Shown here in pieces: positions 1 to 64,000 of a stretch of DNA of 64,000 bases (the stretch's first letter is position 1; the number at the start of each line of letters is the position of its first letter). Source of the DNA: Halarcobacter mediterraneus. Lineage in GTDB: Bacteria > Campylobacterota > Campylobacteria > Campylobacterales > Arcobacteraceae. A model generated the notes under the pieces. The model searched no databases. It saw only the letters and a program-made list of their open reading frames with translations, and was not told where the DNA came from. The translations under genes were made by a program, and so were the position numbers. Where the stretch lies: contig NZ_NXIE01000002.1 of NCBI RefSeq assembly GCF_004116625.1, positions 558,001 to 622,000 on the forward strand. The letters are read 5' to 3'.

Positions 1-1040
1 AAATTGAAACTGCTGCAGATGAACAAATTGTTTCAAAAGAAAAAAACTATTCTATTTATGATTTTAAAAAACCAAATAGAATATCAAATGAACAATTTAA
101 AGCCTTTTCAACTCTTCATGATAAAATGCTTAGGGATTTAATAACAGATCTTTCAGCAATGCTTAGAAAAATTGTTGATATAAAATTATACTCTATTGAA
201 CAGATGACTTATGGAGAATTTATTCTTTCAATTCCCCAATTAACATCACTTAATACTTTATCAATTAAGCCACTTGAAGGAAGAATTGTAATTGAGTGTA
301 ACCCTGGTATTTCACATAAAATTATTGCCGAATTATTAGGAAGTGGAGCAGTAGCTGCAAGTGATAATTTAGATAGAGAATTAACTGAAATTGAAGTAAA
401 TATTTTTGAACATTTTTATAAAATGTTTGTTAAGCATCTGTATAGAGCTTGGGATGAAGTTACAACTTTAAATTTTAAAATTGAATCAAGAGATACAAAT
501 GCAAATGCAATTCAAATTATTTCTGATCATGAAATTGTTTTATTAGTTGTACTTGAAATTACAATAGATGAAGAATCAGGCTTTTTATCAATTTGTTATC
601 CAATTTCATACATTGAAACTTTATTAAATAAGATTGTAGAGAAAATATTTAGTGAAGGGAAAAATAAAAAAGCAAGTAGAAAACAAGATATAACTACTTT
701 AATTTCTGGTGCAAAAATGAATATTGAGGCTATTATGGCTGAAACTGAAATGTCTGTTTCTGAAATACTTGCATTAAAACCAGAAGATGTAATCGTTTTT
801 AGTAAAAATGCAACCTCTGCTTCTTCAAAAGTATATATTAATAATACAGAAAAGTTTGTTGCTGTTTCAGGTGTTCAAAACAATAGAAAAGCGATTCAAA
901 TAGAGTCAAATATAGACCATGAAAAACAAGAAACATTAGATGCGTTAAGAGCAATGAGAGAAGAAAGAATAAAAAAAGCAAAAGAGTCAACAGAAAATAT
1001 TAAGAGACTGTTAAAAGAAAGGAAAGAAGGAAAATATTAA
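1..1040 (+). CDS. fliM: Flagellar motor switch protein FliM (5' end outside window)
   Basis: The reading frame is open from base 3, with no start inside the window before the match to FliM begins, so the gene enters from the left and 345 residues are visible. The first visible part contains YDFKKPNRIS, the conserved lead-in to the FliM middle domain. The middle domain (the CheC-like part that packs in the C ring and contacts FliG) fills the next ~190 residues. A C-terminal SpoA/FliN-like domain follows (LKPEDVIVF and onward), ending in a charged helical tail. FliM is the switch protein that binds phosphorylated CheY to reverse rotation; the N-terminal CheY-binding segment must lie upstream of base 1. 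The family identity is clear from length and domain order. Confidence 0.9.
   Translation, partial: IETAADEQIVSKEKNYSIYDFKKPNRISNEQFKAFSTLHDKMLRDLITDLSAMLRKIVDIKLYSIEQMTYGEFILSIPQLTSLNTLSIKPLEGRIVIECNPGISHKIIAELLGSGAVAASDNLDRELTEIEVNIFEHFYKMFVKHLYRAWDEVTTLNFKIESRDTNANAIQIISDHEIVLLVVLEITIDEESGFLSICYPISYIETLLNKIVEKIFSEGKNKKASRKQDITTLISGAKMNIEAIMAETEMSVSEILALKPEDVIVFSKNATSASSKVYINNTEKFVAVSGVQNNRKAIQIESNIDHEKQETLDALRAMREERIKKAKESTENIKRLLKERKEGKY
29..57 (+). terminator. not used
   Basis: This entry is void: the hairpin concerned lies at 1029-1057 and is listed separately. Nothing is claimed for these bases beyond fliM coding sequence. Confidence 0.
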
Positions 1041-1057
1041 TAAATATTTCCTTTTTT
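1029..1057 (+). terminator. Hairpin between convergent fliM and pyrC
   Basis: A GGAAA...TTTCC stem with one bulged A, extended by TATT/AATA, overlaps the fliM stop region and is followed by six T on the plus strand. It sits between the convergent 3' ends of fliM and pyrC and could end transcription from fliM. The bulge lowers confidence. Confidence 0.5.
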
Positions 1058-2090
1058 AATCTCTTTTATCTTCTATTGAAGATATGCTCCAATTTAGAAC
1101 TTCTCCTGCATACATAGGAACTACATCCTCACCTTTAAACTTATATGATGAAGGAACTACAAACTTCTTCTTTTCTAATTTTACTTTTTTATTTAATGGT
1201 TTGAAATCATAAATCTTTTGTGCATTTAAACTAATAAAAGCATTTAAATTATCTAAAGAGTTGTTTTCTTCAAATAATTGCGTTAATACTTGTAAGGCAA
1301 TAGGTGAAGTAAATACTCCAGCAGCACAGCCACAACACTCTTTTTTATGTTTTGGATGGGGGGCAGAATCACTTCCAAACATTAATTTTGGATGAGCTTT
1401 AAGTGCAGCATTTAATAAAGCATCTCTATCTTCTGGTCTTTTTGCAATTGGTTTACAAAATAAATGAGGGCTTAACATACCTCCTGCAACATCATCAAGA
1501 GTAATCAATAAATGATGTAATGTAACCGTTGCATAAAGATTATCATATTTATCAAGTAACTCAATTGCATCTTTTGTTGTAATATGTTCCATAATAATTT
1601 TTAAATCAGGGAAAGATGATGCAATTGATTCATAAATAGGCATAAATTCTTTTTCTCTATCCATTACAAAACCATTTGTTTCACCATGAATACAAAGAGG
1701 AATACCTAATTTACTCATTGACTCTAATGTTGGTCTTAAAACCTCAACATCCATTGAAGATACTCCTGTTTCAGAATTTGTAGTAATTCCAGCAGGATAT
1801 AATTTTATAGCAATAATATCATCTTTTATATCTTCTAAAAAAGAATATGAGTAATCATTTTGGAAAAAAAGTGTAACATAAGGTTCAAATTTATCCTCAA
1901 TACACGCTTCTTTTATTCTTTTTTTATAAGATAATAATGCTTCTTTTGTTGTAATAGGTGGTACTAAATTTGGCATAACTAAAGCACCACTAAAAGTTTC
2001 AGATGTTAAAGGACCAACTAATTTTAGCATATCACCATCACGTAAGTGAAGGTGCATATCTAAAGCAGAATCTATTTCAAATGTATCCAT
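1056..2090 (-). CDS. pyrC: Dihydroorotase (class II, PyrC)
   Basis: Converts carbamoyl-aspartate to dihydroorotate, the third step of pyrimidine synthesis, in the cytoplasm. The protein is about 344 residues, the normal length for E. coli-type PyrC. Visible metal and active-site motifs are [10 protein letters not shown] (HxHxR) near the N-terminus, the lysine of AIKLYPAG that is carbamylated in this family, LCIHGE, TLHH and the catalytic Asp in GSDSAPH. I place the start at the ATG at 2090, one base after the stop of the upstream PII gene, which suggests translational coupling. A longer frame exists from a GTG at 2117 but would overlap the PII gene. It is the last gene of amtB-glnB-pyrC, so pyrimidine synthesis may be partly co-transcribed with ammonium uptake. 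Confidence 0.93.
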
Positions 2091-2091
2091 A

Positions 2092-2451
<360 letters not shown>

Positions 2452-2491
2452 TTATATTTTAACTAAATAATTTTAAACAAAACTAATGAAA

Positions 2492-3679
2492 CTAAAATGC
2501 TCGTTTAAATTCAGGGTAAGCTTCTAGTCCACACTCTTCAACATCAAGTCCTTGCATTTCTTCATCATTATGAGCCCTTAGTGGTGCTATTTTATTTATC
2601 AAAAATAAAATAAGATATGAAACAACAAAAGCAAAAATCGCAACTACTATTACACCTTTTAATTGACCTAAAAAGGTAATATCTTCACCATTTGAAGCAA
2701 AAATTCCTACTGCCAATGTTCCCCAAATACCATTTAATAGATGAACCGATAATGCACCTACGGGATCATCAAGTTTTAATTTATCAAAAAATGATACACC
2801 AAAAACAACAAGTGCTCCACCAATTGAACCAATTAAAATAGGCGTATAAATATCATATAAATCTGGTCCTGCAGTGATTGCTACTAATCCACCTAAAGCA
2901 CCATTTAATACCATTGTAATATCAAGTTTCTTATATCTAAAATACATAAAAGCCCCAACAATAATTGCACCTGACAGACCTGCTGTATTTGTATTCATTA
3001 TAGTTAAAGCAACTAAATCTGCATTTTCTTTTGAAGCAATAGAACCAACACTTCCACCATTAAATCCAAACCATCCTATCCATAAAAGAAAAGCACCTAA
3101 TGTAACTAAAGGAATATTTGAAGCAGGAATTACTCTAACTCCTCCTTCTTTTGGATATCTTCCACGTCTTGCTCCAATAATTAAAATTGCAGCTAATAAC
3201 GCCCATCCTCCAGTGGAATGAATAACAGTTGAACCAGCTAAATCATACATTGTTAAATCTAAAAGTGTCCCAGCTAACATATCACTACCCCATGACCAAT
3301 TTACTATTACAGGGTAAATAAACCCTCCCATAATCACAGTAAACAAAGCTAAAGGTAAAACTTTCGCTCTTTCACTAACTCCTCCAGACATTATATTAAT
3401 TGCTTTACCCACAAATGCCATTTGAAAAAGAAATGCTGCCCATTTTGACATAGAATCACTTCCAAAATCTCCAAAAGCAATTGAATATCCAATAAGTAAA
3501 AATGCTAAAGATGCAATTGCATATATCATAGTATTTACCATTAATACTGCTGTAACATTTTTTGTTCTAACAAGTCCTGCCTCAAGCATAGCAAAACCAG
3601 GAACCATAAAAATGATTAATGTCATTGAAAAGATTGCAAAAAACGTGTCTATCACATAGCTGATTGATTGTAAGTCCAT
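2492..3679 (-). CDS. amtB: Ammonium transporter (Amt family, copy 1)
   Basis: A 395-residue polytopic inner-membrane ammonium channel with about 11 hydrophobic segments. Family features seen include an N-terminal segment with GFAMLEAGLVR, a STVIHSTGGWALLAA helix carrying the first pore His, LWIGWFGFNGGS, and DDPVGALSVHLLNGIWGTLAVG carrying the second pore His. The short C-terminal tail ends near GLEAYPEF, as in the paralog. The ATG is preceded by AGGAAGG. The promoter region carries the TGTATA-N5-TATACA repeat at 3748-3764. It heads a likely operon with glnB and pyrC. No signal peptide is obvious, which is common for this subfamily. Confidence 0.95.
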   Translation of the reverse strand: MDLQSISYVIDTFFAIFSMTLIIFMVPGFAMLEAGLVRTKNVTAVLMVNTMIYAIASLAFLLIGYSIAFGDFGSDSMSKWAAFLFQMAFVGKAINIMSGGVSERAKVLPLALFTVIMGGFIYPVIVNWSWGSDMLAGTLLDLTMYDLAGSTVIHSTGGWALLAAILIIGARRGRYPKEGGVRVIPASNIPLVTLGAFLLWIGWFGFNGGSVGSIASKENADLVALTIMNTNTAGLSGAIIVGAFMYFRYKKLDITMVLNGALGGLVAITAGPDLYDIYTPILIGSIGGALVVFGVSFFDKLKLDDPVGALSVHLLNGIWGTLAVGIFASNGEDITFLGQLKGVIVVAIFAFVVSYLILFLINKIAPLRAHNDEEMQGLDVEECGLEAYPEFKRAF

Positions 3680-3709
3680 ATTTAACCTTCCTAAGTTTTC
3701 TTAAGAAGT

Positions 3710-3764
3710 ATTATATATTTTTTAAAAAGTTTAATATAGGTATAGTATGTATAAAAACTATACA
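3710..3764 (-). promoter_or_regulatory. amtB copy 1 promoter with TGTATA-N5-TATACA site
   Basis: On the minus strand a TATAAT lies at 3715-3710, 31 bases before the amtB start. Upstream at 3748-3764 is the inverted repeat TGTATA-N5-TATACA. The gap from repeat to -10 is 32 bases and its centre is near -53, a typical activator position. The same repeat occurs at 5454-5470 and 5603-5619. The repeat is seen directly; its role as a nitrogen-control site is inferred. Confidence 0.6.
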
Positions 3765-3779
3765 GTAAGTTAAGTTTTC

Positions 3780-3807
3780 AAATAAGGAGAATATTATCTC
3801 CTTATTT
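3780..3807 (-). terminator. Hairpin after glnK
   Basis: A perfect 11-bp stem (AAATAAGGAGA and its complement) with a 6-base loop lies 8 bases after the glnK stop at 3815. The T-run is short but the stem ends in T-rich sequence. It would separate the amtB-glnK transcript from the next amtB promoter. Confidence 0.7.
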
Positions 3808-3814
3808 AATAGTT

Positions 3815-4168
<354 letters not shown>

Positions 4169-4171
4169 CTA

Positions 4172-5386
4172 TTATGCTTTTTTGAATTCAGGATAACACT
4201 CTAGACCAGTTTCATGAATATCAAGTCCAGTAATTTCCGTTTCTTCATCAACTCTTAATCCAACAATCATATCTAGGATTTTCCATATAATAAATGAAGT
4301 GATAAATACAAATGCACCAATTACAACTATACCTTTAATTTGTGCTAGTATTGTAACTTCAGGGTTAAAAATACCTACAGCTAATGTTCCCCAAATACCA
4401 GCAACTAAGTGAACTGATAAGGCACCAACTGGATCATCAATTTTTAACTTATCGAAGAAAGGAACTGCAAAGACAACTAATGCACCACCAACTATACCTT
4501 CAATAAATGCAACTAACATCCCTAAGTCAGGTCCTGCTGTACAAGATACAAGTCCTGCTAAAGCACCATTTAATACCATTGTTAAATCAACTTTTTTATA
4601 AAGAAGTTGAGTTAAAATTGCTGCCATAACTGCACCTGCTGCTGCTGCCATATTTGTATCAGCAACTACTAAAGCGATACCATCAATATCAGCTTTTGAA
4701 CCTAATGCTAACTGAGAACCACCATTAAATCCAAACCATCCCATCCATAAAATGAATGTACCTAATGTAGCAAGAGTTAAGTTAGAACCAGGAATTGGTC
4801 TTACTTTACCATCTTTAGTATATTTTCCTTTTCTAGCACCTAAAATTAAAACACCAGCTAATGCAGCCCATCCACCAACAGAGTGAACAATTGTTGAACC
4901 AGCAAAATCAGAAAAACCTGCAATTAAACCACCTAATTCAGATCCTCCCCATGTCCAGTGACCTTGAATTGGATAAATAACACCACTTAAAACTACAACA
5001 AAGATTAAAAATGGCCATAACTTCATTCTTTCTGCAATTGTTCCTGAAATAACAGAAGCTGCAGTTGCTACAAACATAACTTGGAAAAAGAAGTCTGCTG
5101 CTGCAGGATATGAAGCATCTGCTGCACTTTCCATACTAATAGTTGAGAAACTTCCCATAAATGATGAACCATCACCATACATTAAATTGTAACCTACAAA
5201 ATAATACATAATACAAGAAATAGAAAACAATGCAATATTTTTTGTTAAAACCGTTGCATTATTTTTTGATCTTGTTAGACCAGACTCTAGCATAGCAAAA
5301 CCTGCTGCCATCCACATAACTAATACACCAGAAAATACAAATAGAAAACCATCTAATATGTATTTTAAGTCATTAAAATTTTCCAT
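4172..5386 (-). CDS. amtB: Ammonium transporter (Amt family, copy 2)
   Basis: A 404-residue Amt channel paralogous to 2492-3679. Shared family segments include GFAMLESGLTRSKN, STIVHSVGGWAALAG with the first pore His, LWMGWFGFNGGSQL, and DDPVGALSVHLVAGIWGTLAVG with the second. The C-terminal tail (GLDIHETGLECYPEF) matches the other copy. I choose the ATG at 5386, six bases after AGGA; a frame extension to a TTG at 5401 would start inside that ribosome-binding site. It is first in an amtB-glnK operon with its own promoter and a TGTATA-N5-TATACA site. Two Amt copies suggest different affinities or partners, which cannot be told from sequence. Confidence 0.95.
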   Translation of the reverse strand: MENFNDLKYILDGFLFVFSGVLVMWMAAGFAMLESGLTRSKNNATVLTKNIALFSISCIMYYFVGYNLMYGDGSSFMGSFSTISMESAADASYPAAADFFFQVMFVATAASVISGTIAERMKLWPFLIFVVVLSGVIYPIQGHWTWGGSELGGLIAGFSDFAGSTIVHSVGGWAALAGVLILGARKGKYTKDGKVRPIPGSNLTLATLGTFILWMGWFGFNGGSQLALGSKADIDGIALVVADTNMAAAAGAVMAAILTQLLYKKVDLTMVLNGALAGLVSCTAGPDLGMLVAFIEGIVGGALVVFAVPFFDKLKIDDPVGALSVHLVAGIWGTLAVGIFNPEVTILAQIKGIVVIGAFVFITSFIIWKILDMIVGLRVDEETEITGLDIHETGLECYPEFKKA

Positions 5387-5416
5387 ATTCTTCCTTTTCA
5401 AAGTAAATATGCTGAA

Positions 5417-5470
5417 ATTCTAACAGATAAAAAAACTAAATAGTCAAAATATATGTATATTTTATATACA
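5417..5470 (-). promoter_or_regulatory. amtB copy 2 promoter with TGTATA-N5-TATACA site
   Basis: On the minus strand an extended -10 (TGTTAGAAT, 5425-5417) is preceded by TTGACT (5447-5442) at a long 19-base spacer. The inverted repeat TGTATA-N5-TATACA is at 5454-5470, 31 bases from the -10 and centred near -52, nearly the same geometry as for the other amtB. Motifs are seen directly; the regulatory role is inferred. Confidence 0.6.
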
Positions 5471-5602
5471 AGACAAGATTAAAAAGTATATTGATTTATA
5501 CTCGAAGATCCCGGTAAATAATAACTTGAACTTACTTTTATTTTTTGTTAAATTTTTTTATTTTTTTTGCTAAATTTAACATCTTAATATTTTTTACATA
5601 AT

Positions 5603-5646
5603 TGTATACTTTTTATACAATGGTTTTTTTTATTCTATGTTATAAT
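5603..5646 (+). promoter_or_regulatory. Promoter of sensor-regulator-glnD operon with TGTATA-N5-TATACA site
   Basis: The inverted repeat TGTATA-N5-TATACA (5603-5619, extendable by one pair on each side) precedes an extended -10 TGTTATAAT (5638-5646). The start codon at 5666 is preceded by TAGGAG. The repeat-to-minus-10 gap is 21 bases, about one helical turn shorter than at the two amtB promoters, placing the repeat near -42. The remaining bases of 5387-5665 show no gene and no further clear site. Confidence 0.6.
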
Positions 5647-5665
5647 TGAAATAATAGGAGTTATA

Positions 5666-6526
5666 ATGAAAGAGTATCTAGAGGTATATATTCAAAATCA
5701 AGACAAAATAGAAACTTTTATAGAAGAGAGTTTAAATAAATTAGGTGAAATAAAAAAGCACGAAAGAACTAAATTTAAAACCCTTTTTAAAATATTCCCT
5801 TCATTGGAACTTGTTTATATAGTAAATAAAGATACAAAAACTCAAAGCTCTTCAAACTATTATAGATACAAAGAAGATATAACAGAAAAAGATATACCAA
5901 GGGACTATATACTGTCAAAACTTCATTTTAAAGAAAACTGTAAAGTTGCATTTAGCTCAGTATATATAAGTAGTGCAACAAAACATAATTGCGTTACTGT
6001 TTCAATAAAAGAAGGCAATGATATTATATTTTTTGATTTCAAAATTGAAAGTTTACTTGAGAGATTAAGCTTAATTGAATTAAATAAGCCTTTTCATACG
6101 CTTACTAAAGCTTTTTATATAATAGCAGGATATACGATGTTTTTTCTTGCAATTTTTATTATTTTTTACTCAATTTATGATTTTGCCCATTCATTTTTAA
6201 TAAAAGGGATTTTTGACTTAGATACAGTTTTCAAACCTGTTATTGCTCTTACTTTAGGTGTTGCAATTTTTGATTTAGCAAAGACTATTTTAGAGCAAGA
6301 AGTTTACTTTAAAAGCTATTCAAAGAATTCTAAAGTTGAGACAAAAATGATAACAAAGTTTTTAATATCTATTATTATAGCTTTATCAATTGAAGCGTTA
6401 ATGGTTGTATTTAAAATAGCTCTAAGTGATTATGATAAAATGATAAATGCTTTATATCTAATAACTGGTATATCTTTAATATTAATCGCTTTATCAGTAT
6501 TTATACATATTACAAAAAAGAAATAA
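5666..6526 (+). CDS. PDC-like sensor domain membrane protein of unknown function
   Basis: A 286-residue protein. Residues ~20-145 look like the PDC/Cache fold used by bacterial sensors: LELVYIVNKDT, then YYRYKEDI...RDYILSKLHF, then VYISSATKHNCVTVSIKEG. About four hydrophobic segments follow at ~153-175, ~192-210, ~228-250 and ~262-282, with no kinase or methyl-accepting output domain. There is no N-terminal signal, so the sensor-like domain is predicted cytoplasmic or exposed by an unusual topology. It is the first gene of an operon with the NtrC-like regulator (18 bases downstream) and glnD, so it may feed a signal into nitrogen control. That link is inference from position. The PDC call rests on pattern recognition only. 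Confidence 0.75.
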   Translation: MKEYLEVYIQNQDKIETFIEESLNKLGEIKKHERTKFKTLFKIFPSLELVYIVNKDTKTQSSSNYYRYKEDITEKDIPRDYILSKLHFKENCKVAFSSVYISSATKHNCVTVSIKEGNDIIFFDFKIESLLERLSLIELNKPFHTLTKAFYIIAGYTMFFLAIFIIFYSIYDFAHSFLIKGIFDLDTVFKPVIALTLGVAIFDLAKTILEQEVYFKSYSKNSKVETKMITKFLISIIIALSIEALMVVFKIALSDYDKMINALYLITGISLILIALSVFIHITKKK

Positions 6527-6544
6527 AAGTTAATAAGGAAAATT

Positions 6545-7303
6545 ATGGAAAATTATATTGCAAAATCTAAGAACTCAAAAGAAATACTAAACTCTGCTCA
6601 CCTTCTTCAAAGTGTGAAAATAAATGCTTTGATTTATGGTGATAGTGGTGTAGGGAAAAAGTCCTTAGCAAAATATATTTTACCTAATGCTAGAGTATTT
6701 AAGGCTAAAAATCTTCAACAAGATATTAGTGATAATATAATTTCTATACAAGATACTGCAATTATAATTGATAAAATTGAGAATATAACAAATATAGAAC
6801 TTCTTGTAAAGTGGATAAATGAAAATAATATTAGAGTTGTAGCTACTACTTTAAAACAAGACTTAAACTCCAAACTAACAGAACTATTTTCAATTACTAT
6901 AGAGCTACCTGAATTAAAAGATAGAGAAGAAGATGTAAAGGAATTGATTAATAAGTTTTCTTCAGAAGCAAGTAAAACTTTAGATTTACCCTCTATTTCA
7001 TCAAATAAACTTATGGTAAATATTTCTAATAATGCCCATAGTCTTAGAAAGTCTATATATTTTTCTTATCTTTTTGAAACAATAGGAGAAGATGAAATTT
7101 TAATGTTTATGGAAAACTATATGTTTTCAAATATGCAAGGAGAAACTTCATATAAAGATTTTATATATTTATTTGAAGTTCCTTTATTAAAAGCTGCAAC
7201 TAAAAAATATAAATCTCAAGTTCAGATGGCTAAACATCTAGGTTTAAATAGAATTACTCTTAGAAAAAAACTTGATATACATAAGGTTTATTTAAATGAC
7301 TGA
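6545..7303 (+). CDS. Reduced NtrC-like regulator: AAA+ remnant with Fis-type HTH
   Basis: A 252-residue protein. A Walker A motif GDSGVGKKS is near residue 33 and a Walker B-like AIIIDKIENI near 75, where the usual DE pair is altered to DK. The ELPELKDREEDV segment matches the region of sigma-54 activators before sensor II. The C-terminus (QVQMAKHLGLNRITLRKKL) is a Fis-type helix-turn-helix. There is no receiver domain and no GAFTGA loop, the loop that contacts sigma-54, so classic sigma-54 activation seems impossible. It overlaps glnD by 8 bases. Fis-type domains of NtrC bind 6-5-6 dyads, the same layout as the TGTATA-N5-TATACA repeats nearby, making this a candidate binder. Function is unproven. 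Confidence 0.78.
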   Translation: MENYIAKSKNSKEILNSAHLLQSVKINALIYGDSGVGKKSLAKYILPNARVFKAKNLQQDISDNIISIQDTAIIIDKIENITNIELLVKWINENNIRVVATTLKQDLNSKLTELFSITIELPELKDREEDVKELINKFSSEASKTLDLPSISSNKLMVNISNNAHSLRKSIYFSYLFETIGEDEILMFMENYMFSNMQGETSYKDFIYLFEVPLLKAATKKYKSQVQMAKHLGLNRITLRKKLDIHKVYLND

Positions 7304-9830
7304 ATTAAATATCCAAATTGAAGAACTTATATCTGAAAAAGCAGAAGACTTTGAAATTTCAAAAGTATTTAGAAATCATTTTAAATCTTATGTTGCCTCT
7401 ATTGATTCTGTTTTAGAGACAACAGGAGGAAAAGATTTTTTTGTAAAACATACAAAACATACAGATAAGTTCTTAATCCAATTATACAAATATATATTAA
7501 GAAAACATTTTGGCGATTATCAACCAATGAGTACTTCAATTCCTATTACATTAATTGCATTAGGAAGTTATGGAAGAGAACAACTTTGCATTTATTCTGA
7601 TGTTGATTTATTAATTTTATATGAGGAAATACAAGGATATAACTTAAAAGTTATAATGGAGGAACTTGTAACCTTAGCTTGGGATTGTGGTTTAAAACTA
7701 GGTTCAAGAGTACATGAGATAAAAGAAATAGATTCTTCTGTAAAAGAGGATATAACTATAAAGTCTTCAATTTTAGAATCAAGAATGATTTATGGTTCAA
7801 AACATTTATGGTTTTCGTATCAAAATATCTTAAAAAAAATAAGAAAAACAAATCAAAAAGAGTTTGTCTTAGAAAAGCTTGAGGAACATAAAAAACGACT
7901 TTTAAAATATCCTTTAAAGATGGAACCAAATATTAAAGATGGTTTTGGAGGGATGAGAGAAGCAAATATGATTTTCTGGATGGCTACGATATCTTATGGA
8001 GTTAATGATATAAGACAATTAATAAATATAAGTTTCTCTGAAGAAGAATATAAAAGGTATAGAAGTGCCTTAGAATTTATATTTAGAGTTAGAAACTATT
8101 TGCATAGTATTTCAAAAAAGAAACTTGATATTGTAAACTTTGATGTTTTACCTGAACTTAGTTCTAAAATGGGCTTTAAAAATAGACCTCGACTAACAAA
8201 AGAGAGGCAGTGTATGTCTAAATTATTAGAATCACTTCATCGTGTACACTTTTTCTCAACTATTATGGTTAAAAAATTTACAAGAAAAATTCTTTTTGAA
8301 AAAGAAAATATTGCAAAACTTAGAAAATATAGATTTAAAAAAAATTTATATATTTATGATAATAGATTATATACCTCTTTTAATGCAAAACCAAAAACAT
8401 TAAATGCCTTATTAAAGGAACTAATTTCTTTACCAAAAAATGTAAAACATTTTGACCGTTCATATATAGAGTATGCAAGAAAAACAAAGTTACCTACAAA
8501 ACAAACAAAAGAGTTAAAAAGAATTATTAAACAACTTCTTTATAAAAACAATCTATATCCAATTATAAAGTTGATTTATAATGCAAGATTATTTCAAACA
8601 GTATTACCTGTTACAAAAAAGATAGTAAATCAACCACAATTTGACGGATATCATCAACATCCTGTTGATGTTCATTCTATTAAGACACTAAAAATGCTTG
8701 ATAATATAAAAGATGATTATGTAAAAAAAATATTTGATTCTTTTGATGATAAGGAAAAAACTATTGTGAGACTTGCTTGTTTATTTCATGATGTAGGAAA
8801 AGGAAGAGTTACAGATCATCATATTGCTGGAGAAAAATTATTTAAAAATATGATGACTTCTTTTGATTTAGATAAAATACATATTCAACTAGGTAGTTTA
8901 CTTGTTAGAAACCATAATATGATGAGTAAAGTTGCTTCAAGTGAAGATATTTATTCAGAAAAAGTAATCCTTGCTTTTACTGCACTACTTAAAACACGTC
9001 TAGCACTAAAAATGTTGTATGTAGTGACTTATGCGGATATTTCAGCAGTAGGAGATTCTGTTTATAAAAGTTCAACAGCTTCTTTACTAAAACAATTATA
9101 TTTACAAGCTTTACCTGCATTTGAGAACACTCCACTATTAAGTGAGAATGCTAGAAGAATTGCAAAACAAAATAGAATAAAACAGTTAAAAAAATATAAA
9201 GAACTTTCAAATCTAATGAAAAAAAAGATCACATATATTGCCTCTAATCAGATGTTCTTAAAATGTAAAGCAGATGAAATACTTGATATTGCACTAAGAG
9301 CATATGAAGTAAAAGATTTCTCATATAAAATAATAAATAAAGACCAACTATCAATTAAAATCATTAGAAAAATACCTTTAAATTTAGCTTTTCTATTAGG
9401 GAAACTCGAATTCTTAAATATTTCTACAATGAATATATTTAAACTTTATGATGAAAAGAAATTTTTTGAAATAAATTTTTCTGAAAAAGTAGATGATGAA
9501 GATATTCCACTTATAGAACAAATTATTGAAAACTCTTTTGATATGTCTAAAAAAACAAAATTATTAATCCCTGAAATTGATAAAAAAGGTATTGAAATCA
9601 ACTGTAACCATACTACATATTTAGCTTCAATGCAAGTTACAGCGAAAGACCAAAAAGGTTTATTTGCATATATTGCAAATGTTTTTGACGATTTTGATAT
9701 TGAAATAGAAACAGCAAAAGTTAGTTCAATAAAAGGTATGGCAAAAGATTTATTTTTGATTGAAAAAAATGGAAACTTTTGCGGTAAACAAGATGATATA
9801 ATTGAAAGTTTATCTACAAATAAAGAGTAA
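7296..9830 (+). CDS. glnD: PII uridylyltransferase / uridylyl-removing enzyme GlnD
   Basis: An 844-residue protein, the normal size for GlnD. Order of domains: a nucleotidyltransferase core near residues 85-110 with GSYGREQ and DVDLL (the GS...DxD signature), a GlnD-specific helical region, an HD hydrolase centred on HDVGKG near 497, and C-terminal ACT-type domains, the last at ~770-840, which sense glutamine. It adds UMP to Tyr51 of PII proteins when glutamine is low and removes it when glutamine is high; both PII proteins in this window keep Tyr51. It is translationally coupled to the NtrC-like gene upstream (8-base overlap). No residue loss is obvious in the two catalytic centres. Confidence 0.93.
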   Translation: MTELNIQIEELISEKAEDFEISKVFRNHFKSYVASIDSVLETTGGKDFFVKHTKHTDKFLIQLYKYILRKHFGDYQPMSTSIPITLIALGSYGREQLCIYSDVDLLILYEEIQGYNLKVIMEELVTLAWDCGLKLGSRVHEIKEIDSSVKEDITIKSSILESRMIYGSKHLWFSYQNILKKIRKTNQKEFVLEKLEEHKKRLLKYPLKMEPNIKDGFGGMREANMIFWMATISYGVNDIRQLINISFSEEEYKRYRSALEFIFRVRNYLHSISKKKLDIVNFDVLPELSSKMGFKNRPRLTKERQCMSKLLESLHRVHFFSTIMVKKFTRKILFEKENIAKLRKYRFKKNLYIYDNRLYTSFNAKPKTLNALLKELISLPKNVKHFDRSYIEYARKTKLPTKQTKELKRIIKQLLYKNNLYPIIKLIYNARLFQTVLPVTKKIVNQPQFDGYHQHPVDVHSIKTLKMLDNIKDDYVKKIFDSFDDKEKTIVRLACLFHDVGKGRVTDHHIAGEKLFKNMMTSFDLDKIHIQLGSLLVRNHNMMSKVASSEDIYSEKVILAFTALLKTRLALKMLYVVTYADISAVGDSVYKSSTASLLKQLYLQALPAFENTPLLSENARRIAKQNRIKQLKKYKELSNLMKKKITYIASNQMFLKCKADEILDIALRAYEVKDFSYKIINKDQLSIKIIRKIPLNLAFLLGKLEFLNISTMNIFKLYDEKKFFEINFSEKVDDEDIPLIEQIIENSFDMSKKTKLLIPEIDKKGIEINCNHTTYLASMQVTAKDQKGLFAYIANVFDDFDIEIETAKVSSIKGMAKDLFLIEKNGNFCGKQDDIIESLSTNKE

Positions 9831-9847
9831 ACTAACTCTTTATTTGT
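9816..9847. terminator. Bidirectional hairpin between glnD and convergent gene
   Basis: A perfect 13-bp stem (ACAAATAAAGAGT and its complement) with a 6-base loop overlaps the glnD stop codon and faces the convergent 3' end at 9858. No long T-run follows on either strand, so termination efficiency is uncertain. Confidence 0.6.
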
Positions 9848-9857
9848 CCTCTTAAAA

Positions 9858-10457
9858 TTAAATATATAAAAATAATATGACTAAAGCTATTCCTATAGAA
9901 GTTAAATATATACCTCTTTTTCTAAAACTATATTTTCCACTTACCATAAATATTGCAGAAATAGCTAAGAAGAACAATATTATTGAATATGCTAAAGCTA
10001 AATAAGACCATCTATCTTGGCTTGAAGATTTATGAGCTTTTATAAAAGTATTAATAATAGTAGGATATCCACTAATTGAATAAATAAGTTCCCCTGAGTT
10101 TTTATAATAAGTTACAAATTTCATATCTTTTTTTCTTGAAATCTGATACTTTATAAATTCATTATTATCTTCTATTAACTCGAATTTATCAAGTACTGCT
10201 TTTTTTGCAATATGAGTTGGTAAGCTAGTTTTATCTTTCTTTGAATATATTGAGATTATTTTATCTTCTAAAGACTCTTTTTCAATAGCTTTTTCTATTT
10301 TTTCTGTCAAAAGGTATTCTTTTTCAAAAAGGTGTAAATCCCTAAAAGATAATACAATTCCAGATAAAGAATAAATTATCGTAATTCCTATAACTAAATA
10401 ACCTAAATCTCTATGCCATTCTCGTAGTCTTACTGACATTTTTTTCTTTTTTTTCAT
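9858..10457 (-). CDS. PepSY-associated membrane protein
   Basis: A 199-residue protein. A basic N-terminus leads into WHRDLGYLVIGITIIYSLSGIVLS, written here only in part: the segment at residues ~14-36 has the typical PepSY-TM pattern (WHRxxG, then SG). A soluble loop of ~110 residues follows, containing a PepSY-like stretch (FVTYYKNSGELIYSISG). Two more hydrophobic helices are at ~150-170 and ~180-198. The start has GGAG six bases upstream. PepSY-TM proteins of this size are often found beside metal or siderophore reduction systems, but no such neighbour is seen here. Function remains unknown. Confidence 0.75.
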   Translation of the reverse strand: MKKKKKMSVRLREWHRDLGYLVIGITIIYSLSGIVLSFRDLHLFEKEYLLTEKIEKAIEKESLEDKIISIYSKKDKTSLPTHIAKKAVLDKFELIEDNNEFIKYQISRKKDMKFVTYYKNSGELIYSISGYPTIINTFIKAHKSSSQDRWSYLALAYSIILFFLAISAIFMVSGKYSFRKRGIYLTSIGIALVILFLYI

Positions 10458-10538
10458 ATACTCTCCACAGTAATTTTTTCTTCAGATAAATAAAGCTTGT
10501 AGTTATATCCAATTTTTATAAAGAATTTGTTAAATACC

Positions 10539-10769
10539 TTATTTTAAAAACTCTTTTACTTCCTCTTTATTAAGTAGTTTTCCACTACTTTTAACAATTC
10601 CATTTACTACTAATGCTGGTGTTGATAAAACTTGATATTCCATAATTTTAATTGGGTCATCTACTTTTTCTATTTGTGCAAATATTTTTTCATCTGCAAT
10701 TGCTTGTTTTACATTTTGAAGTAATGCTTCACACTTTGTACAACCTGTACCTAAAATTTCAATTTTCAT
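10539..10769 (-). CDS. Small thioredoxin-fold protein with CxxC
   Basis: A 76-residue protein with a thioredoxin/glutaredoxin-like fold: MKIEILGTGCTKCEAL has the CTKC redox pair directly after strand 1, and STPALVVNG carries the cis-Pro segment. This is the small 'redox-active disulfide protein' family, often encoded beside permeases of the ArsP/DUF318 type. Here it is the last gene of the arsenic island, 12 bases after an unknown gene. AGGAG precedes the ATG. It could supply electrons to the thioredoxin-dependent arsenate reductase or handle metal-bound thiols; this is inferred from context. Confidence 0.82.
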   Translation of the reverse strand: MKIEILGTGCTKCEALLQNVKQAIADEKIFAQIEKVDDPIKIMEYQVLSTPALVVNGIVKSSGKLLNKEEVKEFLK

Positions 10770-10780
10770 ATTTTCTCCTT

Positions 10781-11497
10781 TTATTTATTCTCTTTTTTTA
10801 AATCACTATAATATTTTTGAACGATAGATAATCCATGAATTGATTCTTTATGTTGTTTAATAAATTCTGAATCTTTTGTAGTAGCATTTTCTATAGCTTT
10901 CATATGTTCTAAGATAACATCATCTAATAAACTACCAAAATTTATATTCATATTTTTAATATCCCATTCCCATTGATTTATAATCACTTTTCCAGTTTCT
11001 TCAGAAAGAGCTTTTGAAATACTAAAAATCACTTCATTAAAAACTTTTCCTCTAAAAATATCATTTTCAAGTTCTCTCGCTGTTTTATACATAGCTTCAT
11101 TGAAACTTTTATCATTTGTAAGTTTTGTAGCAGTAAACATATCAGCTATTTGATTTGATTTATGTATAATAGGACTATTCCTAACCTGTTCTACTGTAAC
11201 AGTACCTTGAGGGATATAATATTTTGCTAATTTTTCTGCTTGTTCATAAGAAAGACTATCCATCTCTTCTATAGTTATTTTATCATCTCTTAATATATCA
11301 CGAATAATTTTTCTATCTTCTTTTGCTAAAGAATCCAAATAATGAAATTGGTCAACATATGTTAAATATTTCCCTTTTTCTTCAAGTTCTTTCTCTTGAT
11401 TTAATAATAAAGAAAAAGAATTTTCCGAAGAATTCTCAATTTTTGATACTACTGTATTTTGATTATAATTTGAATATGGACTACTTGTTATTTGCAT
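10781..11497 (-). CDS. Hypothetical protein in arsenic island
   Basis: A 238-residue soluble protein with no signal peptide or membrane segment and no domain I recognise. The N-terminal ~35 residues are rich in Ser and Asn and look disordered; the rest is predicted largely alpha-helical with many charged residues. There is a helical, calcium-hand-like stretch (LRDDKITIEEMDSLSYE) but it does not meet the EF-hand spacing. AGGAA precedes the ATG. It lies between the permease (78 bases upstream) and the small thioredoxin-like gene (12 bases downstream) on the same strand, so it may be co-transcribed with the arsenic genes. Confidence 0.7.
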   Translation of the reverse strand: MQITSSPYSNYNQNTVVSKIENSSENSFSLLLNQEKELEEKGKYLTYVDQFHYLDSLAKEDRKIIRDILRDDKITIEEMDSLSYEQAEKLAKYYIPQGTVTVEQVRNSPIIHKSNQIADMFTATKLTNDKSFNEAMYKTARELENDIFRGKVFNEVIFSISKALSEETGKVIINQWEWDIKNMNINFGSLLDDVILEHMKAIENATTKDSEFIKQHKESIHGLSIVQKYYSDLKKENK

Positions 11498-11575
11498 TTT
11501 TAATTCCTATTTAATAAGATTGTGAGGATGATTCTACTTCTTCACAAATTAAATAATACTTAATATCATTATATC

Positions 11576-12538
11576 TTATAAAATAGAGTTAAAAACAACT
11601 CCAACTATAAATATTGCCACACCTACCGTTCCAAAAAATATTGAAATAAGTTTCATTGACAATACTCTTTTTAAAATCAATGCTTCTGGAAGACTAAGTG
11701 CAACAACTGCCATCATAAATGAAAGTGCAGTTCCAAGCAACATTCCCTTTGAAGTAAGAACTTCAATAAGTGGTAACATTCCTGCTGCACTTGAATACAT
11801 AGGTATTCCCATTATTACACCCATAAGTGGAGCCCACCAAGCATCTCCGCCTGCATACTTCACAATAGTTTCAGCTGGAACATATCCATGAATAAATGCT
11901 CCAATTCCTATGCCAATTATTACATAAATGTAAATCTTTTTAAAGATATCCATGCTAGATGCCCAAGCATCTTTTGCTCTATTTTGTAAACTTTGACTCT
12001 CTTCATTCTCATTTCCACAACAAGAAGCAACTGGTTTTACATCTATTAAAACCTCTTTTTCTAGATTCAAACTTCCTATTAATAGACCTGCTACTATTGC
12101 TAATAGAATTACTGTACCAATATAAAGAAGAGTAATCTTAATTCCAAAAAGAGAAAATAAAAGTGCAATAACAACCGCATCACTAAGAGGTGCTGAAATC
12201 AAATATGAGAAAGTTACTCCAAGGGGAATTCTTGCTTGTAAAAAACCTAAAAAAAGTGGTATGGCACTACAAGAACAAAAAGGAGTTAACATTCCAAAAA
12301 ATGAAGCGAAGACATGACCTATTAGTTTATGTTTTCCACTTAGATAATCTCTTATTTTCTCAACAGGGAAATAACTTCTTAAAAAGCTAACTATATAAAT
12401 AATAGTCACTAGAAGAATAAATATCTTAACTGTATCATAAATAAAAAAATGAAGTGCATCAGCTAAATGCTCACCCTTTGTAAGACCTAATGAATCATAA
12501 ACTAAAAAGTCTACAAATTTTTCCCAATAGAAAAACAT
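11576..12538 (-). CDS. arsP: ArsP-type permease
   Basis: A 320-residue membrane protein of the predicted-permease family that includes ArsP of Campylobacter jejuni, an exporter linked to organoarsenical resistance. Eight or more hydrophobic segments are visible. The family motif TPFCSCSAIPLF is at ~95-106, and the second half has GIPMYSSAAGMLPL. A central loop carries SCCGNENEE, a Cys pair that could bind arsenic or another thiophilic metal. It starts one base after the arsC stop, so translation is probably coupled. Other members of the family have unknown substrates, so the organoarsenical role is inferred from the ars neighbours. Confidence 0.8.
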   Translation of the reverse strand: MFFYWEKFVDFLVYDSLGLTKGEHLADALHFFIYDTVKIFILLVTIIYIVSFLRSYFPVEKIRDYLSGKHKLIGHVFASFFGMLTPFCSCSAIPLFLGFLQARIPLGVTFSYLISAPLSDAVVIALLFSLFGIKITLLYIGTVILLAIVAGLLIGSLNLEKEVLIDVKPVASCCGNENEESQSLQNRAKDAWASSMDIFKKIYIYVIIGIGIGAFIHGYVPAETIVKYAGGDAWWAPLMGVIMGIPMYSSAAGMLPLIEVLTSKGMLLGTALSFMMAVVALSLPEALILKRVLSMKLISIFFGTVGVAIFIVGVVFNSIL

Positions 12539-12539
12539 C

Positions 12540-12941
12540 TTATAAACCTAAAGCCTCTTTAACTTTTGGTAATAATTCAGATTCAATCTCTTCATATGTT
12601 TTAATAAATGCAGAAAAATCTTTTCCATCTGGATCTTCAAAACCAACATGAATAATCTTAGTTACCTTAGGAAACATTGGACAACTCTCATTTGCATGGT
12701 CACAAACAGTTACTACTAAGTCATACTCATTGTCTAAAACCTTATCAATAGTTTTTGAATGATATTCCTCTTTCCAAATACCTTTTTGCTCTAATAGTTT
12801 TTGTGCATTTAGATTAACTCTTCCACTTGCTTTTACACCAGATGAATCTGAACTTACACCATCTAACTTTGCGTTTATAAGTGCTTCAGCTATGATACTT
12901 CTACAAGAATTTCCTGTACATAAAATTAATACTTTTTTCAT
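12540..12941 (-). CDS. arsC: Arsenate reductase (thioredoxin-coupled, LMW-phosphatase fold)
   Basis: A 133-residue protein of the low-molecular-weight tyrosine phosphatase-like ArsC family, which reduces arsenate to arsenite in the cytoplasm. The P-loop CTGNSCRS is at the N-terminus. The resolving pair is seen as VTVCDHANESCP, matching the two extra cysteines of thioredoxin-coupled enzymes such as S. aureus ArsC. The ATG at 12941 has GGAG five bases upstream; a TTG codon directly before it is unlikely to be used. It sits between arsB (20-base gap) and arsP (1-base gap). Confidence 0.92.
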   Translation of the reverse strand: MKKVLILCTGNSCRSIIAEALINAKLDGVSSDSSGVKASGRVNLNAQKLLEQKGIWKEEYHSKTIDKVLDNEYDLVVTVCDHANESCPMFPKVTKIIHVGFEDPDGKDFSAFIKTYEEIESELLPKVKEALGL

Positions 12942-12961
12942 CAAAACTCCTAATTAATAAT

Positions 12962-14215
12962 TTATACTAAAGTTAATAACACCACAAATAAAATAGGTGG
13001 AGTTACTATTAAACCAAATTTACTATATTGCCAAAAACCAATCTTCACACCCTTTTGTGATAAAACATGAAGCCAAAGGAGTGTAGCTAAAGAACCAAAT
13101 GGTGTCATTTTAGGTCCTAAGTTACATCCAATAATATTTGCATAAGCTAATGTCTCATTTGGAATATCAGTTAAAGCAATATCCATAATCATAACCGTTG
13201 GCATGTTATTCATAATGGCACTTAAAAATGCAGAGATAAATCCTGTTCCTAAAATAGCAATCACATCACCTCTTTGAACTAAATCTTGTAAAATAGTTGC
13301 TAAATAATCAGTAAGACCTGCATTTTTTAAACCATAAACTACTATATATAAACCAATACTAAACCATACAACTTGCCAAGGTGCAGTTTTAATAGTAAGC
13401 CAAGCCCTTGCACTTTTTGTGTAACTTGCAATAGCTAAAAAGATTAATCCACCACCTAAAGCAAATACAGAAACAGGTAAGTCATAGTTGTCACCAACAA
13501 AATATCCTACTAAAAGTAAGGCTAGAAAAACCCAAGAAAATTTAAATAGTGTTTTATTTTTTAAAACATCATCTGGATTTTTTAGCAAACTTACATCTAT
13601 TTCTCTTGGAATATCTTTTCGTAAAAATGCCCATAAAAAAGAGATAGTAACTACTGTACTTACAATATAGGGAACAAACATACGAGATAAATACTCCAAG
13701 AAACCTATATCAAAATAGTTAGCTGTTACTATATTTGTAAGGTTTGAAAAAACAAATGGTAAAGAAGCAGAATCACTAATAAAACCACCTGCAAGTAAAA
13801 AAGCTAAAATTGTCTTTGCATTTAGTTTAAGTATTCTCATTTTTGCTAATAAAATTGGTGTTAAAATTAATGCTGCTCCATCATTTGCAAATAGTGCTGA
13901 AACAAAGCTTCCAAGTAGTAGTGCATATACAAACATCAAATGTCCATTACCACGTGAGAGTTTTGCCATTTTAATAGCGCACCATTCAAAGAAACCAATA
14001 TCATCTAGAACCATAGAAAGAAGAATAATTCCAATAAAGGCTAAGGTTGCATCCCAAACAATATCACTTACAACTAATACATCCTCAAAACTTACAACTC
14101 CAGCAATTAGAGCAACTATTGCTCCAAGTACTGCTGTAGTTCCTATTTGTAAGCCTTTTGGTTGCCAAATAACAAATATCAAAGTAACCAAAAAAATTGA
14201 ACTTGCTAATATCAT
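12962..14215 (-). CDS. arsB: Arsenite efflux pump ArsB
   Basis: A 417-residue polytopic membrane protein of the ArsB/NhaD ion-transporter superfamily that expels arsenite (or antimonite). About 11-12 hydrophobic segments are present. Conserved stretches include SALFANDGAALILTPI and, in the second half, SAIMNNMPTVMI and IGCNLGPKMTPFGSLATLLW, all typical of ArsB. Length is normal for the family. AGGAA precedes the ATG. The gene has its own promoter with an ArsR-type palindrome (14239-14264), and heads arsB-arsC-arsP. Confidence 0.92.
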   Translation of the reverse strand: MILASSIFLVTLIFVIWQPKGLQIGTTAVLGAIVALIAGVVSFEDVLVVSDIVWDATLAFIGIILLSMVLDDIGFFEWCAIKMAKLSRGNGHLMFVYALLLGSFVSALFANDGAALILTPILLAKMRILKLNAKTILAFLLAGGFISDSASLPFVFSNLTNIVTANYFDIGFLEYLSRMFVPYIVSTVVTISFLWAFLRKDIPREIDVSLLKNPDDVLKNKTLFKFSWVFLALLLVGYFVGDNYDLPVSVFALGGGLIFLAIASYTKSARAWLTIKTAPWQVVWFSIGLYIVVYGLKNAGLTDYLATILQDLVQRGDVIAILGTGFISAFLSAIMNNMPTVMIMDIALTDIPNETLAYANIIGCNLGPKMTPFGSLATLLWLHVLSQKGVKIGFWQYSKFGLIVTPPILFVVLLTLV

Positions 14216-14238
14216 AAAATTTTTCCTATTTTAAAATC

Positions 14239-14264
14239 AATATATCAAGATACCTTGATGTATT
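14239..14264 (-). promoter_or_regulatory. Probable ArsR operator over arsB promoter
   Basis: An imperfect palindrome with core ATCAAG-N4-CTTGAT, centred at 14251/14252, lies 24 bases before arsB. A TATATT on the minus strand (14244-14239) overlaps one edge and could be the -10, so a bound repressor would block it. The core matches the operator at 14997-15026 and resembles known ArsR sites (ATCAA...TTGAT). Confidence 0.7.
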
Positions 14265-14270
14265 ATAGTA

Positions 14271-14294
14271 AAAAAAAGTAACCTTTTGGTTACT
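14271..14294 (-). terminator. Terminator after the arsR-GGCT pair
   Basis: A 7-bp stem AGTAACC/GGTTACT with a 4-base loop is followed on the minus strand by eight T. It overlaps the last codons of the GGCT-like gene and separates arsR-GGCT from arsB, which has its own operator. Confidence 0.85.
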
Positions 14295-14643
14295 CTTCTT
14301 CCATATCTAATACTTCTTGTTTAAGAGTATAAATAAAAGTATCTACTTCTAATTCATCATATCTCTCAACTATTACAGGAGTTCTTTGAAACTCTTGACC
14401 TTCAAACTCATCTAAATAATCCCAGTTATCTATTAAATTTGATGAATAAAATAGATATCCATGAATTGTATCTTCTCCTGCATCAAGTCTAATCCCTGGA
14501 TATCCCATCGAAGCTGACCATCCAGCATCAATAAGTCTTCCTTTTACCGTTGCAGGTACAAATTTACCTACAATATTTTCCAAAACATGTCCATTTGGAC
14601 AGTTTGGCATAAGTGTTCCATAAACAAATAGTGTTTCAGTCAT
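14290..14643 (-). CDS. Gamma-glutamylcyclotransferase-fold (AIG2-like) protein
   Basis: A 117-residue protein with the GGCT/AIG2 fold: LFVYGTLMPNC at the N-terminus is the YGTL motif that forms the substrate pocket, YPGIRLD the next strand, and LDEFEGQEFQR holds the likely catalytic Glu. The family cleaves gamma-glutamyl bonds to give 5-oxoproline. The ATG shares a base with the arsR stop (TAATG), so the two are co-translated. A possible role in gamma-glutamyl thiol turnover during arsenic stress is inferred from this coupling; the true substrate is unknown. Confidence 0.8.
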   Translation of the reverse strand: MTETLFVYGTLMPNCPNGHVLENIVGKFVPATVKGRLIDAGWSASMGYPGIRLDAGEDTIHGYLFYSSNLIDNWDYLDEFEGQEFQRTPVIVERYDELEVDTFIYTLKQEVLDMEEE

Positions 14644-14951
14644 TATAAATTACAAGCCTTTGTTAAAATTGGAAGCTCAATATCTAAAGTCATAATCTCT
14701 TTTATTGAAGCTTGTCTAAACTCATCAAGGGGAGTTCTTACTGAATAATAAGCCCATCGCCCTTCTCTATCTACTCTTAAAAACCCTGCTTCTTTTAGTA
14801 TCTTTAAGTGCCTTGATAGTCTTGATTGAATCATATTAAAAGAGTTTTCTAAATCGCATACGCAACATTTTCCATGAATATTTAAAAATTTTAATAATTT
14901 CACTCTAGTCTCATCATTTAATGCTGATACAGACTTTAAAAAAATTTCCAT
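14643..14951 (-). CDS. arsR: ArsR-family metalloregulator
   Basis: A 102-residue winged-helix repressor of the ArsR/SmtB family that leaves DNA when arsenite binds. The metal-site motif is seen as GKCCVCDLENSF (the CVC signature at the start of the alpha-3 region), followed by the recognition helix IQSRLSRHLKILKEAG and the wing DREGRWAYYSV. AGGA lies ahead of the ATG. A 30-bp perfect palindrome lies in its promoter, so it is probably self-repressing. A third Cys near the C-terminus (TKACNL) could add to metal binding. Confidence 0.9.
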   Translation of the reverse strand: MEIFLKSVSALNDETRVKLLKFLNIHGKCCVCDLENSFNMIQSRLSRHLKILKEAGFLRVDREGRWAYYSVRTPLDEFRQASIKEIMTLDIELPILTKACNL

Positions 14952-14979
14952 AAAAATATCCTATGTTTGTAATTATAAA

Positions 14980-15026
14980 AGTATATCATATTTTTCTTAA
15001 TATATCAAGATATCTTGATATATTAA
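14980..15026 (-). promoter_or_regulatory. arsR promoter with perfect ArsR palindrome
   Basis: A 30-bp perfect palindrome at 14997-15026 has the core ATCAAG-ATAT-CTTGAT. On the minus strand TTGATA (15008-15003) inside the palindrome is a good -35, 17 bases from TATACT (14985-14980). A repressor bound there would cover the -35. The arsB operator carries the same half-sites. Confidence 0.8.
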
Positions 15027-15047
15027 TTTAAGAATCAGAGAATAAGA

Positions 15048-15066
15048 AAGAGGAATAAATCCTCTT
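15048..15066 (-). terminator. Hairpin after tkt
   Basis: A 7-bp stem AAGAGGA/TCCTCTT with a 5-base loop lies 6 bases after the tkt stop, followed on the minus strand by TCTTATTC. A moderate intrinsic terminator. Confidence 0.6.
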
Positions 15067-15071
15067 AAATA

Positions 15072-16985
15072 TTAAGATAGATTAGTTTTTATTTTTTCAG
15101 ATAAAGCTTCAACAGTAAATCCAAACTCTTTGAAAAGTTCTCCTGCTGGTGCTGATGCTCCAAATGTATCCATGCCAAATACTTCATCTACAAATTTATA
15201 ATACTCCATACCTCTTGCAGCTTCAACTGCAAATACTTTTGTATCAGGTTTGATGATTTTAGAGATATACTCTTTATCTTGCTCAATTAATAAATCAAAA
15301 CAAGGAACCGAAACAATATTTGCTTTAATACCATCTTTTTCAAGCTCACAAGCAGTTTTAAGAGCTAAAGAAACTTCAGAACCAGAAGCCATAATTGTAA
15401 CAGTTGCACCTTCTCTTTCTTTCAATAAATAACCACCATTTGATACATTACCATAAGCTTTTTCAGGTTTTAATACTTCTAAATCTTGTCTTGAACAAAC
15501 AAATGCTGTTGGAGCAGACATCTTAAGAGCAACTTTCCAAGAGTCAACATTTTCAGTTGCATCAGCAGGTCTAAATGTATAAAAGTTTGGTAAAGCTCTA
15601 AATTGTGATAAGTGCTCAATTGGCTGATGTGTAGGACCATCTTCTCCAACACCAATTGAATCATGAGTCCATACAAAGTGTTGAGGAATAGAAGCTAATG
15701 CTGCAATTCTTGCACTTGGTTTTAGATAATCAGAAAATACAAAGAAAGTTGCAGAGAAAACTTTAAATAATCCATAAAGGTTCATTGCATTTGTCATTGC
15801 TGCCATTGCATGTTCTTTAATACCAAAATGGATATTTCTTCCATTTGGAAAGTCACCTTTATCTTTTAAATCAGTTTTATTTGATGGAGCTAAATCTGCA
15901 CTTCCACCTAAAAAACCTGGTATTGCATCTGCAATCGCATTTAATATTTTATGGTTTGAAGATCTTGTTGCTACTTTAGTTCCTGCTTCAAACTCTGGAA
16001 AAGAAATTGCATCAAAATTAGGATTTTGTAATTCTTCAATTTTTGTTTTTGTTTCACTAGATAATGATTCAGCCCAAGTGTTTTCTGCTTCAGCACCTTT
16101 TACTAACTTATCAAATGCACCTTTTATATCATAAGGTACTACAAAAGTTTCATCGGGATTAAATCCTGCTTTTTCTTTTGAAGCTCTAATTTCATCTTCA
16201 CCTAAAGGAGCACCGTGAGTGTGATGACTTCCTTCCATAGTAGCAGCACCTTTTCCAATAGCAGTATTAGCAATAATAAGTGTTGGTTTATCTGAAGCTT
16301 TTGCTGAAATAATTGCTTTGTCTATTTGATCAAAATTATGACCATCTACTTCTAATACTTCAAAATTAATTGCTTGGAATCTTTTCTTAACATTTTCAGA
16401 CCAGGCAATAGAAGTATCACCTTCAATTGTGATTTCATTTGAATCATAGATAACAACTAAATTATCTAAATTTAAATGTCCTGCTGTTGCACATGCTTCG
16501 TAAGAGATACCTTCTTGTAAATCTCCATCTCCACAAAGACAATAAACATTATGGTTAATAACATCTTTACCTAAAATATTTTTTGCATATTTAGAAGCCA
16601 TCGCAAATCCAACTGCATTTGCAATACCTTGCCCCAAAGGTCCAGTTGTAATCTCAATACCATGAGTATGTCCATATTCAGGATGCCCTGGAGTTTTTGA
16701 GTTATGCTGTCTAAACTCTTTCATATCTGCTATACTTACATCAAATCCCCAAAGATGTAATAAAGAGTATACTAAACCTGTAGCATGTCCTCCACTAAAT
16801 ACTAATCTATCTCTATTTAACCATTTATCATTTGATGGGTTTAAATTTAAGTGAGAGCTTAATACTGTAGCAATATCAGCCATTCCCATTGGTGCACCTG
16901 GATGTCCTGAGTTAGCCTTTTGAACCATATCTGCAGCTAAAAATCTGATTGTGTCTGCTTGTTTTTGAAGTAGTTGTTTTGACAT
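15072..16985 (-). CDS. tkt: Transketolase
   Basis: A 637-residue thiamine diphosphate enzyme that moves two-carbon units between sugar phosphates in the non-oxidative pentose phosphate pathway. N-terminal motifs NSGHPGAPMG and GGHATGLVYSLLH are typical of the family; the ThDP motif begins GDGDLQEGISYEA; the pyrimidine domain has FGIKEHAMAAM and HDSIGVGEDGPTHQP with its active-site His. The C-terminal domain is complete. AGGA precedes the ATG. It stands alone, with terminators on its downstream side. Confidence 0.96.
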   Translation of the reverse strand: MSKQLLQKQADTIRFLAADMVQKANSGHPGAPMGMADIATVLSSHLNLNPSNDKWLNRDRLVFSGGHATGLVYSLLHLWGFDVSIADMKEFRQHNSKTPGHPEYGHTHGIEITTGPLGQGIANAVGFAMASKYAKNILGKDVINHNVYCLCGDGDLQEGISYEACATAGHLNLDNLVVIYDSNEITIEGDTSIAWSENVKKRFQAINFEVLEVDGHNFDQIDKAIISAKASDKPTLIIANTAIGKGAATMEGSHHTHGAPLGEDEIRASKEKAGFNPDETFVVPYDIKGAFDKLVKGAEAENTWAESLSSETKTKIEELQNPNFDAISFPEFEAGTKVATRSSNHKILNAIADAIPGFLGGSADLAPSNKTDLKDKGDFPNGRNIHFGIKEHAMAAMTNAMNLYGLFKVFSATFFVFSDYLKPSARIAALASIPQHFVWTHDSIGVGEDGPTHQPIEHLSQFRALPNFYTFRPADATENVDSWKVALKMSAPTAFVCSRQDLEVLKPEKAYGNVSNGGYLLKEREGATVTIMASGSEVSLALKTACELEKDGIKANIVSVPCFDLLIEQDKEYISKIIKPDTKVFAVEAARGMEYYKFVDEVFGMDTFGASAPAGELFKEFGFTVEALSEKIKTNLS

Positions 16986-17078
16986 AATTATCCTAAAATT
17001 GTAGTTTCTATTCTCTTAATTTTAGTAGATTATATCTAAAAATAGTTAAATGATTTTTGAAGTGTAATTGGAAAGTTT

Positions 17079-17106
17079 AAAAGAAAAGGATTTCTCCTTT
17101 TCTTTT
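17079..17106 (-). terminator. Terminator after the giant surface protein gene
   Basis: A perfect 12-bp stem (AAAAGAAAAGGA and complement) with a 4-base loop lies directly after the stop at 17107. The descending arm ends in a T-run on the minus strand. Confidence 0.85.
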
Positions 17107-24858
<7,752 letters not shown>

Positions 24859-24961
24859 AGCTTAATCCTTTGATTTTTATCTCTACTTTAATTATATATA
24901 AAAAAAGTCTCTTTTTAGTCACTTTTTCTTTATATTTAGAAACTATAATTAAGAATTATTA

Positions 24962-25768
24962 TTAAGCTAGTTTTTTGGGTACTTTAATTTTAAAAGAGGC
25001 TCCCTTTTCAGTATTTGATACTTCTAATTTACCATTCATATTATTTTCAATAATTAGTTTAGACATAAAAAGCCCCACCCCTGTACCATCTTTTTTTTCA
25101 TGCGTAAAAAAAGGTTTAAAAATATCTTCTATATTATTTATTTTTATTCCTCCAGCATTGTCATCCACAGAAAGAATTGCAAATTCCTCATCTTCTGATA
25201 ATGTTATAATTATTTTAGGTTTTAAGATTTGTCTATGTATTAAAACATCTTTTGCATTATTTATTATGTTTATTAATACTTGTGTATATTCATTTTTACA
25301 AGCATATAAAGTAGGATTTTTCTTAATTATAATATCAAGCATAATATCATTTTTCTTCAAACCTACACTTAAAATTCCCATTGAAGAATTAATCTGATCT
25401 GAAAGTTTGAATCTTACTTTTTCTTTATCATTAACAAAAAAATTTCTAAAGTCATCTATTGTATTTGACATATATTTAGTAATACTATTAAGTCTTTCAA
25501 TAGAATCTAAAAGTTGAGTTTTACTTAATTGATTGTTAATCTCTAATTTTGCTTGAATAGGTATAAAAAGGGAAGAAAGCTCCATTAATGGTTGTCTCCA
25601 CTGATGAGCTATGTTATTTAGCATTTCTCCCATTGCAGCCATTTTATTTTGCTGGAACATTATCTTATCTTTTTGTCTATTTTTTTCTACTTCAATAGCA
25701 ACAAGTTTTTCTAATTTTTTATTTTCTTTTTCTAATTCTAGAAAATCATCAATTTTAGTTTGTCTCAT
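24962..25768 (-). CDS. Soluble sensor histidine kinase (HQWRQPL type)
   Basis: A 268-residue kinase without membrane segments. A charged coiled coil spans ~8-45. The H-box MGEMLNNIAHQWRQPL has the phospho-accepting His at 55, the N box is INIINNAKDVL, the G1 box DDNAGGI and the G2 box GTGVGLFMSK. No input domain is present, so sensing must come from the coiled coil or a partner. It starts 10 bases after the WG-repeat lipoprotein gene and is the last gene in the secretion operon, suggesting a link to control of this locus. A regulator partner is not adjacent; the nearest is the OmpR-type protein at 32999. Confidence 0.88.
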   Translation of the reverse strand: MRQTKIDDFLELEKENKKLEKLVAIEVEKNRQKDKIMFQQNKMAAMGEMLNNIAHQWRQPLMELSSLFIPIQAKLEINNQLSKTQLLDSIERLNSITKYMSNTIDDFRNFFVNDKEKVRFKLSDQINSSMGILSVGLKKNDIMLDIIIKKNPTLYACKNEYTQVLINIINNAKDVLIHRQILKPKIIITLSEDEEFAILSVDDNAGGIKINNIEDIFKPFFTHEKKDGTGVGLFMSKLIIENNMNGKLEVSNTEKGASFKIKVPKKLA

Positions 25769-25778
25769 CTCATCTTCT

Positions 25779-26525
25779 TTAATAATTTTGTCCAGTATGG
25801 AAAGAAGGTTTTACTATTTCATCACCTTCATCATTTATATATAAAATTTTTTCTTCTTTAATAACTTTTGCATAACCATTTGAGAAATCATACGCATAAT
25901 CATATTTTGCAGAAGAAATAACATTACACTCTTTATCAATAAATCCCCACTTTTTATCAATAACAAATCTTGAATAATTATCAATTAAAGGATAGATTTC
26001 ATCAAACTTTTCTTTTTCTTTAATCTTATTATCAATAAAACAACTCCATTTATTATTAGATTTAAGGAAAATAATTTCAGAAGTGTTAATAATATCACTA
26101 TAAAGGATATCCCCTTCAAGTTCAAAATCAGTATTTAATAATCCATATTTATTATCTTTTTTTATGATAAAATATCCATTGTATTCTTTTGATATATATT
26201 CATATATAGGTTCAACTAATATTTTATTAGTTAAAGATACGATTCCATATTTATTATCTTTCTTTACGATTACATATCTATTCCCATTATAATTATGAAG
26301 CCAATGTAAATTAATAGGATGTAAATGTTCTGTTTTTATATTTTTATTTTTTTTATCAGAAGATATAAGTATTTCATCATATAAAGGAGGAATTATTTCT
26401 TTACCATTCTTTTGCAAAACTCCATATTTATTATTTTTTTCAACAATTACAAAACCATCTTTTGAGCTACAAGAAATAAAGAATAAGGCAATACTTAAAC
26501 TTAATATTATAATTTTTATATTCAT
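25779..26525 (-). CDS. WG-repeat lipoprotein
   Basis: A 248-residue protein with a lipoprotein signal (ALFFISCSSKD, lipid-accepting Cys near residue 19). The mature part has WG-type beta repeats, seen as NNKYGVLQKNGKEIIPPLYDE, shown here only in part, and further units at NKYGIVSLTNKILVEPIY, NKYGLLNTD and KKWGFIDKEC, each followed by a strand pair. WG-repeat proteins are of unknown or scaffold-like function. It lies 10 bases after the ankyrin-OmpA gene in the type I secretion operon, so an envelope role with the secreted protein is plausible but unproven. Confidence 0.8.
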   Translation of the reverse strand: MNIKIIILSLSIALFFISCSSKDGFVIVEKNNKYGVLQKNGKEIIPPLYDEILISSDKKNKNIKTEHLHPINLHWLHNYNGNRYVIVKKDNKYGIVSLTNKILVEPIYEYISKEYNGYFIIKKDNKYGLLNTDFELEGDILYSDIINTSEIIFLKSNNKWSCFIDNKIKEKEKFDEIYPLIDNYSRFVIDKKWGFIDKECNVISSAKYDYAYDFSNGYAKVIKEEKILYINDEGDEIVKPSFHTGQNY

Positions 26526-26535
26526 TTTATTTTCC

Positions 26536-27783
26536 TTACTTTTCTATTTTAAATTCAACTCTTCTTGATAATTCCACATTCTCACTTCCATCTTTATTAA
26601 GAATTAATTTCTTAGAAGAGAGACCCTTTGCAATAAAATTATCTTTTATAAAAGTTTTATCATCTTTATTTACAATACTTATTATATAATCATAAACACT
26701 GTCTGCTCTTTTTTGAGATAAAAGTCTATTCTTTTCAAATTTTTCTTCAAAAGTCCTAGCACTTTTGTACTTAGATGACGTATGTCCATCTATTGAAACT
26801 AAAGAAATATTCTCTTTATAATCTTTCACTATATTTATATATTTAGGAATAAATTTATCTAAAATATTTTTAAATGTTGGATTTAAATTAGTACTTCCTC
26901 TTTCAAATAATAAACTAGGATTTTTAAATCTAAAAATCAATTCATTATCTAAAATTTCTGCATTCCATTTTTTTAAATCGTCTTTAAATTCATTATTCAA
27001 TCTTGTAGCTAAACTTATTTTTTTATCAATTTTTATAGTTTTCTTTACTAATGCTTTTTGCCCTTTTTTATTTATTGCCATTACTGCCAATAAATATTTA
27101 CCATTTAATAACTTTCTATAATTTTTTACACACCATCTTTTTTCATCTTTATATAGCTGCCCTTCAAGTATAGTTTCCCCACCATCAAAAGAAGCTTGGA
27201 CTCGTGAAACTGAAGAATCTAAAATATTACCGCAAATAGTAGGATTACTTTCAATTATTGTATTATAATTATCAATTGCTATAAGATCATGATATTTAAC
27301 TTTAGTAGGGTTACATAGATATTCAGAGTTATCTGCTTTTATTAATTTACTGATATATACATTATTTAATTTCTGAGCATAATCTAAAGCTTTTTTACCA
27401 TATTTATCTTCTACTAAAACATCTGCTTTATTACATACTAATAATTTAGATATTGAAGTAAAATTATTTTTTGTAGCATCAATTAAAGGTGTATCACCAT
27501 ACTTATCTTGAGTATTTACTTCTGCACCACTGTCAATAAGTAGTTTTACTATTTCTAAATGATTGAACCTTGAAGCAAGATGTAAAGGAGTGTAACCAAA
27601 TCTGTCTTTTTTATTTAAAAGTTCTTTATTCTCTTTAATTAATGAATTTACTAACTCTTTATTATTGCTTCTTACAGCATTATGCAAAGGTTCTGAAACA
27701 AAAGAAGATTCCTTTTGCAGACTATTTTGCTTAGCGCATCCTATAAAAAATAAAGTTATTAAAATAACTATATAATTTTTCAT
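26536..27783 (-). CDS. Lipoprotein with ankyrin repeats and OmpA-like domain
   Basis: A 415-residue protein. The lipobox is LFFIGCA, with Cys at 16. Ankyrin repeats cover ~32-150 (GYTPLHLASRFNHLEIVKLLIDSG is one unit, followed by GDTPLIDAT and KKALDYA). A linker of beta character follows at ~160-250. A C-terminal OmpA-like peptidoglycan-binding domain covers ~285-415, with SIDGHTS and NRLLSQKRADSVYDYI. I choose the ATG at 27783; a TTG two codons upstream lies too close to the ribosome-binding site. OmpA-family lipoproteins also occur in other adhesin secretion operons; the ankyrin part is unusual. Confidence 0.82.
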   Translation of the reverse strand: MKNYIVILITLFFIGCAKQNSLQKESSFVSEPLHNAVRSNNKELVNSLIKENKELLNKKDRFGYTPLHLASRFNHLEIVKLLIDSGAEVNTQDKYGDTPLIDATKNNFTSISKLLVCNKADVLVEDKYGKKALDYAQKLNNVYISKLIKADNSEYLCNPTKVKYHDLIAIDNYNTIIESNPTICGNILDSSVSRVQASFDGGETILEGQLYKDEKRWCVKNYRKLLNGKYLLAVMAINKKGQKALVKKTIKIDKKISLATRLNNEFKDDLKKWNAEILDNELIFRFKNPSLLFERGSTNLNPTFKNILDKFIPKYINIVKDYKENISLVSIDGHTSSKYKSARTFEEKFEKNRLLSQKRADSVYDYIISIVNKDDKTFIKDNFIAKGLSSKKLILNKDGSENVELSRRVEFKIEK

Positions 27784-27789
27784 TTTCAA

Positions 27790-29169
27790 CTACCTTTCAT
27801 GTAATGCATTTTGTTTTACTTTAAGAATTGGTTTTAGAATAAAATCTAAAATAGTTTTTTTACCTGTTATAATATCAACAGAAGCAATCATACCTGGAAT
27901 AATAGGAAGTTTTTCACCATTTCTTTCTAAATAATTTTTTTCTGTTTTTACAATTACTCGATAATAACTTTTTCCATCTTTTGATTCTTTATCTATAATA
28001 CTATCAGCAGATATCTCTACAATTTTAGCATCAAGTCCTCCATAAATAGAAAAATCATATGCTGTAATTTTAACAATTGCTTTTTGACTAGGATTTATAA
28101 AGGCAATATCTCGAGGATCAATTTTTGCTTCAACTAATAAAATATCACTTTGAGGAACAATCTCAACTAAATCCATTCCAGATTGAACAACACCACCTAT
28201 AGTATTAAAATTTAAAGTTTTTACTATTCCATCAACAGGAGAACTAATAGTAGTTTTAGCAACTTTATCTTTATCGCCAACTAATCTAGCTTCAAATCTA
28301 TTTATCATTCCTACTGTTTCTTGCAAAGTATTTGAAGCTTCTGCCCTAAAACTATTTAACTTTTCTAAAATCTTATTTTCTGCTTCTTGGATTGCTAATT
28401 CTGAACGCCTTACAGATAATAATGCAGCTTCTAAATCCCCGGCAGTTTTAGTATATTCTTTTTCTATATCCAATAAATCATATTTTGATTTTACACCTCT
28501 TTTAACTAATCTTTGTATAGTTACTTTTTGTTCTTTTATTAATGCAAAACTCTTTTTTAAATTTTTAATTGTATTTTCTATTTCTCTTAATTCTTGTTTT
28601 TTTTGTCCTAATTGAGTTTTTAGTACTTGTATTGTTGACTTTAACTCTTTAAACCTATTTTCTAATAATCTTTGTTCTAAGATATCATACCTTGAAAAAT
28701 CTTCCATAACTTCTTTAGGGAATTTTAACTTAGGAATAGGCTTATTTATATCAATAATTGATTCTTTTTCTAATCTTTGCTTAACGGCTAATAAACTTAT
28801 ATATTCTTGTTTACTTTCTTCTAATGTTGCTTGAAATCTTGTTGTATCAATTTTCATTAAAGGAGCACCCTTTTTTACAATTTCTCCTTCTCTTACAAGA
28901 ATTTCTGAAATAATACCCCCATCTAAAGATTGTACTCTTTGAATTTTATCAGAAGGAATAACTTTTCCACTTCCCCTTGCTAACTCATCAACCTTTGCAA
29001 AGTAAGCCCAAATAATTACAATTGAAAAAAAAGTAATTATAAAGAAAAAAGCAATATTTGCTATCTTACTAGGATTTTCATTTGCATGGGCATAACTTGT
29101 ATAGATAAATTCTAAATCCTCATCTTTCTCTTTATTTAAACCATATAGCTTAGAAAGCCAATTAAACAT
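27790..29169 (-). CDS. Type I secretion membrane-fusion protein (HlyD family)
   Basis: A 459-residue periplasmic adaptor that links the inner-membrane ABC exporter to the TolC-like channel. A single membrane helix is at ~38-58 after a cytoplasmic N-terminus. Then comes the first half of a lipoyl/barrel domain (GKVIPSDKIQRVQSLDGGII), a long coiled coil at ~130-300, and the second half (TTISSPVDGIVKTLN), with the C-terminal RVIVKTEK...PGMIASVDIITGKKTI pattern typical of HlyD. It overlaps the ABC gene by 8 bases and is followed by the ankyrin-OmpA gene. Confidence 0.92.
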   Translation of the reverse strand: MFNWLSKLYGLNKEKDEDLEFIYTSYAHANENPSKIANIAFFFIITFFSIVIIWAYFAKVDELARGSGKVIPSDKIQRVQSLDGGIISEILVREGEIVKKGAPLMKIDTTRFQATLEESKQEYISLLAVKQRLEKESIIDINKPIPKLKFPKEVMEDFSRYDILEQRLLENRFKELKSTIQVLKTQLGQKKQELREIENTIKNLKKSFALIKEQKVTIQRLVKRGVKSKYDLLDIEKEYTKTAGDLEAALLSVRRSELAIQEAENKILEKLNSFRAEASNTLQETVGMINRFEARLVGDKDKVAKTTISSPVDGIVKTLNFNTIGGVVQSGMDLVEIVPQSDILLVEAKIDPRDIAFINPSQKAIVKITAYDFSIYGGLDAKIVEISADSIIDKESKDGKSYYRVIVKTEKNYLERNGEKLPIIPGMIASVDIITGKKTILDFILKPILKVKQNALHER

Positions 29170-31345
29170 TATTGTCTCCTATTTTTGATTTAAAAACTTC
29201 TTCTTTGGGACCATCAAAAACTATTTGACCATTTTCAACAATAATAATTCTTTCAACAAGTTGTAAAATTGAAGTTTTGTGGGTCACAACAATCAAGGTC
29301 TTATCCTCAATTATTTTCTCAATTTTATTAATAAATGCTTTTTCTGTTTGCCTATCCATTGAATTAGTTGGCTCATCAAGCATAATAATATTTGGATTTG
29401 AGATTAATGCTCTTGCCAAAGTCACTGATTGCCGTTCTCCTCCACTTAGTCCTTCACCTCTTTCTCCTACCATCAAATCAAATCCTGCTTCATGTTTACC
29501 TAAAAACTCATCAAGTCCAGCAATTTTAGAGACTTTTAATAACTCTTCATCTGCAACGTATTGCTCCCCAATAGTGATATTATCTTTTATTGTTCCCATA
29601 AATAAAAAAGGTTCTTGAGGAACACATCCCATTGCCCTTCTTAAATCAATTGGATCAATTTGTCTTGTATCAAGTTCATCAACTAAAACAGAACCAGAAG
29701 TTGGTTCATATAGATTCATAATTAATTTTAATAAGGTAGATTTTCCAGATCCAATTTTTCCTAAAATTCCTACTTTTTCACCTTCTTTAATTGTTAAATT
29801 TATATTTTTTAAAGTTTGGTGATTTTGGTCTTTATAAGCAAAGTTCACATCTTTTAATTCTATTTTTCCTTTTAAAATAGGTCTATTAATATATGTTTTA
29901 TTTTCTTTTTCTACAGGCATTTTCATAACCTCATCAAGGTTTGATAAAGAAAGCATTGTTTTATCAAATTTAATAATAAGTCCTACAAGTTGAGAAACAG
30001 GGGCTATTACTCTTCCATTTAAAATCATTGAAGCAATTATTGCCCCCATAGTAACTTCACCTTCACTTGCTAAATAAACCCCTCCTGCAACAATTGCAAT
30101 ATTAGAAAATTGAGAGATAAAAGCTGTAAAGAAAGTTATACTTTGAGATAAAAAGTGTCCTTTATCAGTATAATGTATGGTTTTATTTACTGATTCTTCC
30201 CAGTTAGTTCTCATTCTATTCTGTGCTCTTACACTTTTAATAATCTCTAATCCTGTTACTGCTTCAATTAAAGTTGTTTGTTTTAATTGTTCTTCTTTAA
30301 CTGATTTTTCTATTATTGTTTTAAGAGGTCTTTGCATATACCAAGAAACTAAAATAGATATAAGTACTGTTGCGATAGTAATATAAGCAAGTGGTCCTGA
30401 AATATAAAAAATAACTATTATAAAAATAATAACAAAAGGAAAGTCCACAAAAGCAGCAATTGTAGCACTTGTAAAGAATTCTCTTACACTTTCAAAAGAT
30501 TGTAATCTACTAACAAATTGTCCTGTAGAAGCGGGTTTTGAATTTATTTTTATATTTAGAACATGATTGAAAATTTTATTGGAAATTATAGTATCTGTTC
30601 TAGTACTAGCTATTCCTAAAAAATAGGAACGTAAAATTTTTAAAATAAAATCAAAAAGCATTACTAAACTAATCCCAATAAATAATGCCCACATAGTTTC
30701 AATAGCATTATTAGGTAATACTCTATCATAAACATTCATCGTAAATAAAGGAGTTGCCAAAATAAAAAGGTTAATAAATAAAGATACTAATATAACCTGC
30801 TTATATATTCCTTTGTTTCGAAAAAGTGTCCCCCAAAACCATTCTCTTGGACTGTCAACCATAATATCTTTTTCAACTCTATTGTTGAAATTAAATTCTG
30901 GTTTTATAATAATGAGTTCCCCTGTATACTCTGAATTTAATTTCTCTAAAGTCATTTCTGTTTCACCGGAACTAAGTCCTGGTAAAATTACTTTTGCTAT
31001 TCCTGATTCTTCATCATAATCAAGAAGTACACAGGATCTATTTTTTTCAAGAAGTAAAACAGCAGGAAGAGCTAATTTTGTCAATTTTGTAATTTTTCTT
31101 TTTACTGTTTTACATACCAAGCCTATTCTCTTTGCAGATTCAATAAACATATAAACATCTAAGGACCTATTATGAATCGGTAGATTGAACTTTAATGATT
31201 CTGCAGAAGCTTCTCTCTTATAATATTTAGAAAGAAAAACTAAACATTCTAACAAGGAATCAACAGTTCTTCTATCTTTTAGAGTATTTAAATTTTGGTC
31301 TAAGTCTTTTGTATTTTCTTGCAATTTGGAACCTTGATTAATCAA
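29162..31345 (-). CDS. Type I secretion ABC transporter with inactive C39-like domain
   Basis: A 727-residue exporter of the LapB/HlyB type. An N-terminal C39-like domain (~25-140) has lost the catalytic His, with KNRSCVLL where the peptidase has NHF, so it should bind the substrate rather than cut it. Six membrane helices lie at ~185-430. The ATPase domain (~485-715) has Walker A GKIGSGKS, signature LSGGERQ and Walker B IIMLDEPT. The substrate is likely the 2583-residue protein. The start is a TTG at 31345 with no clear ribosome-binding site, so the exact N-terminus is uncertain. Confidence 0.92.
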   Translation of the reverse strand: MINQGSKLQENTKDLDQNLNTLKDRRTVDSLLECLVFLSKYYKREASAESLKFNLPIHNRSLDVYMFIESAKRIGLVCKTVKRKITKLTKLALPAVLLLEKNRSCVLLDYDEESGIAKVILPGLSSGETEMTLEKLNSEYTGELIIIKPEFNFNNRVEKDIMVDSPREWFWGTLFRNKGIYKQVILVSLFINLFILATPLFTMNVYDRVLPNNAIETMWALFIGISLVMLFDFILKILRSYFLGIASTRTDTIISNKIFNHVLNIKINSKPASTGQFVSRLQSFESVREFFTSATIAAFVDFPFVIIFIIVIFYISGPLAYITIATVLISILVSWYMQRPLKTIIEKSVKEEQLKQTTLIEAVTGLEIIKSVRAQNRMRTNWEESVNKTIHYTDKGHFLSQSITFFTAFISQFSNIAIVAGGVYLASEGEVTMGAIIASMILNGRVIAPVSQLVGLIIKFDKTMLSLSNLDEVMKMPVEKENKTYINRPILKGKIELKDVNFAYKDQNHQTLKNINLTIKEGEKVGILGKIGSGKSTLLKLIMNLYEPTSGSVLVDELDTRQIDPIDLRRAMGCVPQEPFLFMGTIKDNITIGEQYVADEELLKVSKIAGLDEFLGKHEAGFDLMVGERGEGLSGGERQSVTLARALISNPNIIMLDEPTNSMDRQTEKAFINKIEKIIEDKTLIVVTHKTSILQLVERIIIVENGQIVFDGPKEEVFKSKIGDNNV

Positions 31346-31402
31346 TTGATTTCTAAGTCTAACAATATATCACTATATAGCTTATTTTTACAGAAAAGAA
31401 GA

Positions 31403-31431
31403 GATAAAGATGTATTATCTACATCTTTATC
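31403..31431 (-). terminator. Hairpin between the tolC-like and ABC genes
   Basis: A perfect 12-bp stem (GATAAAGATGTA and complement) with a 5-base loop is followed on the minus strand by TCTTCTTTTC. It could stop or lower transcription from the tolC-like gene into the ABC gene. Confidence 0.65.
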
Positions 31432-31453
31432 TTTATATGAAGTCTTAATTTTG

Positions 31454-32899
31454 CTATTTATCTAGTTCTAATTCTTTTCTTATTAACTCACTATCCTCAT
31501 CACTAATTAATCCGTCTAACTCCATTTCCAAAGTATTCTCATTTTTCTTAGGTTTATATTCAACCACTCTTGGAGGAATATTTATACAATCTTGGTTTGA
31601 TGAATATAAAATCGAATCAGTTAAACCAGAAAGATTATACATTAAATCATAATAATTATTTAAACGAGAAAATTCTATTTCTATCAAAGTTTTTGTAGAT
31701 TCATACAATTCACTTTCTGCATTTAGAATATCAACAAAGGTTCTTGTACCAGCTTGAAACTCATCTCTATAAACCTCTACAATATTAACATTTGCTGCTA
31801 CATATTTTTTCAATTCATTAATTCTTTTTTCCAATGTATAATGTTTATTATATAAAGACTTTACTTCCGCTACAACTTCTGCTGTTATATCATCTAAAGT
31901 TTTCTTTTGTTCTTGTAAAAATAGTTTTTCTTGTTCTGAAGTAGTTTTATCTTTATTTCCATTAAACAAATTCCAGCTTAAATTTATTCTCGCATACTTT
32001 TCATCTTCTCTTCCGTCTTCATTTAGTTCTAAATCATTATCTAAAGAAGCTTTAAGTTCTAAGTCAATAGTAGGTAAAAAAGCTGCATTTGCTTGGGCGA
32101 TTTTTTCTCTTTGTAATTTAATTTTTTGAATTTGTTCTAATATTTTATGATTTGAAATAACTGCTACTTTAATAGCTTCATCTAAATTTTTAGGTAATTT
32201 AGTTTCATCAATTCCAGGTCTACATGTTTTATCTTTTATTTCTTTTCCAACTAATCTATAATATGTAGCCAAAGAACTTGTTCTAGTTTCATTTTCTTCT
32301 ATATATCTATCTTTAGTAAAATGTAATTTAGAAGAAACCTGATAAGTTTCTAAAACTTCGCCACTAATTTCTTCTTGCTGTTTTGCAGTTACTAAATTTT
32401 CTTCATTAACTTTAATCATTGATTCTGTTAATTTAAGTATTTCATCTGATTGTACAAGAGAATTATATGCTTTTACTGTTTCTAATACTGTATTTTCAAT
32501 AACATTTAAACTTCTATATTTATTAGATAGCTCTTGATATTTAGTTTCTGCAACTTGTGCAGGGGTTAAACCTCCATCATATATATATTGTTTAAATATA
32601 ATTGCAGCATTATATCCATTTTGTGTTTCCCATTTTCCATCATTTTCTACACTATCTCTATTTCTTCTTATTTTTCCATCTTGATAATATGCTTCAATAT
32701 CTATAGTAGGAAGATAGCTTCCTTTTCTTTCATCAACATATTTTCTAAAAGCTTCTTGATTTCTTCTTTCAGCAATTACATTTGGATTTGTATTTATTAC
32801 TTCTTGAACACTATCCCTTAAACTTGTAGCAGATAAAGAAGAAGCAAATATTACAATAAACATCTTCAAAAAAATAATTTTTTTGACTTTCTTATACAT
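31454..32899 (-). CDS. TolC-family outer membrane channel for type I secretion
   Basis: A 481-residue protein with a signal peptide (MFIVIFASSLSATSL region). Two copies of the TolC repeat are visible: SLRDSVQEVINTNPNVIAERRN... and LDEAIKVAVISNHKILEQIQ, each followed by long helices and a beta segment (ATYYRLVGKE; NLYDL-like NNYYDLMYNLSGL). It forms the trimeric exit channel for the ABC/HlyD pair. GGAGG lies 6 bases before the ATG. The ~40-residue C-terminal extension is Glu-rich and of unknown role. Confidence 0.9.
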   Translation of the reverse strand: MYKKVKKIIFLKMFIVIFASSLSATSLRDSVQEVINTNPNVIAERRNQEAFRKYVDERKGSYLPTIDIEAYYQDGKIRRNRDSVENDGKWETQNGYNAAIIFKQYIYDGGLTPAQVAETKYQELSNKYRSLNVIENTVLETVKAYNSLVQSDEILKLTESMIKVNEENLVTAKQQEEISGEVLETYQVSSKLHFTKDRYIEENETRTSSLATYYRLVGKEIKDKTCRPGIDETKLPKNLDEAIKVAVISNHKILEQIQKIKLQREKIAQANAAFLPTIDLELKASLDNDLELNEDGREDEKYARINLSWNLFNGNKDKTTSEQEKLFLQEQKKTLDDITAEVVAEVKSLYNKHYTLEKRINELKKYVAANVNIVEVYRDEFQAGTRTFVDILNAESELYESTKTLIEIEFSRLNNYYDLMYNLSGLTDSILYSSNQDCINIPPRVVEYKPKKNENTLEMELDGLISDEDSELIRKELELDK

Positions 32900-32998
32900 T
32901 TTTTACCTCCGTTTTTGACCCTTTTGAAAATTTTAATTTGCAAAATGAGTTATTTTATTATATACTTAAACTTAATTTTACCATAAAAAGATTATTTA

Positions 32999-33718
32999 AT
33001 GATGAAAATTACACCCAATAATAAAAAAACTTTTAAAATTATTCTAAAACACCTAAATATTCTATACTTAGAGGATGAAAAAAATATTAGAAAAAATATA
33101 ACTGAGACTTTAAATCTTATTGCATTTAAAGTTTTTGATGTAGAATCTATTAATGATGCAATAAAAGTATTAGAAAAAGAAAGAATTAATATTATTATTT
33201 CTGATATTAATTTAAAAGAAGAAAATGGTTTATCATTTATTAAGTCTCTAAGAGAAAAATATATTGATATTCCAATAATTTTATTAACAGCATACACTGA
33301 TAAAAACTATTTACTAGAAGCAACTAAATTAAAACTTGTTGATTACTTGATAAAACCAACCGATTTTAATACACTTAATAATTCTTTAAACAAAGCTGCG
33401 GAAGAAATATATCTTAATGGCAAATTCATAATTAATTTTTCAAATAATATTTCTTATGATGTTTTACATAAAACATTATTTCTTGAAAATGAAAAAAAAG
33501 AGTTAGAATTAACAGCAAAAGAAATAGAACTATTAGACTTATTAATTGAAAACCATAATAAAGTTTTAGAATATGAAATAATAAAAGACATCATATGGAA
33601 AGATTCCATAGATATTACAGATTCAGCATTAAAAAATCTAGTGAATAAATTAAGAAAAAAAATAGGGAAAGATACTATTAAGAATATCTCTGGAGTAGGT
33701 TTTAAAATTAACTTCTAA
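32999..33718 (+). CDS. OmpR/PhoB-type response regulator
   Basis: A 239-residue regulator. The receiver domain begins after an N-terminal extension of ~18 residues (LNILYLEDEKNIRKNI has the acidic pair), with the phospho-accepting Asp in NIIISDINLKEENG and the conserved Lys in VDYLIKPTD. The C-terminal winged helix spans ~145-239 (LTAKEIELLDLLIENHNKVL...LRKKIGKDTIKNISGVGFKI). Two ATG codons stand in tandem and no strong ribosome-binding site is seen. It is divergent from the tolC-like gene, 99 bases away, so it may control the secretion locus; the soluble kinase at 24962 is one possible partner. Confidence 0.88.
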   Translation: MMKITPNNKKTFKIILKHLNILYLEDEKNIRKNITETLNLIAFKVFDVESINDAIKVLEKERINIIISDINLKEENGLSFIKSLREKYIDIPIILLTAYTDKNYLLEATKLKLVDYLIKPTDFNTLNNSLNKAAEEIYLNGKFIINFSNNISYDVLHKTLFLENEKKELELTAKEIELLDLLIENHNKVLEYEIIKDIIWKDSIDITDSALKNLVNKLRKKIGKDTIKNISGVGFKINF

Positions 33719-33835
33719 ATAAACAATTAAAAAAAGCTATTATTAACTTTTCTTATTATAGTTAATCATTTTATAACTAAAAGCATTGTAACATTATAAT
33801 ATAATTTTTTATTAAGTTAAAATCAAGGACAATGC

Positions 33836-36379
33836 ATGAAAAAGTCGTCAATTTTAAAGAGGTCTTCTTTTATAACTATTTTAGTTACAGTTATAACATT
33901 ACTAATTAGTTTTTTTATTCTTAATTCATATAAAAACAATATAAAAAAAGATGTTTATTTAAAACAAGCTAATTCTTTAAAAAGTGATTTAGTAAATAAT
34001 CTTCAGCATAAATTTGATGTGGGTATTTCAAATGCTATATCAATTTCAAATGATGGTATATTAAAAGAAGCATTATCAACAAATAATAGAGATTTAGCAA
34101 TTAAAGCTTTAGCTAAATTATCAAAAAACATGAAAAATCATACTCCTTTTAAAAATATAAAAGTACATATCCATACAAAAGACAATCACTCTTTTTTAAG
34201 AAATTGGAAAGTTGAAAAGTTTGGTGATGATTTAAGCTCTTTTAGGGATAGTGTTGTAAAAGTTAATTCTTCAAAAACTACAGTTAATACTTTTGAAGTT
34301 GGGAAAGCTGGATTAAGTATAAGATCAGTAGTTCCTATTATTAATTACAATAAGGAACATTTAGGTTCATTAGAATTTATGCAAGGAGTAAATTCAGTAG
34401 CAAAAATTTTTGATAAAAGAAAAGATAATTTTTTATTACTAATGGATAATAAATTAGCTGTTGCCAAACTTGATGAAAAAAAACAATTTCATAATTACAC
34501 AATTTCACAAAAATTTATTAATAAAGAGTTCCTAGATGATGCAAATAAAATAAATATAAAAAAACTTTTAGAAGAAAACTATTTAGTTAGTAATAAATAT
34601 CTTTATACTTATACAACTTTAAAAGATTTTAATAATAAAGAAGTAGGTATTGCACTTGTAGCAAGACCTCTTAGTATTGTAAATGTAGCTATAGACAAAG
34701 CAACGTTTTTGATCTTTATTGCATTAATTATTCTTGTAATAGCATTACTAACTACAATGTTTATAAATATTTTCAATATGAAAAACTCAATAATAACTCC
34801 AATAAAAAGATTAAAAAAAGCAATAGATAATGTAAAAGAAGATAATAGTTCAAAACAAATACCAGTAGGTGTAAATGATGAAATAGGACAAGTTGTATCT
34901 AGTTTTAATGAATACTTAGATTCCATTGAAAAAGGTTTAAGACAAGATAGACTAGTAATAGATGAAACTAAACAAATAATTGAAAAAGTAAATTCTGGAC
35001 TTTATAATGATAGAATAAAACAAAAAGCAGACTCTGAAGAAATCAATTCATTAGTAACAGAAATAAATAATATGATTGATAAAAGTAGAGAAAATCTTAC
35101 AATATTATCTGAAACTTTAGTTGCTTTATCAAAAGCAAAATATGACCATAAAATACCAAACATAAAAAATAGTACAGGAATGATAGCTTCATTAATAAGT
35201 GGTACAAAAGTTACCCAATCAACAATGAATGAAGTAATGGCATTAATAGATTCATCAAATAGAAAATTAACATCAAGTGCTGATGAGTTAACAAGTGCAT
35301 CTCAGGATTTAAGTAATTCATCAAATGAACAAGCAGCTGCACTTGAAGAAACAGCTGCTGCTATTGAAGAAATCACTTCAACTATAAATCAAAGTAATGA
35401 AAATACTTCTAAAATGGCAGAATATGCAAAGAAGGTAACTATTTCTACACAAGAAGGTAAAAATCTAGCTACCCAAACTTCAAAATCTATGGATGAATTA
35501 AATGAAGAAGTAACTACAATTCACGAAGCAATAACAGTAATTGACCAAATTGCATTTCAAACAAATATTTTATCACTTAATGCAGCTGTTGAAGCAGCAA
35601 CAGCAGGAGAAGCAGGAAAAGGATTTGCTGTTGTTGCAGGGGAAGTAAGAAACCTAGCAAATAGATCAGCGGAAGCTGCAAAACAAATAAAAGAGTTAGT
35701 TGATAGTGCAACGCAAAAAGCAAAAACAGGAAAAAATGTAGCAGGAGAAATGATTCATGGATATAATGAATTAAATCATGATATTGAAACAACAATTGAA
35801 TTAATAACTAGTGTTACAAATGCAACAAAAGAGCAAAATGAAGCAATGAATCAAATTAATGATACAGTAAACTCATTAGATAAAGCTACACAGCAAAATG
35901 CTTCTTTGGCTTCAAATATTTATGAAATGGCTCATGAAACAAAAGATTTAGCACTTCAACTTCAAGATGCTGTAAATAAAACAAGCTTTGATGCTAACTC
36001 TAAAAAAAGAATTTGTGAACCTAATTTAATATTCGACTTAAATAGTTTAAAATCAGACCATATTAACTTTAAAAATATGAATTTTAATCAATGTGCTCCA
36101 GGTAAAAACTTTACAGTAAAAAATCATCACGAATGCGATCTTGGTAAATGGATTGACCAAGTGGAGAAAGACCCTAATCAAAACTTTAGTAAAATGCCAG
36201 AGTGGGAAGACTTTAAGAATGCCCATGAAAAAGTTCACTCATTAGTTCAAAAAACTGTTAACTTATATGGGAATAAAGGTGAAAATAAAGAAATTTTTGA
36301 AACTACAGAAGATGTAGAGAAAAATATAAATTTAGTTTTTGATTATATTGATAAAATAAGAGAAAATAACTGTTCTTAA
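33836..36379 (+). CDS. Chemoreceptor with Cache, HAMP, MA and CZB domains
   Basis: An 847-residue methyl-accepting chemotaxis protein. Membrane helix 1 is at ~10-29, then a periplasmic Cache-like domain (~35-280), helix 2 (~288-312), HAMP and a long linker, and a signalling domain with the classic hairpin tip [19 protein letters not shown] near 570. The last ~115 residues fit a CZB zinc-binding domain: [18 protein letters not shown] and HEKVHSLV supply three His and one Cys. CZB domains sense zinc or hypochlorite through the Cys. Having both a periplasmic Cache and a CZB suggests two inputs. AAGGA precedes the ATG. Confidence 0.9.
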
Positions 36380-36415
36380 GCTATAATATAAATAAAAAAG
36401 GGAGGTTTATCAGTT

Positions 36416-39160
36416 ATGAAAAAAATTTTAGCTTTACTGATAATTCCTCTATTTTTAATTAATATTTTTGCAAAAGAAATAGAATTAACAAAAGAAGAGA
36501 AGCAATTTTTAGAAAAACATAAAACTATTACATTAGGGACAGATAAATCTTGGATTCCATATGTGATTAAAACTGATGCTGAAACTATTATTGGTTATGA
36601 TGTCTCTATTTTAAATAAAATAAATAAACTAACTGGCTCAAATTTTCAACTACAGCTTGGAGAATGGAATAATATAGTTACTAAAGCAAAAAATAAAAAA
36701 ATAGATGGACTTAGTACTAGTATTGCGCATAAAGAAAGAGAAAAATATTTTAATTTTTCTAAACCTTATATTAATACTTATCGGATTTTAATTGTATCTT
36801 CAAAAAACAAAGATATCTCTTCAAAAAAAGATTTAAAAGACAAAGTAGTTGCAATACAAAAAGGAAATTTATTAGATAAAAAGATTGCTACAAAATGGGG
36901 AGCAAAAATTCTTGAAGTTGAAAATACTAAAGAATTAATTGACTACTTAATAAAAGAAAAAGTAGATGCTTTAATAGGAAATGAAACCTCAAGTTATTTT
37001 TTTGAAAAAAGTAAGTTAAACTATATTAAAACTATTGATATTTTTAATAATTATCCTGTAAACCTTGTATTTTCTATTAGAAAAGACTGGCCAGAAGCAA
37101 TTTCTATTCTAAATAAAGGATTAGATGCAATTACTGAAATTGAGAAGCTTTCCTTAAGAAGTGAGTGGTTTGCAACTCTAAAAATACAAGACAAAAAAAG
37201 AATAAATCAAACAAATTTAATAGATAAAGAAATAAACTTTTTAAATTCTATCAAAGAGTTAAAAGTCTGTATTGATCCAAACTGGATGCCTTTAGAAAAA
37301 AATGAAAAAGGAAAACATATAGGTATGACTGCTGATTACCTAAAAATTATAGAGTCAAAACTAGACCTACCAATAAAATTTTTCCCTACAAAAACTTGGA
37401 CTGAATCTCTTGAAGCAATAAAAGAAAAGAAATGTGATATTTTATCTTTAGCCATTCCAACAGAAGAAAGAGAAAAATTCCTTAACTTTACACAAGCTTA
37501 TTTAGAAACACCTTTAATAATTGCAACAAGAATAGATGAACTCTTTGTAGATGATATTTCATCAGTAAAAGAAAAAATTGCAATAGTAGAAAACTATGCC
37601 TATTCAGAAATCTTAAAGAAAAACTATCCTCACTTAAATCTTATTTCAGTAAAAGATATAAAAGAAGGTCTAGAAAAAGTTGCTAAAAAAGAAGTATTTG
37701 GCTTTATTGGTGTGCTTTCAACAGTAGGATACAATATACAAAAAGACTATTTTGGTCAATTAAAAATTGCTGGAAAATTTGATGAAAAATGGAAATTAGG
37801 AATTGCTGTACAAAAAGACATTCCTATTCTAGTAGGAATATTAAATAAAACTATAGCTTCAATAAGTGAAGAACAACATCAAATGATAAGGAATAAATGG
37901 TTAACAGTAAAATTTGAAAATGATTTACCAGAATATTTTTATGAAATATTAATTCTTATAATAACAGTACTAATAATAATAATCCTAATAAACGTAATTT
38001 TATCTATAGAAATAAAAAAGAGAAAAAAAATTGAAAATAATTTAAATAGAACAATTTCAGGAGCAAGACTTGGAACTTGGACTTGGTATATAAATACAAA
38101 TATTAATATTATAAATGAAAGATGGGCTGAAATTTTAGGATATAAAAAAGAAGAAATTGAAAATAAAGACCATACTTCTTTTATTATAGAAGAGGACAGA
38201 GAAAAAGTAAAGAAATCTTTAGAAAGACATTTTGAGGGACTTACAAAAAATTTTGAGGCACAGTTTAGAATGAAAGCTAAAGATGGTTCTATAAAATGGA
38301 TTTTATCAAATGGAAGTGTTGTAAAAAGAGACAATAATGGAAATCCAGAAATAATTGCAGGAATCCATCAAGATATAACCAAGAGTAAAGAGCTTGAAAT
38401 TGAACTTCAAAAACAAAATGAATTTATTGTACAACAATCAAGACAAGCAGCAATGGGAGAAATGCTTGAAAATATTGCTCACCAATGGAGACAACCTTTA
38501 TCAGTAATCACTACTTCAGCAAGTGGTGTGAAACTAAGAACTGAACTTAATAGTTTATCAAAAGAAGAATTATTCGAGTTTATGGATCAAATCCTAAAAA
38601 GTGGTAAATTTCTTTCAAATACAATAGAAGATTTTAGGAATTTTTTTAAAAAAGATAAAGAATCAATAAGAATAGAGACAAAAGAATTAATCTCAAAATC
38701 TTTACAGTTTTTACAATCAAAAATTGCAAATAGAGATATTGAAATAATATACAATATCACAGAAGAAGAAATTTATGGATATGAAAATGAATTAATTCAA
38801 GCATTAATAAATATTTTCAATAATGCTGTAGATTCTTTAGAAAAGTATGAAGGGAACAGATATATATTTGTAAATATTTATGAAGAAGATAAAGATACTT
38901 GTATTATAAATATTAAAGACAATGGAAAAGGTATAGAAGAAAACATTATAAAAAGAGTATTTGAACCATATTTTACAACAAAACATCAAAGTCAAGGGAC
39001 AGGAATAGGATTATTTATGACAAAAGAAATAATAGAAAAGCATTTTAATGGTAAAATATCTGTTCAAAATGAAAAGTTTAACTTTAAAGATGAAGAATAT
39101 CTTGGAGCTAGCTTTTATATAAAAATTCCTAAAAGCGTGGATGACAATGAAATTATTTAA
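36416..39160 (+). CDS. Membrane sensor kinase with two solute-binding domains and PAS
   Basis: A 914-residue protein. A signal peptide (1-19) is followed by two family-3 solute-binding (Venus flytrap) domains at ~30-265 and ~285-500; KEREKYFNFSKPYI and EEREKFLNFTQAYL are the matching hinge segments. One membrane helix is at ~508-530, a PAS domain with PAC at ~545-665, the H-box MGEMLENIAHQWRQPL with His near 687, and the ATPase domain with DNGKGIEEN and GTGIGLFMTK. Layout is like BvgS but without a receiver or Hpt. GGGAGG lies upstream. The ligand is unknown; amino acids are common ligands of such domains. Confidence 0.9.
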   Translation: MKKILALLIIPLFLINIFAKEIELTKEEKQFLEKHKTITLGTDKSWIPYVIKTDAETIIGYDVSILNKINKLTGSNFQLQLGEWNNIVTKAKNKKIDGLSTSIAHKEREKYFNFSKPYINTYRILIVSSKNKDISSKKDLKDKVVAIQKGNLLDKKIATKWGAKILEVENTKELIDYLIKEKVDALIGNETSSYFFEKSKLNYIKTIDIFNNYPVNLVFSIRKDWPEAISILNKGLDAITEIEKLSLRSEWFATLKIQDKKRINQTNLIDKEINFLNSIKELKVCIDPNWMPLEKNEKGKHIGMTADYLKIIESKLDLPIKFFPTKTWTESLEAIKEKKCDILSLAIPTEEREKFLNFTQAYLETPLIIATRIDELFVDDISSVKEKIAIVENYAYSEILKKNYPHLNLISVKDIKEGLEKVAKKEVFGFIGVLSTVGYNIQKDYFGQLKIAGKFDEKWKLGIAVQKDIPILVGILNKTIASISEEQHQMIRNKWLTVKFENDLPEYFYEILILIITVLIIIILINVILSIEIKKRKKIENNLNRTISGARLGTWTWYINTNINIINERWAEILGYKKEEIENKDHTSFIIEEDREKVKKSLERHFEGLTKNFEAQFRMKAKDGSIKWILSNGSVVKRDNNGNPEIIAGIHQDITKSKELEIELQKQNEFIVQQSRQAAMGEMLENIAHQWRQPLSVITTSASGVKLRTELNSLSKEELFEFMDQILKSGKFLSNTIEDFRNFFKKDKESIRIETKELISKSLQFLQSKIANRDIEIIYNITEEEIYGYENELIQALINIFNNAVDSLEKYEGNRYIFVNIYEEDKDTCIINIKDNGKGIEENIIKRVFEPYFTTKHQSQGTGIGLFMTKEIIEKHFNGKISVQNEKFNFKDEEYLGASFYIKIPKSVDDNEII

Positions 39161-39452
39161 AATAATAATATTCTCTGGGATATTTGGTGCAATTATTGGT
39201 TATGGTTCAATAAACTATTTACATTCAAAAATGGAAAAAGAATTACTAACTTATTTAATTTTAAATGCAAAAGTTAAAGAACTAGAAGATATTTATGCCT
39301 TATGTGACGGGCTATTAAAAACTAATCCCACAAGTAAAAACTTAGGTGCATGTGAAACAATATCAAAACAAGTAAATAATTTGACGAAAGATATAAAAAA
39401 TAAATGTCCATATATAAACTTTTATACAAGCTATATTGGAGAAATAGAATAA
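39147..39452 (+). CDS. Small membrane-anchored protein, unknown
   Basis: About 101 residues: an N-terminal hydrophobic helix (LFKIIIFSGIFGAIIGYGSI) anchors a soluble part with four Cys that is mostly helical. The start overlaps the end of the kinase gene. The ATG at 39147 has GGA five bases upstream; an ATG at 39141 is also possible. The coupling suggests a role with the twin-SBP kinase, such as an accessory membrane subunit, but no family is recognised. Confidence 0.65.
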   Translation: MKLFKIIIFSGIFGAIIGYGSINYLHSKMEKELLTYLILNAKVKELEDIYALCDGLLKTNPTSKNLGACETISKQVNNLTKDIKNKCPYINFYTSYIGEIE

Positions 39453-39495
39453 AAAGAAGAACCATAAGATAAACTTATTAAAGGTTCTTCTTTTT
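39451..39495 (+). terminator. Terminator after the kinase-small protein operon
   Basis: A 13-bp perfect outer stem (AAAAAGAAGAACC and complement) with an inner ATAAG/CTTAT stem ends in TTTTT. It lies at the stop codon of the small membrane protein gene. Confidence 0.85.
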
Positions 39496-39660
39496 AAGAT
39501 ATGCATGAAATTAATCAATGTAATGATACTGCCTCTTAAATAAAAAAGTACTTAATTTTGTATAATATTTTCTTATAAATGTAATTTTGATATTCTTTTT
39601 AATTCTATAATCACAAATTATAAGATAACCTTATAGTTTGATTTGAAATGTAATTTTCGA

Positions 39661-39673
39661 TATAATTGAAAGT
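39661..39673 (+). promoter_or_regulatory. -10 box 7 bases before the Hpt start codon
   Basis: TATAAT at 39661-39666 is only 7 bases from the ATG at 39674, about where transcription should begin. No ribosome-binding site fits between. This suggests a leaderless mRNA for the Hpt gene, unless the true promoter is further upstream; the 221-base gap 39453-39673 shows otherwise only the terminator above. Confidence 0.45.
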
Positions 39674-40228
39674 ATGTATTATAAATATTTAGATAAAAAT
39701 TATGCGTTAAAATATCTTGATAATGATTTAAATCTTTTAAGTAATATCTTAGTGAACTTTTTAAAGCAATATAAAAACGTAAACTTATGCACCTTACAAA
39801 ATGACTTTTTTTTTAAAGAAGTACATCAACTAAAATCTTTTAGTAAAAATATTGGTTCAAAAGAACTCTTTTTAATTAGCGAAGAAATAAACCGAACACA
39901 AAATAGGATTTATGAAGAAAAATTACAAAAACTATTGAGTAAACTTCTTGAAGAGATTGAATTATTCTTAAAAGAAGAAAGTAATATGCCAATAAAAAAC
40001 AATCAAAAAAAAGTTTCAGATGAAGATATAAAAAGTTTATTTGATGATATATTATTGTATGCAAAGAAAAATCGACCTAAAAAAGTTGAAGACACTGTAG
40101 ACAAACTAAAAAACTTTACTTTAAAAGAAAAAGAGCATATACTTTTAGCAAAAATTAGTGAAGAAATAAAAATGTATAGTTTTAAAAATATTGTTTCACT
40201 TATTGAAAGATGGAAAGATAATGCCTAA
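39674..40228 (+). CDS. Hpt (histidine phosphotransfer)-type protein
   Basis: A 184-residue, all-helical, Lys- and Glu-rich protein. The motif HQLKSFSKNIGSKELF fits the Hpt signature HxLKGxxxxxG, with the phospho-accepting His near residue 57; Gly is replaced by Ser after the Lys. The second half is a helical region of unknown role. The stop overlaps the start of the downstream receiver-kinase gene by 8 bases, so the two are made together and may exchange phosphate. No ribosome-binding site precedes its ATG (see the -10 at 39661). Confidence 0.72.
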   Translation: MYYKYLDKNYALKYLDNDLNLLSNILVNFLKQYKNVNLCTLQNDFFFKEVHQLKSFSKNIGSKELFLISEEINRTQNRIYEEKLQKLLSKLLEEIELFLKEESNMPIKNNQKKVSDEDIKSLFDDILLYAKKNRPKKVEDTVDKLKNFTLKEKEHILLAKISEEIKMYSFKNIVSLIERWKDNA

Positions 40229-41330
40229 ACCTACAATACTAATAGTTGATGATAATCAATCAAATATAAAAATACTTGTTGAGTTTTTATGTACTGAGTT
40301 TGAAATAATAGTATCTATGTCTGGAGAAGAAGCTTTATCAATTGTTCAAAAAGAAAGAATAGATTTAATTCTATTAGATATTTTTATGCCAAAGATGGAT
40401 GGATTTGAAGTTTGTAAAAGAATAAATGAAAACCATGAAAAATACTACATACCAATTATATTCGTAACTGCTAGTAATAGTGATGATGATATAGAAAAAG
40501 GTTTTACCCTTGGGGCTGTTGATTATATTACTAAACCTTTTAGAAAAATTGAAATAATTTCAAGAGTAAAAACACATATATTATTACAAGATTATAAAAA
40601 CAATTTAGAAGATAGAGTAAAAGAAGAAATAGAAAAGAATAAATTAAAAGAAAAAATTATGTTTCATCAATCTAAATTAATAAGTACAGGGGAAATGATT
40701 AATAGTATTGCCCATCAATGGAGACAACCTTTAAACTCAATAAACTCTGCAGTAATGGGAGTAGATACACTATTAATGCAAAAAAATATATTTTGCAAAG
40801 AAATAAATCAAAAACTAGAAGAAATAGAAATACAAACGCAATATATGTCTAAAACAATAGAAGACTTTAGTAACTATCTAAATCCTAATAAAAACAAAGC
40901 AAATCATAAACTAAAAAAAATCATAAAAAAAAGTTTGACTATTTTAAGAACAAAATTCTCAAAAAATAAAATTGCCTATGAAATCATAGAAAAAAGTGAT
41001 GCAGAGATATTCTGTATAGAAGGAGAAATTATTCAAGTTTTAATAGTGTTAATTAATAATGCTATTGATGCACTAAAAGAAAATAAGATTTCAAACCCTA
41101 AAATAGAACTTATTATTGATGAAAAAAAATTGATTATTTCTGATAATGCTGGAGGAATAAAATCAAATATTGATAAAATCTTTTTACCCTACTTCAGTAC
41201 AAAAAAAGCACAAGAAGGCTTAGGAATAGGTTTATATCTAGCAAAAACAATAATTGAAGACTCTAATAACGGGAAAATAACTGTTAAGAATAATGATTTA
41301 GGAGCTGAATTTACAATTAAATTTAATTAA
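40221..41330 (+). CDS. Receiver-histidine kinase hybrid
   Basis: A 369-residue soluble protein with an N-terminal receiver (ILIVDDNQSNIKIL; phospho-Asp near 53 in LILLDIFMPKMDG; Lys in VDYITKPF). A short coiled coil follows, then an H-box TGEMINSIAHQWRQPL and an ATPase domain (IVLINNAIDAL, DNAGGI, GLGIGLYLAK). Such response-regulator-first kinases take their input from phosphorylation of the receiver. I choose the ATG at 40221, preceded by GGAAAG and overlapping the Hpt stop, rather than an upstream TTG at 40191. It ends 4 bases from the convergent tRNA-Cys. Confidence 0.9.
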   Translation: MPKPTILIVDDNQSNIKILVEFLCTEFEIIVSMSGEEALSIVQKERIDLILLDIFMPKMDGFEVCKRINENHEKYYIPIIFVTASNSDDDIEKGFTLGAVDYITKPFRKIEIISRVKTHILLQDYKNNLEDRVKEEIEKNKLKEKIMFHQSKLISTGEMINSIAHQWRQPLNSINSAVMGVDTLLMQKNIFCKEINQKLEEIEIQTQYMSKTIEDFSNYLNPNKNKANHKLKKIIKKSLTILRTKFSKNKIAYEIIEKSDAEIFCIEGEIIQVLIVLINNAIDALKENKISNPKIELIIDEKKLIISDNAGGIKSNIDKIFLPYFSTKKAQEGLGIGLYLAKTIIEDSNNGKITVKNNDLGAEFTIKFN

Positions 41331-41334
41331 AGAT

Positions 41335-41410
41335 TGGAGGAGGTAGCCGGACTCGAACCGACGCATACAGGATTTGCAATCCCGGGCATTACCAACTTTG
41401 CTATACCTCC
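41335..41410 (-). tRNA. tRNA-Cys (GCA)
   Basis: A 76-base cloverleaf is read on the minus strand. Acceptor GGAGGTA pairs with TACCTCC, the anticodon loop TTGCAAA carries GCA, the T-loop GGTTCGAGTCC is intact, and CCA is encoded with discriminator T. It is the last of three tandem tRNAs. Confidence 0.95.
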
Positions 41411-41510
41411 ACAAAAAAGTGAACGACATTATATCAATTAAACCTTAAATAAATTTTAATAAATAACCTGGTTTCTTTATTATGATAAAATAGTTAAAAA
41501 ATAAATAAAG

Positions 41511-41599
41511 TGGCAGTGAGTGAGGGATTCGAACCCTCGGAGGCGTGAACCTCGCCGGTTTTCAAAACCGGTACTTTCGACCAACTCAGTCAACTCACT
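41511..41599 (-). tRNA. tRNA-Ser (TGA)
   Basis: An 89-base tRNA with a long variable arm. Acceptor AGTGAGT pairs with ACTCACT, discriminator G, encoded CCA. The anticodon loop TTTGAAA gives TGA, reading UCN-type serine codons. The 100-base gap to tRNA-Cys holds no clear gene. Confidence 0.95.
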
Positions 41600-41641
41600 A
41601 CGAACAAAAAAAAAGATGCTCTCGCATCATTTAAAATTAAG

Positions 41642-41728
41642 TGGTGCGAATGGTGAGAATCGAACTCACACTCCGAAACCGGAATGGGATTTTAAGTCCC
41701 ACGCGTCTACCTATTCCGCCACACTCGC
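41642..41728 (-). tRNA. tRNA-Leu (TAA)
   Basis: An 87-base tRNA. Acceptor GCGAGTG pairs with CATTCGC (one G-T pair), discriminator A and encoded CCA follow. The D-arm GCGGAATAGGTAGACGC is typical of tRNA-Leu, and the anticodon loop CTTAAAA carries TAA. It is the first gene of the tRNA operon. Confidence 0.95.
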
Positions 41729-41787
41729 ACTTAAAAGTAGTATTTGAAAAACCTTTTTTGAATGTTTGTTTCTCAAATTGGACTGGA

Positions 41788-41816
41788 ATTATAATAGATT
41801 TTTTTTTATTTGTCAA
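41788..41816 (-). promoter_or_regulatory. Consensus promoter of the tRNA Leu-Ser-Cys operon
   Basis: On the minus strand TTGACA (41816-41811) and TATAAT (41793-41788) are separated by exactly 17 bases, a perfect housekeeping consensus. The -10 is about 60 bases before tRNA-Leu. Confidence 0.85.
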
Positions 41817-41930
41817 GACTTTTTGTGAAAAAAATCAAAATTTTATAAAATTTATAAATTTTAATGAAAAATCAACAGCAAAAAATGTATAATATTTAAT
41901 ATAAGATAATAGGAATTTAAAGGATTAAAA

Positions 41931-43619
41931 TTGAGAAGTAACGAGATAAAAAAAGGTTATGATAGAACACCACATAGGTCTCTATTAAGGGCTACTGGAT
42001 TAAAAGATGAAGATTTTGACAAACCTTTTATTGGTGTTGCAAATTCTTTTATTGAATTAATCCCTGGTCACTTTTTCTTAGATAAAGTATCTCAAATCAT
42101 CAAAGAAGAGATTAAAGCAAATGGATGTGTTCCATTTGAATTTAATACAATTGGAGTTGATGATGGTATTGCAATGGGACATGATGGTATGTTATTTTCA
42201 CTTCCATCAAGGGAACTTATAGCAAATTCTATTGAAACAGTAATGAATGCTCATAAATTAGATGCAATGATTGCTATTCCAAATTGTGATAAAATTGTAC
42301 CAGGTATGATTATGGGTGCTTTAAGAGTTGATGTTCCAACTATATTTGTTAGTGGTGGACCAATGCAAAAAGGTCATACTAAGGAAGGTACACCTATTGA
42401 TTTAGCAACTGCTTTTGAAGCTGTTGGTAAATATGAAAAAGGTGATATGAATGAAGAAGAGTTAAAAGATATTGAATGTAATGCCTGTCCAAGTGGTGGT
42501 TCATGTTCTGGTATGTTTACAGCAAACTCAATGAATACATTAATGGAAGCTATGGGTATTGCACTTCCAGGAAATGGAACTATCTTAGCTTTAACTCCCC
42601 AAAGAGAAGAATTATATAGAAAAGCAGCTAGAAGAATTTGTGAAATAGCTAAAGATAATCAAGCAAGAGATAAATATAAATTAACAAATATATTAAATGA
42701 AAATGCCGTAAGAAATGCTTTTGCTGTTGATATGGCAATGGGTGGAAGTTCAAATACTGTTTTACATATGTTAGCAATTGCAAAAGAAGCAAAAGTAAAC
42801 TTTAACCTTGAGAATATCAATGATATATCTAAAAGAGTTTCTCACATTGCAAAAATTTCTCCATCTTTATCAACTGTTCACATGGAAGATATTAATAAAG
42901 CTGGTGGAGTAAATGCAGTTATGAAAGAAATGACTAAAAGAGGTGATGATATCTTAATTGATAACCCTACTATCTCAGGAGAAACACTTTATGAAAAAAT
43001 TAAAGATGCTTATATTAAAGATACAAATATTATTCACACAATTGATAACCCCTACTCTAAAGTTGGTGGATTAGCTATTCTTTATGGTAATTTAGCTCAA
43101 CAAGGTGCAGTTATTAAGACAGCAGGTATCACAGGAGATAGAGTTTTTACAGGAAAGGCTGTATGCTTCAATGGGCAACCTGAAGCAATCAAGGGAATCG
43201 TTGAAGGTAAAGTTCAAGCAGGAGATGTTGTTGTAATTAGATATGAGGGACCTAGAGGTGGCCCTGGTATGCAAGAGATGTTAGCCCCAACTTCACTTAT
43301 TATGGGTATGGGACTTGGAGATAAAGTTGCATTAATTACAGATGGAAGATTTTCAGGTGCTACAAGAGGAGCTTCTATTGGTCATGTATCTCCTGAGGCA
43401 GCAGAAGGAGGAATGATTGGATTACTAAAAGATGGTGATGAAATTCATATAGATGTAGACCAATATATTTTATCAGTTAATCTAACTGATGAAGAAATAG
43501 AGAAAAGAAAAGCAGAATTTAAACCACTTAAAAAACCCCTTAATTCTTCTTGGTTAGGACAATATAGAGCTCTTGTAACAAATGCAAGTAGTGGGGCTGT
43601 TTTAAAAACAGACTTATAA
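41931..43619 (+). CDS. ilvD: Dihydroxy-acid dehydratase
   Basis: A 562-residue iron-sulfur enzyme of valine/isoleucine (and pantothenate) synthesis that dehydrates dihydroxy-acids to 2-oxo acids. Cluster cysteines appear in [10 protein letters not shown] and [20 protein letters not shown]. The C-terminal barrel motifs [13 protein letters not shown] and [10 protein letters not shown] are intact, and the length is normal. The start is TTG, supported by AAAGGA seven bases upstream and no ATG nearby. It is monocistronic, with a strong terminator. Confidence 0.96.
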
Positions 43620-43646
43620 AAGAAGTAGAAACTACTTCTTTTATTT
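43616..43646 (+). terminator. Terminator after ilvD
   Basis: A 13-bp perfect stem (core AAAAGAAGTAG) with a 3-base loop overlaps the ilvD stop and runs into TTTATTTAATTTT. Confidence 0.88.
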
Positions 43647-43741
43647 AATTTTGTATTAATTTTTTATTTACAATTTATTCAAAAATAGTTTACACTTAAC
43701 TATTATAATTCTTAAAATAAAATATTTTAAAAAGGATAAAA

Positions 43742-45160
43742 ATGATAAAAAAACTATTTTTAATAACTTTATTTATAGTTACGTGTTCATTTGCACAAAA
43801 AATAGACTTCCAAATGGCTTCTAAAAACCCAGAAAGAATATTTCCCGGTAATCCAACTCAGGTTTTATCATTTAATGATAGTATAAAAGACCCAATGCAA
43901 ACAGTTGTTAATATAGCAGCAAAAAGAAGAGTTGTTTCAAATGCAGGGAACATACCATTTCAAATGTTTAATGACCCATTTCTACGAAGATTTTTTGGGG
44001 ATCAATTTAGTGAACAATTTAGACAAAATAGAATCCAAAGATCTTTAGGTTCTGGTGTTATTATTTCAAAAGATGGATATATTGTCACAAATAATCATGT
44101 TGTTGAAAATGCAGATGAAATTATTGTCACAATTGCGGATAACCCCAAAGAATACAATGCTACAGTAATTGGTAAAGATTCAGATAGTGACCTAGCTGTT
44201 ATTAAAATTGAAGGTAATAATTTTGATGCAATTAAATTTGGTTATTCTGAAAACTTAAAAGTTGGAGATTTAATCTTTGCTATTGGTAACCCTTTTGGTA
44301 TAGGTACTACAGTAACACAAGGTATTATTTCAGCATTAAATAAAGACCATGTAGGAATAAATAGATATGAAAATTTTATTCAAACAGATGCTTCAATTAA
44401 CCCTGGTAACTCAGGAGGGGCACTAGTTGATAGTAGAGGTGCATTAATAGGAATTAATAGTGCTATTATTTCAAAATCTGGTGGAAATAATGGTATTGGT
44501 TTTGCGATTCCTGTTTCAATGGTAAAAGATGTAGTTAAAAAACTTATTGAAGATGGTAAGGTTACAAGGGGTTACTTAGGTGTTGTTATTGGTGACTTAG
44601 ACCAAAAAATTGCAAAATTATATAATCATACTAAAGGAGCTTTAGTTCTAGATGTAGCAAATGATACTCCCGCTTCAAAAGGTGGCTTAAAAAGAGGAGA
44701 CTTAATTTATTCAATTAATAACTTACCAATTGAAGATAGAAAAGATTTACAAAATGTAATTGCTTCATTTAAGCCAGGGGATACTATTTCTGTTAATCTA
44801 GAAAGAAATAAAAGAAATATAAAAATTCATATAACACTAGGGAATAGAGCAGGACTTGTAACATCAGACTCAAATAATGGAAAATTCTTAGGTGGTTTAC
44901 TATTATCTGAATTAAATTCTAAAATGATTCAAAGATTTAGACTAAGTTCAAATACAAAAGGTGTTTTAGTTGTAGGTGTTGAGCCAAACTCTGATGCAGA
45001 AAAAGTTGGATTTGAACCAGGAGATGTTATAGTTCAAATTGAGGATATCGAAATAAAAAGTTTTCCAGACATGCAACAAGCAATAAGAAAATATAATAAT
45101 AAATTAAAACGAGTTTATATTGATAGATATGGACAAACTATACCTTTAGTAATAAAATAA
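43742..45160 (+). CDS. htrA: Periplasmic serine protease/chaperone HtrA (DegP/DegQ)
   Basis: A 472-residue protein with a signal peptide (LFLITLFIVTCSFAQ). The catalytic triad is seen as His in TNNHVVENADE, Asp in DSDSDLAVIKIE and Ser in NPGNSGGALVD. Two PDZ domains follow at ~265-360 and ~385-470. It degrades or refolds misfolded periplasmic proteins. AAAAGGA precedes the ATG. A two-component pair follows 11 bases after the stop, the same order as htrA-cprR-cprS in Campylobacter jejuni, whose regulator controls htrA. Confidence 0.94.
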   Translation: MIKKLFLITLFIVTCSFAQKIDFQMASKNPERIFPGNPTQVLSFNDSIKDPMQTVVNIAAKRRVVSNAGNIPFQMFNDPFLRRFFGDQFSEQFRQNRIQRSLGSGVIISKDGYIVTNNHVVENADEIIVTIADNPKEYNATVIGKDSDSDLAVIKIEGNNFDAIKFGYSENLKVGDLIFAIGNPFGIGTTVTQGIISALNKDHVGINRYENFIQTDASINPGNSGGALVDSRGALIGINSAIISKSGGNNGIGFAIPVSMVKDVVKKLIEDGKVTRGYLGVVIGDLDQKIAKLYNHTKGALVLDVANDTPASKGGLKRGDLIYSINNLPIEDRKDLQNVIASFKPGDTISVNLERNKRNIKIHITLGNRAGLVTSDSNNGKFLGGLLLSELNSKMIQRFRLSSNTKGVLVVGVEPNSDAEKVGFEPGDVIVQIEDIEIKSFPDMQQAIRKYNNKLKRVYIDRYGQTIPLVIK

Positions 45161-45171
45161 AAGGATTTACC

Positions 45172-45849
45172 ATAATACAAGTACTTATGATAGAAGATGA
45201 TTTAGAGTTAGCACAAATCATTACAGACTATTTAGCTTCACAAAATATTGAAGTGACTAATACTGATAGCCCATATAATGGGTTGTCAATGTTAAACCTA
45301 AAAAAATATGAATTATTGATTTTAGACTTGACTCTACCAGAAATTGATGGACTAGAAGTTATTCCAAAAATTAGAGAAAAGTCTGATATCCCAATTATTA
45401 TTTCTAGTGCTAGAGATGATATTCTTGATAAGGTTATGGGATTAGAAAGGGGAGCAGATGATTACCTTCCTAAACCTTATAACCCTAGAGAATTACAAGC
45501 AAGAATAAAAGCTATTTTAAAAAGAATAAATACAAATGAGAAAAAAGCCTTAGAGAATGAGAAAAAAAGTGATTTTATTTTAAAAGAAGAAGATATGCAA
45601 ATCATTTTTAAAAATGAAGTATTAAATCTAACTTTAGCAGAATTTGATATTCTAAAACTACTAATACAAAGAAATGGTGCAGTTATTGCTAGAGAAGACT
45701 TTATTTATACAAGTGATCATATTGAAGATGATAGTAGTTTAAAAAATATTGATGTAATGATTTCAAGAATTAGAACAAAACTTTCTAAAATAGATAATAC
45801 TAAAACATATATAAAATCAGTAAGAGGAATTGGTTACCAGTTAATATGA
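45172..45849 (+). CDS. cprR: CprR-like OmpR-family response regulator (probable ATA start)
   Basis: A regulator of 225 residues if it starts at ATA 45172. The receiver has IQVLMIEDDLELAQ, phospho-Asp in LLILDLTLPEIDG and Lys in DDYLPKPYN; the C-terminal winged helix ends in IKSVRGIGYQLI. The only nearby ATG (45187) would cut strand 1 of the receiver, and has no ribosome-binding site in range. AAAGGA stands six bases before ATA 45172, the ideal distance, so I propose ATA initiation. The gene follows htrA by 11 bases and overlaps the kinase by 4. The cprR name rests on synteny with C. jejuni. Confidence 0.8.
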   Translation: MIQVLMIEDDLELAQIITDYLASQNIEVTNTDSPYNGLSMLNLKKYELLILDLTLPEIDGLEVIPKIREKSDIPIIISSARDDILDKVMGLERGADDYLPKPYNPRELQARIKAILKRINTNEKKALENEKKSDFILKEEDMQIIFKNEVLNLTLAEFDILKLLIQRNGAVIAREDFIYTSDHIEDDSSLKNIDVMISRIRTKLSKIDNTKTYIKSVRGIGYQLI

Positions 45850-47066
45850 TTCGTAATATTTCTATCTCTGCTTTTATTAATACCATATTTATTTTAGCAT
45901 TAATTGCTATATCATTAACTTTTGCTATTTTTATTAAACTTGATAAGCAAAGATATAATATTACTATGCAAAAGAAATATGAGTTAGTAGCTGAGAGCAT
46001 TCTAAAATCTTTATCGAATAAACCTACAAAAAATGGTCTTAAATTTATTATAGATCAATTTAAAATGATTCAGATTCAAGATAATAAACGAAAACTTAAT
46101 ATTATAAATAAAGGGAAAACTCTTATTTTAAGGGATACAGCAGAAGGTATTTACAGAATTTTTAGTACAGATGATATTTTATATATTTATGTTCAACGTG
46201 ATGGATATAACCTAATGATAAAAGATACTCAAACTTATACCTATAATCTAATAATAATATCTTTAGCTATTGCTATTTCTCTTGGTGTTCTATTTTCTTT
46301 ATATTATATTTTAAAAAGAAAACTAAAACCTCTTAGAAATTTAAATAATGAAATAAAAAAATTTTCAGAAGGTGATTGTAATGTACGAATTAAATATCAC
46401 AGTAAAGATGAGATAGGAACAATTGCAAAAACCTTTGATGAAGCATTAACTCAAATAAATAACCAAAGGAAGTCAAAAGATTTATTTATGAGAAATATGA
46501 TGCATGAACTTAAGACTCCAATTACTAAAGCTATGTTTATTGCCGAAACCTTAGAAGATAAGAAAAAAAGAGATATGCTTCAAAAAGCTTTTCATAGAAT
46601 GGATGATATAATCAAAGAACTTGCTATGGTTGAGAAATTAACTTCAAGTAATACTTTCCTATATAAAGAGCTTACTTCTTTTTTCAAGATTTATAATAGA
46701 ACGATAGAAATCGCTCTTTTAAGTCCCGATAAAATAAGTACAAAAATTCAAGACTTTAATTTAAATGCTGATACAGCTATGCTTTCAGTTGCACTAAAAA
46801 ACTTAATTGATAATGCAATTAAATTTTCCCCTAATGCACATGCAATTTTAAATGCCAATAAACACAGAATTGATATTATTTCTCAAGGAGAACCTTTAAA
46901 AGAAAATCTTGAATATTATACAGAACCTTTTTCACAGGAAGAAAAAAGAAGTGATGGTTTTGGATTAGGTTTATATATTGTAAAAACCATTGCAAATTTA
47001 CATGGATATAAACTAATATATAAGCATAATAAAGGAAAAAATATTTTTTCTATTTTAATAGATTAA
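45846..47066 (+). CDS. cprS: CprS-like sensor histidine kinase
   Basis: A 406-residue kinase with two membrane helices (~10-30 and ~135-158) around a ~100-residue periplasmic domain, a HAMP segment (KLKPLRNLNNEIKKFSEGD), the H-box MHELKTPITKAM and an ATPase domain (NLIDNAIKFSP; GFGLGLYIVK). The DxGxG box is weak, with IDIISQGEP where DNGxG is usual. The ATG overlaps the regulator's stop (ATGA). The set htrA-regulator-kinase matches the Campylobacter CprRS system that responds to envelope stress; the signal itself is unknown here. Confidence 0.85.
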   Translation: MIRNISISAFINTIFILALIAISLTFAIFIKLDKQRYNITMQKKYELVAESILKSLSNKPTKNGLKFIIDQFKMIQIQDNKRKLNIINKGKTLILRDTAEGIYRIFSTDDILYIYVQRDGYNLMIKDTQTYTYNLIIISLAIAISLGVLFSLYYILKRKLKPLRNLNNEIKKFSEGDCNVRIKYHSKDEIGTIAKTFDEALTQINNQRKSKDLFMRNMMHELKTPITKAMFIAETLEDKKKRDMLQKAFHRMDDIIKELAMVEKLTSSNTFLYKELTSFFKIYNRTIEIALLSPDKISTKIQDFNLNADTAMLSVALKNLIDNAIKFSPNAHAILNANKHRIDIISQGEPLKENLEYYTEPFSQEEKRSDGFGLGLYIVKTIANLHGYKLIYKHNKGKNIFSILID

Positions 47067-47129
47067 AGCTTAGATATTGAAAACAATACTTTAAAACCAA
47101 AAAGATATTTTATTTATTTACATTTAAAC

Positions 47130-47149
47130 TAAAGAGGAGTTTCTCTTTA
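47130..47149. terminator. Hairpin between convergent genes
   Basis: A TAAAGAG/CTCTTTA stem with a 6-base loop lies just after the receptor stop at 47152 and about 65 bases after the kinase stop. No long T-run, so weak. Confidence 0.4.
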
Positions 47150-47151
47150 AT

Positions 47152-49236
47152 TTAAAATGTATATTTAACACCTACACCAAAAAATCTTGGATCTCCAAAA
47201 GATGCATATGAAAAAAAGTTATTACTTTCATACATGTTAACATACTCTTCATCAGTTAAATTTTTACCATAGACGTAAAAGTCCCAATCTGAATATTTAT
47301 AGCCAAGCTTAGCATCCACTAGAGTATAACTTCCTTCTTTCACAAAATCTTTATTAAGGTCATCATAAAAATTCATTGAGCCTTGATTTTTAATGTCTGT
47401 ACGAGCGTAAAAACCATTTGGATGGTAATATCCAATACTTAAATTTGCAGTATGAGATGGGGTTGTTTCTATTTTTTCTCCACTAAAATTAAAATCTCCA
47501 ACATTATAAGAATCATATTCTGTTTTTATAAAACCAAGTGCTCCACTTATTTCTAAATTATCTGTTGGGAAATAATGGAAATCAAATTCAATTCCTTGAG
47601 AATGTGCTTTATCTGCATTGTCTGTGAAAACTGACCCGCCTGCTAGTCTTCTATAGACATGAACATCTTCTATATTCATTCTAAATACAGATGCTGTAAA
47701 ATCAAACTTTTCATATATTCCTTTTATCCCTATTTCATAATTTGTAGATTGTTGGGGTTCAAATGTACTCTCTGTTATGTTTATACTTGAACCTGATGCT
47801 GCACTATTAAATCCACCAGGCATATACCCTTTAGAAACTGATATAAAAGATGAAAAGTTATCATTTATTTTATAATTTAATGCAATTTTTGGAATAAATG
47901 TATTCCATGTTTTTTGAGTATTATAACCAGTAGTTCTTATTGCATTGGTATAATAATCGTAATCTATCTTTTTTTTGATTCTTTGGTATCTCGCACCTAA
48001 TGTTAATTCTAGTTGTTTATATAAAGGTATCATTGTTTGTCCAAAGATAGCTTGTGTGTCATTATCCATATCTGATTTCATATTAGCTGTGCCATAGTCT
48101 ATTCCATACATTAAAGTATGAGTTCCATACGGATCATGTTTTTGTTCTGTTTTATCTAAATAAATACCTCCAAGCCAACGAATTCCATTATTTTCTTTAT
48201 TTGATATTCTAAATTCTTGAGAATAATTTTCTAAAGTTTCATCATTAAACATACTAGAATTATCTAAGTAAGTTCCATTAGTATAATCAAGATCATATTT
48301 ACCATTTACACTTGTTTTTCTATGTACTGTTATAGAGTCAAAAGTATAATTATCTGTATCATATTTTATATTAAGACCTTGAGAATTTATTGTATATTTT
48401 TCAAAGCTTGTATTCTCAAACCCATGATTTTCAGCATCATCTCTTTTAAAATCAGAAAATTGTGCACTTGGAGAGGCTATTCCATAACCTTTAAATCCAT
48501 AGTTTTTACTTCTTTCTTTTTTTAATGATAATCTAGTAGAAAGATTATCTGTTAATTTATAAAATAAAGAAGTTGCAAAGTTTTTATTATTTTCTTTACT
48601 TGCTTTATCATCATTATTATAAGTATTTGTTACCCAGCCATCATCTGAAGTAAGTTCTCCATTTAAATTTATAAATAACTTATCTTCAATTAAAGGAGTA
48701 TTTAAATTAAAAGTACCTCTCATATAATTATTACTACCATATTCAAACCCAATACTTCCACTAGTTTCATTACTTGGTTCTTTTGTTACAATATTTATAA
48801 CCCCACCTATTGCATCTTTACCATAAAGTGTCCCTTGTGGTCCTCTTAAAACTTCTACTCTTTCAATATTTTCTAAAGATATAATATAAGAACGTTTAGA
48901 AGATACAGGTATTCCATCTACATAAATTACTACAGGGTTGTTTTCAGTAAATAAAGAAGCATTTAATCCTCTAAATTTTACTTTTATCCCACGATCAGGA
49001 GTTGCTGACATATTAGGTATTTGTTTTATTATATCTGAAACTGTTTTTATCTCTTTTTCTTCAATCTCTTGAGCATCTATTACTGTAATACTTTGAGGAA
49101 TATCTTGAAGTTTTTCTTCTATTTTATTTGCAGTTATAACTATACTTTGTAATGTTTAAATCTTATCATCAGAATAAATATTACTATGTAATACTAATAT
49201 TGTACTCAAAGATAAAACAACTTTTTTATAACTCAT
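47152..49236 (-). pseudogene. TonB-dependent outer membrane receptor, interrupted by an in-frame TAA
   Basis: The full frame from ATG 49236 (AGGAA upstream) would give 694 codons: a signal peptide (~1-22), then a TAA stop at codon 27 (49158-49156), then the TonB box-like TLQSIVITANK, the plug domain (VEVLRGPQGTLYGKDAIGGVINIVTK) and a barrel ending in FGVGVKYTF. Only the part from Met 49011 is a long open frame, but that protein would lack the signal peptide and part of the plug. A single substitution explains it, so this is probably a recently inactivated gene or a sequence error. It may take up a siderophore, as a divergent AraC regulator suggests. Confidence 0.85.
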
Positions 49237-49274
49237 TTATCTTCCTTTCATTAATTATTTATAATTTTAGCAGT

Positions 49275-49295
49275 ATAATCAATACCAATTATCAT
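49275..49295. promoter_or_regulatory. Possible Fur-like box between receptor and AraC genes
   Basis: Read on the minus strand, TGATAAT and TATTGATTAT flank three bases, similar to the Fur pattern TGATAAT-N-ATTATCA but imperfect. It lies between the divergent receptor and regulator genes, where iron control would be expected. Similarity is partial. Confidence 0.3.
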
Positions 49296-49349
49296 ATTCA
49301 AGTTTTTTGTTATTAAAAAAGAACTAAATTGTATTAAATAAGGATTATT

Positions 49350-50339
49350 ATGGCATATTCATTTAATTTGAATGATTTTTTGGAAGAGATTAGAGCCAAA
49401 TCTCCTAATAATACAAATGAAACTTTTCTTCCTAAAAGTTTTGGATATCAGAAAATAGAGGATAAACAAATCTCTAAAGATATTATCATAATAAAAGAAG
49501 AACTATACTCTAAAGAAGAGACAAAAATTATTGCTGAAACAACAAACTGTCCTGATGATGTATTTATTTCAATAAATATACAAGGTACTATTAAATATTC
49601 AGATAATAAAAACTCGAAAGAAAATATAAACTGCCCAAATAATATTGATATTATAAAATACTCAAGAAATACGAAGAGATGTACTCATTTAAAAAAAGAT
49701 GATCAATTAAAAGGATTAGGAATCTTTATAAAAAAAGATTATATTGAAGAAAATTTATTTAAATACTTAGATGATCAAAAAAGGTATCACATAGAAAAAA
49801 ATTATGAAAATGACGAATTAACAATATTTAAATCTTCTTTAGCAAGCACAAAAACTATGCATCTAGCTAAACAAATTTATAATTCTCCTTTTGATGGTTT
49901 ATTAAATAATATTTATTTACAGAGTAAAACTTATGAATTAATATATGAAGAATTTCTAAGTATTATAAAGAAAAAGGGAATACAAAATAATAAAATTATA
50001 TTAACAGAAAAAGATAAAGAGGCCTTATACAAAGCTAGGGAACTAATTATAAAAAATAAAACTTCTTATTCAATAAATGAATTATCAAGAAAAGTAGCAT
50101 TAAATGAAAACAAACTAAAATATGGATTTAAGCATCTTTTTAATACAACACCTGGAAATATTATGCTTGAAATGAAAATGTACGAAGCAAAAAAACTATT
50201 AGAAGAAAGTGAATATAATGCCACTGAAATAGCTCAAATAATAGGATATAAATATGTTCAAAACTTTACTAATGCTTTTTCAAAATTTTTTGGTAAAAAT
50301 CCAAGTGAAATAATGAAAAAAAGAAAATATTATTGTTAA
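49350..50339 (+). CDS. AraC-family transcriptional regulator
   Basis: A 329-residue protein with an N-terminal domain of ~220 residues resembling the PchR-type effector domain and a C-terminal double HTH: SINELSRKVALNENKLKYGFKHLFNTTPGNIM and ATEIAQIIGYKYVQNFTNAF, quoted in part, with the ending FFGKNPSEIMKKR. It is divergent from a TonB-dependent receptor gene, the usual arrangement for siderophore-responsive activators. AAGGA precedes the ATG. The regulator is intact while its likely target is broken by a stop codon. Confidence 0.87.
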   Translation: MAYSFNLNDFLEEIRAKSPNNTNETFLPKSFGYQKIEDKQISKDIIIIKEELYSKEETKIIAETTNCPDDVFISINIQGTIKYSDNKNSKENINCPNNIDIIKYSRNTKRCTHLKKDDQLKGLGIFIKKDYIEENLFKYLDDQKRYHIEKNYENDELTIFKSSLASTKTMHLAKQIYNSPFDGLLNNIYLQSKTYELIYEEFLSIIKKKGIQNNKIILTEKDKEALYKARELIIKNKTSYSINELSRKVALNENKLKYGFKHLFNTTPGNIMLEMKMYEAKKLLEESEYNATEIAQIIGYKYVQNFTNAFSKFFGKNPSEIMKKRKYYC

Positions 50340-50342
50340 AGA

Positions 50343-50768
50343 TTATTTTAATAGATTAACATTTTTCATAATTTCAAACCAATCTCGTTTAAAATGTTTT
50401 TTTATATACCTTTCTTTGTGTGGGACTAAACAGCCTGCGCAATTTTGATGAATATAATCTTCTCCTACAAATTGAGAACCATCTTTTGAATCAATTGAAC
50501 AGAATGAATATAAAGTTTTATCTTCTTGTTTCTCTACACCTTCATCATTGAATCTAAAATTTGGACAGGCACATAAATAACAATTTAACTCTTCATAATC
50601 ATGACATTTTTTATTTTCTTCATATAAAGGACAAAAATCAGGCTCATTTTTTACCATATTATCAAATCTAAAATATTCTATAACCTCCTCATCACTTTTA
50701 TCTTTAAGTTTTTCCATTATTTTTGCGTGTTTGTTTCCATGGGCTTTATACCATTTTATATATGACAT
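50343..50768 (-). CDS. Cysteine-rich small-domain protein
   Basis: A 141-residue protein with ten Cys, mostly clustered: CHDYEELNCYLCACPNFRF and later SFCSID, NCAGCLVPHKERY. This pattern (LNCxxCxCP, then CxxCxxPH) matches the 'cysteine-rich small domain' family (Pfam PF04071 as I recall), thought to bind metal and sometimes found by cobalamin genes. Here it has an N-terminal helical extension of ~40 residues. It is convergent with the AraC gene, 3 bases away. Function unknown. Confidence 0.75.
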   Translation of the reverse strand: MSYIKWYKAHGNKHAKIMEKLKDKSDEEVIEYFRFDNMVKNEPDFCPLYEENKKCHDYEELNCYLCACPNFRFNDEGVEKQEDKTLYSFCSIDSKDGSQFVGEDYIHQNCAGCLVPHKERYIKKHFKRDWFEIMKNVNLLK

Positions 50769-50869
50769 TAATTACTCTTATATTATTTTTTGCTTATTTT
50801 AACTTATTCTTAATATTTTTCTAATAATTTTGTGATATAAATTTTAAAATAGTACAAAAGAAGTTTATT

Positions 50870-51532
50870 ATGAAAATTTTATTAATTGAAGATGATAACT
50901 TAATAGGTGATGGAATTGTAAATGGTTTGAAAAAACTTGGTTTTAATACTGACTGGTTTGAAGATGGACTTGAAGGAAGAGATGCTTTACTTATGGCAAA
51001 TTACGATGCTGTTATTCTCGACTTAACACTTCCAAATATAGATGGTCTAGATATCTTAAAATTTTGGCGAGAAAAAAAGATTAAAACTCCAGTAATAATA
51101 TTAACAGCAAGAGATGCACTAGAGCAAAGAGTTGAGGGATTAAATAAAGGTGCCGATGATTACCTGTGTAAACCTTTTTCTCTAACTGAATTACAAGCAA
51201 GAATAAATGCTTTAATTAGACGAAGTTGTTCAGAAGTGGCTGAATACTTTGAAATTGGTAATATTAAGCTCTATCCAGCCCAACAAAAAGTTTTAAAAGA
51301 TAATAAAGAGATAAAACTATCAAGTAAAGAAATAAAAATACTTGAATTATTTATGTTAAATAAAAATATAGTCTTAAGTAGAGAAACTATTGCTGAGAAA
51401 CTTTATGATTTTGATAAAGAACTTAATTCAAATGCTCTAGATGTCTTTATTCATGCAATTAGAAAAAAACTTGGAAATAACTATATAAAAACAATATATG
51501 GAGCTGGTTATAAACTAGAAGATAAAAAATGA
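50870..51532 (+). CDS. QseB-like OmpR-family response regulator
   Basis: A 220-residue regulator: MKILLIEDDNLIGDGI with the acidic pair, phospho-Asp in AVILDLTLPNIDG, Lys in DDYLCKPFS, and a winged helix at ~130-220. The sequence pattern GLKKLGFNTDWFEDG is typical of the QseB/PmrA group. The stop overlaps the kinase start (ATGA). With the kinase and the YgiW-like gene downstream it forms the ygiW-qseBC set known in other proteobacteria, in a different order. The actual signal is unknown. Confidence 0.88.
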   Translation: MKILLIEDDNLIGDGIVNGLKKLGFNTDWFEDGLEGRDALLMANYDAVILDLTLPNIDGLDILKFWREKKIKTPVIILTARDALEQRVEGLNKGADDYLCKPFSLTELQARINALIRRSCSEVAEYFEIGNIKLYPAQQKVLKDNKEIKLSSKEIKILELFMLNKNIVLSRETIAEKLYDFDKELNSNALDVFIHAIRKKLGNNYIKTIYGAGYKLEDKK

Positions 51533-52881
51533 AAAACTTAAGTTTAAGCCTTAGACTTGTGATTTTAATGCTTTTAGTATTTGTTATAAGTTCACTTATT
51601 TCAACATCTATTAGTATGTATCAAACAAGAAAATCTTTAATTGAATTATTTGATACACAGCTTTATTATTTTGCAAAAAGAGTTTCAAGCTCAAATATAA
51701 AGCTTTTACTTAACTCCTCTTCTACTAATTCTTTAGATAATGAAAACCATAGAATAGTTGAAAAATATATGTCTATTGAAGATGATGCTTTAACTTTTTC
51801 CATCTTTTCTACAAAAGGAGATATGTTATATACAGATGGAGAAGATAGTAAAGACTTTATTTTAAACTCTAAAGTATTAAAAACCTATGATGGTTTTTAC
51901 TTTGAAGAAAGTGATGAGTTTAGAATTATATGGATGTTAAGTAGTGATAAAAATTTTATAGTCGTAGTGGCTCAGGAAAAAGAGTATGTCAATGACTTAA
52001 TATTTGATACGTTAGAAGACTTATTCAATCCTTGGTTTTTTATCTTACCTTTTTTAATTATTACAACTATTGTTTTGATAAGAAAAGAACTTAAACCTTT
52101 AAATGAACTATCAAAAGAGTTGAGTTTAAAAAATGCCGATGATAATTCTTTCTTAAATGAGAATACAACAAAGGAACTAAGACCAGTTATAAAAGCGTTG
52201 AACTCTTTGTTTAAAAAAATCAACATAATGATAGAAAAAGAAAGGCGTTTTACATCAAATGCAGCCCATGAACTTAAAACACCCCTCGCAGCTTTAAAAA
52301 TTCAAACGGAAGTTGCAAAACTATCATTAGAAGATAAAGATTCACTTCTCAAATCACTTGATAATATAGAAATAGGTGTAGATAGAGCAACAAGAATGGT
52401 TACTCAACTTTTGGCACTTTCACGGGTTGAATCAATTAAAGATTTAGAAAATTTCTCAACAATAAATTGGGTAGAACTTATTAATACAACAATAAAAGAA
52501 CTTAAAAGCAAAGCAGAAAAAAAAGATATATCAATAAACTTTATATATATAAAGGATTATAAATCTATCAAAGGCGAAGCTTTTATGTTATCTTTACTTC
52601 TTAGAAATTTACTTGATAATGCTATAAACTACAATACACAAAACACTAATATAAAGATTAAACTAGAAAAAAATAGTTTAAGTATTGAAGACGATGGGAA
52701 AGGGGTAAGTCCTGAAGTCTTAAAAAGTATTGGAGAAAGATTTATTCGTCCAGCAGGGCAAAAACAAATAGGAAGTGGACTTGGGTTTTCTATTGTTAAA
52801 CAAATTGCAAAACTCCATAATTTAAATATTACTTTTGAAAATACTTCACCTAAAGGCTTCAAAATCACTCTTTTTTGGTAA
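51529..52881 (+). CDS. QseC-like sensor histidine kinase
   Basis: A 450-residue kinase with membrane helices at ~10-30 and ~162-182, a periplasmic domain between them of the two-component sensor N-terminal type (FDTQLYYFAKRV...), the H-box SNAAHELKTPLAALKIQ, an N box NLLDNAINYN, and EDDGKGV and GSGLGFSIVKQIAKLH. Layout and the DTQL segment resemble QseC. It overlaps the regulator by 4 bases. The YgiW-like gene lies 97 bases downstream. Confidence 0.88.
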   Translation: MKNLSLSLRLVILMLLVFVISSLISTSISMYQTRKSLIELFDTQLYYFAKRVSSSNIKLLLNSSSTNSLDNENHRIVEKYMSIEDDALTFSIFSTKGDMLYTDGEDSKDFILNSKVLKTYDGFYFEESDEFRIIWMLSSDKNFIVVVAQEKEYVNDLIFDTLEDLFNPWFFILPFLIITTIVLIRKELKPLNELSKELSLKNADDNSFLNENTTKELRPVIKALNSLFKKINIMIEKERRFTSNAAHELKTPLAALKIQTEVAKLSLEDKDSLLKSLDNIEIGVDRATRMVTQLLALSRVESIKDLENFSTINWVELINTTIKELKSKAEKKDISINFIYIKDYKSIKGEAFMLSLLLRNLLDNAINYNTQNTNIKIKLEKNSLSIEDDGKGVSPEVLKSIGERFIRPAGQKQIGSGLGFSIVKQIAKLHNLNITFENTSPKGFKITLFW

Positions 52882-52978
52882 ATCAACTAAATACAATAAA
52901 AAATTAATTTTTTGCTAATAATTCTTTGTTTTAATTACAACAATAAAACAATGACTTATAAAGTCAAAAGGAGAAAAA

Positions 52979-53347
52979 ATGAAAAAAAGTCTTATATTAG
53001 CAAGTTTATTATTTGCCTCAACAACAGTTTTTGCAGACTTTACCGGAAATACGAGTGAAAGTAAATCTCAAGGTGGATTTTCAGGACCTAGTATTTCAAA
53101 AACAACAATAGAACAAGCAAAAACATTAAAAGATGATAAGCCTGTAGTAATAAAAGGGAAAATTATAAAACATTTAGGAAAAGATAAATATCTTTTTAGT
53201 GATTCATCAGGAGAAATAACAATTGAAATTGACCACGATGATTGGAGAGGTGTTAATGTTGGACCAGAAGATACTATTACGATTTATGGGGAAATAGATA
53301 AAGATTGGAATTCTATTGAAATAGATGTAGATTCTGTTAAAAAATAG
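52979..53347 (+). CDS. YgiW/YdeI-family periplasmic OB-fold protein
   Basis: A 122-residue protein with a signal peptide (LILASLLFASTTVFA). The mature part has the BOF/OB-fold signature of the family: QAKTLKDDKPVVIKGKI, KYLFSDSSGEITIEID and VGPEDTITIYGEID. Members are stress-linked periplasmic proteins often co-regulated with QseBC. AAAAGGAG precedes the ATG. The 97-base gap after the kinase gene shows no clear terminator, so read-through or a separate promoter are both possible. Confidence 0.9.
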   Translation: MKKSLILASLLFASTTVFADFTGNTSESKSQGGFSGPSISKTTIEQAKTLKDDKPVVIKGKIIKHLGKDKYLFSDSSGEITIEIDHDDWRGVNVGPEDTITIYGEIDKDWNSIEIDVDSVKK

Positions 53348-53356
53348 CTTCTACTA

Positions 53357-53386
53357 AAAGAGAGTTTATTTATAAAAACTCTCTTT
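53357..53386. terminator. Bidirectional hairpin after the YgiW-like gene
   Basis: An 11-bp perfect stem (AAAGAGAGTTT and complement) with an 8-base loop lies between the convergent ends at 53347 and 53385. Confidence 0.7.
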
Positions 53387-53990
53387 ATCTATACTCCAAA
53401 CTTTCTACTACTAACTTTTTATTTTTAAAAGGGTCAATAACTGCGTTTATCTCTTCTAATTTATACTTTAAAGGAAAACCTATTTTAGAACCTTTTGCAG
53501 TACTTTCTAATTTGTAATAAGCCTTACCATTTATATATAAAGCTTTTGTATTTTTTAAATCTTTTTCCAATCTTACTACTACAAAAATATGTTTAGGAAC
53601 TAATACAAAATAAGCTTCATAAGCTTTTGTTTTGAGTAAAGAAATAAGTAGGTTTGACTTATCATCACAATCTCCAAAGTTTTGTTCAACTACGTGTTTT
53701 GGACTTCTTGCTACACTTTTATTTATTTTATAAGGTATTTTTGTTACAAAATCAAGCATAGACTGAACTTCACAAATTTCATCATTATTACAATCTTTTG
53801 TTAGAAAGTTTGCTAATTTCAAAGTATATTCATCTTGTCTGACTTGATTTACATATGTTGCACCATCAATACTTATAAATTGGTTTTTCACTATAAAAAA
53901 AGATTTAGCTATAAAATAGATAATCAAAATAAGAAAAGCAATTGAAACTATTATGGAAATTTTATAGATATATTTATTTTCAAAAAGCAT
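53385..53990 (-). CDS. Transglutaminase-like cysteine peptidase-fold membrane protein
   Basis: A 201-residue protein with one N-terminal membrane helix (~10-32) and an exported transglutaminase-like domain. The catalytic set appears as Cys in NFGDCDDKSNLL, His in PKHIFVVV, and an Asp in AVIDPF. The family includes peptidases and amide-bond enzymes acting in the envelope. It overlaps the upstream PLP enzyme gene by 11 bases, so they are translated together. A link with LapG-type proteases is possible by fold only; it lacks features I would expect of LapG and is far from the surface protein gene. Confidence 0.75.
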   Translation of the reverse strand: MLFENKYIYKISIIVSIAFLILIIYFIAKSFFIVKNQFISIDGATYVNQVRQDEYTLKLANFLTKDCNNDEICEVQSMLDFVTKIPYKINKSVARSPKHVVEQNFGDCDDKSNLLISLLKTKAYEAYFVLVPKHIFVVVRLEKDLKNTKALYINGKAYYKLESTAKGSKIGFPLKYKLEEINAVIDPFKNKKLVVESLEYR

Positions 53991-54921
53991 TTTCTAATGC
54001 CTTTTTTAAGCCTTGTATATTAAATAAGGAAGAAATATAAAAACTTACAAAGCTTTCATCAATAAAGTCATATTCTAAACAAGAATTTAAAATAATATTA
54101 TTTTCAAAAAGTTGCTTTTCAAACTCTTCTGAAGTGATATTTTTAAGTTTTAGTAATATTGAATTTGAATTACTTTGAAACATAAAGTCTGTAAAACTAT
54201 ATTTCTGTAAAACTTTTTCTAGTTCTATACGATTTTTTATATAAACTGAATTTGTTATTGAAGAAAACTTTATATCTTTCAAAGCCTCTTCTAAATATTT
54301 TATTTCAAAATTTGAAACCTTATTTTGGGGTTCAAACTTTCTAAGTTTTTCTATATTCTTATTATTTGTAAAAACAGTTGCTATATTTAAGTTCTTTCGA
54401 GAGTAAAATTTACTTAAATCCTTTAAAATAAAAAGATTATCATATTCTGATAAATAATCAACATTAGACTTTTTCCCACAAAAATCAATCAATGTTTCAT
54501 CAATAATTACTTTAGCATTTTTACTCTTCCAATATTCAAAGAGTTTTTCTAATTCATAATAGGTACCATCTAAAAAAGAAGGGTTCATAAAGACTACAAC
54601 ACTAAACTCTTTTATGGGTAAATATATATTTTCAAATCTATTAATCAATCTTGTTTCATAGCTTAAGTTATTTGAAGCTTCTTTATATTCTAAATTGCAA
54701 GGAGAATAAATATAACAATATTTTGAGTCTAAATATTTTAAAAGAGAATATATAGCAGAAGAGTAACCGTTAAAAAGTTCGATATTTTCTTTATTTACCT
54801 TATATCGTTTTTCAAGTAAAGATAAAAGTAATTTATATGAAGAGCTTTCATCACATACTTTATTAAAATCAATCTCAATATTTGGCTTTAAAAAATTTAT
54901 TTCACTTCTAAAATCAAACAT
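53980..54921 (-). CDS. PLP-dependent aminotransferase-fold protein (CobC/HisC-like)
   Basis: A 313-residue, fold-type I PLP enzyme. VVFMNPSFLDGTYY matches the strand with the conserved Asn, KVIIDETLIDF has the PLP-binding Asp, and LKDLSKFYSRKNLNIA carries the likely Schiff-base Lys. The SKFY spacing is close to CobC/CobD threonine-phosphate decarboxylases and HisC. It is shorter than those (~350), mainly at the N-terminus, where the glycine-rich cofactor loop looks weak (LFNGYSSAIYSLL). Substrate unknown. It follows marC directly and overlaps the transglutaminase-like gene. Confidence 0.7.
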   Translation of the reverse strand: MFDFRSEINFLKPNIEIDFNKVCDESSSYKLLLSLLEKRYKVNKENIELFNGYSSAIYSLLKYLDSKYCYIYSPCNLEYKEASNNLSYETRLINRFENIYLPIKEFSVVVFMNPSFLDGTYYELEKLFEYWKSKNAKVIIDETLIDFCGKKSNVDYLSEYDNLFILKDLSKFYSRKNLNIATVFTNNKNIEKLRKFEPQNKVSNFEIKYLEEALKDIKFSSITNSVYIKNRIELEKVLQKYSFTDFMFQSNSNSILLKLKNITSEEFEKQLFENNIILNSCLEYDFIDESFVSFYISSLFNIQGLKKALENAF

Positions 54922-55521
54922 TTACAGACCTAAAAAGTTTTTAATTCCCGTAAAAACAATTTGAGCAGATAAAGCTGCTAGAAAAAGTCCAGTTATTTTT
55001 GAAATTACAAGTAACCCTTGTTTCCCTACTATTCTATCAATTATTGCAGAAGAATAAAGCATAAAACCTATTAATAAAATTGCACAAATAAGAGCAAAAC
55101 TACCTAATAGCATAGAACCATTTGAATCAAAACTTGCACCCATTACAAGCAAAATACCAACTGTTCCTGGTCCAATTGTAATAGGAATAGACAAAGGAAC
55201 AACTGCTAACTCTGAAATATCTTTTTGCTCTACTTTTTGAGTATCTTTATTTCCTTTTATTAAATCAACAGCAGAAAGAAATAGTAAAGAACCTGCACCT
55301 ATTCTAAAAGCATCTAAAGTTATACCAAAAACAGCAAAGATATGTTTTCCAAAATATAATAAAATTAAGCTAATAATAATTACTGAAATAGTCACTTTAA
55401 TTGCAAGGGCTCTTTTTTGAGCAGAGGTAACTTCACTTGTTACAGTTAAAAAAACTGATAAAACAAAAAAAGGTGTCATTATAAAAAACATTTTTAAAAA
55501 TGTTGAAAAGAATAATTCCAT
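54922..55521 (-). CDS. MarC-family integral membrane protein
   Basis: A 199-residue protein with six hydrophobic segments. The family motifs IPITIGPGTVGILLVMG and DAFRIGAGSLLFLSAVDL are clear. MarC proteins (UPF0056) are inner-membrane proteins without an established function, despite the name. The ribosome-binding site and first base of the ATG are inside an inverted repeat (55521-55553). The stop is directly followed by the PLP enzyme gene. Confidence 0.9.
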   Translation of the reverse strand: MELFFSTFLKMFFIMTPFFVLSVFLTVTSEVTSAQKRALAIKVTISVIIISLILLYFGKHIFAVFGITLDAFRIGAGSLLFLSAVDLIKGNKDTQKVEQKDISELAVVPLSIPITIGPGTVGILLVMGASFDSNGSMLLGSFALICAILLIGFMLYSSAIIDRIVGKQGLLVISKITGLFLAALSAQIVFTGIKNFLGL

Positions 55522-55553
55522 TATACTTCCTAAAAACTATTAAGGAAGTATAA
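55521..55553 (-). promoter_or_regulatory. Inverted repeat covering the marC ribosome-binding site
   Basis: Ten perfect pairs (TTATACTTCC with GGAAGTATAA) around a 13-base loop include the AGGAAG ribosome-binding site and the A of the marC ATG. In mRNA the site would be hidden in the stem. It is either a translation-control hairpin or, less likely given no T-run, the dsbD terminator. Confidence 0.5.
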
Positions 55554-55569
55554 CAAAATAAAGATATTT

Positions 55570-57339
55570 TTATTTGAAATTTTTATTAATTACTGCTAAA
55601 AACTCTTCTGGATTTTTATATCCTATAATTTTTGCTGCTTTCATCTCTTGATTATTTTCATCAAAAAATATTAAAGCAGGAGGTCCAAAAACTTGGAACT
55701 TTTTCATTAAAGCTTTATCATCATCACTATTTTTTGTAACATCAGCTTTAAGTAGAGTAAATTTTTCTAAAACTTTTCTTACTTCTTCATCTTGGAAAGT
55801 AATATTATCTAACTCTTTACAAGAAACACACCAATTAGCCCAAAAGTCTAATAACACTGGTTTAGATGAAGTTTTTATTTCTCTTTCTAATTCCATTAAA
55901 TTTTTAACTTTTTTAAAATCTAAATCAGTACTACTTGTAGAGCTTACAATTTTAGAAGAAGTGAATTTTTCTAAAGGTTTTAAAACATTTGTTGCTCCAC
56001 TTACAGCACCAATAAAAGTAGCTGTTCCGTATATTAATAATAAAGTAGCAAGTAATTTTACTAAAATATGCTCAAAGTTTTTGATAAATAATCCAGCACC
56101 TAAAAATAATAATGCCCATAAATACATTACAATACTTGGGTCAAGTACTCTATCTAACATCCATACCGCAATTGCAAGCATTACAATTCCGAATACTTTT
56201 GTAACTTGCTCCATCCAACCACCTGGTTTTGGCATAAATTTTCCTGCTCCTAGTCCAATTAATAATAAAGGAACACCCATACCTAAACTCATTACAAATA
56301 ATGCAGCTCCACCTAAAAAAGCATCACCTGTTTGTCCAATATAAACTAAAGCACCTGCAAGTGGCGGTGCAACACAAGGACCAACAACAAGGGCTGAAAG
56401 GAATCCCATAATTGCAACTCCAAAAACTCCTTGTTTTTCTTTCCCTTCTGTTGTTTGATTCACTTTTGTTTGTAAAGCTTGTGGTAATTCTAATTTAAAG
56501 TATCCAAACATTGAAAATGCTAAGACTACAAAAATAAAAGCAAAGGCTGAAAGAACATATGGATTTTGTAATGCCACTTGTAAATTAGCTCCAAATACAC
56601 CTGCTAAAACACCTGCTATTGTATACGCTACTGACATTGCTAGTACATATACTAAAGATAAGAAAAAACCTTTTGAAGCAGTTAATTTTTCACTATCTCC
56701 TGCCTTTACTATAATTGAAGAAAGAATAGGAATCATTGGGAAAACACAAGGTGTTAAAGATAATAATAAACCAAAACCAAAAAATGTTGCTAAAACTAAA
56801 ATAATATTTTTATCTTTTAAAGTATTTACTATACTATCACTTTCTGAGATATTATTATTTTCCTCAACTTTCTCTATAGGTTTTGTAGTTTTACTTTCTA
56901 CTATTTCTAAGTTATTGCCAGCATCATTCCCTAAAGTAACGGTTGTTGTTTCATCCATTGGAGAATAACAAAGTCCTGCTTTTGAACAACCTTGAAAATG
57001 AAACTGTACCTCATAAGAAGAAGCATCAACACTATCTTTTAATACAGAAAAAGGAATATCAATTGAAATTTCATTAAAGTGTACAATAAAACCATCATAC
57101 TCTTCTGGCTTTGGTAATTGTAATTTAGAAGTAATGTCTATCTCTTTTGGTTGTGTAATTAAAACTTTTAATTGTTCATGATATAAATATATATCTTTCC
57201 CTAGTTTTATACTTGCAACTATTTTTTCATCTTTTTCTTCCATATTTACTTTAAAAGCTTCGTGTGGTTCTAAAAAAGATCTTTCTAATGAGAATAGACT
57301 AACTACCATAAATAGTAGTAATATTAGTATTTTTTTCAT
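55570..57339 (-). CDS. dsbD: Thiol:disulfide interchange protein DsbD
   Basis: A 589-residue protein that carries electrons from cytoplasmic thioredoxin to the periplasm. A signal peptide is followed by an N-terminal immunoglobulin-like domain with the Cys pair in GCSKAGLCYSP, eight membrane helices with TPCVFPMIPI and VGPCVAPPLAG holding the two membrane Cys, and a C-terminal thioredoxin-like domain with WANWCVSCKEL. All six redox cysteines are present. It is transcribed ahead of marC, with a 48-base gap. Confidence 0.95.
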   Translation of the reverse strand: MKKILILLLFMVVSLFSLERSFLEPHEAFKVNMEEKDEKIVASIKLGKDIYLYHEQLKVLITQPKEIDITSKLQLPKPEEYDGFIVHFNEISIDIPFSVLKDSVDASSYEVQFHFQGCSKAGLCYSPMDETTTVTLGNDAGNNLEIVESKTTKPIEKVEENNNISESDSIVNTLKDKNIILVLATFFGFGLLLSLTPCVFPMIPILSSIIVKAGDSEKLTASKGFFLSLVYVLAMSVAYTIAGVLAGVFGANLQVALQNPYVLSAFAFIFVVLAFSMFGYFKLELPQALQTKVNQTTEGKEKQGVFGVAIMGFLSALVVGPCVAPPLAGALVYIGQTGDAFLGGAALFVMSLGMGVPLLLIGLGAGKFMPKPGGWMEQVTKVFGIVMLAIAVWMLDRVLDPSIVMYLWALLFLGAGLFIKNFEHILVKLLATLLLIYGTATFIGAVSGATNVLKPLEKFTSSKIVSSTSSTDLDFKKVKNLMELEREIKTSSKPVLLDFWANWCVSCKELDNITFQDEEVRKVLEKFTLLKADVTKNSDDDKALMKKFQVFGPPALIFFDENNQEMKAAKIIGYKNPEEFLAVINKNFK

Positions 57340-57508
57340 TTATTTTATACCTTTACTCTAATATTTAAAGATATTATAATCAAATTTTGTAAAGCATTTG
57401 TTTATAAAACCTTTATATTTTTCTTATAAAGGGCAATTATAATTAATTATTATAAATAAATAATAAAATTAATGGTAAAATCCTATTTTTTAAATATAAG
57501 GAATACTA

Positions 57509-57871
57509 ATGAACAAACTTAAGAGTTTATCTCCTCAAGAAGTGGAAGAATTAATAGATACAAATAGTATTATAATTGATATTAGAAGAGAAGATGAATG
57601 GAAACACACAGGAATAATTAAAAACTCTCACACAATGACTTTTTTTGATATGTTTGGAAATTGTGATATATCAACATGGATGTCAAAACTTGAAAATCTT
57701 ATTTCGACAAAAGATGATCTTATTATTTTAGTTTGTGCTCATGCAAATAGAACAAGAACTGTTGCAGATTATTTAATTCAAAACCATGGTTTTACAAATA
57801 TTGCACATTTAGAAGGCGGTATTGCAGCTTGGATTGAAGAAGATAAAGATTTAGAAAAATATAATAAATAA
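57509..57871 (+). CDS. Rhodanese-domain protein
   Basis: A 120-residue single rhodanese domain. IIIDIRREDEWKHTGII is the CH2A motif; the active-site loop is CAHANRTRT, with the catalytic Cys near 85; the ending LEGGIAAWIEE is typical. Members move sulfane sulfur to cyanide, thiols or protein acceptors. The loop lacks the usual Gly (CxxGxR), with Ala there. AAGGA precedes the ATG. It stands alone, divergent from dsbD. Confidence 0.9.
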   Translation: MNKLKSLSPQEVEELIDTNSIIIDIRREDEWKHTGIIKNSHTMTFFDMFGNCDISTWMSKLENLISTKDDLIILVCAHANRTRTVADYLIQNHGFTNIAHLEGGIAAWIEEDKDLEKYNK

Positions 57872-57874
57872 AAA

Positions 57875-57905
57875 AAGAGCTTATTACTGCTCTTCTTCTT
57901 TTTTC
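57875..57905 (+). terminator. Terminator after the rhodanese gene
   Basis: A 6-bp AAGAGC/GCTCTT stem with an 8-base loop is followed by CTTCTTTTTT. It overlaps the 3' end of the convergent small gene at 57884. Confidence 0.7.
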
Positions 57906-58120
57906 TTAGCTTCACTAGCTTCTTGTAAAATTTTAATTACATCATCTAGATTTGCATATGGAATATGTGATTTCCATTCAATGTCTTTTCCATTTAAAGA
58001 AATACCGATACTTACAATATCTTCTGTACCTTTTCCATATGGTTCAGATACATTAGAAATAGAGATAACTCCCTTTTTTGTTCCACTTAATGAAAGAGTT
58101 CCTAATTCAGTAGTTGCCAT
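57884..58120 (-). CDS. Small conserved-type hypothetical protein
   Basis: A 78-residue soluble protein, beta-rich (GTLSLSGTKKGVISISNVSEPYG), then one helix with a Lys- and Glu-rich tail. No Cys, no signal. AAGGG precedes the ATG. I recognise no family. It lies between the convergent rhodanese gene and psd, in the same direction as psd. Confidence 0.7.
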   Translation of the reverse strand: MATTELGTLSLSGTKKGVISISNVSEPYGKGTEDIVSIGISLNGKDIEWKSHIPYANLDDVIKILQEASEAKKKEEEQ

Positions 58121-58182
58121 AATATACCCTTTATTTTTTATTTATTAATTTTACTAAAAATAGCTTTTATTTACTTAAAAAA

Positions 58183-58992
58183 TTATACTAGTTTTTTACA
58201 AATACCTTGTCCATATTTAATTGACTGCCCAAGAAGATTTTCAAGTTCAACAAAACCTTTTTCCCAAAACATAACTACTGTTGAGCCCATTTTAAAATAA
58301 CCTAAACAATCACCTTTTTTAAGAAACTTCTCTTCATAATCATAAATCTGAATATCTCTAATTTTTGTATTTGTTTCTACTTTCGGTTCAAATTCAAATA
58401 CCATTTGTCCAACATTTAATGCACCTACAAAAACCATATAAAATAATTTCTCTTCATGAATACACTCTAATATAACTCTTTCATTTTCTGCAAATAAATC
58501 AATTTGTTTATTTAGATATTTTAAATTTACAGGATATAATTTACCTGGAATGTGAATTAATTTTTTTACTTCAAAATCACAAGGAGCATGGTATCTATGA
58601 TAATCCCTTGGAGATAAATAAAAATTCATATAAGTACCATTTTTTAATTTATCAAAATTATTAGCACAATTATAAGTTAATAATTCTTCAAATGAATATT
58701 CCATCCCTTTTATTTGTAAAGCTAAATCTTCGTCTAAATTTCCACACTGAGTAATTAAACTATCTGTTGGAGAAATAAAGACTTCTTTATCTTCATCAAT
58801 TTCTCTGGCAATTGCTAATTCTCTCGTAAATAAATCTGTTAAAGATTTATAATATTTAGCTCCTCTAAATTCACTCAAATCAAGTTTAAAAATCTTTGCA
58901 TAGACTCCATTTATAATTTTTTGAAAAAATGAAGGAAATTCTGTTTTTGCAAACTTTCCAAAATATTGAGAAATTATATTTGTTATATGCAT
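58183..58992 (-). CDS. psd: Phosphatidylserine decarboxylase proenzyme
   Basis: A 269-residue proenzyme that makes phosphatidylethanolamine at the inner membrane. Self-cleavage occurs before a Ser in the LGST motif; here it reads MGST at 235-238, so the pyruvoyl group would form on Ser237 of a short alpha subunit. Other conserved parts are SPTDSLI with its Asp, YLSPRDYHRYHAP and VFVGALNVG. AAGGGA precedes the ATG. Length is normal for short bacterial forms. Confidence 0.93.
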   Translation of the reverse strand: MHITNIISQYFGKFAKTEFPSFFQKIINGVYAKIFKLDLSEFRGAKYYKSLTDLFTRELAIAREIDEDKEVFISPTDSLITQCGNLDEDLALQIKGMEYSFEELLTYNCANNFDKLKNGTYMNFYLSPRDYHRYHAPCDFEVKKLIHIPGKLYPVNLKYLNKQIDLFAENERVILECIHEEKLFYMVFVGALNVGQMVFEFEPKVETNTKIRDIQIYDYEEKFLKKGDCLGYFKMGSTVVMFWEKGFVELENLLGQSIKYGQGICKKLV

Positions 58993-59133
58993 CTCTTCCC
59001 TTATATATTATATTAACAGATATTTTATCTAAAATATTCTTGATTTTAAAATATATTAATAATTAACTCTTATAAGTTAAATTAAATTTTTTTTTGATAA
59101 TCTTCAAAAAAAATATTATAGGAGAACTTTAGT

Positions 59134-59373
59134 ATGCATAAAGTTGTTGTTGAACAAGAATGTGGTTGTTTTAAAAGAAGTGACTTAGAAAATAATCTTG
59201 AATTTACATCTAAAGATGAAGCTTTAAGTAAAGCTATACAAATGAAAAATCAAATGAATTTAGAATTTTGTAAAAAACACGATTTTGATTTAGTAGAACA
59301 AGGTCAAAATTTTATTATCAATTTTAGACAAGAAGCTCCATCAACTTGTTGTGGAAGTGGATGCTGTATGTAG
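59134..59373 (+). CDS. Small Cys-rich protein with CCGSGCC tail
   Basis: A 79-residue soluble protein. Cysteines at the start (QECGCFKRS), one in the middle, and a C-terminal tail STCCGSGCCM could bind metal or an iron-sulfur cluster. The middle is one alpha-beta unit. TAGGAG precedes the ATG. No family recognised. It is alone between the divergent psd and the convergent mltA. Confidence 0.75.
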   Translation: MHKVVVEQECGCFKRSDLENNLEFTSKDEALSKAIQMKNQMNLEFCKKHDFDLVEQGQNFIINFRQEAPSTCCGSGCCM

Positions 59374-59397
59374 CAAAGTAAATTCAATTTACTTTGC
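59373..59397. terminator. Bidirectional hairpin between the Cys-rich gene and mltA
   Basis: A 25-base palindrome (12-bp perfect arms GCAAAGTAAATT, one central base) overlaps both 3' ends. It can end transcription from both sides, though T-runs are short. Confidence 0.7.
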
Positions 59398-60498
59398 AAA
59401 TTCTTTAGGGACAAGGATTGTAAGCTTTCCTTGTTCTTTCATTCCTCCTGCATAAACTTCAGCATCTTTTCCATTTCCATAAAAGAAATCAGCTCTTATT
59501 TCACCTTTAATTGCTCCACCAACATCTGCAGCAACCATTAGTCTATCAATTTTTTCTTGAGTTACACTATTCTTTGTATTAATAAAAACAGGCATTCCAA
59601 GGGGAATATATTTTCTATCTACCGCTAAATTCCTTTGAGCTACTAATTCTGTACCCAAAGCTCCTGTTGCACCTTGTCCTCTTTTTGAAAAGAAAATATA
59701 ACTCTTATTTGCATGTAATATTTCATCTACTCTTTTAGGATTATCTTTTAAATAAGCTTTAATTCCTTGCATTGAAGCTCCATAACCTTTAAGAACTCCT
59801 TCTTTTAAAAGCATTCCACCTATACCTTTATATTTATGCCCATTTTGATTTGCATATCCTATATTTAAGATATCTCCATTTTCAAGTTGAACTTTACCTG
59901 AACCTTGTATATGTAAAAAGAATAAATCAAATCTATCATCAACATAACAAATTGCTTCTAAATCATCTCTATCATTTATTTTTTCTCTATCATCATAAGG
60001 AATAATTCTATTTCCTTTTATTTTACCTCTTAATCTATACTTTTTAAGTTCTGGATAAATAGAAGATAAATCAACAATATACATATCATCAGGAGTTTTA
60101 TAAATTGGGTATTTGTATTTTTCACTTTGAGTAAGACTACCTTTTAATAAAGGTTCATAATAACCTGTTATAACTCCAGTGTCTGTCCCATCATTATTAT
60201 AAAGTTCATAAGCAACAAAATTTTCTGTAAAAAATTGTGAACCATTTTCATAATCATTTGCTTTTTCACAAGCTTTTTCAAAAAGTTCATATCTTTTTGC
60301 TCTTTTACAATCTTTTTTAAATACTTCTAGAGCATAATTTAAATCATCAGCATAAAAACCATGTATCTTATCTAATTCAACTTTTTTTACATTTGCTTTT
60401 GATATCTTATCTAGCTTTTCAAATTTAAGTGGTTCTTTTTGAGAACATCCTGTAAAAAAAAGTATTAATAAAATAATTGAATAGATAATTTTGTTCAT
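59389..60498 (-). CDS. mltA: Membrane-bound lytic murein transglycosylase A
   Basis: A 369-residue lipoprotein (LILLFFTGCSQKE lipobox) that cuts peptidoglycan to 1,6-anhydro products. Motifs include TGYYEPLLKGS, YVDDRFDLFFLHIQGSGKV with FLHIQGSG, and the C-terminal 3D domain with VAADVGGAIKG and its catalytic Asp. I choose the ATG at 60498 because AGGA stands six bases upstream and a lipoprotein signal begins there; an ATG at 60531 gives a longer frame without a ribosome-binding site. Confidence 0.93.
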   Translation of the reverse strand: MNKIIYSIILLILFFTGCSQKEPLKFEKLDKISKANVKKVELDKIHGFYADDLNYALEVFKKDCKRAKRYELFEKACEKANDYENGSQFFTENFVAYELYNNDGTDTGVITGYYEPLLKGSLTQSEKYKYPIYKTPDDMYIVDLSSIYPELKKYRLRGKIKGNRIIPYDDREKINDRDDLEAICYVDDRFDLFFLHIQGSGKVQLENGDILNIGYANQNGHKYKGIGGMLLKEGVLKGYGASMQGIKAYLKDNPKRVDEILHANKSYIFFSKRGQGATGALGTELVAQRNLAVDRKYIPLGMPVFINTKNSVTQEKIDRLMVAADVGGAIKGEIRADFFYGNGKDAEVYAGGMKEQGKLTILVPKEFAK

Positions 60499-60549
60499 TA
60501 GTTTTCCTAAATTTTTTGGAAATTGTAACATCTAAAAGTTAATAAAAGA

Positions 60550-60852
60550 TTACACAGAACAATTAGATAAAGAACTTTGGGAATAAACTTCTTTTGTACC
60601 ACAAGATGTACAAGTATATTCAATATCACTAACTCCTGAACAGCCATGATTTTTAAGAATTCTTGTTTTAATTACAGGTACAGTAAAAGTACTTTTTGTT
60701 CTTTCATCATAAAAAGTTTTAGGTTTTGCTCCACAAGTAGGACAAATACCTTTGTTTAATTTATCAACACTAGAATGTTTATTTTTATAATATAAAAGAA
60801 TAGAAAAGATTACTATTAAAAAAATTAATAGTAAGAAGATTAAAGTTTGCAT
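60550..60852 (-). CDS. Membrane-anchored zinc-ribbon protein, unknown
   Basis: A 100-residue protein with an N-terminal membrane helix (~3-22) and a cytoplasmic or periplasmic zinc-ribbon: GICPTCGAKP and YTCTSCG give two CxxC pairs, with an extra Cys in NHGCSG and one near the end. No ribosome-binding site is visible; instead a 9-bp hairpin (60853-60874) ends one base before the ATG. It follows dnaK by 10 bases. Family unknown. Confidence 0.7.
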   Translation of the reverse strand: MQTLIFLLLIFLIVIFSILLYYKNKHSSVDKLNKGICPTCGAKPKTFYDERTKSTFTVPVIKTRILKNHGCSGVSDIEYTCTSCGTKEVYSQSSLSNCSV

Positions 60853-60874
60853 GAAGTAGAGATTACTCTACTTC
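60853..60874 (-). promoter_or_regulatory. Hairpin at the dnaK stop, next to the zinc-ribbon start
   Basis: A perfect 9-bp stem GAAGTAGAG/CTCTACTTC with a 4-base loop covers the dnaK stop and ends at the base before the next ATG. No T-run follows, so a weak terminator or translation-control element are both possible. Confidence 0.4.
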
Positions 60875-62755
60875 AGCATCGATAACATCATCGTCATCTT
60901 TTTTAGCCTTTTGATTTGGTTGTGCACCAGCACCTGCTTGGTCACCACCTTCTTTTTTATACATAGCTTCTGCTAACTTGTGAGAAACTTCAGTTAAAGC
61001 TTTTACTTTTTCTTCAATTTGTTCTTTTGTAGCATTTTCATCTTTTAAAACTTCTTCTAAAGCTGCTGCTGCATCAATAATTTTTGTTTTTTCTTCTGCT
61101 GAAACAGCATCTTCATTCTCTTCCAAAGTTTTTCTAGTTGAGTGTAATAAAGCATCTGCTTGATTTCTTACTTCAATTACTTCTTTTCTTTTTGCATCTG
61201 CTTCTTTATTTGCTTCAGCTTCATTTACCATTTTTTCAATTTCTTCATCAGATAACCCAGATGAACCAGAAATAGTAATTTTATTTTCTTTTCCAGTACC
61301 TTTATCTTTAGCTGATACATTTAAAACACCATTCGCATCAATATCAAATGTTACTTCAATTTGAGGAACACCTCTTGGAGCTGCTGGGATGTCAGATAAT
61401 TCAAACATACCTAAAGACTTATTATCTTTTGCAAACTCTCTTTCACCTTGAGTAACATGAATTGATACAGCTGGTTGGTTATCTTCAGCAGTTGAGAATA
61501 CTTGTGATTTTTTAACAGGAATTGTAGTACCTTTTTCAATCAGCTTAGTCATAACTCCACCAAGAGTTTCAATACCTAATGATAAAGGTGTAACGTCTAG
61601 TAATAATACATCTTTAACATCACCTCTTAATACACCCGCTTGAACTGCTGCACCTGCTGCAACAACTTCATCAGGGTTTACCCCTTTATTTAAATCTTTT
61701 CCAAAATAATCTTTAACTACTTGATTAGCTTTAGGAAGTCTTGTTGATCCACCAACCATAATAATTTCTTGAATATCACCTTTATCTAATCCTGCATCAT
61801 CCATTGCAGTTTTAATATGTTGTAGTGTTTCATTAATTAAATGCTCAGTCATAGACTCAAATTTTGCTCTAGTTAAAGATTTAACTAAGTGTACTGGTCC
61901 CGCGTTACCCATAGAAATAAATGGTAAGTTGATTTCAGTTGATTCAGCAGAAGAAAGCTCTTTTTTAGCATTTTCAGCTGCATCTTTTAATCTTTGTAAT
62001 GCCATTTTATCATTTTTAATATCAAATCCATTTTCAGATTCAAACTCTTTTGCTAACCAATCAATGATTGCATTATCAAAGTCATCTCCACCTAAGAATG
62101 CATTACCATCTGTTGAAAGTACTTCAAATGTTCCATCACCAATTTCAAGAACAGTAACGTCAAATGTACCACCACCTAAATCGTATACAAGTACTTTTTC
62201 TTCACCTTTTTTATCTAAACCATATGCTAATGAAGCTGCTGTTGGCTCATTAATAATTCTTAATACATTTAATCCTGCAATTGTTCCTGCTTCTTGAGTT
62301 GCTTTTCTTTGTGCATCATTGAAGTATGCTGGAACTGTAATAACTGCATCAGTTACAGGAGCCCCTAAATATTCTTCTGCATCAGCTTTTAATTTTCCTA
62401 AAATTTTTGCAGAAATTTCTTGAGGAGTATAAACTTTATCAGCAATTTCAACTGCTGCTGCACCATTTCTATTAACGATTTTATATCCAACTTTAGATTG
62501 TGCTTCTTTTGCATTTTCTTCATCCATCATAAGACCCATAATTCTTTTTACAGAATAGATAGTCTTTTCTGGGTTTGTAATAGCTTGTCTTTTTGCTGGA
62601 TCTCCAACTAAAACTTCACCTTTATCTGTAAATGCAACAATAGATGGAGTAGTGTTTTTACCCTCTTTATTAGGAATAACTTTTGCTTCACCACCTTCAT
62701 AAACTGCCATACAAGAGTTTGTTGTTCCTAAATCAATACCAATTACTTTACTCAT
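60863..62755 (-). CDS. dnaK: Chaperone DnaK (Hsp70)
   Basis: A 630-residue Hsp70. The ATPase domain has [24 protein letters not shown] and [10 protein letters not shown]; the substrate-binding domain follows from ~385 with [15 protein letters not shown]; the tail ends [11 protein letters not shown], near the conserved bacterial ending. AAGGA precedes the ATG. It follows grpE by 74 bases, within the hrcA-grpE-dnaK order usual in Campylobacterota. No dnaJ is adjacent. Confidence 0.97.
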
Positions 62756-62829
62756 TTTATTATCCTTCTTTTCTTTATTATTAATTTTTAGTTTTATTCA
62801 ATAGTTTATAGACATTACGGTCATTTTAA

Positions 62830-63420
62830 TTACTTTTTACAAATTGAAACCATTGCTGGTCTTAATAGCCTATCTTTAAATTTATAACCTTTTTGAAGTT
62901 GTTGAACTATTTGTCCATCTTCATGATCTTCACTATCAACTTGCATTACCGCATCATGAAAATTTGGATCAAATTCACCATCAGTTTCTACTAATGTAAT
63001 ATCATGTTTTTCAAAAGCAGTATAAAAATTCTTAATTGTCAATTCTACACCTTCTTTTAATTTTGATAAAAGCTCTTCAGTAGGCAATTCTTTTGCTGCT
63101 TCTTCAGCAGCAAGAGCCATCTCAAGAGTGTCAATTGGTGTTAATAAATCTTTTGCAAACTTCTCACTTGCATAATCAATTGCTTGATACTTTTCTTTTT
63201 CCAATCTTTTTTTAATATTCTCAAAATCTGCATGAACTCTAAAGTATTTATCTTCACTCTCTTTTAGTTTTCCTTCAAGTTCAGCAACTTTTTCTTCAAG
63301 ACTTAATTCTTTATTTTCATCACAGTTTTGATTCTCTTCAGTAGTTTCTACTGTCTCATTAACTTCCTCTTCTAAAGGAAGTTCTTCTTGTTTTAGTTCT
63401 TCTTTTGTTTCTTCACTCAA
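62830..63420 (-). CDS. grpE: GrpE nucleotide exchange factor
   Basis: A 196-residue protein. An acidic N-terminal region leads into a long coiled coil (~40-95, RVHADFENIKKRLEKEK) and a C-terminal beta domain with GEFDPNFHDAVMQV and QLQKGYKFKDRLLRPAMV, both signature segments. It releases ADP from DnaK. The start is TTG at 63420, seven bases after GGAG. It begins 10 bases after the hrcA stop. Confidence 0.95.
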   Translation of the reverse strand: MSEETKEELKQEELPLEEEVNETVETTEENQNCDENKELSLEEKVAELEGKLKESEDKYFRVHADFENIKKRLEKEKYQAIDYASEKFAKDLLTPIDTLEMALAAEEAAKELPTEELLSKLKEGVELTIKNFYTAFEKHDITLVETDGEFDPNFHDAVMQVDSEDHEDGQIVQQLQKGYKFKDRLLRPAMVSICKK

Positions 63421-63430
63421 AGTTTATCTC

Positions 63431-64000
63431 CTAAATCATACTTATTTTATTAAAAAAATATTCGTAGTCTTTAGATAACTCCCCAACTACTAACATTTTA
63501 ATATCATTGTTTTTTATTTTACAATTATGACAAATACCTATATATCCCTCAGGAATAATTTCATCAAAATATAAACCTTCATCAATTGAGTCTAAAATTT
63601 TGCCTTTCAAAAAAGAGTTAATACTTTTTTCATCAAGGTCAAATCTAAGTGCTAAAGAAAAAAAATCTTTAGTATTATAGATATGAAAATTCTTATTTTG
63701 AAGATGTAAACTCACCTTTTCATAAATTTCATAGGCTCCTACCTGCTTTGAAATATTAACAATATGAATAAGTTCTAAACCTCTCATATCTGATAAAAAT
63801 CTATAAAGCATATCTGTATATTTTACAGTTATTGAAAAAGAACTAAACTCAAGAATCATATATCTGTTCTCTACATTTAATATATCTTTTAAAGTATCAG
63901 ATTTCTGTTCTTGCACAAAAACTGTAATGCCTATATGTTTAGAAAGATATTCTATTGCATCTTCATCTACAAAATTGAGTTTAAAATTTAATTTATTAGT
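63431..64000 (-). CDS. hrcA: Heat-shock repressor HrcA (C-terminal part; 5' end outside window)
   Basis: The frame stays open to the right edge, giving the last 189 residues. A GTG at 63916 is internal, not the start. I see the beta-rich HrcA effector domain, with ENRYMILEFSSFSITVKYTD and the ending IKMLVVGELSKDYEYFFNKI, quoted in part, and its position before grpE-dnaK is the usual one. HrcA binds CIRCE elements to repress chaperone genes; the N-terminal HTH and any CIRCE lie beyond base 64000. No CIRCE is seen before grpE or dnaK. Confidence 0.82.
   Translation of the reverse strand, partial: TNKLNFKLNFVDEDAIEYLSKHIGITVFVQEQKSDTLKDILNVENRYMILEFSSFSITVKYTDMLYRFLSDMRGLELIHIVNISKQVGAYEIYEKVSLHLQNKNFHIYNTKDFFSLALRFDLDEKSINSFLKGKILDSIDEGLYFDEIIPEGYIGICHNCKIKNNDIKMLVVGELSKDYEYFFNKISMI

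Follow-up and report, generated by a model that had tools for sequence, protein, structure and literature searches.

NtrC of Rhodobacter capsulatus and Caulobacter lacks the GAFTGA motif and acts at σ70 promoters; the Caulobacter binding motif is, in addition, Fis-like (PMC10274813). Both systems retain a genuine NtrB kinase and, in NtrC, a receiver whose Asp is phosphorylated. Their AAA+ domains are needed, too: the R. capsulatus protein requires ATP binding and the Caulobacter protein intact Walker motifs. According to its citation in the same paper, VpsR of Vibrio cholerae likewise combines a bEBP fold with action at σ70 promoters. In Azotobacter vinelandii, NifL works on NifA by protein contact and GlnK acts on the GHKL domain (PMC9866876). 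In Campylobacterota, RpoN is present in many species outside Arcobacter and is reported to have been lost from all Arcobacter species (PMC9321776). The Arcobacter butzleri genome paper describes NtrB/NtrC and RpoN as missing (PMC2147049). In the searchable open-access papers, no description of nitrogen assimilation control in Campylobacterota was found.

The locus described here lies in a window of 64,000 nucleotides from Halarcobacter mediterraneus (contig NZ_NXIE01000002.1, positions 558,001-622,000) and encodes a regulator designated REG. Quite probably, REG is the nitrogen master regulator in this species and in most Campylobacterales, where it would activate via a palindrome at σ70 promoters, with a PAS-CA protein as partner. 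Like the R. capsulatus and Caulobacter proteins, REG appears to be NtrC-derived, is devoid of GAFTGA and has a predicted nitrogen regulon that includes glnA and PII genes at σ70 promoters. Unlike them, it has no receiver and no Walker B Glu, and the protein that accompanies it lacks a conserved histidine. No description of this regulator was found in the open-access literature searched.

REG and its gene neighbourhood

REG (6545-7303, + strand, 252 aa) is the second of three open reading frames on the + strand. It is preceded at a distance of 18 bp by a membrane protein gene (5666-6526, 286 aa) and overlaps by 8 bp with glnD (7296-9830, 844 aa), which encodes the PII uridylyltransferase/uridylyl-removing enzyme. 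The coupling to glnD that had originally been predicted is real. By its sequence, the glnD gene is genuine: Pfam recognizes both domains, GlnD_UR_UTase (PF08335, E 2.6e-26) and HD (PF01966, E 3.3e-7), and the match to TIGR01693 reaches 358.5 bits, which is under the equivalog cut-off of 519.4. On the - strand, two pairs of transporter and PII genes are located: amtB1 (4172-5386, ATG at 5386) with glnK1 (3815-4153), and amtB2 (2492-3679) with glnK2 (2092-2430). The two ammonium transporters were assigned from open reading frame and predicted product, and both PII proteins carry Tyr51.

The REG reading frame begins at the AAA+ domain and contains no receiver. It matches Sigma54_activ_2 (Pfam, E 4e-6) as well as Fis-type HTH models. 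The best NCBIfam model is ntrC (TIGR01818, E 9.5e-11), whose 41.1 bits are far under the cut-off of 558.6. Among 37 REG homologues, Walker A is preserved (G32 and G37 in all 37, K38 in 36), whereas the Walker B Glu is found in none (15 Lys, 12 Asn, 4 Asp, 3 His, 2 Arg, 1 Cys) and the Walker B Asp in just 19. The GAFTGA segment is absent from both the homologue alignment and the AlphaFold model (pLDDT 90), which superposes on the AAA+ domains of the bEBPs FlrC (Z 16.9), NtrC4 (Z 16.8) and NtrC1 (Z 16.7). VpsR is matched with Z 15.8; it differs from REG by a receiver-like N-terminal domain, c-di-GMP binding and another regulon. The HTH (KSQVQMAKHLGLNRITLRKKL) is Fis-like, and the REG profile picks up Fis chains. 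The recognition helices of Fis and REG are nearly identical (NRxTLRKK), and their 15-bp cores agree in geometry, but Fis is a global nucleoid protein without AAA+ domain, whereas the predicted REG regulon is narrow. The original prediction had described a regulator with Walker A, an altered Walker B and a Fis-type HTH, lacking receiver and GAFTGA loop, and all of this is borne out by the reading frame, the alignment, Pfam and the model. REG appears to be a descendant of NtrC minus the phosphorylation and σ54 parts.

Other claims about the neighbourhood are not supported. The membrane protein scores above the cut-off in no family, and its dCache_1 match (Pfam) has an E value of just 0.093; therefore, the label 'PDC-like' is not established. 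Furthermore, many REG-containing genomes lack its gene or have it at a distance from REG. The idea that it is a constant sensor partner of REG was rejected for this reason, and the three-gene operon as the conserved unit is likewise unsupported. In many families, REG is located within a tol-pal/fabD operon, and nitrogen genes do not adjoin it.

A palindrome at nitrogen promoters

The 2.83 Mb genome contains four copies of the palindrome TGTATA-N5-TATACA: two lie between amtB1 and the REG operon, one upstream of amtB2 and one upstream of glnA. Three exact copies in the window compare with none in 100 shuffles, and the pooled loci yield 40 matches at spacer 5 and at most one at any other spacer. 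A genome scan that allowed 3 mismatches returned 1109 matches per strand and was uninformative. The predicted operator of the REG operon (TTGTATACTTTTTATACAA, 5602-5620) has perfect palindrome arms; its centre is located 30 bp upstream of a predicted extended -10 box (TGTTATAAT, 5641-5646, + strand). The predicted operator of amtB1-glnK1 (ATGTATATTTTATATACAA on the + strand, 5453-5471) is centred 40 bp from the putative -10 box of amtB1 (TGTTAGAAT, 5417-5422, - strand), and that of amtB2-glnK2 (3747-3765, core TGTATAAAAACTATACA at 3748-3764) 41 bp from the putative -10 box TATAAT (3710-3715, - strand). A distance of 40-41 bp is also found in 34 of 43 glnA promoters and in most amtB promoters. 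These boxes, and that of the REG operon, are σ70-like, the promoter class being judged by the -10 sequences alone.

As had been predicted for the amtB genes, the 300 bp that precede amtB1, amtB2 and the REG operon contain no GG-N10-GC element, and a σ54 promoter at these sites was rejected on this ground. Upstream of glnA, the element was found in 14 of 70 regions, mostly far upstream and in a few cases spanning the -10 box. A rival idea takes REG for an ordinary σ54 activator with a cryptic GAFTGA-like loop. The AAA+ fold is indeed close to that of bEBPs, and many Campylobacterota other than Arcobacter do carry RpoN. Nevertheless, the missing GAFTGA in alignment and confident model, the Walker B position without a single Glu, the lack of GG-N10-GC at the window promoters, the fixed spacing to σ70-like -10 boxes and the reported loss of RpoN in Arcobacter make this idea hardly credible.

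Instead, REG would bind the palindrome (here TTGTATA-N5-TATACAA) directly, as we infer, through its Fis-like HTH and presumably as a dimer, upstream of σ70 promoters. Predicted targets are amtB-glnK, glnA and the glnD operon to which REG itself belongs. Genes for the scavenging of urea, nitrate and purines would be added in relatives, where further operator copies precede urtA-, nasA/nrtA-, FNT- and allantoin-type genes. With an operator centre at about -52 or -42, REG would act from one face of the DNA, and would do so without σ54, receiver phosphorylation or ATP hydrolysis.

The geometry also speaks to the direction of control, which we infer to be activation. On the same operators, REG might act as a repressor that shuts off nitrogen genes at high ammonium, with relief by PII or the PAS-CA protein. 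GAFTGA-less bEBPs are able to repress as well as to activate, as known for Caulobacter NtrC (PMC10274813), and the operator of the REG operon, centred 30 bp from the -10 box, would overlap the -35 region. By contrast, at glnA and amtB some 31 bp separate the downstream operator edge from the -10 box, which leaves the core promoter free, and a spacing fixed at 40-41 bp, or at 30 bp in the variant case, is a helical-turn pattern typical of activators. Repression is therefore unlikely.

Among Arcobacteraceae, the glnA site is found in 43 of 48 genomes with REG vs. 2 of 22 without it, a comparison between genomes that are related to one another and whose independence is overstated by p values. In three genomes (G070, G102 and G103), REG is present and a clear glnA site absent; conversely, two fragmented MAGs (G041 and G050) have the site, and REG was not found. 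Outside Arcobacteraceae, the site also tracks REG. In other Campylobacterales, the operator becomes TG[ACG]TTA-N5-TAA[CGT]CA where the recognition helix changes from NRI to NRN. A blind prediction of NRI for the helix of genome G120 was half right and wrong in detail: NRA was found. This inexact outcome and the many families with REG away from nitrogen genes would suit another transcription factor that owns the palindrome, with REG co-inherited for a different job. However, the site follows REG inside and outside Arcobacteraceae, precedes the REG operon itself, changes where the recognition helix of REG does and has the Fis-type core geometry that an HTH of this kind would call for. A second factor is accordingly very improbable. 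Nitrogen control rebuilt at housekeeping promoters around a σ54-blind protein, the core of the original prediction, is strongly supported by operators at amtB, glnA and REG-glnD, their fixed distance to σ70-like -10 boxes, their co-distribution with REG and the RpoN loss reported for Arcobacter (PMC9321776).

The PAS partner and the predicted signal path

REG was found in 274 of 399 Campylobacterales genomes. Both REG and a PAS protein of 230 residues are encoded in 268 of the 399, one alone in 11 and neither in 120. In all 50 retrieved loci with both genes, they adjoin each other; in the H. mediterraneus genome they are unlinked. In the predicted model of the PAS protein, residues 105-226 match the CA domain of NtrB (1r62) at rank 1 (Z 13.8, rmsd 2.9, 119 aligned residues), with other kinase CA domains less than 1 Z unit from this top score. 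The PAS half is barely covered by the structural match list; Pfam recognizes the PAS domain weakly in 3 of 16 members, and searching the PDB by sequence alone, with the PAS profile as query, returned nothing useful. Among the 16 members, no conserved histidine is present, and the model contains no helical hairpin (DHp). The protein resembles Escherichia coli NtrB (NRII) in its CA domain and the PAS upstream of it and differs from it in the lack of DHp hairpin and conserved histidine. On the predicted model, it looks like an NtrB-type kinase that lost its histidine. The conserved partner of REG is this protein, which joins a PAS half to a CA fold of the kinase type, and not the membrane protein.

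NifL-NifA from A. vinelandii (PMC9866876), in which a PAS/GHKL-type protein partners a bEBP, offers a working model by analogy, albeit NifL is larger, with two PAS domains and an H domain, and NifA is a true σ54 activator with a GAF domain. The signal would likely pass from GlnD to PII (GlnK/GlnB), further to the PAS-CA protein and on to REG by protein contact. By this analogy, PII probably gates the REG/PAS-CA pair. There is about an even chance that REG and PAS-CA are an NtrC/NtrB pair which shed all phosphotransfer and σ54 elements at an early stage of Campylobacterales, and that the nitrogen regulon of the order has remained under its control, exerted by PII-gated protein contact at σ70 promoters.

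Campylobacterota are abundant in sulfidic and vent habitats. As far as sequences can tell, nitrogen uptake in most Campylobacterales appears to be under the control of REG/PAS-CA, acting on a single conserved palindrome at ordinary promoters. The question of nitrogen control is directly testable, as it comes down to a single regulator, operator and partner for which a regulon is predicted. If true, this would be a natural example of a two-component system that turned into a phosphorylation-free protein-contact switch and retained its regulon.

REG and its gene neighbourhood

Three tightly spaced plus-strand ORFs encode a 286-residue membrane protein (5666-6526), the NtrC-type AAA+ protein REG (6545-7303) and GlnD (7296-9830); the last two genes overlap by 8 bp. 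This gene order and the features ascribed to REG in the original prediction are borne out. REG begins with its AAA+ domain and has no receiver, it ends with a Fis-type HTH, and the GAFTGA-bearing segment is absent. The Walker A lysine is present in 36 of 37 homologues, and the altered Walker B motif carries the glutamate in none of them (0/37). The top NCBIfam model is ntrC, with a score far under the cut-off. The AlphaFold model of REG is confident (mean pLDDT 90), and in this model REG superposes on the AAA+ domains of the bEBPs FlrC (Z 16.9), NtrC4 (16.8), NtrC1 (16.7), VpsR (15.8) and NifA (14.0).

REG occurs in 81 of 104 Arcobacteraceae genomes and, by profile search, in 274 of 399 Campylobacterales genomes, almost always in a single copy. 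In most fetched Arcobacteraceae loci it adjoins glnD and/or lies near amtB-glnK, even at 35-45% identity. Outside this family, as judged from gene names read from the sequences, it is located next to a PAS-like protein, sometimes together with amtB/glnK. Another frequent setting there, named in the same way, is the end of a tol-pal operon, between slyD and fabD (L190, L192-L196, L199-L201, L203, L204, L207, L041). Several separate genera lack REG (g6, part of g2 and one g9). In the g2 genomes that lack REG and retain glnD (G005, G007, G008, G009, G012, G014, G029, G031), the latter is divergent (48-51% identity), and its match begins at residue 10-17 of the window GlnD. At G003:C1:191595-194110 (L076), glnD looks broken, as two partial matches separated by several in-frame stops, and REG is intact. 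In the window (1056-2430), a dihydroorotase-like gene overlaps the glnK2 end and seemingly belongs to the amtB2-glnK2 operon; the same gene order occurs in L042 and L076.

A putative palindromic operator accompanying REG

The palindrome TGTATA-N5-TATACA was first spotted by reading the amtB1-REG intergenic region. The window contains three copies (3748, 5454, 5603), and 100 window shuffles contain none. The whole 2.83 Mb genome holds four; the fourth, outside the window, lies 83 bp ahead of glnA. The chance that four random sites all fall within 1.2 kb of target promoter is ~3e-14, a rough scale only, as the targets were picked after the sites had been seen. Pooled Arcobacteraceae loci yield 40 matches with spacer 5 and at most one with any other spacer from 0 to 15. 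The Fis core geometry is G-NN-YR-NN-W-NN-YR-NN-C, and the operator fits it.

With a threshold of at least 12/14 matches, the glnA-upstream operator is present in 43 of 48 Arcobacteraceae genomes with REG versus 2 of 22 without it (p 6e-11, a value that overstates independence because the genomes are related). Both REG-less genomes with the operator, G041 and G050, are fragmented MAGs. In the REG-less genera the operator is missing as well; it is also present ahead of the REG operon itself. Outside Arcobacteraceae it takes the form TG[ACG]TTA-N5-TAA[CGT]CA, exclusively with spacer 5: glnA loci give 14 matches and REG/PAS loci 28, no other spacer gives more than one, and loci that lack REG give none. 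With this form the REG recognition helix reads NRNTLRKK, as opposed to NRITLRKK. G113, a genome outside the family with the NRI helix, has the TGTATA form. A blind prediction for the genome G120 came out half right: its helix, NRATLTSKL, has neither N nor I.

The operator centre is 40 or 41 bp from the -10 hexamer in most amtB promoters and in 34 of 43 glnA promoters; ahead of the REG operon, in the window as in some relatives, this distance is 30 bp. Since the operator thus lies at ~-52 or ~-42 on the same helix face, and at glnA and amtB clear of the core promoter, its predicted placement argues for, though it does not prove, a role of REG as activator. As already noted for the amtB genes, no -24/-12 (GG-N10-GC) promoter was found at the window promoters. 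RpoN is reported to be absent through loss in all Arcobacter species (PMC9321776).

Congeneric species have additional operator copies. Judged from adjacent protein sequences, these precede the urea ABC transporter gene urtA and NMT1-like ABC binding proteins, separate nasA-like from nrtA-like nitrate assimilation genes, adjoin a FocA/NirC-type transporter and occur inside an allantoinase/racemase cluster. Several more sites without a clear nitrogen link may be due to chance or belong to other regulators. Two operator-like sites are each kept in two species ahead of genes with no evident nitrogen role, one upstream of a signalling-like protein gene (L291:1213, L300:1212), the other before a luciferase-like monooxygenase adjoining an ABC transporter (L295:1175, L303:1231). 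The palindrome TGTATACTSAGTATACA, ahead of a like gene pair in two species (L296:1238, L299:1232), is probably the site of a different regulator.

The PAS-CA protein and a model for nitrogen control

The PAS-like protein, a neighbour of REG in many clades, is encoded in 273 of the same 399 Campylobacterales genomes. Counted by hand from the two presence lists, 268 genomes have both proteins, 6 REG alone and 5 the PAS-like protein alone (Fisher p 3e-87); most genomes with just one are incomplete. The gene for the PAS-like protein is unlinked to REG in the window's genome (C1:788350). Both genes are adjacent on the same strand in 50 of 50 compared loci holding both, a count in which a few genomes appear twice; in G120 the two genes lie side by side on opposite strands. 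The predicted structure (pLDDT 86) retrieves PAS histidine kinases in Foldseek. For residues 105-226 the matches are kinase CA domains, among which that of NtrB (1r62) ranks first (Z 13.8, rmsd 2.9, 119 aligned). As other kinases score within one Z unit of 1r62, the CA fold is clear from the model and NtrB ancestry just suggestive. Neither a conserved histidine nor a DHp hairpin was found in the homologues and the predicted model.

The proposed mechanism is modelled on NifL-NifA, where GlnK acts on the NifL GHKL domain (PMC9866876), and on the σ70-dependent NtrC of R. capsulatus and Caulobacter (PMC10274813). When nitrogen is plentiful, PII in its unmodified form would target the PAS-CA protein, and the latter would keep REG inactive via contact. 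Under nitrogen limitation, GlnD would uridylylate PII, and REG would be released. Tyr51 is retained in both window PII proteins. Released REG would activate its σ70 promoters including that of its own operon, yielding more REG and GlnD. We infer both the direction of PII action on the PAS-CA protein and that the latter inhibits rather than assists REG.

The main idea of the original prediction, nitrogen control by a housekeeping-promoter activator, is supported; the partner of REG has to be corrected to the PAS-CA protein. REG is NtrC-derived, differs from NtrC proper in lacking its defining features, and apparently works as a nitrogen master regulator.
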